From contig OZ017803.1 of the NCBI GenBank assembly GCA_963969395.1, forward strand, positions 16,740,001-16,804,000: 64,000 nucleotides of DNA. Reading direction: 5' to 3'. The translations under genes were made by a program, and so were the position numbers. Source of the DNA: Pseudoscleropodium purum. Taxonomy: Eukaryota; Streptophyta; Bryopsida; Hypnales; Brachytheciaceae. Below, one piece after another: positions 1 through 64,000 of the stretch. Position 1 is the stretch's first letter. Each line of letters begins with the position of its first letter. Below the pieces are notes generated by a model, which was not told the origin of the DNA, did not search any database, and saw only the letters and a list, made by a program, of their open reading frames with translations.

Positions 1-75
1 GTCACCTAAAACCCGTTCCTTTTGATGTTAGTCCATCAACAACTGAACTCCCTGCCTGTGACCTTCTTGTTTCAG
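1..75 (+). repeat. Intron tail carrying half of a CACTA-like MITE
   Basis: This is the end of a urease intron, closing with a pyrimidine tract and CAG at 75. Bases 1-40 match, on the opposite strand, the inner part of the terminal repeat seen at 2394-2447 and 4796-4850 (shared core GGATTTTAGGTGAC, here GTCACCTAAAACC). The outer CACTATAAGAAA end is missing, so this is a fragment. Confidence 0.6.
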
Positions 76-3000
76 GACTGGCATCTCCGGAAAGACTCCC
101 CTGCTGACCACGAAAGTGGACAAGGAGCACTACGCCCACATGTTCGGTCCCACAACTGGCGACAAGGTGCAACTCGGCGACACCAACTTGTTCCTCCAAG
201 TGGAGAGAGACTTCACCTCCCACGGAGACGAGTGCAAGTTCGGAGGAGGGAAAGTGCTCCGAGACGGAATGGGACAGGCCAGTGGCTATGGGGAACATGA
301 GACGCTGGACTCCGTCATCAGCAATGCGCTTGTGGTGGATTATACTGGGATCTACAAGGCGGATATTGGCATCAAGGGGAGTGTGATTGTGGGGATTGGG
401 AAAGCAGGGAACCCGGATGTCATGGAGGGAGTGACGGAAGGCATGGTGGTTGGGGTATGTGAAAACTCAGGCTCAGGCTCAAACTCAAACTTTTTTTTTT
501 TTTATTGATGTTTTGTTTAGGGTTTAGGGTTTATGTTAATGAGGATTCGAACGTGCCAAGGAATGAGGTGTTTGGATACTGTATGTGAAAGTTATGATGT
601 GGGGGAATCCATGCGTGAATGAAAAGAGGATTTGAACGTGCCGAAGAATGTGTTATTTGGATAGCATCTGCAAAAGTTGTGAAGGTAGGAGTCGAAGTTT
701 GAATGTTTTTGTTTGTGCATCAAAAACAAGAACATGTACTTATTGAGATTGCAAAAAGGATCATTGAAAGTTCCTATTGCCAAAGAAAGAACATTAATAG
801 TTTGAGGCTGGCTTTTAATGCTCTTGTTTGACTACAAGAACTTTGAGGTAAATGAACCTATTGTCATCGAAGTGATTTTAGGATGAAATGTTTGAAAGAC
901 GATTTTAACGCACTGGAGAATGTGGTGTTTGAATGCCGAATGTGAAAGATATGAAAGGGGGGAGTTGAAGTTATGTTGGTAGGTGTTCTGAAATCTGTTA
1001 TGAAATAAGGCTTTGAATCCTCTTAAATTTTGCATTACAAGGTTTTGAGGTAAAAGATCTTTATAATGGAGGATTAATGGAGGATTGAGTTGAGAGTCTA
1101 GGAGAAAAAAACTCAAAAAAGAAACTTGATTTTCACTCTTTAGAAAATTGTTAAGTAGTAGTAGGTACAAGATGGAAAGAAAACCTAAACCGTTATTAAT
1201 TGTATCATTATGCCTCGAATACTCTTGAATAGTATTTGTGAGCTGAGATGGTGGCCTTGATTTTGCAAGGTCAACACAGAAGCATTTGCTGGGGAAGGTC
1301 TGATCCTTACAGCTGGTGGAGTGGACACCCATATTCACTTCATATGTCCACAACTTGCAGATGAAGCCATTGCATCTGGTACTTCTTTCCCTCTTTCTAA
1401 GAAAATGAATTGATGCCGAGTCCTTTGTCAAATGTAATATCTCTTTGACGTTTTGAGAGTCACGTTTAAAACTGGATAATTGGTGGAAAACTAATATAAA
1501 GACAATTAGTCTAAAATTAGACCATTTCAGAAACATCTTCATATATCTTCATGAGCAAAATCTTTCTGGTGAGTTTATGAAATAGTCTAATCTTTACTGA
1601 AGACCTTGTGACCTTGGTTCATTTTCTTTTTTTCATGTTGTTCCTTTATGCTTAGTTCTCTTTGTGCCTTTTCTTCAGGTCTACTTGGAGTGATTTAGTA
1701 AAGATAATAACAGTTTCTCGTTATTCTGTTTCTGGTGACTCTACCAAGTTGTAGCTTGTTTGGACGTCCTCTAGTCGTGTCTTATCTAAGTGGTGATAAC
1801 AGTGGCATACAAAATAAGTCATCTATTCACCATTCAGTCGCATAAATCATTCTTTAGCAGTTGTGGGAACTCAATCTTCTCCATTGTAGATGGCAACCCA
1901 AAAAATAATACTTACAAATCTGACATTCACTGTAAGTGGCCAGTATGTTCCTACAGGGTTTTGGGTATCTTGCACGTGACATGAGCTTATGATTTTCCAC
2001 AAAAGAATTTGGATTCCTCTTCCAAGGGTGTTGAGGCATCTCCTCAAAATGTTATGCTCAAAATAACACAAATTTGGGAAATTTTTATCAGGCATTACGA
2101 CGCTGGTAGGGGGTGGGACTGGGCCAGCCCATGGCACTTGTGCAACAACGTGCACCCCAGCTCCAGAGCACATGCGTCTCATGTTGCAGGCCACAGACCA
2201 GTTTCCTCTCAACATTGGCTTTACTGGCAAGGTATGAACTTCTAAATTTTCGTCACATTTTAACATCTCTGGGCTTTGGTTAGGACCCATCGGTGCAAGG
2301 CCATGTCTCTTTGGAGGTACTCTTTTCATCCTAGTGAGGTTAGTACATGACTTAGCAAGTGTGGTACACATGGTTTGAAAAAACACGCATAATCACTATA
2401 AGAAACCAAAGTTTATTGACGTCAAAAAGAACGGATTTTAGGTGACATTGAAAAAAACCTCATGGACCTTTTTCTCATTGCGCCTCATGGTCCTTTTTCT
2501 CTCTGCAGGGAAACACATCTGATGTGGAAGGGCTGCCAGATATTATACGAGCTGGTGCTGTAGGATTGAAACTCCATGAAGATTGGGGAACCACGCCAGC
2601 TGCAATCAAAAATTGTCTCAACGTTGCTGATGAATATGACATACAGGTAGCTCCCTCTGCCTAATCCTTAGTGCACCTGATGCAACATGACTTTTTGGTA
2701 ATGTTTTTTGAAAACCTATGATGTTTAAGGGCAAAGCATTTGAACCAATATGTGGGAGCATGGTTTCATTAAATCAGTATGAGATCACTATCTCTCACTG
2801 GTGGGATCATTCTAAGTACAAGAGCCAAACTCACTCTATGTATGATGATTTCTTATGCTACCATTCAAACAGTGGGAGGTTGTGGACCACTATTGAAGGG
2901 ATAGTAGATAGTCCCATTTCCATTAAAAGATTAGTGTCCAATTCATGTTTACACTCAACTTACTAATTGAAGATCAACCAAAGGGACTGAAGGTGAGAAG

Positions 3001-6000
3001 GGTCAGTATAGGTCCATAATGGTTTTAATGTCCTCTTCCTAAGACCTGGTTTTCCTATGATCAAAGTACTGCTTCTTTGGAATTTCTCTGTTGCATATTG
3101 CAGCTTCTTGTTCTCATGGATTCGATCATTCACTATAAAAAACCCATGTTTTATGCAACGAAGTTATACTTTGAGGAAAAGAAGAATTACATTTTGCTCA
3201 ATCTAGTTGCAGAACTAGAAATAGTAGAGCAGGATCTGACACCGTTTTTTTTTTAATTTTCCTGTAGGTGACTATCCACACAGACACATTGAATGAATCG
3301 GGATGTGTGGAGCAGTCCATTGAAGCATTCGGAGGCCGGACCATTCATACTTACCACAGGTTTGCATGTCACACCCATATCATTTGTTGTGCACCGAAGT
3401 ATTAGAAGCTCTGATTATACCTCTTTATTGTCCCAGTGTCAGCTCCCACATGCTTGTGATTGTTAAAGGAGTTTTTGTAACATTGTTTCAACCAATGATG
3501 TTGCATGTAAAAGTGATTACATAAGGTTGCATGAGTCTGAAATCCTTGTCAAATTCCTTATCATCATATTTGTATGCAACTTCTTGAAACATGTCACAGT
3601 GTGATAATGAAAATAGAGGTTGTGCTTTGAAGTAATTGTGTCCTGTCTCTAAGGTTCTTGTGAGAGGGCGGAGGATGTGATATTAGAGAATTTAATGTTT
3701 GTTGGAAGACAGTGAGGGTGCAGGTGGTGGTCATGCACCTGACATCATCCGGGTTTGCGGCTTGCCAAATGTCTTGCCGTCTTCGACAAACCCCACAAGG
3801 CCTTTCACAGTCAATACCATAGATGAGCATCTTGATATGCTGGTACTTGCCCTGACCAAATTTCTTTCCTTGAGCAGTGTGGAGAACACATTTTATTTTT
3901 CTTCTCTACTTCTTGTTGAAAAGACTAAACAATGGTTTGAAAATGCATAAAGATATGGTGCCTTATGAAAATGAGACATGGATTAAAAAGTAATTAGAGC
4001 ATGTTGGGATGTTTCATTCAACAGCTAAATTTCTTGTGTATACTAGAATTATGACAAGTGAAATCTAAGATTGTTGATTGGAACTTTTGGAAGTTTTCAA
4101 TCAAAGAACAATATACATCGGATTTTACTGGAGATTATGTAGAGACCTGCAAAAATTACTTTGGTAGGGAAACTTGCAATTAGCCACTTGTTTGTTTTTC
4201 ATATGTAGCCATTTGTTCATTTTTTAATTTGTTCTTCTTGATAACTTGCAATGATCAATGGATAGCCAAGTGAGATGCTTAAAAAATATCCCCACTTTCA
4301 TTATCACTCAGAAAAACTATTGGTGTGTTCTCATGTGATTTTAAAATGGATGTTAGTGAGGATTTGAGGAATGAGTTTAGGTCCACCTTTTGCAGTGGAT
4401 TCACTTTGCTAAAACTACTTCCTAACACCAAGTACAAACATTAATTTGTTTCTGAGTTTGCAAATTATGGACCTGATTCAAATGCTCTTCTGTGCAGATG
4501 GTGTGTCATCATCTCAACAAGAACATTGCAGAGGATGTGGCTTTCGCAGAATCTCGGATTCGGGGGGAGACAATAGCTGCTGAGGACATCCTCCATGACA
4601 TGGGTGCCATCAGCATGATGTCATCTGATTCTCAAGCAATGGGTCGGATTGGCGAGGTTTTATTCTAAACCCTTCACACTTTACAACTTACTCGCTAGTG
4701 TAAGAATTTTTTAGCCATTGAATCACTGCACCTTCATTGAGTTTACAAATGCTAAGACTACACCTGATTGCAATCCCTACTTAATTGTGTCACAGCACTA
4801 TAAGAAATCAAAGTTTATTGATGTCAAAAAGAGTGGATTTTAGGTGACAAAAAAAAAAACCCATATTTTTATGTCAACAATGATGTCTAATATAACATCA
4901 ATGAACATCATTGTTGACATAAAAATATGTTTGTTTGTTTTTTATGTCATCTCGAATGTCACCTAGAATCCATTTCTTTTGATGCCAATTCATTACCTAA
5001 AACAAGGTTTTCTTATAATGCAATTATGTATACCTTTTCTTTATTTCGAAACCTACATCTAAGATAGTCATACTTGCCTTATGAGATTTGTGTCACATGA
5101 ATAAGGGAAGAGAAGAATGACATCCATGCATTTAGGTTTTGAAATAAAAATGGGGTCTACATTATGATGCAATTAGGTAGGGATTGCAATTAGGTCTTCT
5201 TACCTTACACCTTATTTGATTTACTGTCACTCATATGCAGTATTGAATTCTTTTTCACATCTTTTAACCTTTTAACTCATTGTATCTTTATATGAAGAAA
5301 ATGAGAGGATAGGCATCTATGAATACTCAAAATTCGAGGTGTGATGCCTGATTTCTTAAATCATTTCATTTTTGGCAGGTCATAACACGAACCTGGCAAA
5401 CAGCCCACAAGATGAAAATGCAGCGCGGGCAGCTACCTGAAGTGAAGAATGTAGATAACGACAATCTACGCATTCAAAGATATGTTGCCAAATATACCAT
5501 CAACCCAGCCATAGCACATGGCTTTTCTCACCTCCTCGGTTCTGTGGAGGTAAAAGCTCGCTCTCCATTATGTTCTTCATATGTTCACTCTTCTTAGGTC
5601 TTAAAAATTCAATTACACTCGGACCTCTTTAATACGTCCTCTAAATGACATTTTGGAATATCCTGCCCTCTTGTCACACCACTATGTAGCACAGATTCAA
5701 ACTATTTGAAAGTCCTCAAACAATTCCAATTCTTCATATGTTCACCACTCTTAATCCTTGGGAAGTGGGAACCTAGTGCATTTCTACCCTCTTGAATATG
5801 AATTTTGAGATGTCTTGCACGCTTGTTATCATTGATTGTAGCTTACATTCAAACTGTTTCTTAGTCAGAAAGAATTTCAAATTCTTCAGATGTTGACCAT
5901 TCTTAATCCTCGTGAAAATTTAATACCTTCTAACTTCTTTAATATGACCTGTAAAATGACATATTGAGATATCTTGCACTCATCGTGCTATCATTTGATT

Positions 6001-7640
6001 GTAGCACAGTTTTCACACATTTTGTGCTTTGGGGTAATTTTGATTGAAGAGTTCAAGGTGTCCATGTTGTGTGCCTTACAGGTAGGCAAATTTGCTGATC
6101 TAGTGCTGTGGAAACCGGGTCTATTCGGAGCAAAGCCTGAATTGGTTCTCAAGGGTGGCTTCGTTGCTTGGGCACAAATGGGAGATGCCAATGCCAGCAT
6201 CCCAACTCCTGAACCGGTGCACATTTTCGACCCACATGTTGCTTTGCATTCCTGTATTTAAAAACAGCAATTTTAAGCAAAATCATGAACTTTTTTTGTG
6301 TGTCCATATCATTTAATCAGGAGGTTTAAGCAATCAGGAATTGACATGTGTTCCCCTGTCTTTATAACACCTCCAAGAGAACTACACCAATTATAGGCAC
6401 TTTAAGATCTAATGACCAAATTGTGACACATCTAAGATAATTACACCTAATGGTGACCATTTCACAAGATGGACCCTTACAGATTCTTACCCAAATTGTA
6501 AAACCTCTTTTCATGAGAGCCTAGGGTCAATTTCATAAGCTTATATTTTCAGCACTTTGAAAAAATTCACACTTAATTTAGATGAAGTCCAAAAAATGCA
6601 TGCTAAGAAATCCAGAATCCATCTTTGAAACGAAACCCATCAATAACTTAAAAATAACTTTAAAATAGGAACCGTGCTCAAATGCATATGCAGACAATTT
6701 TACAATTTTCGGAGCAATTGCCTTAAGAGCCTTAGCCCTGATGTGCGTGTTGGTTTTTGGAACAGGTACTCATGCGACCCATGTATGGAGCTCTTGGCAA
6801 GGCATGCAGTTCGCAGTCCATTGCTTTTGTCAGCAAGGTAATCTTCCGAATACTGGTACTAGTGTAGAAATAACTCTGCCATGATTTCTCTACACGCCCT
6901 GAGCACTTTAATATCACATTTAATTTCTGTTTGTTTCATCTAAATCTTAGAGAATAGATGTACTCCCCACTATCATGTTATGTTGTATACAAATGTGATT
7001 CCAAGGAGTTTTACAAGTTTGAAACAAGGTTCTAAACTACATTTCTACCTTCATTGATAAGTTTCAAAGATATTCTCCCTTGGTGTGAATGTACCCTATT
7101 TTGTGTAACTATTTTCAACAAAATTCTTCATTCAGGATTGATCTTAGGATAAAGAGAGTTATATATCACTAAAAGAATCCTGTGTTTATTTAGACATGGG
7201 TTGTCTAACTTGACGTTGTTTACTTGCGCGTTCAATGTAGCAACCCCATATTTTTCTGTCATTGAAGATGTTAAAGTGAACATCAGTGGACATCAATGTT
7301 GACAGGAAAACATGGAGTTGCTAGTAAACAACATCAAGTTAGACAACCCGTGTCTAAATAAACGTGGGATCTTACTAGTGTATCCTCGTTTCTTTGATGG
7401 ATGATTTTGTGCTTGCAGGCGGCACTAGAGGTTGGTGTAAAAGCTACCTATGGTTTGGAGAAACGAGTGGAAGCAATTCAAAATGTGCGCAATATTGGCA
7501 AGGCAGACATGAAGCTCAACAATGCTACGCCAGTCATTGAAGTGGACCCTGAGTCCTACCACGTCACCGCGGACAAAGTGCCGTTGGTTTGTGAGCCAGC
7601 ACAATCCCTCCCTTTAGCTCAAACTTACTTCCTCTTTTAG
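76..7640 (+). CDS. Urease (plant single-chain type), 3' part, 11 exons
   Basis: Urease hydrolyses urea to ammonia and carbamate at a dinuclear nickel centre in the cytosol. Exons in the window are 76-454, 1270-1378, 2092-2231, 2509-2646, 3268-3359, 3713-3842, 4498-4656, 5379-5549, 6082-6216, 6766-6837 and 7419-7640. All introns are GT-AG and frame is kept throughout. They encode about 581 residues, ending in YFLF-stop. Plant ureases are about 840 residues, so the gamma- and beta-like parts lie left of the window. Family active-site residues are all visible: the metal-binding HxH (codons 1330 and 1336), the lysine that becomes carbamylated in GLKLHEDWG (2569), histidines in IHTDT (3277) and IHTYH (3346), the flap Cys-His in MVCHH (4504, 4507) and the Asp in SSDSQAMGR (4627). 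I see no frameshift. It should be active if nickel accessory proteins (UreD, UreF, UreG) are present. Confidence 0.97.
516..1210. repeat. Repeats inside urease intron 1
   Basis: The first complete intron (455-1269) is mostly repetitive. A short telomere-like run (TTTAGGG repeated about 2.5 times) lies at 516-534. Three degenerate ~75-bp copies sharing the pattern GAGGATT-GAACG-GAATG-GTGTTTGGAT follow at about 541-612, 626-705 and 896-975. Bases 1085-1205 resemble part of the large intergenic repeats near 24.2 kb and 26.0 kb (GAGTTGAGAGTCTAGGA followed by AATTGTTAAGTAG). Confidence 0.6.
2394..2447 (+). repeat. Solo CACTA-like terminal repeat in urease intron 3
   Basis: It begins CACTATAAGAAACCAAAG and runs to GGATTTTAGGTGAC, nearly identical to the left end of the element at 4796. 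No matching right end is visible before exon 4, so this is a truncated copy or a rearranged remnant. Confidence 0.6.
4796..5020. mobile_element. CACTA-like MITE in urease intron 7
   Basis: A ~225-bp element with imperfect inverted ends. The left end reads CACTATAAGAAATC and the right end TTTTCTTATAATG. Both continue inward to a shared GGATT(T/C)TAGGTGAC block. The centre is self-complementary (an ATTTTTATGTCAACAATGATGT-like arm is repeated inverted), so the whole unit can fold. CACTATAAGAAA resembles the CACTACAAGAAA ends of plant CACTA transposons. Flanking trinucleotides are CAG and CAA, an imperfect match to the 3-bp target duplication expected. It carries no coding capacity. It sits inside a larger inverted repeat (about 4758-4790 and 5160-5208). 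Confidence 0.65.
7167..7380. mobile_element. CACTA-like MITE in urease intron 10, TAT duplication
   Basis: A 214-bp element with ~60-bp terminal inverted repeats, matching at about 50 of 60 positions by eye and containing a perfect ten-base block TATTTAGACA. It starts CACTA and ends TAGTG, and is flanked on both sides by TAT (7164-7166 and 7381-7383). CACTA ends and a 3-bp duplication are the hallmarks of the CACTA superfamily. It has no open reading frame, so it would need a transposase supplied elsewhere. It lies about 40 bp upstream of the last urease exon without touching the splice acceptor. Confidence 0.8.
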
Positions 7641-9400
7641 TGCTCTGCTTCCAAAAGAGTAGCACTTGCTTTCACTTTCTATTCCCATCTATGCCTCTTG
7701 GAGCCTTTTTATTCATGTTGGTTTTAGGATTAAAGGCATGTTTCTTCTTCTCTTTGAGGGTTGAATGTGTCTTCAATGCCCTTTGTTAGATGTGGTTAAA
7801 ATTAGAGAGTTTTCTTGTGTTGTGTGTTGCATTCTGGTGAATGTATCCTATGAAAGAGGTGTCAAAGATGGTCTACAAAAGTTGATTTTTTGAACTGGGT
7901 TCAAAACTCTATAACTGAGGGGGCTAGTGCTTTAATAAGTTAGAAGAATCATGTTGTGTTCAATTTGGTGGCTAACCTACAAATTATAGAATAGGACTTA
8001 TAAGGCATAGTACCCCAAATAAACTTACATAGTGTAGTTGTTGATGCAAGGGCTTCAAAATAAAGAGTGTAAGGTTGAATTAGAAAAAGTTATTGAATAG
8101 TTTTGTAATGTTAGGTGCTAACATATCAACAAGCAGTTATGCTTCAAATGGAGGTTTAAACCCTTTTGTAGTATAGTTTAGGGTTTAGATTCTATAGCTT
8201 ATTTCATATGGGGGACTATGACACCATTTTATGTAGCAACAAACATTATATAATAGATGAAAACCTACTTAAGCTTTCTTGCTTCATTGTAGATATGTGT
8301 TGTAGATATGCATTGCCTTGTCTTCTTTTTTGTAGAGTGAATAAAACTATAGAGTTCTCTAAATGTATTGTGTTGATTGTTTTAACCTTGGAAGGATATT
8401 GGCCTAGGACCAAGGTAATTACTCAAAAATGATTTGATTTTTGGGCCAATAAGTGCATTCTTCTTTTTTATAGTGATTTAGAAAGTCATCTATTTGTCAC
8501 ATTTTGGCTTCGTCATCTTTATAGGGTTAACTTAAGGTTGTTGTGCTTCTCAATCCATATGGCCTAAGACTTGGTGAATTCTAGTTGATGAATCTTATAG
8601 AATTTTTATGAATTGGAAAATAGAATTAAATTATCCTTTATTTTTAAAAATTCATAACTTTGGCATTACATATCCAAATGCCAAGAAACAAAGTCTTTGC
8701 ACTCCTTCATGAGTAAAGCTTTCTATTCATGCCAATTTCATGGCATTTGGACCTATGATATAGAAATTATGAATTTTTTAAATTAGGAAATTGAATTATA
8801 GAATTTCAAAGTGTGAAAATGATTGAATTTTGATATTTTAATGGATTAAAAAAAATTTAAAAACAACTTTTACTTTTATTTTGGTTGTGGCAATGGCACA
8901 AGGTACACTAGTACGTACATTAAACTATGATGTTTGCTTTTTTGTTTGTTTGTTATTATGAGATTTCCAAATCCATGCATCTTTTGGTCCCCTTTTTGAT
9001 ACTATCAGAAAGCCCTAAGCAATGTTGGGTGCACAGACTTTGTTTCGTAGCATCCTAACTTATAGCCTAAAAAAAAATTGAATTTGGTAGTTTTTATGAA
9101 TTAAAAAATTAAAAGAATACTCTTATTTTTATTTTGGTTGCATCAATGACACAAGGTACACTAGTAATTACTCCATATTGAAAGAGGCATCACATAAATG
9201 GGTTTTTTACATGCCTTTTCAATTAACTCTAATGTCCCCTACCCAAACATGCAAACAATGACAATCCAATGACAAACTTCTTTTAATGGTGGCCAAAAAT
9301 CACTAGATATCAAAATCTATATTTACAGATGAAAAATTTCAACTAAAATCCTGTCTTGGCACCTCCGAAACTTTCATCCATTTAACCATTTCTCATCCAC
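7641..9400. other. Urease 3' flank and AT-rich spacer
   Basis: No gene is seen. The urease 3' UTR should start at 7641. A possible polyadenylation signal AATAAA lies at 8059, about 420 bases past the stop. From about 8640 onward the sequence is two head-to-tail copies of a small repeat that end at 8911 and 9164 (listed separately). Confidence 0.6.
8640..9165 (+). mobile_element. Two tandem Helitron-like repeat copies
   Basis: Two related ~250-bp units end at 8911 and 9164 with ...GGTACACTAG followed by T. Upstream of the first end, TTGTG and CACAA flank a seven-base loop, giving a short hairpin that stops ten bases before the CTAG terminus. A 3' hairpin about 10 bases from a CTRR end, inserted next to T, is the Helitron pattern. 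Further copies end at 37328 (+) and 37812 (-). The unit bodies share a GAGATTTCC / AAAG-CTTTG / TTTTATTTTGGTTG pattern. There is no coding capacity and no clear 5' TC end, so the class is tentative. Confidence 0.45.
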
Positions 9401-9905
9401 TTTGCCACCAGCGAGTGCGAACCCCATCCTTTCTCGTCCACTTTCGAATTCTCAACGGCTCTCCCATTCCTGCGGTCCGATACCCTCCGATACCCTCCGA
9501 TACCCGGTACCGGTCTTCCACTATCAACCACCTCCCTTTCTCTCCCCATTCCCATTTCGCATTCCATTTCTCAACTACATTGTTTTCTAGAAATCCTCTG
9601 CATTCGCAACGGCGCCTGACGACGTGAATTTCAATTCAACCTCTCGCCATTTCGTGGCCCCTAAGGACGCCATTTACGCTGGTACGTTTAAGCTTCTCGC
9701 CATTCCCGATGCCGCAACTATTGGTTTGTTCTTTCACGGATCGGGTCATGGGAAGTCGTTAGGATTGGTGAGATTTCGTGGGAAGAGGAGAATTAGAGCT
9801 CACGTACAGGAGTTTTGTAGAAACGAGCGGATTGTGAATGCGCGAAAGGAGCTGGAATTTGTTGCGTTACGGAGAGGAGTGTTGTGGCTTGCGTTTTTCC
9901 ACTAG
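9400..9905 (+). promoter_or_regulatory. Probable MAD3 promoter and first leader exon region
   Basis: GC content and CpG use rise sharply from the AT-rich spacer. The block contains three tandem CCGATACCCT-like decamers (about 9477-9510). An open frame at 9624-9905 (93 codons) has no ATG near its start and no recognisable domain, so I treat it as leader sequence and not as a gene. The transcription start probably lies in this block. Confidence 0.45.
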
Positions 9906-11220
9906 ATGAAATTTGTTGAGATGATTACTACTTAGGGGAGTGCATGGAGATGGTGATACTGAAGTTGTGTAGTCTTTTTATTGTGAGTAGGTCCATCAGA
10001 TTCTGCGCTGTTTGCCTGTGTTAAGTGTTTGTAGTGGACGGTAGACATTGTGCGGAAGTGTGCTGTTGATTGCGTCCTTCCAATGGACGTTGAGATAGTT
10101 TCTATTTCCGCTTTTAGGGGATTGTACGTTGTAGAATCAAGCGGAATGCAAGGAGATTGTCTCTGCGTAAAAGCAGCTGAAATTTGTGAGTTGTGCAGAG
10201 CACTCTTGTTGCTTGCGTTCGTCCGTTAGATGGACGCAATCGAATTCTATTTCAGCTCTATGGATGAGGATGGTGATATTTAAAATTGTGTAGTTTCTAT
10301 AATGTGAGTAGGTCAATCAGATTCTGTGCTGTTTGGTTTTGTTACGTGTTTGTAGGGGAGGGAGTACACATGTGCAGAAGAGTGCTGTTGATGGCGTTCA
10401 TATTGTGAATTTTGAGATAATTTATATTTCCGGGTCTTAGGGTTTTTACGTTGTTGAATCGAGTAGAATGCGAGGGGATTGAGTTGCGCAAATATTTATG
10501 AGAATTTGTTGCGTTATGGAGAGTACTCTAGTTGTCTGCGCTTTTCTTAGATGAACTCACTCAAAGATTTTTCTGAGATGATTTTTACTTCAGCTTTCAA
10601 GGGATTGAACATGCAGCAGCTGATGATATAGAAATTGTGAAGTTTTTTCAGTGTGAGTAGGTCAATGTGAGGTATTTGAATCTGCACCGTTTGCTTGTTT
10701 TATGTGTTTATAGTGTGCCGAGTATGCCTTCTGCAAAAGATTGCTGTCGCGTTCATCTAGTAAATGTTCAGATACACTTACGGCCATGTAAATTATAGAA
10801 TCGAGTGGAATGCAATGCGATTATATGCGCGGCGCAGAAGTAGCTGAATTTTTTTTGCCTCAAGCAGAAGAGTGTTTATTCTTTAGATGGACGCAATGAA
10901 GTTCTCTTAAGATAATTTATTCCTCAGCTCTGAAGGGGGAGTACATGGAGTTAATGATGCTGAGACTGTGCAGTTTTTCAATGTGAGTAGGTCAATCAGA
11001 TTCTGCGCTGATTACTTGCGTTTAGTGTTTATAGTGTACGGCGTTTACATTGTGCAGAAGGACGCAATCAACAGCACTCTTATGGATGTTGTGATAATTT
11101 CTAATTCTCCGCTTAGGCGATTGTATATGCAGCTGATGATATTGAAGTTCTGTAGGCCTATTAATGTGATAAGGTTATCTGATTGCACTTGAAAGTGCTC
11201 TATGTGCGTGTGTGAATTGC
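9905..11220 (+). repeat. Degenerate ~330-bp tandem repeat in the MAD3 leader
   Basis: Four full units and one partial unit share ordered blocks: TTAGATGGACGCAAT, GATGGTGATA(T/C)TGAA, GTGAGTAGGTCAATCAG followed by ATTCTGCGCTG, GTGTTTATAGTG, and CAGAAG-GTGCTGTTG. The GTGAG(T/A) block recurs at 9983, 10304, 10653 and 10983, with a weaker copy near 11166, so the period is about 320-350 bp. Each GTGAGT matches a plant splice-donor consensus. No protein frame is kept across units. The array sits between the presumed promoter and the first coding exon. Confidence 0.75.
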
Positions 11221-11637
11221 TAAGAGTATACGGTCGCATGTTGCAAAGTTCTACTGATTTTTGCCATGCAAAGGGCACTTGAGATCAGCCCTGAAGAGAC
11301 CTCACATCTACAGCTACCGAAATCGTGTTGTTCTAGAATACGACTAGGGCAGTGTGGTTGCACTTCGATCTGTGTGGACACTGCATAAGAAATATAATGC
11401 TACGCTGACAGATTGTACCAGACAGTTATCTATTACCCTTATTTCATCCTCAAATGGGATGTAAGTCTTCAAAGTTGTTTGTATCCCAAGTGGTTGTCAA
11501 TGAGAGGAAGGAATTAGAAGGTTTTACCGGTTTGGCATTAATTTATGTCGTTTCTCCACCTGGTCCTATGACAACATCCTGAGAATTTCTTCTCCGTGCA
11601 GGTGTCGCTGAGTATGTATTGAGCTATTAAGTCAATC

Positions 11638-14600
11638 ATGGAATGGGAATTGAGTAAGGAGAATGTTCAACCCTTGCGCAAGGGGCGCAATGTTGAAATT
11701 CTTAATGAAACTCTCCAAGTCAAGGAGAAGAGCAAGGATCAATCCAAGATACTGGACAGCCAGCGCAGGTTCAATCACACTCTTTTCGAGAATTCTTAGG
11801 ACAGAATTCGGTAGTCAGAAACTGCGTAATTTGTGGCGAATCCTACAAGATACAATTGCAATTTTGCCCCTCGTTCTCAGCGATTAGAGTTTCCTACCTC
11901 TAAAATGTGTACAGTATGGTGGGCGACCTAGACGTCCGTTATCATCGGTTAACTGAAAAGCTTACTCTAGTGTCGCAGCTCCTAAAGTGCAGACACATTT
12001 TTGCTAATCAATGCCACCTTGATCCGCGCAGATCAATGATTGAGGCTATCGACAGCTATGAAGGAGACGATCCGCTTCACCCGTGGCTTCAGTATGCTTA
12101 TCCTCACGCAGCTCCTTAATTTGTACATTCTTGTGCATAATCATTTTTTTGAATCGACATCTGAATCAGAGTATCTCCTCTCATTAATTACGAGGAAAAA
12201 TGATCTGACTGAAGGTGGTGTTAATTTCCGTCAGGTGCATTAGATGGGTGAAAGATGCATATCCATCGGGGGGTTACCAATCTGAACTCCTGCAGGTGGT
12301 CGAGGCCTGCACGCGCACTTTTCAGGATGATGAACGGTACAAGTCGGATGTTCGCTACTTGCGAGTTTGGGTGATTTACGTGAGTTTGTCTCTGACTATT
12401 GAAATGTAGTACGATTCATAACCACACTTAATCCTGACGATGATGTAGTCCTCCTTCTCTACTGTAATATCCTTCTGATCGCGGTTTCTTTTTATTATAT
12501 CAATCCTCTCTGATCCAAGATGACCCTCAATTTAAGATGTGTCCTGAGATAAACATAGTGGAGTATCAGCATCGAGATTGCTTGGTTGCTTAACTGTGAG
12601 GAATTTTGCACTGTTTACAGGCCGATTTATGTAAAGAGCCGCAAGAAATATACCAATTTCTTGAAGCACGTTCTATAGGACAAGACCATGCACTTTTTTA
12701 CGAGGCCTATGCAACTTATAAGGAGTTGTGCAAAAGTTACACCAAAGCGAATGAAATTTTCGAGCTTGGTTTGCGAAGGTAATATATGCATGTTACGCTA
12801 TCTCGTGGATAATTATTATTGTCTTCATGAATGTGTATGTTGTCCTCAGAGCTCTAATTGGAGAGAGTCTTTTGGGTGGCAGGGGTGCACAGCCAACGAC
12901 GAGACTGCAGTTGATGTATCAGAGCTTTCTAAAGCGTATGATGCAACGGAATGAGCGAAAACTCCAAGAGGTAAACCTGAACTGTGTGGACATGACTTCG
13001 TGCATCATGTTAATGCTTTCTTGTCGCAGAAAATCAATCACGACATTCTAAAGCTTATTTTGAGCCATTTGGTTTCTTCTGCTCCTCGCAGGACCAGAAC
13101 GATGTTTTCGAACCAGATAAGTTGCGTCATTTTGGAGACAGCAAAAGTTCTCAAACCCGTGAGTACATCGCTACACTCGACAAAAGCTCTGAAGCAAATT
13201 GTGTTCAATTTGTTGGTCAACTACTATACTTCATCCAGCACAAGATACCTCAAATCATTCTGTTTCAGCTAATGAATAAGGTGTCTGGCCAGGTTCTTCT
13301 GCCAGGAATCCATCATTTGTGCAAGATCAACAACGAAGAAAGATCCAGCAACCACAGGTGTCGAGGTGCGTGCAATTCATTATTCCTCTCGCGCTTGTGA
13401 TGTCTACTATGAAATATAGGGTTATCATTTCTGGGATGATTTCTACGAGACCGCTATGAGTATGGAGATATGGAGTTTGCTCAACAAAGTCCAATTAATC
13501 ACTAACTGTTAAAACTTTCTTCTTCTTGGGTGAAATCTCAATGAATTGGGAGTTCCTAATGACTACCCGATCGTGTGATATGCATGAATACTCGTCTGAC
13601 TACTCACATCCTTCCATATCCTAGCAGGTCAGGGATGGAGATTTTCGTGGATGATGAATTTCATTCTGGAACTCGTTCATCTTCATCTGTTTCTCAACCT
13701 TCCAGCATGCGTGCCGCAGTTAGTACCACATGGAAGAACTTGGGGACCCAGAAAGAAGTTAAGAAGGAGAATGACCAGCAACCTGCAAGATGGACAGAGA
13801 CTAAAGTGCCACGAATTGGTAAAGTCCCAAAACATGTTGAGGCCCACCCACCAATTCAAGTCTTTGTTGACGATGAGTGTGAAGAAGCTCATGCTAGGAT
13901 GAAAGCGAAGAATGCCTCTGTGCCGACAACTACTCTCAGACAACGAGTTGATGGAGCATACGACCTGCGCAGGTATGCTGATCTCCGTATAAATCTAGCA
14001 TGTCATCTGCCAACAATCATGTACAGTACATTATGTATCAATGCCCAGAATTTTAATGCAAGACGGATTGACACTTCTCGTGTACGACTCTAAAACATTA
14101 TAATCTCTGAATAGTCAGTTGGAAAAGTTGAAGGTGTTGATGTGCTCACTGGGAGTTTTTCATAAATACAGAGACCAAGAGGCCTTGCAGAACAATCCAC
14201 TTTTGCATTTCACAGAAAGTGAGAAGCCATCCACTGCCTCGCTACTCCGAAGAGAGCCTGGTAGCACCGTTCGTGAACAAGGTGGGCTTGGAACTATCTG
14301 GTTGAACAGTTTGGTTCGACAATAGCTTTTATCAATCATTTGAGCTGTGTAATTTCGTCAGTTATGCTTTCGTCACGTCAGCTGTTTCATCGGGTGACCG
14401 AATCCACGAAGTTGTTGATAAATTGACGTCTGCCCGTCAGATCCTCGTGCCTTTTGGTGGTTCAAGTCGAATACTGACTGGAGGCCTCTGTTTCTTGATT
14501 GGCATCAGAGAGATCAGAGAGTGGCGATGTCACTACCGCTTCATTGTCTGCAGCTTCGCCGCTACTGGTAGGGTCCGAGATTTACCACGAGAGAGAGGAT

Positions 14601-15815
14601 GGGCACGACTCGAGCTTCGAAGAAGCCAGGCTCTCAAGATGGAAGATCCCTCACCACGCTGTCAATGAGAAGGCAGTGTCCTCACCGCGAAGCTCAGCCG
14701 AGAAGGCGATGCTGATCGAGAAATCGTTGAACATGTTTCAATCCAAGAGTGGGAGGCCAAGTAGCGAGGAACAATCTTCATCGTCCGACAAAGAGCCCGC
14801 GGACAAGTCTTCCATGTCCGACAAGTCTTTTATGTCTCGAGTAAGTTCTTTGAGCTCTATGGACGAGCCGCCTGCTTTTTTTTGCACAATGCCCAGCTCC
14901 CAATTCTCAGTGAACGGAGAAGAAACCGTGGCGATCAAAAAGTATGCCGAGGAGTTGATCACACATGGAGCTGACCCAAACGCTCAGGCAGATATTGGCG
15001 GCCATCAAGGATTAATCGACCAGACCATCAACACAAAAGAGTGCCTCTCCGATATCCTCTCCATGTTCAACAGGCCCCTCGCCTGTGAAAAACCGCAGCG
15101 CAAGGTTAGGGCTAGCACCACCACTTCACATTCTCCTAACTCATTTGAAGTTTTCGTCGATGACTTGGACGATGCCCCTCAACCTCAGAAGAAAATCAAA
15201 GACAGAGCAGCGTTTGAGATCTTCAACGACGACGGAAACGAACCGAAACAGCTTCCATCAAGGAACAAGGGCTTTGAAGTGTTCGTGGATGAAGAAGCGA
15301 GCGCTCCTCCACCTGCCAGAATAAAAAAGCCAGCTTCCAAAAAGCCCTTCCAGATTCTACATGATGAAGAATTCGCCCCGAAACCACCAGCGAAGAAGAG
15401 TTTTGAGGTCTTCACTGATGAAGATATTGTGGAGGTTCAAACAGTGAGGAACCGGGTTGCAAGGCCACCAGCGCGGAAGCCGGCACCCGCACTCTCCAGA
15501 GGTTCATTCGAGATTTTCCCAGATGACGATTTGGATGTCAAAGCCAAGCCAAGTCACGGTTTGAAGATCTTTGAAGACACAGAGTTTTCTAAGCCTTCCA
15601 AAGGATCAACATCCAAGGCTGCTTTCCAGGTTTACGCAGATGATGAATACGACGCCATGCCTGCCCCAAGAAATGTTGACAGAAGGATTCCCCAAAACAA
15701 ACCGGTAAGCAAGCCGCAGAACAATGGATTCTCCATCTTTGTGGACGATGACATGGCTAGTCAGTCTCAACCGGTTCGCAAACCAAAGTTGGCTTCTTCG
15801 AGTACCAGAAGATGA
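11638..15815 (+). CDS. MAD3/BUBR1-type spindle checkpoint protein with ABBA-motif array
   Basis: A mitotic checkpoint component that inhibits APC/C-CDC20. Exons: 11638-11768, 12032-12091, 12235-12379, 12621-12778, 12883-12970, 13092-13158, 13293-13365, 13628-13972, 14172-14281, 14509-15815; 827 residues. KEN1 is at residues 7-9 within ELSKENVQPLRKGR, matching the family helix-loop-helix. A TPR-type Mad3/BUB1 domain spans about 44-195. KEN2 (287-289, KKENDQQPARW) is flanked by ABBA-like MEIFVD (244) and IQVFVD (317). A GLEBS-like BUB3-binding stretch (SSFEEAR, 427-433) and a conserved TINTKECLSDILSMF segment (565-579) follow. Nine more ABBA-like motifs start at 605, 628, 648, 673, 691, 726, 744, 765 and 800. 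There is no kinase domain, so it is MAD3/BUBR1-like and not BUB1. The start is the first in-frame ATG after a TGA 18 bases upstream; it leaves only six residues before KEN1, so an upstream coding exon is possible. Confidence 0.93.
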
Positions 15816-16238
15816 CGTATTTTACTTTAGAGTTCGCATAATCCTCGTTATGCTTATGGGACATTCACACCGAGTGTTGGCGTTTATCTAAGCCCCGGTG
15901 TGAATGTCTCATTATTTGATTATATGCCGGATTGCCGGTAGGAGGTGTTTGGTACATGTAATGTTTGTCTAACACCTGTTTGTTTCTAGCCTTAGTTAGC
16001 ACTGCGCAGTAGACTCATTGATTTTCCAGTGCGCACTCCACTGCTAAAGTACTTCACCAGGGTGTAATCTGTTTACACTCAGCATGGCATCACGGTATTG
16101 ACCCGACCTGTGCAGAAAGTTCGCAAATTATTTCCAGGTTATACAGAATGCTATGTCTAGTACTGATCTGCAAGGAAATTTTGATAATTGTAAAATATTT
16201 TGCTGATGATGCCTAAAAGGACATCCCCTTTGCATTCC
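15816..16238 (+). other. MAD3 3' UTR with a stem-loop
   Basis: This is the presumed 3' untranslated region. It contains a perfect 13-base inverted repeat, GACATTCACACCG at 15860-15872 and its complement at 15896-15908, around a 23-base loop, with further near-pairing on both sides. The sequence turns AT-rich and repetitive after 16240. Confidence 0.6.
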
Positions 16239-16242
16239 TTAA

Positions 16243-16879
16243 CCCCTAAATGCCCAAGGCCTGTTTTGAGCCTCTAGAAATTTGCTCTAAATTGAACAAA
16301 AAGACAACATTTTGGTAAGTTGTATCAACTTTTCTTGAATTGTAACCATACAAATTGAATCTAGACATGTTAGTGATCACATAGGAAGAAAAAACACAAC
16401 AATATCACTTACGAGTTGGAAGATTATAACGTTTGACCATGAGGGTGTTAAAACTATGAAAAATTTTCAATTCACTTCTCACAAGTCAAACCTAGAAAGT
16501 TGGGTGACCTAAATTTTATGAGGTTTAAAGACGTAACGTGAATAACCCCAATCAATGTATGGTTTCTCAAAATCTACTCTACAATTTTTGAAATGAGTTT
16601 TGAATGTGATATTTTCTTCTAGTTTTAGTGTATTTGAGGCTCATTTACAAGAGCTATCAACACTACGGGAAGTCAAGATTGCAATGGGTACCCTTGCACA
16701 AAACCTTGAATAGAAAAATCACTATCATTTATTTTCAAGATCAGATTTTTGATGGTAAAACTAGACTTCAAGAAGAACTTTTTAAAAATATAAACTACTA
16801 AGAATAGCAACTTGGCTAGGTTTTATTTAACTTCAAAGTTTTGCAAACACCAGATATTGGTGCCTCGGGCAGTTAGGGG
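16243..16879. mobile_element. TTAA-flanked inverted-repeat element T1
   Basis: A 637-bp element. The left end CCCCTAAATGCCCAAGGC and the complement of the right end, CCCCTAACTGCCCGAGGC, agree at 16 of 18 positions. The left flank is TTAA (16239-16242) and the right flank TCAA. There is no open reading frame. It belongs to the dispersed family described at 23880, 25701, 26756, 38068 and 48254. Confidence 0.65.
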
Positions 16880-17637
16880 TCAATAGTGTTACTACCGTGC
16901 AGCTTTTAACATGAAGTGGAAACACTGGAGATCTAATGTCAGTATGAAATGAAAAACTAAAGCAAATGAGTACTACATCTCCCAAGTCTCAATGACCCAA
17001 TGAAAGCACAAATCCGTAATTGCAAAGAAGGATGAGGTACATTAGTCTTCATAAGTTACTACTCATCCACAATGTAATCCCATCCATTTCTATGAAAAAT
17101 CATGAGAAGCATTACATTGTAACATAATAGAACTATCTCAAAAAGTCATGAAATGATGTTTTTGTGTCCTTTTATCAGTTTTTACTCTATTAATCTTGCA
17201 TTTTGTATCATATCCTACTTCTGTAGGATTTGGAATAACAACAATGAATGATTGCATGCAAGGTTATTACATTGATTAGTTGTTTTCCTAAATTAGGGTT
17301 TAAGTTTCACATTTGCAAAGAGTTTGAATATTATTAGTACCATTTTACATGTCATGACTTTTACAGTATGACATATATGTTCATCATTGGTTTATTTTCT
17401 CAACTTATTCATTATTAAGAAATGCAGATTGTGTCAAATTTTCAGATATCATGATTTCTATCACATTTTCATCCACATAATTTCTTGTCCATTCATAATT
17501 AATCGGTCGCAATGACATCACTACAAAATCTAGAAGTTCATGAAGTTGAAAAATTGTAAATTCTAAATAATGTACATCCCTCAAATATCTATCATTGAAT
17601 GTGCAAGCCTATAATTGTCTATACTCTTGTTGGTTGA

Positions 17638-18720
17638 CCCCTAAAGCCGTGAATATGCTTTTTTTGAGAACATAGCATTTTTGGACAACTAACTACGAAT
17701 GAAATTTTTATTTTTTTATTTGAAATTTTCACACAACATGAGCTTTCTTTCTTTGCAAAGTAGCTTTAGGGCACAACAATTTTCATAACTTTAGACTACA
17801 TGGTTCAAAAGTTATTGTATGATATGTCATTTTCATCGAAGTACGGGCAACTCAAAAAATTCTAAACAATCATTTTTTTTTAAATAAAAATTTGAAATTG
17901 GCTTTCTAGATTCATATCTTTGCAAAAGAATTTGAATTATTCCATTTTGATTAATGAGATGAATGTTGTGAGGGGGTTTGTTTTTGTTTGTTTTTTTGAA
18001 ACAAATGGAGAACCATTGTGTTAAACACCAAGTGAGACAACCAAGCCAAGAAGGCTGGACATGAAGAGATAAGAGCACGCAAAAGAGGCTCAAGACCGAG
18101 CTAGGACAAACTACATATAGGAAGGGCTTGCCAAATAATCTTTGTTCCTACCCTATGTGCCAAAACTAAGCCAAATGAACCCAAATTTTTATGAAATTTG
18201 GACCAAGTATTAGCAGCACCCCCAGGTTCATGTTTGACATTAATGTGAGCTTTAAGCTATGCTAGACGGCCTACATCAAGGAAGGAGTTCTATAATGCAT
18301 TTTGAATAAGAAGAGAGGGCCAATTAATATGTGAGAATACCTTTTAATTCCTAGAGGTTCAAATCAACTAGAGTGTTAAGCTCCTCACGAGAATCCAAAT
18401 AGTACGAATGTCTTGGAAATGTCTAGATATAACCGTTCCAAAAACACATCGGTTAAAATCAAAATGAGTATAGATTTCTTCTAAAGGAGAGTTGTCCAAG
18501 AGGTGGCAAAGAATCAATTGAGCATAGTCCCATATGTCTTGAACTTGGGGACAAAAAAAGAACCTATGAGCTAGTGTTTCTTCACATCCTGAGGAACAAC
18601 AATTACACGTAGTATCAATACCTAAAGTGATCCTTGCTTGCTAAGAATGTAGTGCAACAATGTTATGAGGGTTTTTAGTTTGTAGGTAGTTATAGAATTT
18701 ATATTCTAAAATAAACTTTG
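17638..18720. mobile_element. TTAA-family element T2, split by a LINE
   Basis: It starts CCCCTAAAG after TTGA and is similar over several hundred bases to the element at 29738 (shared blocks CTACATGG-CAAAAGTTATTG and GATATGT-TTTTCAT). It is interrupted at 17974-18658 by a LINE fragment and resumes with GTTTTTAGTTTGTAGG, a block also present at about 27075 and 30060. The right end is not clear. Confidence 0.5.
17974..18658 (-). mobile_element. 5'-truncated LINE fragment with zf-RVT remnant
   Basis: On the minus strand, about 18545-18625 encodes C-N-C-C-S-S-G-C-E-E-T-L-A-H-R-F-F-F, the C..C..EE..H pattern of the zinc-binding domain that ends plant LINE reverse-transcriptase proteins. The frame is then broken by stops, so it is a pseudogene. 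The minus-strand 3' end is an A-rich tail (near 17975-18000). The insertion is bracketed by AATGTTGTGAGG (17962-17973) and AATGTTATGAGG (18659-18670), a 12-base target duplication with one mismatch. Orientation, tail and duplication agree with target-primed reverse transcription. Confidence 0.75.
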
Positions 18721-21700
18721 AAATTCTTTATTTAACTCAATTTTCAATATTTTTGAAAAAAATTAAAAAATTGAGCTTTACAAGTTTCATGAATTTTAGA
18801 TTTTTATTGATTGAAATTTGACCTCAAGTTTTTAAATTTTTTTTCACTCTATAAATAGAAAAAAATATATTTTTGATATATATATAATTATTTGTTGTTA
18901 TTTTGAAATTTTATTTTATAAAACGAAATGAGACCTTTTGCCTTTTCACAAATAATTTATTTTATATAGGAATTTCATTCAAATAATAGGTCTAAATATA
19001 ATCTATCCCAAATAGAATTACAAATAAGGGTAGGATCCCTTTTCATATATGTCCAAATTTCACTTTATAAATCTAATTTTTCAATTTTGGAAAGCAATCT
19101 ATATGGTGATCCACTATTTTTGGGAGTCACTAAAGAAAAAGTCCTAAAATTTAACAAAATGTGGCTCATATACATATATTAATTCTTTGAATCAAAAATG
19201 AATCAAATTGGAATTCATGGGTTTATAAATTGTAAACAAAGTATTGTAGAATTTGCAAACCTTGAAATTTACAAACTCTAACTTTGTTTTGTTCTCTTTT
19301 GGTTCTAGCGTCAAGCATTCACTCTACATCTTCTACACCTATTCTAATTTTATGAGCCACTACCCTCAAAAGAAATAAACTTGTAAATATAGAGTGCATA
19401 TGAAGTATTTTGGTTGGAGACTATAGAATCATTTACCTTTTTAGTTTGTGGGGTCTTCATTCTAACCTAAGAAACTCACTCAAACATTCATTCTATACCT
19501 TGCTCACTTCATCTACCTTGAAATTCTTAAGCCACAACCCCCTATCAAATAACTAAGCTTGTCAATTTAATACATTTGCATACTTTTTTTTAATCTTCTA
19601 CTTGTTTTTTGAATTCATTGTTGGAATCTCAAATGTTCATTTTAGATCTCTTTGTCCTAGTCTAGCTTTATAAGTTGTAGACATATAGTCTTGTAAAATT
19701 TAAAAAAGCATGTACTATTAAGACAAAAGAATATGATAATCATTCTACTTTATGGCCACAATGACTCTCATATGAATGAATAAATGATTGGATCTTAAGG
19801 TGCTACTTGGAGCCTTTCTAATAGGTTTAGGGGTTGAAAAGATGATATCCTTGGAGGGTGTCATTTTTGATTTGATATTCACTATAATGTCTCCCTTGTC
19901 AAATAGATTTTTAGGCCTTATCATTGCAGCCTCTTTGAATTGAAACTCCATCAACATATATTTTTTTCAATTTAATTTTTTTATTAATGAAGTAATGAAC
20001 TCATAGTATGCAAATTTATAGATGTACCACCATCAAATTGAAGAGAGTAGAAATCTTCCAATAAGATTCTTGAAATTTTTGAACTACAATATAATTCTAT
20101 AGTTTGAATTTGTGCATTTATTAGGTATCAGATAATAAAATATGATACTTAAAAAACTTGTAATTTGTAAGACTTGTAACTTCTAGATGTTTGAATATTT
20201 GAATGTCATAATATTTTGATGCATTCCATGCTTAAAATTAATTTCAATGAAATTTCAAGAAGTCTTTATTTTTTACCAAATCACTATGTCCTGAGAATTG
20301 TTAAGCAACCTATTTCATCTTGCCCCTTACCAGTGAAAAAACAATAGCTGTCGAATGAGATTAAAAATACCTAAGATCACCCTCTACCACCATCCCATGT
20401 GAATTAAGAAAAAAAATGTCATTGAAGTCGCATCATCCGAGCGATTAAAAAAGAAAACAATAATTCCTTTTGAAAAGTCAACAACAATGTGATTTGGTTA
20501 TGAACATATATGTATGTCGTGGCGACAATAGGACTTTGTTTATGCTTCATCACAATGTCCGGGAAGAACGGGCAGTTAGTTCATTGTTAGCCAGTGCCTT
20601 TGGGAAAATAACCAGTAGGAGTGTGAAAATGGAGGATGGAAAACTGGACAAAACATTGGTAGGACTGGCAACCTACCGGTGTGCAAAAATAAATGGGGGC
20701 TATTTAGCCACCACTTCCATGAAATTGTGGGATCTTAGCCACTTGCAATTTAGAATTCAAGACTAATACCTGGGTTACTAGAGGTGGGTATCTTCTTGGA
20801 CAAGGTGGACACTACTTCTTAAACTAACTTTCAAGATGTATACAAAGATTGAGGCTTTGTCTAGTATTTGAATCTTTCTTATCGTAGATGTGGCTTGGTG
20901 GTAGAGCAAGAGTATTACATAGTTTTTGGAATAATCATGAAGTTGTCAAGTTTTTCGTAGGAGCTAAATTTCTTGAAAATGAAGATTTTCATTGATTCTT
21001 TGTGGTATTACAAATTGATATTTATTTGTGTGTATCACTTAGAATTGTCATAGTTATTTAGTTGTATTTAGGGTTGTTTGACACCATTACTAGTTGCTTG
21101 TTTACCACACTACAATTAGTGATGATGTTTGAGGGTTGATATCAAAGTTGGATTTTGGCACTGTGACAAATAACATCAATGATATGCAAGTTTTTCAAGT
21201 AATCTGTGCAAAACTTGTATATCAATATTCTAGCTTTGTTGAATCAAGTTATTGCATCAACCAAGAAATCTTGCTCATTGACTTCAAGTTGCAAATACTT
21301 AGATCAATAAAGAATTGATAAATTTGAGACATGTGAGAACAATACATACTTAAATGACAATCACAATAGTTTTGAACCTAATTGCCATGAAAAATAAATT
21401 ATTTCCAACTTATATGGAGGATGTATTGCAACCTTTATAAATTTGAAGTTGAACAAAATTGGCCGGTGAGAATTTGATACTAGAGGAAATAAACCAGAAG
21501 ATTTTGATAAGGAGAGGATGCAACCACTATTTCCAGGAAAAAAACCGGTCCCTTTATAAAGAGGAGGAAAATTACCGGGGCAACTCAAAAAAATACCCAA
21601 ATGCTAATTCATCATATAAATAAGTAATATGTAAATCAAATGTTCAAATTAATTAATTTCATTGATTTATGAATTATATTATTATTGACTTTAAGAAATA

Positions 21701-23879
21701 TACATTATGATTGACTTTAAAAAATGTGATTGATTGTAGAGAAATATTGAATCTAAATTTATTGAAGGATGTAATTAAATTTTTATACAATTAATTTTAA
21801 AGAATAAATTCAAATTAATTCATTTGAGTGAGTGAATCCAAATTAATTTAGTTGAAAAAATTTCAGTAGCATAAAGGAGAGAAAGAAAAATGAGACATGA
21901 GATTAAAGGAAAAAGTGTTGAAGTGATTAGGGTTTAGGATTCAATGTAACAGTTTTACTTGAAATGAAAAAAATGAAGAATTGAATTATAAATGTAATTT
22001 AGGGTTTGTTGCTCGAAGAAAGCAATTGAAGAAGGAAGTGAATTCTAAGATTGAGTGTTTTAATGTAGGAAATTGGAAATGATTTTTGTCCAATAGCTAT
22101 ATGCCTTGTGTACAAAAATTATTCATTGATTATCTTACTATTAGGCTTGTACATAGTTTATCACTATCCACTCAAAAGATAGCCTACACAAAAGTATCAA
22201 ATATAGTCTTTGATACTACCATTTTCTAGCACATTAAGAGCAATTGAAATATACAAGCATTTTTCAAATTTTAGTCCATACACATATGGACTATTCTAAT
22301 AAAGGATTTTGTAGAAAAGAAATTTAGCCCATCTGATTGTGTAGCTTACAAGATTATAATGCCTAAAGTTAGGAAAAAAATATTGAATTTGGACCTTATC
22401 CAAGGTAATTGCAAGAAACACTTGTCCTTTTGTGTATCTCCTTGATCTTCATGGAGGTGTTTTTTTCTCATAACTTTCGTGGATTAAGTCCATTTTAGCT
22501 AAAATTTAGAGGAGAAGTTTTTATTGTTGATCTAGACATTCAATGATTTTTTCAATTTAAAAAAGAAAATCACTATTTTTAAGGTGGCCCCAATTGGGTC
22601 AATTGGGTGTCTACCTTGGCTTTTGGGGGGGTTCTCAATCCTATTTGGAGACTAGAAATGTGATTTTGAAGCCAGAGTTTCAATATGTTGTAGGTGGGCT
22701 AACATTCTAAAGACATCTAATGAGATTTTTGACAAAGAACTTGGTGAAAGGACTGCACATGGGTTGAAAGTGAACACTGTTTGCGCAAGCACTATGAAGA
22801 GGGGAAAACTTTTTATGATGAATTTCTTGTTCACATGGTATCAAAGAGAAGATTAGAAAAATGAATTTTTTTCTTTGAATTTCTTGAATTTTTTATCTAT
22901 TTTCTAAAAATCAAATTCAAAAGCATTCTTTTTCTTGCATTTTTATAAGCCTCTTTTGTTGTGCATAACTTTTAAAGATAAATTTTTTTGGGTCTGAATT
23001 TTTCTCACATATAATATAATTAATGCTCTATAAATTATACATATTTTATTTTATTTAAAATAAATTATTTCAAAAGTCATAGTACTACAGAAATAAGGCC
23101 ATTTTGAGCCCAAAAGGACAAGTGTTTCTTGCAATGACCCTCCAATAAGCTCAGTATAGTTAACTGAACTTTGTGGTTGAAGCACTAACCAAATTTGGAA
23201 ATTTGGACCATGAGCTAGGTAGTTATATTAATTACCTCCATAAAAAATAATAGAAGTATTTAACATATCTAGATCATCTTGCATTGAGAGGATGCCCCAA
23301 AAATGCATTGACAGAAGTAAGATTTCAATTTTTTGTGGAGGCTCACTTTTGGAAAAATCAAAATTCCAACAATCCATACAAAAGCTATCTTCTCTAAATC
23401 AAGTACCAAAAAAAATAATGTTAAAGAACCTCATGAATTTAAACTAGAATTGAACTAATGGTTCTAAATTGGTTCTAATTGAATGGCCATTCTTATTGCA
23501 TTGATTGAAAATTTAGGAAAAAAATCATTTTCAATTACACATTATTTTTCTTCACTATTATGAGAATGTATGGAAAAAGCTTCAATACATTCTGCTTTAT
23601 AGATTGCAAGATATAAATGTTCAAATTTAATGGAAAAAATTCACATCTTGCCTAATAGCTTGCCCCTCTCTATAAGTATGTCACTAAATTTACCCCTAAA
23701 CTATCAATCTCCATAACTTTTGGTTTGGAGATTTTATCAGAAAAAAATTGTATTTTTACAAACCCAATGCAAGTTTATATCTTTGGTAAAAGTTCCACTT
23801 TATCCATTTGAAAATATTGTGTCATTACGAAACTATTTCCAACTTCAGAAAACTCCATAGGAGCTTGTTTTCTTTTAAA
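18720..23879. other. AT-rich intergenic DNA, no gene seen
   Basis: Only short open frames occur. The longest, 20470-20766 (98 codons), has no recognisable domain and lies at the edge of a segment missing from a second copy of the surrounding block. Bases 20280-20537 and 21620-22170 together match 28420-29210. Another TTTACCCCTAAAC end lies at 23690. Confidence 0.6.
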
Positions 23880-24797
23880 CCCCTAAAGTCAGAAGGCCAT
23901 TTTTTTGTCAAAAAACATTCAAAACTGCCATTTTTGCTATGTTCATCCAAGAAAACAAAAATAATTTTTTTTAGAATTTAACTATAGGATCTTGTATTTC
24001 ACTTGTCTTAGCTCATGTGGTAAGAATTTTATGACATTTGACCATATAGATTGGAAGATATTAGCATTGAAAGTTGAAAAAGAAAGTTTTTTGAACATTG
24101 GCCTACAATTTTAGATGACTTTGACTGCCAATTGTGAAATTTTTTTGCACTACAAACTATGAATTAAAAAATTTTAGTGTTGAAGAATTGAGTTGAAAGT
24201 CTAGGAATAAAAAAATAAAAAAAAACACACTTGATTTTCATTCTTTAAGAAATTGTTAAGTAGAAGTAGGTCCAAGATTGAAAAAAACCCAAAATTGTTA
24301 ATAACTCCAAGATGGAATTGAAAGACAATAATCTCAATGGTGAGATTGTTTTAACAAGAAAACACAACATTTAAAAAAAAAATTGTGAAAAATTGTGGAA
24401 ATTGCATTCAAAATGAATGCTACAATTTTTTTTTTAAGAAGATGCTTAAATTGCCTAAAAAAGAAGATTGTCCGTAACTTTCTCATTATTAGTCCAAATA
24501 GAACGAATCAAAGCTTCACATATAAACAAAAATATAACATTTCAAAAGAAAATAATAATAATAATTTTTTTTGATTTCTTGCAATTTTTTTTGTGCTACT
24601 TGCTAAGTTCAATTTCAGGCTTTTTGTGGTATAAATTTTGCTCCTGGACACCAATTGAAATAAAAATTATATTACCACATAGCTAATCAATTTTTCTATC
24701 TTATGGAAAATTTTCCAAAAAAATCACCAAAATTTGAGGTCACAAGAACCTACCTAAAATTTGATTTGTCCCCCAAGGGAACAATGGGACTTAGGGG
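23880..24797. mobile_element. TTAA-flanked element T3
   Basis: A 918-bp element. It starts CCCCTAAAGTC, ends GACTTAGGGG and is followed by TTAA (24798-24801). It is about 80-85% similar by eye to T4 (25701-26634) along its whole length, in the same orientation. A partial third copy lies between them (about 24940-25590). No coding frame is kept. Confidence 0.7.
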
Positions 24798-24939
24798 TTA
24801 ATTAGGGATTCAAAATCGAATTACGGTTAGTATTGTTTTCAAATCAATAATGAAATTTACAGTCTTCAAGACATTTTCAATTTATACCTTGGTTGACTAA
24901 ATTAAAAGTCCTTGAATCTTTTCAACTTAGAATTATTGT

Positions 24940-25590
24940 ACCATAGATTTTGAATTGAACATTTTTTAGTTTGAAAAGTTAGTTGAGAGTTTTGAAAAAA
25001 AAATTCAAAATAATCCCCCTCGATTTCATTCCTTAAGAAATTGTTAAATGGAAGTAGGTGCAAGATAGAAAGAAAAACTAAATTGTTAATAGCTTTAAGA
25101 CGGAAAAAAAATCTACTAATTGCAAAAGTAAGATTGTTTTAATATGCAGACTAAAGCATGTATTATACAACTTTTTTTGAAAACATTGAAAAAGTTGAAT
25201 TAAGAAATGAATCCAATATTATTTTGTCAAGAATTTGCTAAGATTACTTGTAAAATATGACACTCTTTTACTTTTGCATTTTCTATCCATGTAGAATGAA
25301 TCAAATCTTTCTATATAGGCAAAAGTATATTATATTTAAGACATCAAAGTTTTTAAGAATTATTTTGAGTTTTTGAATTTTTATTGCTAAACAACCTTAC
25401 CTAATTTTTGGTTTGGATGGCATAATTTATTTCCTAGGAACAAATAAAAACAAGAATTATATTCCAAAAAAAGTTGTTCAGTTTTATTATCTTTAAAAAA
25501 AATTCATAAATTCATGCCAAATATTGTAATTATAGGAATGTGCCTAAACTTTCAAGAGTCCCTTGAGGAGACTATTCGGATTTTAGGATT
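24940..25590. repeat. Partial T3/T4-family copy
   Basis: Blocks such as GTTGAGAGTTTTGAAAAAAA, AAGAAATTGTTAAATGGAAG and TTTTGCATTTTCTATCCATG follow the T3/T4 order. It makes a head-to-tail series of three related units between 23.9 and 26.6 kb. The ends are not clear. Confidence 0.55.
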
Positions 25591-25700
25591 TAATTACAAT
25601 TTGTTCACCTATCACTAAGTAAATCAAAACCTCGTTGAAACTCAAGCATGTTGTTGTATAAATATTTTTAGTTCTTTAGAATCCAACATTTTGTAATTAA

Positions 25701-26634
25701 CCCCTGAAGTCTCAAGGCCATTTTTTTGGTCAAAAACCACTCAAAACTGCCAGTTTTGCTGCATTCACCCAAGAAAAGAAAAAAACAAACATTTTTTAAG
25801 AATCTAACCATAAGATCTTGTACTTCACTTGTCTGAGCTTATGTGGTAAACGTTTCATGAAGTTTGACTACATAGATTGGAAGATATTAGCATTCAAAGT
25901 TCAAAAAGAAAGTTTTTTTTGAACATTTGCTTGCAATTTTAGATGACTTTGACCACCATTTGTGAAATTTTTTTGCACTTCAAACTTTGAATTCAAAATT
26001 TTTATGTTGGAAAATTGAGTTGAAAGTCTAGAAAAAAAATTTCAAAAAACACACACTTTATTTTCATTCTTTAAGAAATTGTTAAGTAGAAATAGCTCCA
26101 ATATTGAAAAAGAAAAAACTGAATTGTTAATAGCTCCAAGATGGAATTGAAAAACAATAATCCTAATGGTGAGATTGTTTTAGCAAGGAAATGCAATCTT
26201 GTCAAACAATTTTGTTTTGAAAAATTGTGAAAAAATTGCATTTAAAAATGAATCCAACAAGTTATTTTTTCAAGAAAATGCTTAGATTGCCAGAAAAAAC
26301 AAGATAGTCCTTAACTTTCTCATTATTAGTCCAAATAAAATCAATCAAAGTGTCACATGTAGACAAAAATATAATATTTTAGGAATTTAAAAAAAAATTA
26401 TTTTAACTTCTTGCAATTTTTTTGTTCTACTTGTTGAGTTCAATTCTAGGCTTTTTGTGGTATAACATTTGCTCCCAGTCACCAATTGAAATAAGAATTA
26501 TATTCCTACATAGCTAATCAATTTTTCTATATTATGAGAAACTTTCAAAAAAATTCATAAAAAATCGAGGCCACAAAGAACTTGCTTGGCTGAAATCCAA
26601 TTTGTCCCCCTAGGGGACAATGGGACTTTAGGGA
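25701..26634. mobile_element. TTAA-flanked element T4
   Basis: A 934-bp element starting CCCCTGAAGTC just after TTAA (25697-25700) and ending GACTTTAGGGA just before TTAA (26635-26638). It aligns with T3 end to end. It has no open frame long enough for a transposase. Confidence 0.7.
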
Positions 26635-26755
26635 TTAAAGTTCTAGCTTACATATTATTGTATAGTCATCTGTCTTTGTTTGGATTGTATCCTTATAAGA
26701 CATTAACCAACAAGTAACCCAATAGTTTCAAAGTTTGAATTTGTAATTTAGTTAA

Positions 26756-27650
26756 CTTGTAAAGGACCGGCCTACGTTTTTGGGGTGCATAGAAATTTGA
26801 GGCAAGTATTTGTGACCAGAAATTTCTAAATTTTAACAAAAAGTGTGGACAAGGAATATCTTTCATATGCAACAAATTTCATGACATTTGGAAATAGGAG
26901 TAAAAAATTATAGCCTAATATGCTATTTTTTTTTCGTAACTGGGCAGTATGGGCAAATTAGAAAAAATTGCTTTTTTCAAAAACCGAAATCTGAAATTGG
27001 TTTTCAAGACTTATATATACAAGGAAAGATTTGCCAATCATTCCATTTTGTTCAATGAATCAATAGTTATGAGGATTTTTTGTTTGTGGGCAATTATGGA
27101 TTCTCTACTCTAATATAAACTTTGAAATCCTTTATCTTATCCAATTCTCAATATATTTTGAAAAAATATAATCTTAGTATATAAATTGTTTATTAAAACA
27201 TTTCAACCGTTGGGATTGTCATTTTCTTATTCTTGATAATTTAGTATTTTGAATCATTGTCTACTACTACCTACTTACTATTTTTTCCTATATATTGTAC
27301 AATTCCGAATGATCTGAAATTTTTCAAGCATATGAATAACTTGTCTAGGAGAAAGAATTCTAAGAAGCACCATTGTTTTTGACATTTATTCATAGAAAAG
27401 TGAGCTTGTGAAGTGCAACTATCCGGTTTTTCGTAGGGTAAAAGAAATAATTTTAGTGAATTTAAATGGTTATATCTTGGAGTCCACAAGGTAGAAATAC
27501 CTGAAATTTTTACCACATATTTTTTATTTTACATAGTACAAGATCCTACAGTTACATATGTAAAAAAAATTCTTTTAAATTTGCTATTTGTACTAAAAAT
27601 GACAATTTTTGAGCTTTTTCAGTGAAAACATAGTCATAGAACTTTAGGGG
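26756..27650. mobile_element. TTAA-flanked element T5
   Basis: An 895-bp element. The left end (CTTGTAAAGGACC after TTAA 26752-26755) is degraded. The right end is GAACTTTAGGGG followed by TTAA (27651-27654). Its reverse complement aligns with element T6 at 38068-38992, including the interior block CATATGTAAC-TAGGATCTTGTA. It is non-coding. Confidence 0.65.
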
Positions 27651-28419
27651 TTAAAAGGTAGATTTGGAGATCATTTACCAAATCATTGGTAATATTTGAA
27701 ATTAGAATTATTTATTATCTTTCATATAAATCATATATTCAATATCGACATGCAAGATAAAAACATATATGTAGTTTTGATTATTATTATATTAAGACTA
27801 AAAATAGTGACAATAACTAATTTGTATATAGAATTTATATAGAAAAAGAGAACTACATTACCAAAATGTATTCTTTCGAATTTACAAAATTCCACAGAGG
27901 GCTATAGAATTAAAAGAGTTCAAAAGATCACACCTTTCGTTTTGATCTTTCAAGTTTTCCACGACTTTTTGATTTTGTATCTTTATTTTCTGTCTATCGA
28001 GGTGTCTATTCATGCTTTTCTAACTATTCACATATTCTTATGCACCAAAAGTTGTAACTTGGACATCAAAGTCATTGAATTGGCATAATAAGAGGCATCT
28101 AGGATTCATGCTATGAGAGAATGCGTACCGGGTTCAATTCTCTACCTTGGCTTTCAATGCAACCATGAAGCGAAATAATCAATCTTCAATTGCAAGAGTG
28201 AATGCTTCAAGTCTTGGTTGTGTTGATGGTTCATATCTTTTTATAGATCAAATCGTCAATGGCTTCATCCAATTTTTTAAATCTCCATATAAATTCTAAT
28301 GCACCTATTTCTATTGACAAATATGGACTCCAAATTGGAAATGACTTTGATTCATTTGAAAAATTATCTTGAAAATATAAAAGTGGTGATTTAATTGATA
28401 ATCCCTTCTATAAGTTGGA

Positions 28420-29210
28420 GTTCACTATCTCTAAAGAATTGTTGGGCAACCAATTTTTATCCCCACCTCAAAGTGAAAAAATAGCAACCATTGGATGAGA
28501 TTAAAAAAACCAAAGACCACCCTCCATTGCTATGCGATGTGAATTAAGAAAAAGAAATGTCATTGAAGGCCCAATAGCCGCATGATTCAAAAAGATAACA
28601 ATAATTCCTTTTGGAAATTCAACAATGGTGTGATTTGGTCGTATAATTTATGTATGTGGTAGTGATGATAGAACTTTGTTCAATATGTAACATGTAATAT
28701 GTAAATCAAATATTCAAATTAATTAATTCCATTGATTTATGAATTATGCATTATGATTGATTTTGAAAAATGTAATTGGTTGTAGAGAAATGATTGAAAC
28801 TAAATTTATTGAAGGATTTAAGTAAATTTTAGTACAATTCATTTTATAGAACAAATTCAAACTAATTCATTTTATAGAATGAATTCAAATTAATTAAGTT
28901 TAGAGAATTTTAGCAACATGAATAAGACAAATTTTAGTAGCATAAAATTGAAGAAAAAAATGTTGAAGAGATTAGGGTTTTACATGAAATGAAAAAATGA
29001 GAAATTGAATTTTCCAATGTAATTTAGGGTTTGTTCCGCAAAGAAAGCAATTGAGGAGAAAAGAAATGAATTCGGAGTTTGAATGTTTCAATGTAAGGAA
29101 TTGGAAATGGTTTTTGTTCAATGGCTAGATGCCACATGTACAAAAATTATTCCGTGACTACCCTACTATTAGGCTTGTACATGGTTTTACACTATCACCT
29201 CAAAAGAGAC
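28420..29210. repeat. Second copy of a duplicated intergenic block
   Basis: It matches 20280-20537 joined to 21620-22170 (for example GTGAATTAAGAAAAA-AAATGTCATTGAAG, then TAATATGTAAATCAAATGTTC, then TACTATTAGGCTTGTACAT). The first copy has about 1.08 kb between these parts that this copy lacks. Confidence 0.65.
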
Positions 29211-29737
29211 AATACTACTTTCACACATTTACCAAGTCACTAATGTCATATTTTTAGAAATTCAAATAGACCTTTAATCCTTAAATTTTTTGGTGACTCC
29301 AAATGGGCCAATTTATTTTTAAAATGGATATTTATGAACTTAGGAATGTGAAGAGTCACTTAAACTTTTGGCTCATTCTCAAAAGAATCAAGTTAGCCAT
29401 CCATTAGTGTTTTTAGATTTAAATAAAGAATCACTATTGAATTTACAAAAAAATTCAAAGCATGGATGGTTTAGGGATTGTAGAAAAAAGTCACTATTTT
29501 GGAAAATTCTAGCTAATGAGGTGGAGGCATGTGTTCATGGGTAGATAGGGTTAAAATTGTACAACCTTGTATTAGTAAGGTCACATAGAACCTTTGGTAC
29601 GAGAAAGAAGAGGTTGGACAATGATGATTGTTAGAATTCTAATGGGTTTCTAGCATAGATGGTTCATGACCCTCTTCAATGAGCTTCCGAATAGTAAATT
29701 AGACATAGACATAGAGTAGACACTACCCTTTTTTTAA

Positions 29738-30620
29738 TCCCTACAGTTCTATAGTATTTTTGGCTTCATAGATATTTTGAGCAATTTATTATAAATGGAA
29801 TTTTCATTTTCTTCTTTGAAATTTTGAGAAAATATGTGGTTGAGGAGTAGCTTTAAATCCTAACAATTTTCACAACTGTTGACTACATGGTCAAAAAGTT
29901 ATTGCATGATATGTAGTTTTCATGCCACGGAGGGTAGTTCAAGTTTTTTCTAAATCACTTCATATGAGATAAAAATTTGAAATTGGTTTTCTAGATTTAT
30001 ATATACATGGAAAGCTCTAAATCATTCCATTTGGATTAATGAAGTGAAAGTTATGAGGAGTTTTAGTTTGTGGGCAATATGGATTGTCCTCTCTAAAATA
30101 AACTTTGAAGTCTTTCATTTAATTGAAAAAAAATCATAGGATGAAAATTGTTTATTACAATATTTCAACCACAAGATTGGAATTTTTCAATTCTTTTATA
30201 AAATTCTTAACAAATTAAATATTTTGAATCATTCTCTATTTCTTTTGATTTATTGTACTTTTCCTATATGTTGTATGATTCCAAATGATCTAAAATTTTT
30301 CAAGCATGTAGCCAAATTGCCTTGAAGAATGAATCCAAAGAGACACAACCATTTTGGAGATTTTTTCATACCAATGTAACATTGTAAAATGTAACTACCC
30401 ATATTCTCATAGGGACAAAAAATGGATTTTTGTCAATTCAAATGCTAATATCTTGCAATCTACATGGTGAAAATTTCTTGAATTTTTTTCCACATCTTCT
30501 CAAACTAATGTACTACAAGATCCTATGGTTTTATGTGTCCAAAAATGTTTTTTTCGAAAACTTTGTACTTGCACTAGAAATGATAGTTTGGGTTTTTAAA
30601 AAATTCTATTGTGTGTTCTT
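29738..30620. mobile_element. TTAA-family element T7, right end lost
   Basis: It starts TCCCTACAGTTC after TTAA (29734-29737). The interior is similar to T2 and to T5, including GTTATGAGGAGTTTTAGTTTGTGGG. No TTTAGGGG end is found near the expected position, so it is truncated or badly decayed. Confidence 0.5.
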
Positions 30621-33077
30621 TTTTGTATTCCTTCACTTTACCGAATTTGATCTTGAATTTTGGCTTTAGATTTGTGTCAAATTTTTTATTTCTCTCATAA
30701 TTTTTGAAATTTAACAATGAAGTGGTCACTATTGCAAGACCATTTTCTCACTCATTTTTGGTCCTAAAAATACAAGACTTGTTTTTGTACATGTGGAACT
30801 TGGTTACCTTGAAAATGAGCATAGGATGCCAACTTTTTAAAACTTCACATATCAAAAAGAGTCAATTAAAGCACAATTTCAACTACTCCAAAACATTGAT
30901 TTTTTTGCAATACCCTTCACTTCTACATTCTAATCTTCTAATCTATGATTTGGATTGAAACCAAACTTTGAAGAGATGATAAGGACTTAGCTTTCTACGA
31001 GATCCTATAGTTAACTTTGCTTAAAAATGGTAAATTATACTTCAACCTTTTGTAACTTACAAAATCAAGATCCCAAACACCTTCAAAATGACTAGAAAAT
31101 TTAAGGGTTAATATTTGAATGAATGGTCACTATTGGTTTCTAAGCTTGTACAACTCTTAGATTTGCAAATTGAAATTTCAAATATTTCAAAATTCAAAGG
31201 GTTCTCATATATAATTTTGTACCACATTATATATAACTATGAGATTGTATACCATTACCAAAAAACACTAAGTTAAGCTAAAATTTACATACAATCTAGA
31301 TAAACAATTCCAATGTGAAGTTATAAATCAAAATGCAACATGACTTATCAAATAGCAATATTAATCCTTTCATATATATGTGAAATATAAAGAAAGTTCT
31401 AGAATTAATAGCAAGGACAAAGATGATAGAATTAAAATGACAAATTCAACTTCTTAAATGGAGCAATTTAGGTTCACCATATCAATCAACAGAAATTAAG
31501 GTCCCAAACAATATATACCACAGAAAATAGTGAAATTAGATTGCCCCTCAATTCCATACAAGTATTTACTATTACTACACAAGAATGCACTCCTTTTGAA
31601 TTAGGTATTATTGTAATTGACTCATGAACCTCCACATGTGTACACATGAAAATAATTGCAGAATTGTTTGTTGACTTCGATGGCCTGTAAAAAAACTTTC
31701 TAGAAGTAGGGCACCCTAATTATTCAAGCAACCTAATTTCACTATTTACAACTCCCTAGAGTACTTTGGTTTTGAGATTCAGAAATTTGATGACTGAAGG
31801 GAACTCAGCGACCATATCTGCAAATCGTTTTTTCTAATGATAGACATTTGCAGGAGAAGACAACCAACACTGTAGAATTTCACAAAATAACGTTAACAGC
31901 TTGTTGAAAGGTATTGCACAAATCACATGGACAACAGCTGTTAGTTTACAAATCTGTAACCATGATTATCAGACGATATGTGAGTGGCTTCATCCCAGTT
32001 TGTCAATATTAGCAATTGGAGCACCTTGAGCAAACGGTACAGCTCTTGATCTCACTTATATGCAACAGGCTTGGCATGAGAAAAGGGCATCTTCACGTGT
32101 GAAAATGCACCTGCATCAACACAGCACTGCCAAAGTCAAGCACTTCCGCAGGGTACACCTACAAATCAGCAGAAATATATATTATGACTCGTCCTAGAAA
32201 GACATTGTACCCCAAAACCAGAAAAGCATAATAAGGTTAGTCGTAAAGAGGAACCCCCAAACCCCAAAGGCACAATAAAATTAGTCAAAAAGTGCGAGGA
32301 AACTGGGCTCTCTTCCCCTTTGAATTGAAAAAAACAGAGAACTGGAGACCTAGTTTTGCAACCCAGTTCATCCCTAGTTTTGCTTCCACTGATGAGAACA
32401 CTGATGAGAACTCATGAGCATGAGACATGGGGAACTAGGGGTGTAACTCAAGCCAGGAACCATAAGTTTAGAGCTTAACTCAAGATGAAGTGGTAGACCA
32501 CAGTTTAAGCTTAGCTCGGAACTCCAGACCAAGTCCAGACCACTTTACGATTAATTCTAATATATTGCTGAGAAATAGTTTTAAAATAGGACAGTATCCT
32601 TTCCAAGTCAGTAGGGAACACCTTCCGCAACTTACGACTAATGGGTCAACTTCGGAGTTGCCAGCATTTTACAAAACCTGCAAAAAAAAGTGTCGGACAA
32701 GGAAAGAAGGGTCTACGACGAAATATGTGGATTCCATCATCCGATAGGAACAATTTTTATTCCTAATAAAGTCTAAATGTGAATAAAATTTCCAGCTCTA
32801 CTACTACAGTGCCTACCAGTACAGACATAAAAGCAGTACCCATGAAACCGTCCCCATGCCTATGCCCACCACCATCGAGTTCTGGATGCATGCTGGCATC
32901 TGCTAGCACAGGTGTCGGAAAAAAACAACCTCCCCTACCTCTGTACCATAGATACAAAATATGACCTCGCTATGCCAGAAACAAGAAAGGCCGGGCAGGG
33001 CTTTTCCCCACCAAGCTCGTAATACCCTTAACACATTCAGTTAGCTCCTTTGCATTACCTTTGAGCCAATTGCAGTA
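30620..33077. other. Intergenic DNA and VAP 3' flank
   Basis: AT-rich unassigned sequence to about 31.7 kb, then a more balanced composition up to the VAP stop codon at 33078, which may include a long 3' UTR of that minus-strand gene. Short open frames in both directions show no family features. No gene is supported. Confidence 0.5.
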
Positions 33078-35575
33078 CTAACCTCCTAGAAGATAGCCTA
33101 CCAACATGCCCAACAGGCCAACGAGAATAACAAATAAAAATGAAAATCCAGACTGCGACTTTTGATCTTTTAATGCTACACTTCCACCCGATCTTGCGTT
33201 CCCACTTTTGTAAGTTTGCTGCAAACAAGGAAACACACCTCGCATAAGAGATCTGAACGCTTCAATAATGCAGTAACAATGCCGGAATTCAGAACCGAAG
33301 TTTCAATGCTGCGTGACAATGGTGGGGGTTCAGAACTAACCAATTCTTGCTGAAAGCTCCGGCTTTGTTGCACTGCTTGATTCCGCTCTTCTGTCACCGC
33401 ATTGAGAGCTGCCTTTGCCTGTTGGAATACAGAAATCTTCTGATGAGCACTCTGCTCTGAAGGACACTCACCATTTAATGGTGGTATAAACGCTTCAGCC
33501 ACTGCATGAATGGGAAAAAATAAAATGTTGGCAGTAAGAAAAAGTCTACCTCATTCAGCTTGAATTTCCACTCGCTTTCAGTCTTTGAGGTCTGCCACAA
33601 GTTACCAAATAAATGTGAGTTCCAAATATTCCCAAACTGCTAGAAATAATGCGTTATCTCCTACAAATAATCACAGTCCAAGGAAAAATAATGAATAGTG
33701 TGTATTTACCGGATCGGTGAGTAGATGATGCCGTTCGCCATTATCTACTGCCGGGGTTGCTTTTGGTGAATTGCCCTCTTCTTCGTTAGACTCTGTGATA
33801 GGTGATGGTGGTTGAGGCGGTGAAACATACAGAACTTTCAGTTTCGCCTCGTGCACATCCTTACCCTCTTCCTTGTTGAACTGCATGGATTTGTAGGACA
33901 TTATTCATCCAGAAGTGACATCACAGTCAACATGTAAATTGATAAAAACATAGACTAAGAACAACCATAAGCATACAGAACCTAAAAGAAGAGATTCTCA
34001 GATGCATAGCAAGAGAACCGAGGCCAAAAGCACCCAGTAGGCACTAAAATTACAGAAGTAGAACCGTGCGTCCAAGAGAAGAAAACAAAACGAAGTCTAA
34101 ATTACATCTAGCCAAATGTCCTGTCCTATATATAAGTATGGAGTAACACTACAGAACAAGAAGTACCATTAACATGAAATGGGCACGTAAAGGAAAGACT
34201 CAAAACGCATATGTGAGAACACACAATCGTACCAGCTCTTGAGAAACCTCTTTCGATGATGGAGCTATGACACTCTGGACAAGAAACTTGTCCTTACATT
34301 GCATGTCAGGAGGAGCTTCCCGCTGTGCTTGCATTGTAACTGCAAGTCCAAAACACCACAACAAGTATTTACACCCTACACCCTAAACAAGAAAAGCTGT
34401 TAAAATACTCAGGAGAGTTGTGTGAATCACAGTTTCCTAGGTGAAACAACCAAAAATAAGCAGCATCTGCATTTCCAAGAGAATTGTAGAACAATGTGAT
34501 AGAAACAAGGACAGCATTATTACCGGTAACATCTGCACTGCTGTGCGGTTGGACAATCCCAGTATTGGGACGCACACAGTACTTCTTGGGAGAAGTCGTC
34601 TTGACCTGAACAAATGTAAAGTTTCCATATCATCAAGCGCGCATCCATGAGATCTAATTATCCCAGTAAACAGCTAAAAAGACGGCGTCTGAATTGTAAA
34701 GCACAGAGAACTGGAAACCCTAGAAATTCACCAATAATCAATAGCATACAACTCCAAGTCAGGATTAGAATACTTAAAACTTTCAAAATCAGTAGATGCC
34801 ACTCCTTAACTACTAGAGGATGGCAGAGCAGGTGTTTAAACTAATATTTCTAAACTACAGTTTGTTGCATAACTTACATTCAACCTAGTGAGAAAAAATA
34901 AGGGTCTAAGTTCCAAGTACTATCAATTACCTTGAAGGCCACATAATTTTCGGTTGAGTTGACCAGCCGAAGAGAAGATGAAATCTGCTTCTTCAATTCA
35001 ACTGTTGCAAAAGATATCGTAGTGATTAACGCCAGCAAATGTACATGTAAGTAGCACAGATTTACGTTGAAACTACCGGAAACTAGGATAGGTGCACCCT
35101 CCACAAGCAACCCCTATCAAGCAAGACCGTAGATGAATGGCAAAATGCAGATATAAAAATAATCAGAACAATAGGCCGGGCATACTGCTCATGGGTCTCA
35201 AACTCATGAGCGCACTGTCATACATTATCACTCAGCAAATATTTAATTAAATAAACCTAACATCAGCTTTCTCAGCAACACGATTTGATCTCACAAAAAA
35301 TATCATGAGTAGCACCTAGAATTGAGCCTGGTTGACCTTAAAACCCCTGCCATCCAATTAACCCTAACACCACTAAAACTAAGAACACACGCTACAGTGC
35401 TATATCCCAAACATGAAAGATCCGCCAATCGGTACTCAATGCGGTATTGCTTTGACAGAAAATCCACGGACGGATAAGAAAGCATACAACCTAGAACACA
35501 CACGATGCCCAGAAAAAGAATCTTACATGGAAACTTCAGCTCGCCAGGCTGGATGCTGAGAAGTTCGGTGGGCAT
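33078..35575 (-). CDS. VAMP-associated protein (VAP27-like), ER tail-anchored
   Basis: An ER membrane protein whose MSP domain binds FFAT-motif partners at membrane contact sites. Exons in coding order: 35527-35575, 34931-35001, 34524-34605, 34233-34339, 33710-33880, about 33239-33439 and 33078-33218; about 273 residues. The MSP domain (about 1-110) includes ELLSIQPGELKF, VNSTENYVAFK and the FFAT-pocket signature KTTSPKKYCVRPNTGIV. A proline-rich linker YVSPPQPPSP and an acidic Ser-rich stretch follow. Next comes a coiled coil (AVTEERNQAVQQSRSFQQEL) and a C-terminal transmembrane anchor (about 252-271) with a GLLGMLVG helix-packing motif. The junction before the coiled-coil exon is uncertain: CAG acceptors at 33440 or slightly downstream keep frame, and an optional 42-base exon (33550-33591) also would. 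Confidence 0.9.
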
Positions 35576-36840
35576 GGCTGCTCCCCCTGGTCTCCAATCA
35601 CCTCTCGGGTGTCACAGTAAGTAACTCAGGCGAAAATTCCACCTCTCTAATCCCCCACGAAAATGGCACTGCATGACAGAAAGCATCAATTTCTGAGCCT
35701 ATCTTTGAGCGTATTCTGAGACGAACCACCAGTACGACTCCTAAAATCTAATAAACCCAGCACGCTTCTTCAACCACTCAGGAACAAAAAATAGCCACGA
35801 GTAAGCAACCCAACGCTTCAACCTATAGTTTTTTCTTTAAACGTCAACAAACGCTTACTTCACCAGGACATAGCGTCCTTTCTGAGAAAAATCTGTAAAT
35901 CCCTGAAATAATCTAACCGATACACGATTAGATAGAACATGAGAGAATTCGAATACAAGATCACACACAGATCAGCCACATAAGCAAGAAAAAGCACGCC
36001 CTATGCCTGAAAAACTTCTTCCCCTGAATATTTTCTCAAGACTTCCCTCAGAAACAGATACTTTCACAACAGATTATGAATGACATCCAAATCAACCTCG
36101 AAACCACTTCCATATGCCACCCTGGGTACCTAAAAAAACGCGAAACAAGAATCTCTCTACTTTTCTCGTGTTTCCAAACACGCAAACCAAGAAACCTGAA
36201 CACCTACACACATACCAACCCTAACACGCAATTCCTTTCACCGAAGGTTTCAAGTCACGCCGACACTGCACTTAGAATGGTTGAAAGAGGCTCCAAAACG
36301 CCACTTCCACACGCCACCCTAGGGTACCTCGAAACGCGAAACAAGAATCTCTCTATGTTTTCCGTATTCCGAATCACGCATACCAAGAAATCTCAACACC
36401 TAAGCACATACCAATGCCAAGCAACCCTAACCTAACACGCAATTCCTCATCCCGAGGGTTTCAAGTCACACCGACAGTGCATTGAACATGGTCGAAAAAA
36501 ACTCAATACGTTCAGAACAAGAAGCGGAGAATCCGAACGGCGCAGAGAGAACGAACAAAACGAACCTGAGCCTTCAGATCGGCAACGAAGGAGAGGAACA
36601 TGCACCGACGAGGGAGAGCAGAAGGAACTCGAGGATGAGCGTCTTTAGGCAATGTGAAGGTCCCCGATGAAGAAGGTCCTCGCGGGGAGAGACGCGGCGC
36701 GGCTTCACCCGGTAACCACTGGTCGGACCATATCACCGTAGACACGGTGGTAGGGCCGTTCACCCGGGCGGACGGGCGGGAAAGAGCGGGGCTGGGTCGT
36801 CGGGGGGAGGTCCGTGAGACTCGGCCCGTTGGTGAGTGGA
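35576..36840 (-). promoter_or_regulatory. VAP leader and promoter region
   Basis: Upstream of the VAP start. It contains a tandem duplication (36100-36490) and then a very GC- and CpG-rich block at about 36650-36840 that is the likely core promoter of the minus-strand gene. No convincing coding sequence is present; the open frames here are short and unlike any family. Confidence 0.5.
36100..36490. repeat. Tandem ~197-bp duplication upstream of VAP
   Basis: Two adjacent units (about 36100-36293 and 36297-36490) share, in order, CCACTTCCA-A-GCCACCCT, CGCGAAACAAGAATCTCTCT, ACCAAGAAA, CACATACCAA, AACACGCAATTCCT and GGTTTCAAGTCAC-CCGACA. Identity is about 75-80% by eye. Confidence 0.8.
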
Positions 36841-37108
36841 CGTAGTGTGTATATTTTGTGTACGAGGGTTTTGATTGAATATTCCTTTGGACTCATTCAT
36901 TGCTTCATTTGATTTATTTTTAGCCAATTTTGTATGAATAAAGTGTTTGAAATTTTGTTGATTCCGGATGGAAGAGGAAGTCTGAATGAGCTCAACCCAT
37001 GAAGGTCCAATTGACCATTTTTGGGTGGGAATATTTTTTTAATGAAATACATTTTCTACACAAATTAAGTTGGATTGTCATTCTATTTTTATAACCCATC
37101 CCTTAGTA

Positions 37109-37328
37109 AGTTAGGTTGTTTATTTTGTTTGTTACGTTGAGATCTCCCAAACTATGCATCCCCTGTCATGTTTTTAGTATTGTCAAAAAGTACTTAGCGA
37201 GGATGGGTGCACAGGCTTTGTTTTGTGGCATTTGGACCTACAATGTGAAAATTATTTAATTTCAAAGTTTATATGAATAAAAATTAATTAATTAATTTTT
37301 ATTGTAGCAACAACACGTAGCACACTAG
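37109..37328 (+). mobile_element. Helitron-like repeat copy
   Basis: A ~220-bp unit beginning near AAGTTAGGTTGTTTATTTTG and ending GTAGCACACTAG followed by T. It is the same family as 8640-9165 and, inverted, 37812-38058. It is non-coding. Confidence 0.4.
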
Positions 37329-37811
37329 TCAAAACTATGGTCACTAGGATCAAATAAAAATCAAACACAAAATTAGCATAAAGAATTTAGTATTTACCTT
37401 ATATTCCAAAGTTTACTATTTAGAAAAGTATTATTGTTTTCATTGTTAAATTTCATGATTTTTTCACAAATCAATAGAAACTACAATTCTGATTCCAATA
37501 ATAATCCCATAAAAAAAAATTCTAAGTGCTAAAGACAAAAATTGCATTTGGGATGAATTTTGAAATGAAGTCTTGAAAATTTATTTGAAGCAAATCTATT
37601 GAAATGGTTTTCAGATTTTAATAGCATAATACTTTCTATTCTAATGCAAACTTCAAAAAATGTTAGGAACCTACATTTTATAATGCCATTATATTTTGTT
37701 TCCAAACCTCCAACCTTTTGGAGATGAAGTAGAACATATCCATTTCTAAGTGCCTATCCAAAAACATGCCCTAAATTTTTTTCAAAATAAGTGTATATTC
37801 ATTTCAATATA

Positions 37812-38058
37812 CTAGTGGGTGCTGTGCTATTGCCACAACCAAAATAAAAGTGAAAAGTAGTTTTTTAATTTTTTAATTTATAAAAACTTCAAAATTCAAT
37901 ATCTTTTTTGTTATGAGTGAGAACACTACAAAACAAAGCTTGCACACCCTTTCTTGCAAAGGTCTTTCCTATAGTACCAAGAATGCAACTAAGATAAGCA
38001 CAATCAAGGAAATCTCATTGTTTTTGACAAACAAACAATACAACACAAACAAATAAGC
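37812..38058 (-). mobile_element. Helitron-like repeat copy, inverted
   Basis: On the minus strand it ends TTGTGGCAATAGCACAG plus eight bases to CTAG, then T, preserving the hairpin seen at 8884-8901. Its far end abuts the TTAA site of element T6. Confidence 0.45.
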
Positions 38059-38067
38059 CTAACTTAA

Positions 38068-38992
38068 CCCCTAAAGTTCCTAGACTATATTTTCACCAAA
38101 AACATTCAAAAACTACCATTTCTTGTACAAGTTTCAAATTTTAGAAAAGAAACATTTTTAAACATATGTAACCATAGGATCTTGTAGTATACAAGTTTGA
38201 AAAGATGTGGAAAAAAATTCAAAAATTTCCACCGTGGAAATTGTAAGATCTTAGCATTTGAAGTAATAGAAATCATTTTTTAGGCCCTACAAAAATTCAA
38301 GCAATCGCACTTCACAAGGTCCCATTTGTATGAAAAAATGTTCAAAATGGTGGTCTTTCTTTGGATTCATTCTTCAAGGCATATTGGCTACATGCTTGAA
38401 AATTTTAAATCATTTGAAATTGTACAACATATAGAAAAAAAATAGTAAGTAGAAAAATGTGGAGAATGGTTCAAAATACTAAATTGTTAACAATTTGTTT
38501 ATGGAATTGAAAAAATGCCAATCCCAATGGTTTTAATGTTGTAATAAACAATCTTTATCTTATTTTTTTATTTTTTTCCATAAATATTGAAAATTGAGTT
38601 CCATTAAAGACTTCAAAGTTTATTTTGGAGTAAGGAATCCATAACTATCCACAAACTAAAACACCTCATAACTTTTGACTCATTGATGAAAATAGAATAA
38701 TTCAAAGCTATCTATGTATATATAAATGTAGAAAACCAATTTCAAATTAGGGTTTTTGAAAAAAATAATTTTTTCAAATCTATCCAAGCTACCCGAGTTG
38801 GGAAACAAATAACTTATTAAGCCATAACTTTTTATTCATATTTCCAAATGTCTTGAAATTTAGTGCACATAAAAGACATTCCTTGATCACACCTTTTCTT
38901 AAAACTTGGGCCAAAAATATAGGAATCTCTAGTCACATGCACTTGCCCAAATTTTCTATGTTGCCAAGAAATGTAGCTTGGTCCTTTAGGGG
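38068..38992. mobile_element. TTAA-flanked element T6
   Basis: A 925-bp element starting CCCCTAAAGTTCC after TTAA (38064-38067) and ending GGTCCTTTAGGGG before TTCA. It is the best-preserved partner of T5, which lies in the opposite orientation. It has no coding frame. Confidence 0.7.
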
Positions 38993-38999
38993 TTCAACT

Positions 39000-41900
39000 A
39001 TGGATGTTCAACCTATATACAACATATAAAAATTAAGATATGATTTTTGAAATCTTCTAAGTAAGACTTTGAAAAGTTATAATTAATTTATATGATATCT
39101 AATAAATGTACAACAAAATATTTTGAATTTTTTTTAATGGTCAATAAGATCTAACAATAAAATTGTCAATAATTTATGACAATTTCAAAATAAAAAAATA
39201 TTATATATGACTCAAATATTTAATTACGGGTCCTTTGTTTTATATGTGAGGAGATTTGAGAAGGTTGAAAAGCAAGTTAGTACTAAGGTAGAAGAACCTT
39301 TTTTAGATAACTTAAAGATTTTAGATTGGATGATGTGGGGAAGTCATGGGGAACTAAATTTAGTGTGTGCAAAAGTGAGGTTGTAGATGAATGCCAAAAG
39401 AACAAAAAAATTCTCCCAAAATGAATATTTTATTGAATATAAACATAGATTTTGCAACCGAATCCATCCCTATCACATAGATTCACCTATTTTAGTTAGC
39501 TTCAGCACTTCTTTCAAAGCCAAGAGGAATGAGAGATGAGTAGACAAGAAAGAATAAATAAATAATCTTTTTCAATGAATAGTGCATCTAATTCTTGTCC
39601 AAAGTAGGTCAGCCTATGAAGCCATTATGGAAGGCCTATCTGAAATAGGTACTTCTACCTTAGAGGATTCAACCTGTCAACACTCATGATGTAAGATAAA
39701 AGGGCCTTACTAGTAGATACAAGCTTTATAGAATATTTTTGACTACTAAATTGTCATGAATGCTTTTGGATCAATTTCTGTATAGACAAAAATAAGAAAT
39801 ACAAAAGATATTTAAAAATAATTGTTTCAAGATTTTTTTTATTGCCTTACCTTTCCTATTTTTTGGCATAATTTTTTCTTATAGGCACCAATTGAAATGA
39901 ATATTATATTTCTAGAAAGCTAATTAGTTTTCCTATCTTAAAGAAGTTTAAAAAAATCAAACCAAAAATTGAAATCATAGTTATTTGCTTGAACCTTCAA
40001 AAATCCCTTTGAGGGGACTTTGCATTAGCAAGCAAATTGAACTTTGTAGAATATTTTTTCTTAAATTGTGAAAATGAAATTCAAAACACATCAAATACAT
40101 TTTTTTCCTAGGAAGATGTAATGATTGCTTACAAAACAAGGAGCTTCATAAGTTTTTCAATGCTAATCCGATTAGAATGAATCCAAGTTTTTTCATATTG
40201 AAAAAAATATGATCTATGAGAATCAAAAAAGTTTAATTTTAATTTTTAATTTTTTAATTTTTTTTGTTGCTCTACTAACCCCATTTGAGCTTAGGGTGGC
40301 ATAACTTCAGCCCCTCTATAGCATTGATTGAAATAAAAATGATACTCTTGTAAAGTTAATGTATTTGTCTATCTTCAAATAAAGTTTTAAAAAATCATGT
40401 CAATAATTGAGATTATAGAAGCCTATTCAATATCTCAAGTTTCCCTTTATGGCTCTTTAGGACTTTAAGGGTAATTAAAGCTAGAATACTAATATTTTCC
40501 TATGAATTTTTTATATAGTTCTAATTTTTGAGATTATTTCTATTTCAAGCAATTTGTTTTTTCATGAAAGCTAATGAGATATCAAATACAATAAAAAGGA
40601 CCTTGTCTAATCTTTGTACTTAAAATATTGAATACATGCCCATTATTTAGATGTTTTGGGTGACTATGAGGGTTGTTCTAGGCCCATTCCTTTTGCTATT
40701 CTCCCAATAGTTAGAGAATGACTTGTTGTTAGAAATTTATATACATACACACACACACACACAGATATATATATATATATATATTCATTTATTTATTTAA
40801 AATTTTGAAATTTTGAAAGTATTTTTATATGACGTGATAGTCTCCATACCACGCCAAATTGCTACTGTGGTAAAGTTCCTAAATTTCCAAGAGCCTAGGA
40901 ACTTGCAACCCTTAATAACTTCTGAATTACTTCTTATGTGGTGTTTATTGTTTGGTAATATTTCATCCTAAATATTGTTTCATTTGGAATAATTAATTTT
41001 GTTGAATCCCATAAACATCATAATTTTGAAAATACACTATATATAAGTGGTTTGCTATGAAGTTTAAAGGTCAAATGTGTAAGTTCAAGTCCAAATTTAA
41101 TGGTTTGTAATCATGAAATGTTGATCTATGATATAATCATCAATTTTCTTTTGAATTTAATTGAGTGATAGGGGTGTTTTTGTATGAGATATGATCCAAA
41201 TGCAAACGCCAATAATCAATTTTTTTAAATTAAAAAAAAATAGTTGACACATATCCTTAGGGAGGGCACTATTGAAAAATGCAGGAATTCATTAGAAGAT
41301 TTTTGGGGCCTTTGGATGCCTATGAGTTATCACAGCCTACGAACACAGGAAACAGGTTCGGTGTAGTGGTTTGACATGGCCAAGACCCTACTATGTCATT
41401 AACCAATTTAATTTAATTTAATTTAATTTTTTTTTCATTTGGAGACTTATTTTTATTTTATTTTTTATGAAAAAAAAATTCTGACAGCGGGCTGTTCTCC
41501 TTGTTGCGGGGAATAGCTGTAGGAAAACAGGCCTGAAACAGGCTTCTGGATCCTCCCAAACTCTTCTGATGATATGCAATAAAATATAGGGTCTAATATA
41601 TTCATTATACATTAAATTTGTAAGCAAATTAAATTGTATTATAGGGTGCTTTAAAAGTGTGAAACACAATTATATGTTATATAGGGTTATGCATAATATC
41701 ATAGAATAATATGTGAATAATATATGTAAAATAGCATATACAAAAAAGGATACTATAAAAAAAAGGATATAGGTATTAGAGGCTCTAAAATAATGAATAG
41801 AGATGAAAATTTTACTTTTCTATTATAGACACAATACTTCACAAATAGCCTCAACCACACTTTGGGATACATATTCAACAAAGCAGTCCATATCTTATAT

Positions 41901-44160
41901 ATAATACTCAAAGTTTAGGGTCCAATTATTGAATTGAATTGCCATTGAGAAGGCACAAGAGGGAAAATATTGTGACTTCATGTGATATTGTGACTTCTAA
42001 AATGTATTATTAAATACAAACCTAATTTTTACTTAGTACTTGATTTGTTCTTTTGTAGCATTCATCATATTTGCCTTTACTTCACTATTTTTTTCTGCTA
42101 CATATGTGTTTTAAGCACTGCTAAAAGACTTGCTATAATAGTTTGAAGGCAATCATAAAAAATACAATGTATTGTAATCCATTATATTAGGTAAATAGCC
42201 TCCTATTAAATAGGACATTATTGTAGGCCATTGCATTTTCTAAGAAGGAATGACCTCCCAGAGTACATATCAAAAGATTGTAGGTCTCTAATGCTTAATC
42301 CTTAAAGGACAATAAAGCCACTACATGGCTTCTACAACTACATTTGTAGAAAATTTAAAACATGAACCTCAATAATGTTCATGAACAATAAAGAAATCAA
42401 TTCTATAAGATTTTTTCCATTAAATTTGTTGCTGCAATTTGATTAAGTAATGATCAAGTGTTTGATTTGGAAGAGATTTTTTGTGAATAGAAAAGGTGCC
42501 CTAGGCCGTTACTTTTACATCCTCATATCTTTTTCCCACATCTCAAAATAATTATAAAAATTATACACCAATATGATGATGATATGTACCTATAGAAAAA
42601 AAACAAAGTTCATATAGTAAGTAAAAGCATTCTAATTTCAACATTTTGATTTTAGTGTATATACACAATATTGCCTAATATAATATCTTCATCAATCTTA
42701 ACAATGATGACATTTTTTCAAAAAAATTGCAATTTTGTTGATTGTCTTATATCATAAGAAAGCTACGTATTAATTCTTTTTAAATTTCAACAATAGTGAT
42801 CGTCAAAATTATTCCACATGAATGAGGAAGTATGCTTGTTACAAGAGTTAGTTAAGAAAACAAGAGCTATGCTCAAACTATTAAAAGGGTTTCATGGCTT
42901 TTCAAGGGCTGTGAGTTCTTGGATTGTTGAAACCCTAAGAACTATGCCCTAGTAGTAGTCTGACGTGGTAAAGAGATTGCCATGTTGAAAAATATTATAT
43001 AATTAATTTTAAGATATTTTTTATGAAAAAAGAATTAATTTTTAATTAACTTTTTTAAAATAAAATTTACTTTCTAATTCTTTAATTAATTTTTTATTAT
43101 TTAAATATTCTAATTGTACACTGTTCATTACAATGAGGGAAATTAGGCTAAAATGGCCCTTCTAGCCCCTGAAAAACATCTAATGACCCTTTGTCCTATG
43201 AGGGTTAATTATATCTCTATTGAAAATTCTTAGGATATATAAGTAAAAACTAAAAAGTGACTTTTTAGACAAAACCCTATATTCCTAATTACAATGCCCT
43301 ACAACTAGCAAACTTCAATAAACGGCAAGCATCTTGATAATTACTATTTGCCACTATAAACAACTATTATTTAGGTGCATTTATCTTTTAGTCGTTTACT
43401 TCTAATATCAATTGATTAACAAAATCAATAGTTTATGAAGGTTTGATTACATAGCCAATTGAGTTGCCATTTTGAAAGATGATCTAACTTAATGCTAGAA
43501 AATAGTGTAATCTTAATTAATTTTACAACTTCAACTAGAAGCACCAATTTGATGTCCTTCAGAAACATTGTTAAATTTTGTACTAAAGTTTTTTATTTTG
43601 TAATGCAACTTTCAATTTATAGGCCGAAGGTTATTATAGCAAATAGTCATTTGGAGAATGAATTCAACAACTCCATCAATTTAGTGGTTCTAAACTAAAG
43701 GGATGAAACTTCACTTATCAAAATAAGATTGAGTAGATATTTTATTCAAAAACTAAGCTAATGCAACAAGGATAGAGTCAATTGTAGCTACTAATTAAAG
43801 GTGAACTTACTTAACATTCTTTTTTCTTCCTTCACATACTAAGATAAACTACCCAACCTTTCCTTAGCTTGTCATACATCACCAAATGGTAAAATTTATT
43901 TTTGACAATCCTAAATTAGGATTAAAAAGTTATTTTTCAATTGCCAAACGATCTGTCCATTTGCCCACTATTGAGTAACATTTCATTCAATTAGCTACCT
44001 TTCATCTAATTTCACCTCTAAAATAACCTTGAACCAAACCATTGACCTCTAATTCAACTACAATAAAAAAATCTGCAGAAAAAGCCTTAAAATACCCTAT
44101 TACCACCCAAAAATCCAATTCCGCCCTCATGTACATGTAGTGTACATTTACGTTCTCAAA
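39000..44160. other. AT-rich repeat desert, no gene seen
   Basis: Contains decayed T3/T4-like sequence (about 39800-40460, ending CTTTAAGGG-TAATTAAAG), a CA then TA microsatellite (40746-40784) and unassigned AT-rich DNA. The longest open frames are under 85 codons and show no family pattern. Confidence 0.6.
40746..40784. repeat. (CA)n(TA)n microsatellite
   Basis: About ten CA/AC dinucleotides run directly into about nine TA dinucleotides. Confidence 0.9.
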
Positions 44161-44768
44161 TGTACTGTTTACGAGATGATAGTGGTAAATTGGTAATAGT
44201 CCAGTCTACCTTCAGAACCAGACATTGCTGCGAAATCATTGGTCTGTCAGTGAGAGAGATTGTCAGAGGACCTATTCTACGTAGAATCCATGGTCCAAAC
44301 ACGACCGTTCTCTGTCAAATCCGTCTCCCTCTCCCTCTCCCAAGATCTGAAGCTTCCACTTCGCGAGAACAATTGTTTGCCCCGCATCACGTAGCTCCAT
44401 GTACTCCATCGGAAAAACACATTTCCTCGATTTGCAGCTTTCGGGAAGCTTGCGCATGCTTTCCGATGCTTTGTTTCAAACGTTTTAGTGAAGTAAATGG
44501 TGTTTTGAGCTGCAAACTCGGGTGTCACTTGTTGTGAACCCTTGTGATTTTTGCCGGGAGGATTTCTCTAGTTAGGGCTGGAAGCTGTGGAGAGGTTCAG
44601 GTTCGATTTTTTCGATTTTATTTATACTGACGACGACGGGAATGGCGGATTGACTGGAGGAAGCAGCGCGATTGCGGATCTGGCAGGATGACGAGGAATA
44701 GTCGAGGGACGATGAGGTGAAATTGGAGCTCAATAGCTGGTTAGAGTGTTTCCTGGTCGGAGGTCGCT
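44160..44768 (+). promoter_or_regulatory. VPS53 promoter and 5' leader
   Basis: The AT-rich desert changes here to a balanced, CpG-containing sequence with a CTCCCT repeat tract (about 44324-44340). A 125-codon open frame (44160-44537) has no domain and is not in frame with VPS53, so I read it as leader or promoter. Confidence 0.5.
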
Positions 44769-47700
44769 ATGGCGAGGACAAGAGCGAGCACTCTGGAGTT
44801 CATCAATGAAATTTTTCCGACAGGTATGGTGTTTCATGGTTGCATTTTTTGTATCGGGAATACTCTATTCGTTGGTAAATGTGGCCGGCTTTGAGCTATG
44901 TCTTCTTCCTGCTTCGGCTTGCTACGGAATAATGTGCTGAGACACATTTGTCGTTTTAAGACAATGCCGAGTATTCACTTGTTTCAGTGATTTTTATTAG
45001 CTTGCTTAAATCAATTTTTGTTGAGGATGCGGCGTCCTCATCTCATGACAATGTGTTTCCCTTCAATGGATTGAAATCACAAGGAAGCATGATATCTTAG
45101 TGGCGTTATAGTTTGAACCGTTCAAAAGAGACGCGAAGAGTTTTTAAGGTCGGAAAGTACGTGCGTAGGTAGGACCTGGTTTGTTTATTGTCCGGGGAAT
45201 CAATCTGCCATAGGTCCGTGGAGTCAAGTTTTATTCCGAGATTTTTTTCTGATCTTAAATTCATAAAATTCCTTCAAATGCATGATGCTGAGCACTGTTC
45301 TAAATTGGCTACTGAAGCCTTGGTGCGGGTTCAGTCGTCAGAGTCTGACGGCTGGAGGCGGACGAGGAAAGTTTTGGTTACAATGAAGCGTGTACTGTTA
45401 TGAGTGAGTTATTGTGCAACACGTAAACTGATTTCAATCCCATTTAGGTTTAGCAAGGGTGCAATACCTAGACCTAGTTACTGCTTACTTAATGAGGTGA
45501 TTGCTTCCCGATTATGGAGATCTTCATTTTCTCCGTTTCGTCTACAGAAGTTATGTTGAACTAGCTAGCGAGGCATCTGGACATGGCAGATGATATCAGA
45601 CTTATGATGTCCGTGGATTTGCTCCTAATACAGTAGGTTAAGGTTGTGATGTGCTTATTGGAGTATTCTTCTCGTGGATTGTTAGATTGAGTCTTTGTAG
45701 AGCTTACGTTACTTCAGTATACCTCGTGAATTGCGAGTAAGAACTTTGGTCTTCATTTTCTCTGTGTTCCGTGATGCTGGGGTAGCCGTTTGTTTGGTGT
45801 GCAAACAAGGAGATGCATCCTGCAAAATTGGTGATGCACAGTATTGAAAGACCAGATTCTGTGATGTGCTGCAGAGGCATCTTTAGTAGCAGTGGATCCT
45901 CTTCTTGGAAAGCTGCGGAACAAGATCCGCCATGTGGATGCTGAGATAATTGCAGCAATCAGGCTGCAGGTGCCCTCTTGGAATCATCATCCTGCACACT
46001 TCATTAATAACTGTCCTTGGTTATGTGAACTTTTGCGATTTATCTAGTAACCTGCTTGCAGCATCGAATGCAGCAACCAGTTCTGTGATTGTAATTAAAG
46101 TAGTCTTGTTGAGTTCATTAATGTGATCATCAGGTATAACTGTAGCAGTATGAATGTTGGTAAAGACCTCGTATTGTTATTATTTATTCACGTATTCCAA
46201 GTACCACATTTTGAAGATGTATTGAATTAGGGACGTGAACGCTAGTATCTGAGTGCATGGAAATGTGATTGAGTGTGTACACTTTTCTTTGGTCTTTTCA
46301 CTGACAAGTTGATGTTTTTCAGAGCACTTCAGGTTCTAAAGCTAAAGAGGACCTTGCAGCAGCAATGCGGGCCATTCAGGTACGGCTTCCTTTTTGTTCC
46401 TTTGTTGTCATTCCTTGTTTACATCTCCAGCTTCATTTAAAATAATTTGGTCCTTTATCATAACACGGAGATTATGCTTATTAGGAGACTGGCTACGTGG
46501 ATGTCAGTCACGAAATTCTCCAAGGTTTGCAGCGCCAATGTAACAGGCAGTACGAATATGATCTGCTGTTATATTTTCATGAGTTGTTCATGTATTCGAC
46601 TTGCAGGGTAATGCATTTTGAAAATAGATTTATCATTGATTTTGAGTCATCAAATGTCATCTGTTCTCTAAATTCTACTTATTTGCTTGCAGGAGTTGAC
46701 TCAGAAAATAAGTGAAATGAAAGAAAAGGCAGAGCAAAGTGAGGTTATGGTCCAGGAAATCTGTCGGGACATCAAGAAGCTGGATTTCGCTAAGAAAAAC
46801 ATCACAACCACCATAACGGCTCTTCACCGTCTTGCAATGCTTGGTATGTTCATTATTCTCACTTTTTCCAAGTAAACCAGAACTTTCTTGGTGATAGTAC
46901 TCATAGTTTGAGTAGAGACTGTCGTAGGAGTTGAATATTTGGAGCATTCTTATACTTCGTAGTTGCAGCCATTTCGTGATCAGTTTCCGATTAAGCCAAA
47001 CAATATACTCCTGATCTCGATCCTCTTCAGGAGGAGGTCAATTCTACATATACCAATGGAATTGATTTTGATGAAATTGAGTTCGTGGTTGATTACTGAA
47101 TGCAGTGTCAGCTGTGGAACAACTTCAAGCGATGGCTGTTAAACGTCAATACAAGGAAGCAGCTGGACAGCTTGAGGTTGGAATCGTACTTTTAAACGAG
47201 CATGTGGAGCGTTTATTTTGGTTTATGCTAGAAGTCCAAGTTTGATGGGATATGATATATCTGTGCTTGGCACTTGCTTCCTTCATACATACTATTCTTG
47301 CTCTTTATAGAAAGGCTTTATGGTTGAAAATATATGGAAGGTCAAATCATTGGTCCTTAGAAGGAAATTCCCATTAAAATTTCGTCCTGTTGGTCACTAC
47401 TTGTGGACCCGAACCTGAGGACTATTACGGTGTATTACAGTGGCAAGTACTGTCCTACCTTCCTATGAACACCCTCAGCCCAAATAGTGCTTATCAATTT
47501 GTTTTTCATGACCCCATAAGCGGAGAGACTAATTCTCTGTGTGATTTATGTAGGCAGTGAATCAGCTATGCAGCCATTTTGAAGCATATAGTGATATCCC
47601 CAAAATCACAGAGCTGAGAGAGAAGTTCAAAGGCATCAAAGAAATGCTGAAGTCTCATGTATTCTCTGATTTTGCAAGGTTATTGTTTGACCTGAATATT

Positions 47701-50700
47701 GGTGCATATCTGTATATTGAGAAGTCATCCTGCAAACTATGGACCTGCATTCTGAGCACATGCGTATTTTCTATCCATTGTGCCATGTACACTATTGAGT
47801 ATGTTGACCTTGTTATTTATATGTTTGTACTTCTAAAACCTGCACTGCACATATCTGGACGTCTACAAATATGTGCTTCTGAAGAAAAATGCTTCTTCTC
47901 TTACTTGTTGTCAGGCGGTGTGGGGGTGATTGTGTAATGTGCTGGATGTAAGCTAATTCGGTCCATTGAAGAGGTTACTTAGCTTCTCCCTGATAATGAT
48001 TTTGTACTTTTGGATGGAACAGTTTGGGGACCGCTGGCCTGAGCGAAGATGGTCAACAAATGCAGCAGCTTGCGGATGCTTGCTTGGTTATTGATGCCTT
48101 AGATCCATCTGCAAAAGAAGAACTTATTCGCAATGTTTGCAGTAAAGAGCTGACAGCATATCAACAAATCTTTCAAGGAACAGGTACGATTACTTGCTTA
48201 TTACCTTTCTCAGGGTCTCTCTTATTTTGGAGCTGCGATGAAACCTTCCTTAAACCCCTAAGCGCTCTAGCGACCTTTTCTTTGGTCGCTGCTTGACTTC
48301 GGGCAGCATTTTCGGGCAGAAAAAAACCTTTTTTCAATTTTTCAATTTTTTGGTTTGTCTTTCAGTATTTATGTTCAAAACTAAGATCGCTACGGCCAAA
48401 CAAAAATTATAAGAGAAATAGCACAATGTGTTTAGAATTTGCCTAGTGTTGAAAAATTTACTATTTGGGGAAAGGGTTGGTGTTCTGTTTCATGTACTAT
48501 TTCATGTTCATGTCCGGGTTTGGTCAAACTTCATTAGATTTCTACATTGAGTCACACATTTCAAAAAATTTAATATTTTTCTCATGTAGTAATATATGTC
48601 TAAAATTTAATCTCATTTTTTCATAATGAAAAACATCAAATTGAATTTTATAAGAGTTTTTAAAGAAAACTCCGAACCCCTTGGGCTTTTAGGGGTTAAG
48701 AGCATCCCCACCAGGGGACTTCTGTATCCCAAAACTGAAGTGGTCAACTTGACTGGATACGGATGAGACCTCGCCAGTTCGGCAAACGAGCCTCTGGATA
48801 CAGAACTCGCCCAACGTTTTACAGAATTCTGTATAATTTAGGGATACAGAACTTGGAAGCAGATTGGTGCGAGGAGTTTCTGCATCTCTATCCGCATTCG
48901 AGGTCCTCTCCCTAAAATTTTAGTGATACGGAACTAGTTGGTGGGGATGCTCTAAGGATAGAATGTTCAGGCTGTCATTCGTGATTTTAGTCATGAGAAC
49001 TTCTTGCATTCAGGTTTAGTGTAACATGACCCGTTCAGAAATTTTATTAATTCTCTAAGATAAACGACGAGTCCAAGCTTCTTTAATGGACAAGCATACA
49101 TGTTTTGAAACTGGTTTCCAAGTGTATTGTGACATTACTAAACGACTCATTGCAGAGGTAGCCAAGCTGGAAAAAGCTGAGCGGAGATATGCTTGGATAA
49201 AGCGTCAACTGAGGTCTAACGAAGAAGTCTGGTCTATCTTTCCTCCAAGCTGGAGGGTTGCACACACCCTTTGCATGCAGTTTTGTAAAGTTACGAGGTA
49301 AATCAGGCATTCATAATATTTTTCCTAACTTTGAGCATCTGAGTTGTGATTTTCTCGGTTGAATGGCTCTTCTGGCTATTGGTCTCTAATTCTGATAACT
49401 CTGAGTGCAGAATTCGCAATAACGACATGAATGGTATCGTTTTGTTGATTGAACCTCTTTAGTTCTTGTCTTGTAATCTATTACTGTGAATTTTTTTTCA
49501 TCCGATGAAAATGTTTTCATTACTAATTTGAAGTAATTTTTTCTGTGGGATGTCGTGTTTTACAGGGCTCAGTTGATGGAAATTCTTGATACTGCTCAAC
49601 CTAAGCCTGAAGTTGGGACTCTTCTACAGGTGACCAATATAATACAAAATTTCACTTCGTCATAGTATTTGGTGTGACGAGATTTGCAGTTTCTTTGAAA
49701 GTCTCATGAAATTGATCTTGAGATTACATGAACTCATGATGGTTTACATCAGTCTTCTTGACTCTATGACCACATCTAAGTGAGCTGTATGTGTTCAACT
49801 AAAGAAATGGCCCTTCTAGCGTAGTGATCACAAGTATTACATGACTGTATCTAGTGACCAATATGCAACATTGTCTGTTGTCTGGTTCTAGTTCTCTTGT
49901 ATGAATTTTGTTCTTTGTATGCTACAAACTGTCAGGCTTTACAAAGAACTCTAGAATTTGAGGAAGAGCTGGCGGAACGTTTTGGTGGAAGCGAAGGGAA
50001 GAAACTAGAAGACGAAAGTGACGATGAAGGTTTTGACACAAAAGATGGAGAACTTACTGCTTCTGCCATACGCAGAAAATACCAAAAGCAGCTGAAACTG
50101 GTGAAATATCGATCTAATCTGTCATTTTGCAATTAATCTGTTCATTGAAGTTTTGGCGTTGTCTACCTGCATGCTGTAGGAGTGTATGAACCACAGTTGA
50201 TTATACACAACTTGTGTGCTATTGGCTTCAGGCACACATTACTTCTCACTGAATTTCGTCCTGTTTCGCATACTATGCCAATTGTGCTTGGGCTGGTGTA
50301 GGGATGGTCTCCTCTTTTGTGTTCGCGTTCACCGCATATTTTTTCGACTTTCAAGCTTTCATTACAAAGTCATTTTTGCTTGAACAGGAATCAGATGGAG
50401 AAAAGAAAACAAGTCAAGACGCTGCTAATGAGAGGGTAAGCCTAAGCTTATATAATTTCTTAAGTTGAATATGTGCGGGTAAATGGATCGTCTGGTTTTG
50501 AATATGTGTTCAAAGGTCTCCAGTGTCAACACAGGAAGCTGTTTGTTCTAATGAGGGGTGCTCGTTAATGTTTCGCAATTTTCCGCATAGAATTACTGCG
50601 TCTACTTGTGTTCAAGCAATAGGAGGCTCGTTGCTAAACATTTAATAACTGCAGGCTGCGGCGGCATTTAACTTTCGAGGCACAATATCCTCATGCTTTG

Positions 50701-53700
50701 AGCCGCACATGTCGATATACGTTGAGCTGGAGGAGAGGACCTTGATGGAGGCATTGGACAAGCTAATTCAGGCGAGTATCTATCCTTATTATGTCACTTC
50801 CTTGGGTTGCTGCTTTGCTTGATTGGAAGATTACTCTGTCAACCAGTGATAAACTAATTTTATATCTCCGTTCAAAGGAGTGGTCTTGTCTTTTGACCTT
50901 CTGCACTGCTTATTCTTTCCTTAATCACACAGTCGTTATGATCTACCATATGCTTTTTCTGAGTAATCACTCTCATCAACAGGAAGAGACGTGGGAGTCT
51001 GAAGAAGGAACCCAGACACATATTTTATCCAGTGGCACACAGGTTTGTTTCTTCTTGTACATGTTGGAGGACCAGCTTGCATTCTCTGAAGTCAAAGCTA
51101 GCACAACTTATCCTCTTGATGCATTGGAGTCCCTTTTGTATCTGGTGCACTTTTATTCATCCATGTGCAACCGTCTTACTAATACTGAATGTTTTTTCAT
51201 ACGCGGAACACGGGAGCAGAACAAACTTAACATTGAATCGTTTAATTTTCCAAGCATTAGTTAATCGTAGTCCCAGATATACCTGGGTATCGCTCATAGA
51301 CCCTCTTGTGCAGGTATTTTTGATAATTAAAAGAAGCTTGAAACGCTGCAGTGCGCTCACCCGCAATCAAACGCTTTTTAATTTGTATAAGGTATCCTTG
51401 CTACGTTCACTTGAGGCCTTTATTAATTGATTTATGGTCTTGGAAGAGTTGTTCATCTGCTCGAAGTCATGAGTACTTTCTTGGAACCGGGTGGAATTTT
51501 TCTATAAGGAGAAGTTCATTTGAATATGATTGATTATGTTTTTATTGGTTGTCTTCCTTTTTCTTACCTTTTCAGTGTATCGTTCCTTTTGTTCAATCAT
51601 CTAAACGAACCTCCTCGTAGAGCTTGGAAGAGTTCGGTTTCTTGCAACTTACCATAAAAATTTCAATCTTCGATCCAATACAGGTATTTCAGCGAGTTTT
51701 ACGAGCGTACGCTGGGAAGCTCGTTGCCAGGCTTCCTAGAGGTCAGCCTGGACTCGTAACGGGAACTGAGGGGCAAGTCAAGGTACCTGCATTACCATTC
51801 CGACAGGGCATAAAGCTGTTCCTGTACGTTGCAGTTGCATGAACATGGTTTCTTATTTGAAGTATGGTTGTTTGTGCTCTAATCTTGAGTTGGTTTGCAA
51901 ATCCAGGTCTCAGATAAAGATGAAAGAGTCATCTGCTACATTGTCAATACGGCAGAGTACTGTCACGAGACGGTAAGTTGTGATTTCCCGTATGCCGTGT
52001 TCATGTTACATTTTCATTCTCTATTAGTCAAATCGCTGATCTGAACGAAGGCTTATTTCAGAATGGCGTAGCTTTTTCTGGAATCTAGGAAAACCTTTGA
52101 TCGATTAGCATGCCCAAGATTGCAGATGTTGATTTTAGAATTGTTGCGTATTGTTTTTTGTGCTCTGGTGCTAGGATCACGTGAGATGTATGCTCACTGA
52201 AAGTTCTTTGATGTCGAACTATCATGGGAACTGCTGAAAAGGAAAGATTGGTGCTTTTTTAGTGGATTCACCCTGATGATTTCTGGAGTTGTTCGCTGGC
52301 AGGCTGCAAACATGGGCGAGAATATTGCAAAGCTTATTGACTCCCACTTCTCAGACAGCATAGATATGTCTGAAGAACAGGTACGACTTTTCTTATTGTA
52401 ATTTTATAATTCAAGATTGCATCTTTTCTTATTTTATTTCTTTTATTTACAATGACTCTTTTTGCAGGATGAATTTTCCGGAGTGATCACAAAAGCGTTG
52501 TCAACCCTGGTGCTGGGGTTGGAGACGCGTCTTGAGAATGAATTAGCTAATATGGCTCGTCTTCCATGGGCTACCCTTGAAAGTGTTGGAGACCAGTCTG
52601 AGTATGCACTTCAATCTTGACTTCGTCTTGGCTTTATACAAATTTAGTTTGTTGCAGTCATGTTGTAAGTTTTACTGGTATTTCAGGATCCGTTTCGTAT
52701 GCAGATGGCATGATCTGTACAGTTTAACTTTGGTAGTGCTCCTCGTAAATGAAGTTTTCCTTTTAATAATTGCCCGTGAAAATGAACTCCTTTTTGTCCA
52801 GTTCTTTGGACTCAAATGCTTACACAATTTATAAATGTTGGTAAAGTGCAGTTATGTCAACGGAATCAGTGCCATCCTTTCCAGTAGTGTCCCAGTTATT
52901 GCAGGACTTCTTTCACCTCTCTATTTTCAGTATTTTATGGACAAGGTATGTCCTTTCCAAATGATGAAAACATACGTTATTTATGTGAACTGCTTCTTGA
53001 CATGCACATCATGACTCGATTCCGCTAGCCTTTCTTCTTAGTACGTTCTTGGATGTGCAGCTAGCTGCGTCATTTGCTCCACGATTCCACAACAACATCT
53101 TCAAATGCAAGCGCATTTCAGAAACTGGAGCGCAACAGGTGAATTTAGCTCTTTCTATTCAGTAACTTTTCTCAAGATCGGATCAAATCCTCTCTTATAC
53201 ATAGCATGCTCCTTTGTGAATTCCTAAGATGCTTTCTGTGTGGTGGGAATCGGCATGGGCTGCATTGTTTGCTCGTCATTTTTAGATCTACTTTTAGTCT
53301 AACTCATTTTGATATTTATCGTTCCTATTATTGTGAAGACACTAAGAATTTCTTACTGATGGCCAAGTGTAACCAATGCAATGAGCTATAATGGCAGTCA
53401 CTGCATTAGATTTAGGTTACTGTGATAGACTACCACACAACCAGAAGCGCATTCTTCAAAGTATTGGAGCTTTTGGTATCTTTTATCATTGAACGTTGCG
53501 ATCTTGTTTCTGTTGATGATGTGCAGATGTTATTGGATACTCATGCAGTCAAAACTTTGCTTCTGGAGGTTCCTTCACTAGGGGGCCAGGTGTGACCTTC
53601 TAGAGTATGATCGTTTTTTAATTAGTTTTTCTATGAAACCTACACTTTATGCACCCTTTTCATGCCAGAAGTTGCAATATTGAAATTTCTAGCGTGTCTC

Positions 53701-54782
53701 TCCAGGCCAGTACACCGGCAGGCTACACCAAGTACGTGGCACGTGAGATGAGCAAAGCAGAGCATCTTTTGAAGGTAATGAGAGTCTTCTCATTCCTGTG
53801 GTGGCATTACTGGTAACTCATACGTTTGTTTGTTTGAAGTTCCATCCCAATGCCAGCAGCGTGAAGAGTTTTTATAGAGAGCCACTAACCTCGATGCCTT
53901 GTTTGTTGAGAAGTCCAGCAGGCATTGTTGTGGATGTTCTGCTCTCTATTCAGTACCTTCATTTATTGATTTGCAGGTTATATTGTCTCCAATGGAGGCG
54001 ATTGCGGACACATATCGTGCCTTACTACCTGAAGGTTCTGGTGCTGACTTCCAACGGATTCTGGACCTTAAGGTCAGTGATATGCCAGTATCTCAAAATT
54101 GTTTTTCTCACCTCCACTTTTGTTGTTGTGTGACTTCTACGTTGCCTTCGATTCTGTTGCATACCAATAATGCGACTGCTGTTTTGCCTGCTGAACTTGA
54201 TCCTCGAGGCATGTATTGCGCTCACTAAACCCTATTTGCTCTCTTATCCACATGAACTAGATGTTTGCACACTCACCACTTTAGTGGTTTCGAATTGCAG
54301 GGCGTAAAACGTACGGATTCTCAACCATTAATTGACCGCTTCACGAACCGGAATATAGAAGGGCTACCAACATTGCACATTCAACAACCCGGTCAAGGGG
54401 GCACAGCCCCATCTACCCCCACTTTTGCAAACCCTGGACAGCAAAGCAGAGAAGCTATGATGTCTCGTGTTGGGGCTATTTCTACTCTAGGTAGAGGTGC
54501 AATTTCTCAGTCCGCAGCAGCTGTTGCTGCGGCATCCAGTACTGGATTGAAGCGCTTGTTTGAGCAAGCCAAAGAAGGAGCTGTTAAAAAAGAGGGTAAG
54601 CTTGTGCTGACTTCTATTTTCTTCTGTTTGTCTGTCAGTATCCCTCTACATACTTGACCAGGTCTGATTGTATAGTATTTAATAGGCAGCATACTTCTTG
54701 TGCAAGCGACTAATATGAATATGACTTGTGTGATGCAGGATCACATATACAGGAATGGTTCTCCAACATTGGAAGAAGATAG
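44769..54782 (+). CDS. VPS53: VPS53, GARP/EARP tethering complex subunit
   Basis: A subunit of the GARP tether (with VPS51, VPS52 and VPS54) for endosome-to-Golgi vesicles. 25 exons, 834 residues: 44769-44823, 45875-45969, 46323-46379, 46693-46843, 47106-47176, 47554-47678, 48023-48183, 49156-49297, 49566-49629, 49936-50100, 50388-50435, 50655-50771, 50983-51042, 51314-51391, 51684-51782, 51907-51972, 52303-52380, 52468-52601, 52852-52945, 53061-53138, 53527-53589, 53706-53774, 53977-54072, 54301-54595, 54739-54782. Hallmarks are the N-terminal coiled coil with EICRDIKKLDFAKKNITTTI and ALHRLAML, then QLCSHFEAY, RRYAWIKRQLRSNEE and ALQRTLEFEEELAERFGG. The length is close to the Arabidopsis orthologue (about 830). 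Frame is kept across every junction. The intron after exon 12 starts with GC, not GT. A Ser/Ala-rich low-complexity tail follows residue ~720. Confidence 0.96.
48254..48695. mobile_element. TTAA-flanked element T8 in VPS53 intron 7
   Basis: A 442-bp element between TTAA (48250-48253) and TTAA (48696-48699). The left end is ACCCCTAAGCGC and the right end GCTTTTAGGGG. It is the shortest member of the family and the only one in an intron with clear ends on both sides. Confidence 0.65.
48700..48952. mobile_element. Tourist/PIF-Harbinger-like MITE in VPS53 intron 7
   Basis: A 253-bp element with a perfect 14-base inverted end GAGCATCCCCACCA, partly continued by a GTATC-containing block on both sides. 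It is flanked by TAA on each side (48697-48699 and 48953-48955). The G-starting terminus and TAA duplication fit the PIF/Harbinger (Tourist) class. Its left TAA lies within the TTAA flank of element T8, so it inserted exactly at that element's edge. Confidence 0.75.
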
Positions 54783-55345
54783 GATGTTCTTGATCAGTAG
54801 AGTGAGACAGTTTTAGACTGGCGTTCATTGGAATACATATCCACACGATTGTTGATCTTTCTCCTCTCTATGTGGATGTGCGCTTTTCCAGAAGGCGGTG
54901 GTTTTAGAGGGTGGATCTTGAGAATGACCTCGTCTTTCACTAATAGTTGGTTGAAACTGTTTCCAGAAGTTGTGCACCCCGACCGATGGGATGGAGCATT
55001 GCTATAGATCTTGAATGCATTGTAAAGAGGACACTCTGCGAATTTGGTCGATCTGTGCTTGGAAGTCGCCATTTCAGAATAACAGTAGAGAGGCTGAGCT
55101 CTGGTTCCTTTGTTTACATGCCCCTCTGGGACTTTCATGAATTCGCCTGTCATGCAGGAGATTGATGCATTTGGGTACTGCAGCGAGTTTGAACTGCTTA
55201 ACGTCCTGGAAGGGGTTGTGAGAGAACAGAGGACGTGATGGTGAAGAAGGTGATGCTACCTCAATTTCGTCATTTGAATAGTCAAGTAAAATCAACTTGA
55301 ATATGTGCAATCAACTCTCAGTTGATCCTACTCTACAATAAAGAG
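54783..55345 (+). terminator. VPS53 3' UTR and polyadenylation signal
   Basis: About 560 bases of balanced-composition sequence after the stop codon. A canonical AATAAA is at 55337-55342, just before the change to AT-rich spacer, so the transcript probably ends soon after. Confidence 0.6.
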
Positions 55346-57879
55346 GTAGGATGCTCATGTCTCTTGTGAAGAAGGCTCCACACATAGGCTTTTGCTTTCA
55401 TTTGTCTATGACCTATGAGAATACACATGGCCAACAAAAGACATACCCACACAAAGTTGCAAATAGATCAATTGGGTGATTCAAACATATGTGGCACCTC
55501 AATGCATTTGGATGTGGCCCTATTAAGTTGTTTCTATCAAAAACAACACTAGAAATGGTAGATAATATATTAATTCTCCTTCCTTCTATTACTACTTCTC
55601 AGTTTGACTACTTGTTAACAATGTATTGGCTTTGACCACCATTTATTTGAACTCCTTAATACTCAAGCACTACTATCCCTTTCCAAATGCATAAAAAGCT
55701 TTAGGAACTTAATTATACTCTTGTAATCCTTTTCACACAAGCTCTAATTAGAAGTTCTTAAGTTCTACTTTGATGATGTGTCTATGAATCAATAATCATT
55801 TAAAAAGGAATTCTATAAAAAAAAATCAATTTGAGTCAATGGTTACAAGGGTTTAAGCACTATGCTTTTTTTAATTTGAAACTTCAATGTTTTCTCAAAA
55901 GAACTCAAAAGGATAGAAGCAAAACAAATGAGGAGTAATATAGTAGTAAGTATAACAAATAAGGTTGAGACTTATAATTAAGTACATGAAGAGTGTCAAC
56001 TTCTTTCAATGATTGTTTTAATTCTCCTAGTTATGCTAGAAACTTTAACCTTAAGTTTTCATCTTCAAATCTTATGTATGCTCCTTTGAAGTCAAAATTT
56101 TGCCATCAATGCTAGTGAAAAAATTTTGCACACCTACTAAAGCTATTGTCTACTTTGAAAAGTGCTAATGTACAAAAATGTGATAAATGTGTTTGTACAA
56201 AGCAATTACAATATCATAGTATAGATAACTTCTATTGCAAAACACATAGTAGTGTAGCTATAAGATAGGAGTATCTAATCAAAGTCATTAGCTATTGTTC
56301 AATAGAACGTAGGTTTGGGCCACAATAACAAATCATCACCTTTTTTCATCTCCACACATTATTCTTGGACTATATCTCTTCACCTCAATAATCACCTTGA
56401 TTAAAATTTGAAGATCTAATTCTTTTCTAAATTACCTTATTTTAATGTTTTCGTATAAGACCTCCCTCTTGATTGCCCTCTCTCAACTAAACTTTACTAC
56501 AAATTAACAAATATCTAATTTTCTTTCAAGAAAATGTTTGTAACCTCTAACAACACCTAAGTTTTTTTCAACTCTTCATGCTCAACAAGGGCACACGGCT
56601 TATAGAAATGCCGATAGCTTGCTCACAAAAAAAGTAGTGCAATAATGAACTCAAAGAATTTATTGTAAGCTCACTAGAGTATACAAAAATGCCAATAGCT
56701 TGTTCAAAAGAAACAATGTAATGATGAGCTCAAAAAAATATTGTTAATCAATTACAAAATCCAAACAATCCAAATCAACATACATGGAAAATTAGAACAA
56801 ATAAATTTAAAAACCTACCTAAATCTTGTATATAAATACCGCCTTTGTAGTTCTTTTAGACTTTGCTTGGAATTATATTATTTTATCTGCTATTTCTTTG
56901 AATTTAATGATTGTATATTCAAATTTCAATTCATATAGTAAATTATTCAAGCAATGAATTAAATATTCTTTATCACAAGTGCATCAATTATGGCATGTTG
57001 AAGTACAAAATGCCACATTATAGCTTTAGAGGAGGATGAGGAGATTTTCAACACCCTCTTTCTATCCATGAGGAATCCCATTCTAAACATAGAAACAACT
57101 ATAGTCACATAACCGCCTTTGATTGTTGTGGCTTCACAAGATCTGAATGTCATGATCGTGGTGCCTAAAAAGCTTACTCGGAATAATAGATTTAGTATGT
57201 AAGTTTATAGATTTTTTAAGTCTTTCTGTTCTTGCTAATTTTAATGTTCGATGAGTTTAACATTCTATCATTTGTGTTTGTAGTCGTAAAGGATTGATGG
57301 TGACAAATGCATTCACAAAGAAACAAACTTTTTTTTAGTGTAAAGAAGTCTTTTGACTTTCCAATGTACGTTGAGCAAATAGCATCAAAATTTGCCGATT
57401 TTGATTGTTTTAAACTAAAATGTCATATAGATACTTATGCTTCGAATGTTTTAGATTTATAGATGGGTCAACATTTAGAGTACATAGACTTTAGATTCAT
57501 CTACCACCAAAGATTTTGCCATTGAAATCACTATGAATTAAACTAATGAGATTGACATATTATGTAAGTTGGACCATTATGTATTGATTTCTACTATGAT
57601 TGGATTTGTGTGTTTTAAGGCTACATTTTAGGCTTGATTTATTTCCCTTTATTATTTTGCATAATATACTTTCTATGAAATTTGAATATAGGAGGTTGTT
57701 GCAATAGAAATTTGTTAAAAAGGTTTGAAAGTGACTTAAATTTTGAAAAATTGAACTCACATTTTTGAAGAATGAAAATTATATATCCCCATGGTCATAG
57801 GTCTATCATCCATTATTTTTCAAAAAAAATTCTCGCTCATAAGCTCATGCTCATAGACTCACACGCTGGCAACCCTACA

Positions 57880-59335
57880 TTTCACATGAATCCCTCCACA
57901 TCTATGTAAAACACTCCTAAGAAATTCCCTGTTCATTTTCTGGGAGACTTATGAAGTATAATGCCCAATTGCAAGGATTTTCTTGTGCTAATCGGGCATT
58001 ACGGATTATTCAATCTGACTTTGATTTCTCATCCTTTTGCTCATGATTTACGTCGGGCAATGTCTCCTCCTCATCGGCCCGTTATTTCCCAAACGAGCAT
58101 TGCCCTATATGGAAACAACGTCGCACCACCCTCAACCTCTGATCCAATTGAACTCCGAATTCCAAAATCTACGCTTCTCAAACCAAATCTATGAACCTTC
58201 CTCCTTGCTCCTCCTTGCGCTAAAGTGAGGGCTTGCTAGGCCTCCCCTTCCAGATCTACCAATTACTAATTGCACTCACTCATTAAAATAAGTGAGTGAT
58301 GGATAAACTTAATTGCTGGTCATAAAAAAAATTTTAATGGAATTTTAACCTATTTACAATATGAATAAGATAAATTAATGTAGAAATGGTTAAAAAAAAA
58401 TATGATCTTCTTTGCACTAGTTATATGTTCAAGCCAATTTAGTAATGATGGTGGGTAATTACAATGGTGATATGTTCAAGGCAACTAAGTTAGCAATGAT
58501 GGTGGTGATTACATTCAATTTGGTGGATTGTTTAAGTTTATCCTTAAATGATGCCACGGCTATTTTTTAGCCGGTGAATGACAAATGGGTCTTTACATGG
58601 AGGACGAAAGTGCAACTCTTCACTTTTTCAAGTTTTGTATGAAATCTAAGGAGGAATCTTCTACAATAATTTGACTTTTATTCTATGCTTTTGAAATTTT
58701 TTTTAAGCCAACAATTCACACAATACCAAATGAGATGATTTCTACCATGACCAGCTCGTCGTTGAACCCTTGAACATTGAGGCGGACATTTTGTGTTCAA
58801 TGAACGACAAGGAATCAGATTGTATAAGACAAAATTGCAACTATTCATCTTCAAAATTTGTTTTGAAAAGGGAAGATCTTCTATAGTAGTTTGACTTGCA
58901 ATGACTACTTTTGCAATTCTGGAGGCTAGTGATTCATACGGTAATAGAAAACGATGGTTTTGAGGGTCACCCCTTTGGCGTTTATGGGTTGAGAGTCAAA
59001 GGGAGAAGAACTCATGGACACCCTCGTTCCCTATCTGTTCCCAAACCGGATTCGCTCCCGCCCCTCCTGCATGCACATGGGGACAAGGAAGATTAGGTGG
59101 CTCTTGCAGAATCAAGTATTTCGGTATCGGACCACTAGTTTGTATGTGAGTCCCTACACATCTACGAAAACAGCGTAGCATCTCCGCCAGACTGTGATCG
59201 AATTCAACTCCAAATTCCCAAATCTACGCTTTTCAAAACCAATCTACGTAACTCCCCCATGCTTCCTGCTCAGTGCTGCCGCGCGGGGAGGGCTTGCTGG
59301 GGCCTCCCGAGATCTACCAATTTCTGCGGTCGGAT
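57880..59335. repeat. Duplicated GC-richer block, ~1.1 kb apart
   Basis: Bases 58130-58275 and 59190-59335 share CTGTGATC-AATT-AACTCC, AAATCTACGCTT-TCAAA, GGGCTTGCT-GG-CCTCCC and AGATCTACCAATT. The blocks upstream share TCCCT-CACATCTA-G-AAA. Neither copy has a long open frame. They look like two copies of a leader or promoter without the gene. Confidence 0.55.
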
Positions 59336-59757
59336 CAGAATGAACGTCTGATGGAATTCCCCGCCTGGAAATGTACGCTTTCAGGCTGATGCTTAAACCA
59401 CGTAAGTATGCAACCTTCTGCAGTATCTCTTCCTTCTTTTACTCTTTTAATTTTCTTTTGGGTAAGCCCAATGGAAACCAAGAGTGTTTTATGGTATTGT
59501 GCTCTATGGATTTCAGTAATGGGGGATATTGTTACATTGAGGCTTCAAGTGCTTCGACAAGTTCTTTGCTAAAAATGAAGTGAATGTCTGACACACAATT
59601 TGGACATCATGGGTTAAGAAAATCTTCTTATATGGACATCATGGGTTATGAAAATGTCCTTGTAAATACTTTTTGAAATGATTTAAAATTTGACTAGCAT
59701 TTTGGATGAAATACATTTCCAACATATATGTTTAATAGGATACAGTTAATACAGTTA

Positions 59758-59793
59758 GTACCCAGAAGATGTTTGCAAACATCTTCTGGGTAC
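59758..59793. repeat. 36-bp perfect palindrome
   Basis: The 17-base arm GTACCCAGAAGATGTTT is followed by GC and then by its exact reverse complement. There is no spacer and no mismatch. Confidence 0.95.
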
Positions 59794-59930
59794 ATGATAG
59801 TGAATTGTGGACCTCCCCTTTTCCCACAAAGTATGAATAGTTGCATTTTTGTCCTGCATGGAGAGATTCTTTGTCATTCATCAGCCGAAAAACTTCTTCC
59901 GCGACGTTTGTGGGATAAGTATCTCAACAT

Positions 59931-60128
59931 GAAAGAGACAAGAATAGGATCCATTAATTATAAACATGAAGAATCGAAAGAAAGATTGACAAAAGACTGC
60001 GTCATTACAGCCACCCAACCGGAGATTCAACAAGGAGTTAAGCGCTTCTGATCTACTCCACCAGCATGAAAGAGACATGAACAGGATCCATTAATGATAA
60101 AAATGAAGAATCGAAAGAAAAATTGACG
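59931..60128. repeat. Direct repeat downstream of the Rieske gene
   Basis: Two 62-63-base copies (59931-59992 and 60066-60128) share ATGAAAGAGACA, GGATCCATTAAT and AAGAATCGAAAGAAA. The sequence after each also agrees weakly (GTCA-T-C-GCCA-CCA, then GATTCA-CA-GGAG). The second copy is probably in the Rieske 3' UTR. Confidence 0.8.
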
Positions 60129-60255
60129 AAGCCAACTGCATGTGCTCCATGATCTCCAACTGCCTAATGAATCGAAAGGCACACAATGTCACTGCTGCCA
60201 ACCAGCTGGTGATTCAGCACGGAGATACGCACTTTATATTGATTTCCCAGCCTGC

Positions 60256-62635
60256 CTAGCCCACCAGAAGCTTGGTCTCTTCCGTGAACTTGTACTGCGG
60301 GACTTCGAGGTTATACGGTGCAGGTCCTTTTCGGATACGTCCGGAGATGTCGTAGTGGGAGCCGTGGCAGGGGCAGAACCATCCGCCGTAATCGCCGGCG
60401 TTGGGCAAAGGGACGCATCCCAAGTGCGTGCACACGCCCACCACCACCAGCCATTCCGGGTTCTGCACGCGCGCCGAGTCCTCCTCGGGGTCCCGGAGCT
60501 CGTTCATGGGCGTGGAGTTCGCCAGGTTGATGTCCGCCTCCGTCCGATGCCGCACGAACACCGGCTTGCCGCGCCACTTCACGGTCACCGTGGAGCCGGG
60601 CTCGATGCTGCCAATGTCCACCTCCAGGGACGCCATCGCCAGCACGTCTCGACTGGCGGACATGGACAGGATTAGCTTCAGGGCTAAGATTCGCAGCGCG
60701 GACGCGTAGATGAGTCGACCACCTGCACAAACAGCCCCACGGAGTCAGCATTCCTAAACCCAGGAGCATGGATTCATGGTTTATAAATGACCGATTCAAC
60801 GGCTCATGTCGTGAACTATACACGGGGCAACAACTTATGTCACCAAAATCAGTGAAGAACATTGGTATGCTGGTCAAAAAATTAAACTTGAAACGAGAGA
60901 TGATCTTTGTATGACCTACTCGAAACTAACAAAATTCAGATAGCCCCTGCATGACCTACTCCACACTGACGAATTCAATTGATCATATCGTGAACAATAT
61001 TTAAGGCCATAATTTCTATCACCCAAACCTGTGACGAACATTGCATGTGCTGGTTAATAAACTAAAAAAACTGAGCAAAAGAATATCCCTGTATGACCTA
61101 CTAAGAACTGGTAAGAAACCCATCAGGTTCAATTTGGGCTTCGAGTTAAACCTGCACAGTTTGTGCTTGGTGAATTTGAAAATGATTGGTGGTACTGAAA
61201 AATGATTTACTTGCATAATTTACTGACATTTGAACGTTTTGAAAGTGGAATTAAAATTTTAGGGGCTTTGTAGTACCAGCATGTAATATCCAACTATGAA
61301 TAACGCACACACCACCGGCGGCATCGAATATTAGTATGACGCAAACTTATCTCATTGTCATCCATCCCAAATTGATCAATCATGAAAACATCGTAGTTTT
61401 GAGCCACGCAAGACTTCGGATCACTCAGGAAAATTTTACAGATTTAAGAGATGCAAGTGTTAATTAAAAGCTACATAAAGCTGATGGAATCAGATATCCT
61501 CCCCCCTTTACTCCTCCCTCCCTTCACCAGGCAGAGAGCTCAATCAGACATCCTCACACCATTTTCAGAGGAAGCACGGCATTGTATGTACCTGTGAGGA
61601 CCAGATAAGTGAAAGCCTTCTTGCTCGGATCTCCCGGGGCCAACCGCTCATGCGTGTGCTCGTCGTATGTGATCTCAGACGAGATGTTCTTCAACGCCGC
61701 TACTGTGGCCGGTACTGCCGCCGTCCCGGAGGCTGTCCCTGATAGAGCGTCCGACGCAAATCCTGGCAAGTGAAAGAAGCATTTCAATTACATATTTTGC
61801 AGTAGGAGTCCAGATGATAACCCTGTCTCTAACGTCATTCTCGCAAACATCTATCCTCTGAACCAAAAAACAGCATCCCAAGAATTTATGTTCTAGAGAT
61901 GAATTCATTTATGAATGCGACTGTAAACGAGAGGAATATCAAAGAGGAATCAGTATTAAATCTGCAGACAGAAAGAGTACAATCTACAGCGTATCATATG
62001 GAACTCTTACTGAGTATTCCGTTTTCCATTCCATGAACACTACATTGTTCGAGAGTGGTTGACCACCATGTTGTAAGACCTGATGTTACACGACTGGCTT
62101 TGCAAACCAAATCAGTCGAAACTACTTCCATCTGTTCATTCAAACCCTAGAAGCACTGATCCAGCAATCGAAGCTGGAAATTTGACACTAAGGTCAGAGA
62201 TCCGATTACGCTCTGACAAACACATTGGCTCTAGGAATTTCTGTATCACGAAAGCATAAACCGTACGCAACGATACATCGATTGTACCCAAACCCTAAAA
62301 TTGAACTCTCGCAATAACCACTCAGGCAAGAGACTAAAACCCAGAAGGGGATGCATTATCTATAAAAATTCACTTCGTCAGCTAAAACCAAAGGTAACAG
62401 AGCCATCCCCTCGCGCAGAAACGAGTTCAAAGAGACGAAAGAAAGCAGAAACGATCCTGTTCCAAGACCTACCGCGGGAGAGCTGCCACGATCGGCTGAG
62501 TGGAATCGAGAGAGCGAAGGCTCCATCGCCTACATGATCCTCCTTGGTGTCCAATATCGCAGCAGAGCAGCCCTGCGACGACTGCAGGAGGCGAGCCAGT
62601 GCAGGCAACCTGCGCCCCAACCCCCGCGCCAACAT
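60256..62635 (-). CDS. Cytochrome bc1 Rieske iron-sulfur protein, mitochondrial
   Basis: Complex III subunit that passes electrons from ubiquinol to cytochrome c1. Three exons in coding order: 62473-62635, 61592-61762 and 60256-60722; 266 residues, the normal plant length. The N-terminus ([17 protein letters not shown]) is Arg-rich and free of acidic residues at first, as expected of a mitochondrial presequence. A single membrane helix lies at about 103-133 (within [19 protein letters not shown]). The [2Fe-2S] signature is complete: C209-T-H211-L-G-C214 and C228-P-C230-H231-G-S-H; Cys209, His211, Cys228 and His231 are cluster ligands, and Cys214-Cys230 form the family disulfide. The last exon is very GC-rich compared with its surroundings. 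The first ATG of the frame is used; upstream in-frame codons start only at GTG. Confidence 0.97.
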
Positions 62636-63382
62636 CGTGCGGAATGACTGACCCACTCAAGATCAAACCTTGAAATCACACCAAAAGGAATGCGAAGGTT
62701 GCACTCGGGGATTTCGAGCAACAACGAAGATCAGAAAAACTTGGATGCAAGTGCAACCCTAAATCTCTACAACACATTCCCCTTCTGCAACTCGCAACCA
62801 CGACGCCAACTTTGCCTTGGACAACTGAAGACGAGGACGCCATTGGGAACGGAATGGGGAACTTCAGGGGGACCACCTCCTATTGATACCCGAAATCACT
62901 CTCTGGAGAAACGGGTATGCATTACTCTTAGACGACGACGATAAAGTTAGGTCCGACGGACGAGATATTCTACGGCGGGGCGACGAAAGGATTCCCGCCC
63001 TTCACAAGCCGAACTTGTGTTTGCTGTGCTCGGGCTGCTCTGCTGAATTGTTGTGTGCGATTTGGCTACTTCCTTATTAGGATTGTGTCGACGGAGTGGC
63101 GGTGCTTCGTAATTTCTATCACGGCGCCCTGGACTTCGATTTGTAGGTGCTTTGCGGAATTGGAGTAATCTAACTTTAGCTGAGGTCGTTGGTGGCGGCA
63201 TTTCTTGAATTGGAGGCGTGAAAAAGTCTGAGCATGAGTGATGCTAGGTTTTGGTTAGATGATGTCGTGAGTGTAGGGGATTGTAGTATTTTATAGTTTT
63301 GGGATGTAGTGAGTGGAGATTGGAGGCTTATTCTTGTTTTCTTGAAAGATAATTTCCAGTTAGGGAGACGCGAGGGGGTACA
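62636..63382. promoter_or_regulatory. Shared divergent promoter, Rieske / SMC5
   Basis: 747 bases separate the two start codons, which point away from each other. The block has balanced composition, with no transposon-like sequence and no supported coding frame. It should contain both promoters and 5' UTRs. Confidence 0.6.
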
Positions 63383-64000
63383 ATGTTGCCGGATCGTGTG
63401 CGACCGATGCCTGTGGATCCTCGGAGCTCGAAGAGGGCGAGGACGAGTGCTACTAGGTACGGTTGATCTCGTCTCTGAGTTTGAGTTTGTTCGGAAATTC
63501 TTGTTTTTGAAGTTTGTTCTTTGAGGTGGCGATGAGCTGCAATTAGGTTTGTTAAGGTTTAGTGAACCACGGAAGGAAGAGAGGAGCATGTTATTGGCAA
63601 ATAATTAGGGTTTCTAACTCAGAAACTTCTAATTATGTCTGATTTTCTGATTTCTGTCTCCTGGCGACCGCGGGAATTTACCATACATTTGTTTCAATCT
63701 CTTGTCTATTGTTATTACGTAGAGTTACTCTTAGCTCATCCGAATTTTTTGATTTTTTGCTGTTTAATCATGAGGTTTGTTGACTTGGAACAGGGCAGGA
63801 GATGAGTTTCAGCCTGGGAATATCGTAGAGATTGAGGTTCACAACTTCATGACATACACACATTTGAAGTCAAGACCAGGGGCGCGTCTCAATCTCGTCA
63901 TAGGTCCTAATGGCACAGGCAAAAGTTCTTTGGTCTGTGCAATTGGTATTGGCCTTGCTGGAGAACCATCGGTTTGCACTCGCCTCTCGCTTGTCGCTGC
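63383..64000 (+). CDS. SMC5: SMC5, N-terminal part (runs off the window)
   Basis: An ATPase of the SMC5/6 complex, which acts in DNA repair and chromosome segregation in the nucleus. Exon 1 (63383-63456) encodes a basic start including SSKRARTSATR. Exon 2 (63794-63971) joins in frame and contains the SMC5-type opening IVEIEVHNFMTYTHLKSRPG. The Walker A box GPNGTGKSS follows, then VCAIGIGLAGEP, the SMC5 form of the segment after Walker A. The exon ends at a GTTTGC donor, and the gene continues beyond 64000. About 84 of an expected ~1,050 residues are visible. Confidence 0.95.

Follow-up and report, generated by a model that had tools for sequence, protein, structure and literature searches.

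What does a row of nine ABBA-type motifs do at the C-terminal end of a moss spindle checkpoint protein? The array lies in a MAD3/BUBR1-type gene within a 64-kb stretch of Pseudoscleropodium purum DNA, which we call the window. We rebuilt the gene and compared its product with 61 fetched proteins, among them the Ceratodon protein P0002 and the proteins P0001, P0003 and P0036, which are moss-like by similarity.

Gene structure and protein class

Ten exons, separated by GT-AG introns throughout, encode a protein of 827 amino acids (Table 1). All ten were matched by tblastn with the Ceratodon protein, and nine of the ten with P0003, which missed exon 7. The N-terminal part carries a Mad3/BUB1 TPR domain (PF08311, E = 1.4e-44 in Pfam) preceded by a KEN1 box at residue 7 within EWELSKENVQPLR, and BUBR1 and Mad3 chains are matched among PDB structures at E-values down to 3e-36. 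Further along lies an ABBA1-W-KEN2-W-ABBA2 cassette, both ABBA copies of which lack the first Phe. Pfam found no kinase domain in the 827-residue protein, and residues 981 to end of the Marchantia protein, which bear its kinase, have no significant match in the 64-kb window (best E = 0.6). Judged by these sequence features, namely the TPR domain, KEN1, the cassette and the missing kinase, the gene product is a MAD-type member of the family, and for want of a C-terminal kinase we do not class it as BUB1. The preliminary description of this DNA, which had spoken of a kinase-less MAD3/BUBR1 protein, was correct on this point.

Table 1. Features of the MAD3/BUBR1-type gene and its product, in window positions
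Feature	Residues	Positions	Strand	Basis
MAD3/BUBR1-type gene		11638..15815	+	spliced model, tblastn of relatives
Exons 1-5		11638-11768, 12032-12091, 12235-12379, 12621-12778, 12883-12970	+	spliced model
Exons 6-10		13092-13158, 13293-13365, 13628-13972, 14172-14281, 14509-15815	+	spliced model
KEN1 box	7-9	11656..11664	+	spliced model
Mad3_BUB1_I (TPR) domain, exons 1-4	42-163	11761..12773	+	Pfam PF08311
ABBA1 MEIFVD, non-canonical first residue	244-249	13635..13652	+	spliced model
KEN2 box, flanked by two tryptophans	287-289	13764..13772	+	spliced model; cassette as described in the available text of PMC5204127
ABBA2 IQVFVD, non-canonical first residue	317-322	13854..13871	+	spliced model
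SFEEARLSRW, possible GLEBS (BUB3-binding) core		14613..14642	+	alignment A1
CMI/CD1-like putative MAD1-binding helix DQTINTKECLSDILSMFNRPL	563-583	15018..15080	+	PDB match 7b1f, predicted helix
Array unit 1 FEVFVD	605	15144..15161	+	spliced model
Array unit 2 FEIFND	628	15213..15230	+	spliced model
Array unit 3 FEVFVD	648	15273..15290	+	spliced model
Array unit 4 FQILHD, off strict consensus; FEIFQD in Ceratodon	673	15348..15365	+	spliced model, alignment
Array unit 5 FEVFTD	691	15402..15419	+	spliced model
Array unit 6 FEIFPD	726	15507..15524	+	spliced model
Array unit 7 LKIFED, off strict consensus	744	15561..15578	+	spliced model, alignment
Array unit 8 FQVYAD	765	15624..15641	+	spliced model
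Array unit 9 FSIFVD	800	15729..15746	+	spliced model, alignment

Six residues of SFEEARLSRW (FEE, R, L and W) are invariant in all 11 rows of alignment A1, which holds moss, moss-like and liverwort proteins. We take this stretch to be a possible GLEBS core; a PDB profile search with the region returned 14 weak matches, none of them a GLEBS chain. A second stretch conserved in the same 11 rows, NGEETVAIKKYAEELI at 14913-14960, is a helix in the structural model and sits between the KEN2 cassette and the CMI; it may correspond to what Tromer et al. call the MadaM motif.

Several relatives bear on whether the last exon is translated as modelled. P0001 (805 amino acids on a contig of 3145 bases, without the first ~13 residues) carries the full array in one frame, and so does P0003 (868 amino acids on 2841 bases), together with the parts upstream. 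With its introns the window gene takes up 4178 bases, so both contigs most probably represent spliced transcripts in which the array stays in frame. The preliminary description had considered that splicing might remove the array or shift its frame; these transcript-like contigs read straight through it, and annotated Ceratodon and Sphagnum proteins contain it as well. A gene-model artefact, with the last exon untranslated in the modelled frame, is contradicted by both observations and is scarcely credible.

The array and its sequence context

In the rebuilt gene the nine motifs occupy residues 605-805 (positions 15144-15746) with numbering identical to that first reported, and seven of them, as had been claimed, fit the ABBA consensus F-x-[ILV]-[FHY]-x-[DE] as quoted in PMC5179498. 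Each of the two misfits is off by one position, FQILHD through its L at position 4 and LKIFED through its L at position 1. When residues 600-827 were shuffled 20,000 times, the seven strict motifs observed compared with a mean of 0.04 and a maximum of 2, and the nine relaxed motifs with a mean of 0.28 and a maximum of 4, the relaxed pattern having been widened post hoc to take in all nine. Strict matches in the six frames of the 64 kb number 4, 1, 11, 4, 2 and 1, and the array's seven lie within the frame of 11. The array is real, and its standing above chance level is confirmed. The total of eleven copies given earlier for the whole protein holds under the relaxed consensus and fails under the strict one, which does not accept MEIFVD at 244 and IQVFVD at 317.

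Adjacent sites are spaced 18-35 residues apart. All nine motifs are followed by one to three acidic residues within the next five positions, as first described; the basic and proline-rich linkers reported with them appear only from the fifth residue after each motif onwards (31 K/R, 3 D/E and 23 P per 115 residues in the eight linkers so counted), and over residues 605-806 as a whole the charge is roughly even, with 37 D/E versus 32 K/R. Of the 19 aromatic residues in this region, 16 fall within motifs. AlphaFold2 models no secondary structure over the array, with mean pLDDT per ten residues of 37-56, nearly all below 50, so that the motifs are predicted to lie in a disordered tail, an accessible context.

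Could the array act in the protein's own ubiquitination at mitotic exit, by presenting it to CDH1 or CDC20? ABBA motifs are known in APC/C substrates and in cyclin A, according to the available text of PMC9357983, and the Pfam model of the Cyclin-A APC/C-binding region matches the protein below threshold, with its best stretch over unit 9 (whole-protein E = 0.00063 at 20.9 bits, with a cut-off of 24 that no single stretch passes). Such an array of degrons is nevertheless improbable: the array contains no KEN box, the only R-x-x-L of the protein is at 172, and nine copies would exceed what a degron should need.

Conservation and history of the units

The closest relatives share 91% (P0001), 69% (Ceratodon) and, for a further one, 61% of residues with the window protein, and Sphagnum proteins 40-43%. 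We compared identity to the window protein at the motif core (positions 1, 3, 4 and 6) with that in the linkers. The core was the more conserved in all four comparisons, at 35/36 versus 127/148 for P0001 (one-sided Fisher p = 0.043), 31/36 versus 80/148 for P0002 (p = 2.3e-4), 30/36 versus 63/148 for P0003 (p = 7.3e-6) and 30/36 versus 46/148 for P0036 (p = 1.2e-8), comparisons that share one reference, the window protein, and are not independent, and in which the core residues are hydrophobic or acidic by definition, which may alone slow their change.

The preliminary description had proposed counting the motif in orthologues, and this count does find arrays in Ceratodon, Sphagnum and liverworts. 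Relaxed copies after the CMI number one in Klebsormidium, four to six in three liverworts, seven in three Sphagnum proteins, and eight or nine in Ceratodon, the window and its nearest relatives. Strict copies number eight in P0002, nine each in P0003 and P0036, seven in the window and six in P0001. In all four aligned relatives the place of unit 9 is taken by FSIFVD or FSIFID. For unit 7, P0002 retains only a degenerate copy, and the alignment shows none in P0003 or P0036, which both have additional units.

This variation is what would be expected if one or two ABBA sites were needed and the number drifted in a fast-evolving disordered tail: relaxed copies after the CMI range from four to nine among bryophyte-like proteins, unit 7 has decayed in or is missing from three of the four relatives, and additional units are present in P0003 and P0036. 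Neutral redundancy of this kind would leave unexplained why the core is better conserved than the linkers in all four comparisons, albeit with one common reference, and why arrays are present across Ceratodon, Sphagnum and liverworts; we regard it as rather unlikely.

Growth of the array by repeat duplication, as first suggested, leaves no visible trace. Tandem Repeats Finder detected no tandem repeat over the units, its one hit near the array being a stretch of 29 bases with a 15-base period at 15324-15352, in the linker before unit 4, and a direct-repeat search gave one 15-base pair, in linkers. When units were scored with their flanks, the best match was the unit at the same position for nine of nine units in P0001, six of nine in P0002 (including unit 1, for which another window unit scores higher), four of nine in P0003 and two of nine in P0036. 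One-to-one homology is therefore firm for P0001 only, same-position matches being fewer in the more distant relatives; and since the nine units match those of P0001 unit for unit, any duplication predates the split from it. From the flank matches, the loss of unit 7 and the extra units, we conclude that the array is older than the P0001 split and probably older than the Ceratodon split, and that units have turned over since. The arrays of P0023, P0034, P0046 and the alga-like P0013 suggest, by their sequences, that such arrays were gained repeatedly.

A MAD1-type helix in front of the array

The array adjoins a CMI/CD1-like helix rather than the KEN2 cassette: 42 residues separate the start of this helix from the start of the array, and 21 its end. 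Searched singly, DQTINTKECLSDILSMFNRPL had one PDB match at E up to 10, chain 7b1f_C (E = 0.5), the human BUB1 CD1 peptide in complex with MAD1. A profile built from ten copies, those of the window and nine relatives, matched the same chain at E = 0.00038, with the runner-up at 0.44. AlphaFold2 predicts a helix at residues 568-579, just N-terminal of the array. T565 aligns with the phosphorylated threonine of human BUB1; the Ser-Pro that precedes it there, a CDK priming site in humans, is absent (DQT565 here versus SPT461). The sequence match indicates that the moss MAD-type protein keeps a CMI. Tromer et al. 2016 (PMC5204127), in the text available, report that the CMI was retained by the BUB1-like paralogue after duplication, and may already have shown a CMI in the moss MAD-type protein.

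In the window protein and the 61 fetched ones, 62 in all, we then measured how far beyond the start of the CMI the next relaxed ABBA match lies. A first CMI pattern matched 28 of them, and in 16 of these 28 the ABBA match follows at 41-59 residues: at 41-49 in seven moss or moss-like proteins, including the window at 42, and in two liverwort proteins, at 51 in P0037, at 59 in Klebsormidium, and at 49-58 in the kinase-bearing P0016, P0017, P0018, P0044 and P0055. The distance is 65-121 residues in another five (P0013, P0023, P0034, P0038 and P0046, counted from the last CMI copy if a protein has several), six lack a relaxed ABBA match in the 350 residues after the CMI, and in P0012 the sole match overlaps the CMI. 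A wider CMI pattern adds, by the same count, Ceratodon P0002 at 47 and Riccia P0008 at 45, as well as the corals P0040, P0042 and P0043 and the coral-type P0041 at 71-73. In Tasmannia P0015, the one named vascular-plant protein of the sample, a CMI-like motif stands at the very C-terminus, preceded but not followed by ABBA motifs. The order of CMI followed by ABBA thus recurs in liverworts, Klebsormidium and corals, and is not found in every relative.

Three proteins show several CMI/CD1-like copies in a row: P0038 (Chlorella sorokiniana) four, P0039 (Micractinium tetrahymenae) three and the alga-like P0013 two. Repeats follow these copies, of FxIxEDTQ[FY] type in P0038 (one seen) and P0039 (three) and of YEDTEF type in P0013, so that the MAD1-type site is multiplied in all three proteins and the presumed CDC20 site in two of the three. 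Unit 7 of the moss array with its tail (LKIFEDTEF, 15561-15587) differs from the eight others in the array and is similar to the EDT[EQ][FY] units of P0013, P0038 and P0039. A literature search found no paper on Bub1 CD1 in Chlorella kinetochores.

A proposed docking platform for CDC20

What could nine CDC20-type motifs achieve next to a MAD1-type site? The reading that we prefer, with belief and doubt about evenly balanced, is that the C-terminus is an expanded CMI-ABBA module which serves assembly of the checkpoint complex as a docking platform for CDC20. We prefer it because the array follows a MAD1-type site, as in the CD1-ABBA region of human BUB1, where CD1 recruits MAD1 and the ABBA motif just downstream is thought to position CDC20 (PMC7614552, PMC8391104, as far as their available text goes); in vitro, CD1 and ABBA of BUB1 each aid CDC20-MAD2 catalysis, according to the same part of PMC7614552. 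Arabidopsis BMF3 binds MAD1 via a CD1-like domain (PMC12526889, available text), and CDC20 is bound by ABBA peptides (PMC5179498, likewise).

In the mechanism that we propose, the CMI helix would bind MAD1:MAD2, and the disordered tail, from residue 605 on, would dock into the groove on the side of the CDC20 WD40 propeller. With many weak and equivalent sites, the local concentration and the rebinding of CDC20 beside the MAD2 template could rise, so that CDC20-MAD2 would form quickly, and then the checkpoint complex, for which the protein would use its own KEN1 and ABBA1-KEN2-ABBA2 cassette. Fast rebinding appears likelier than nine CDC20 molecules bound together. We infer that moss CDC20 binds the array motifs, that MAD1 binds the CMI and that the array serves complex assembly; by its motif sequences the array is presumably multivalent for CDC20.

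The docking platform is supported by the gene model, the motif excess, the conservation of core over linker, the CMI match, the predicted disorder and the recurring CMI-ABBA order, and it agrees with the observation of Tromer et al. (PMC5204127, available text) that extra ABBA motifs cluster with kinetochore features. The preliminary description, right in its outline, had read the array as a multivalent trap for APC/C activators. As a mechanism this is incomplete: it takes no account of the CMI that starts 42 residues before the array, which makes an assembly platform at least as likely.

Several points weigh against the platform. Arabidopsis CDC20 has His at two ABBA-pocket positions where human CDC20 has Tyr (PMC9357983, available text), a difference that, by analogy, calls for caution here. 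The Ser-Pro of human CD1 aligns with Asp-Gln here, the CMI-to-ABBA spacing is not general, with the order reversed in Tasmannia P0015, and sites 18-35 residues apart may not seat CDC20 molecules next to one another. The assembly role might instead belong to a kinase-bearing moss paralogue.

Human BUBR1 offers a single-motif counterpart in its ABBA3 (ABBA-528), which likewise belongs to a MAD-type protein and follows the KEN2 cassette on the C-terminal side. It is one motif where the window has nine, and its role in the checkpoint is described as minor in the texts available to us, which by analogy speaks against assembly and against inhibition alike; others have linked it to checkpoint silencing. 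The array could correspondingly draw CDC20 off ABBA1 and ABBA2 and help to switch the checkpoint off, as proposed for human ABBA3; Tromer et al. cite that silencing work and raise competition with ABBA1/ABBA2 (PMC5204127, available text). We found no plant data for such a role in the texts at hand, and it would leave the neighbouring CMI unexplained, which makes silencing very improbable.

Kinase loss and multivalent inhibition as a rival reading

The main rival to the assembly platform is multivalent inhibition of APC/C-CDC20, in which the array and ABBA1-KEN2-ABBA2 would clamp APC/C-bound CDC20 or CDH1 after the complex has formed and prolong inhibition. Multiple D-box and KEN motifs do give high-affinity multivalent binding to the APC/C (PMC8764033, available text), and strict copy number is high in the kinase-less moss-like proteins. 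We defined a chain as strict motifs after residue 380 that are at most 60 residues apart, and chains of at least three occur in 2 of 42 kinase-labelled proteins versus 11 of the 20 others (62 proteins), a contrast weakened because the moss proteins are related to one another; no chain of three arose in 3,100 shuffles of the 62 proteins. Arrays are thus commoner in kinase-less proteins, as would be predicted if they compensated for the kinase, and yet kinase loss is not required. The liverwort proteins P0007 (Marchantia), P0008 (Riccia) and P0009 (Calypogeia) have a kinase domain together with four, three and two strict motifs in the array region (relaxed: four, six and six), and Cryptococcus P0046 combines a kinase with seven relaxed motifs, five of which begin with M and two of which are strict. 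The idea that the array replaces something lost with the kinase, raised in the preliminary description, is rejected because these kinase-bearing liverwort proteins, and P0046 by the relaxed pattern, have both. With it falls the part of the inhibitor reading that relied on compensation, and the array moreover neighbours the CMI rather than the KEN2 cassette. Prolonged inhibition is on balance unlikely, yet the likeliest of the rivals. None of the alternatives considered here excludes the others, and the probabilities that we attach to them, the docking platform included, sum to slightly more than one.

Marchantia is reported to have a single gene of this family (PMC12526889, 2025, available text), and a literature search found no paper on the ABBA motif in Marchantia.

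Relation to known systems and significance

The kind of feature described here is already published, and the array itself is not new: ABBA repeat arrays in moss MAD were reported by Tromer et al. 2016 (PMC5204127). Their Physcomitrella patens MAD is likewise a moss MAD paralogue with an ABBA repeat array, and, going by the text available, the window protein is this moss MAD or its orthologue. In that text we found neither a copy number nor a mechanism for the P. patens array. A review lists P. patens BMF2 as Pp3c24_5040 (PMC11794483, available text). As the array is in print, its discovery value is modest.

Compared with human BUB1, the window protein has the same succession of a CD1/CMI helix, matching 7b1f_C, and ABBA, but nine ABBA motifs in place of the one reported in the human texts available, no KEN box beside them, no Ser-Pro before the Thr and no kinase, and the module belongs to a MAD-type protein that also carries KEN1 and the KEN2 cassette. 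Arabidopsis BMF2 and BMF3 also belong to the BUB1/MAD3 family, BMF2 being BUBR1-like and BMF3 carrying the MAD1-binding CD1-like domain (PMC12526889, available text); compared by description, Arabidopsis splits among proteins what the window protein unites in one, namely KEN1, the KEN2 cassette and the CMI. An ABBA array downstream of a CMI-like motif is likewise found in the liverwort proteins P0007-P0009 and in P0046, P0023 and P0034. Unlike the window protein, P0007-P0009 and P0046 keep the kinase, the units of P0046 are mostly M-initial with only two strict, and the distance from CMI to ABBA is larger in P0023, P0034 and P0046 than in the window.

A further proposal, which we put forward tentatively and with more doubt than belief, is that bryophyte MAD-type proteins have expanded the one CDC20 site of the BUB1 CMI-ABBA module into a multi-site strip that loads CDC20 by the MAD1:MAD2 template, within the very protein that holds CDC20 in the finished complex. 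If so, one kinase-less protein would recruit MAD1, concentrate CDC20 and receive CDC20-MAD2, checkpoint strength would be set by motif number, and trebouxiophyte algae, by multiplying their CMI, would have arrived at the same solution for MAD1. The copy numbers counted after the CMI form a natural series of CDC20-docking motifs beside a conserved MAD1-type site in genetically tractable plants, and this series could show whether ABBA multiplicity tunes the speed or the length of mitotic arrest.

Other features of the window

A plus-strand frame at 62-505 resembles plant urease, as recognised by eye. On the minus strand, 1236-1353 matches the Rfam family 5_ureB_sRNA at 40.3 bits, against a cut-off of 40, and is probably urease coding sequence rather than an RNA gene. 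A tRNA-Ile with anticodon TAT lies on the minus strand at 32890-32980; at 91 bases it is long enough that it possibly contains an intron.
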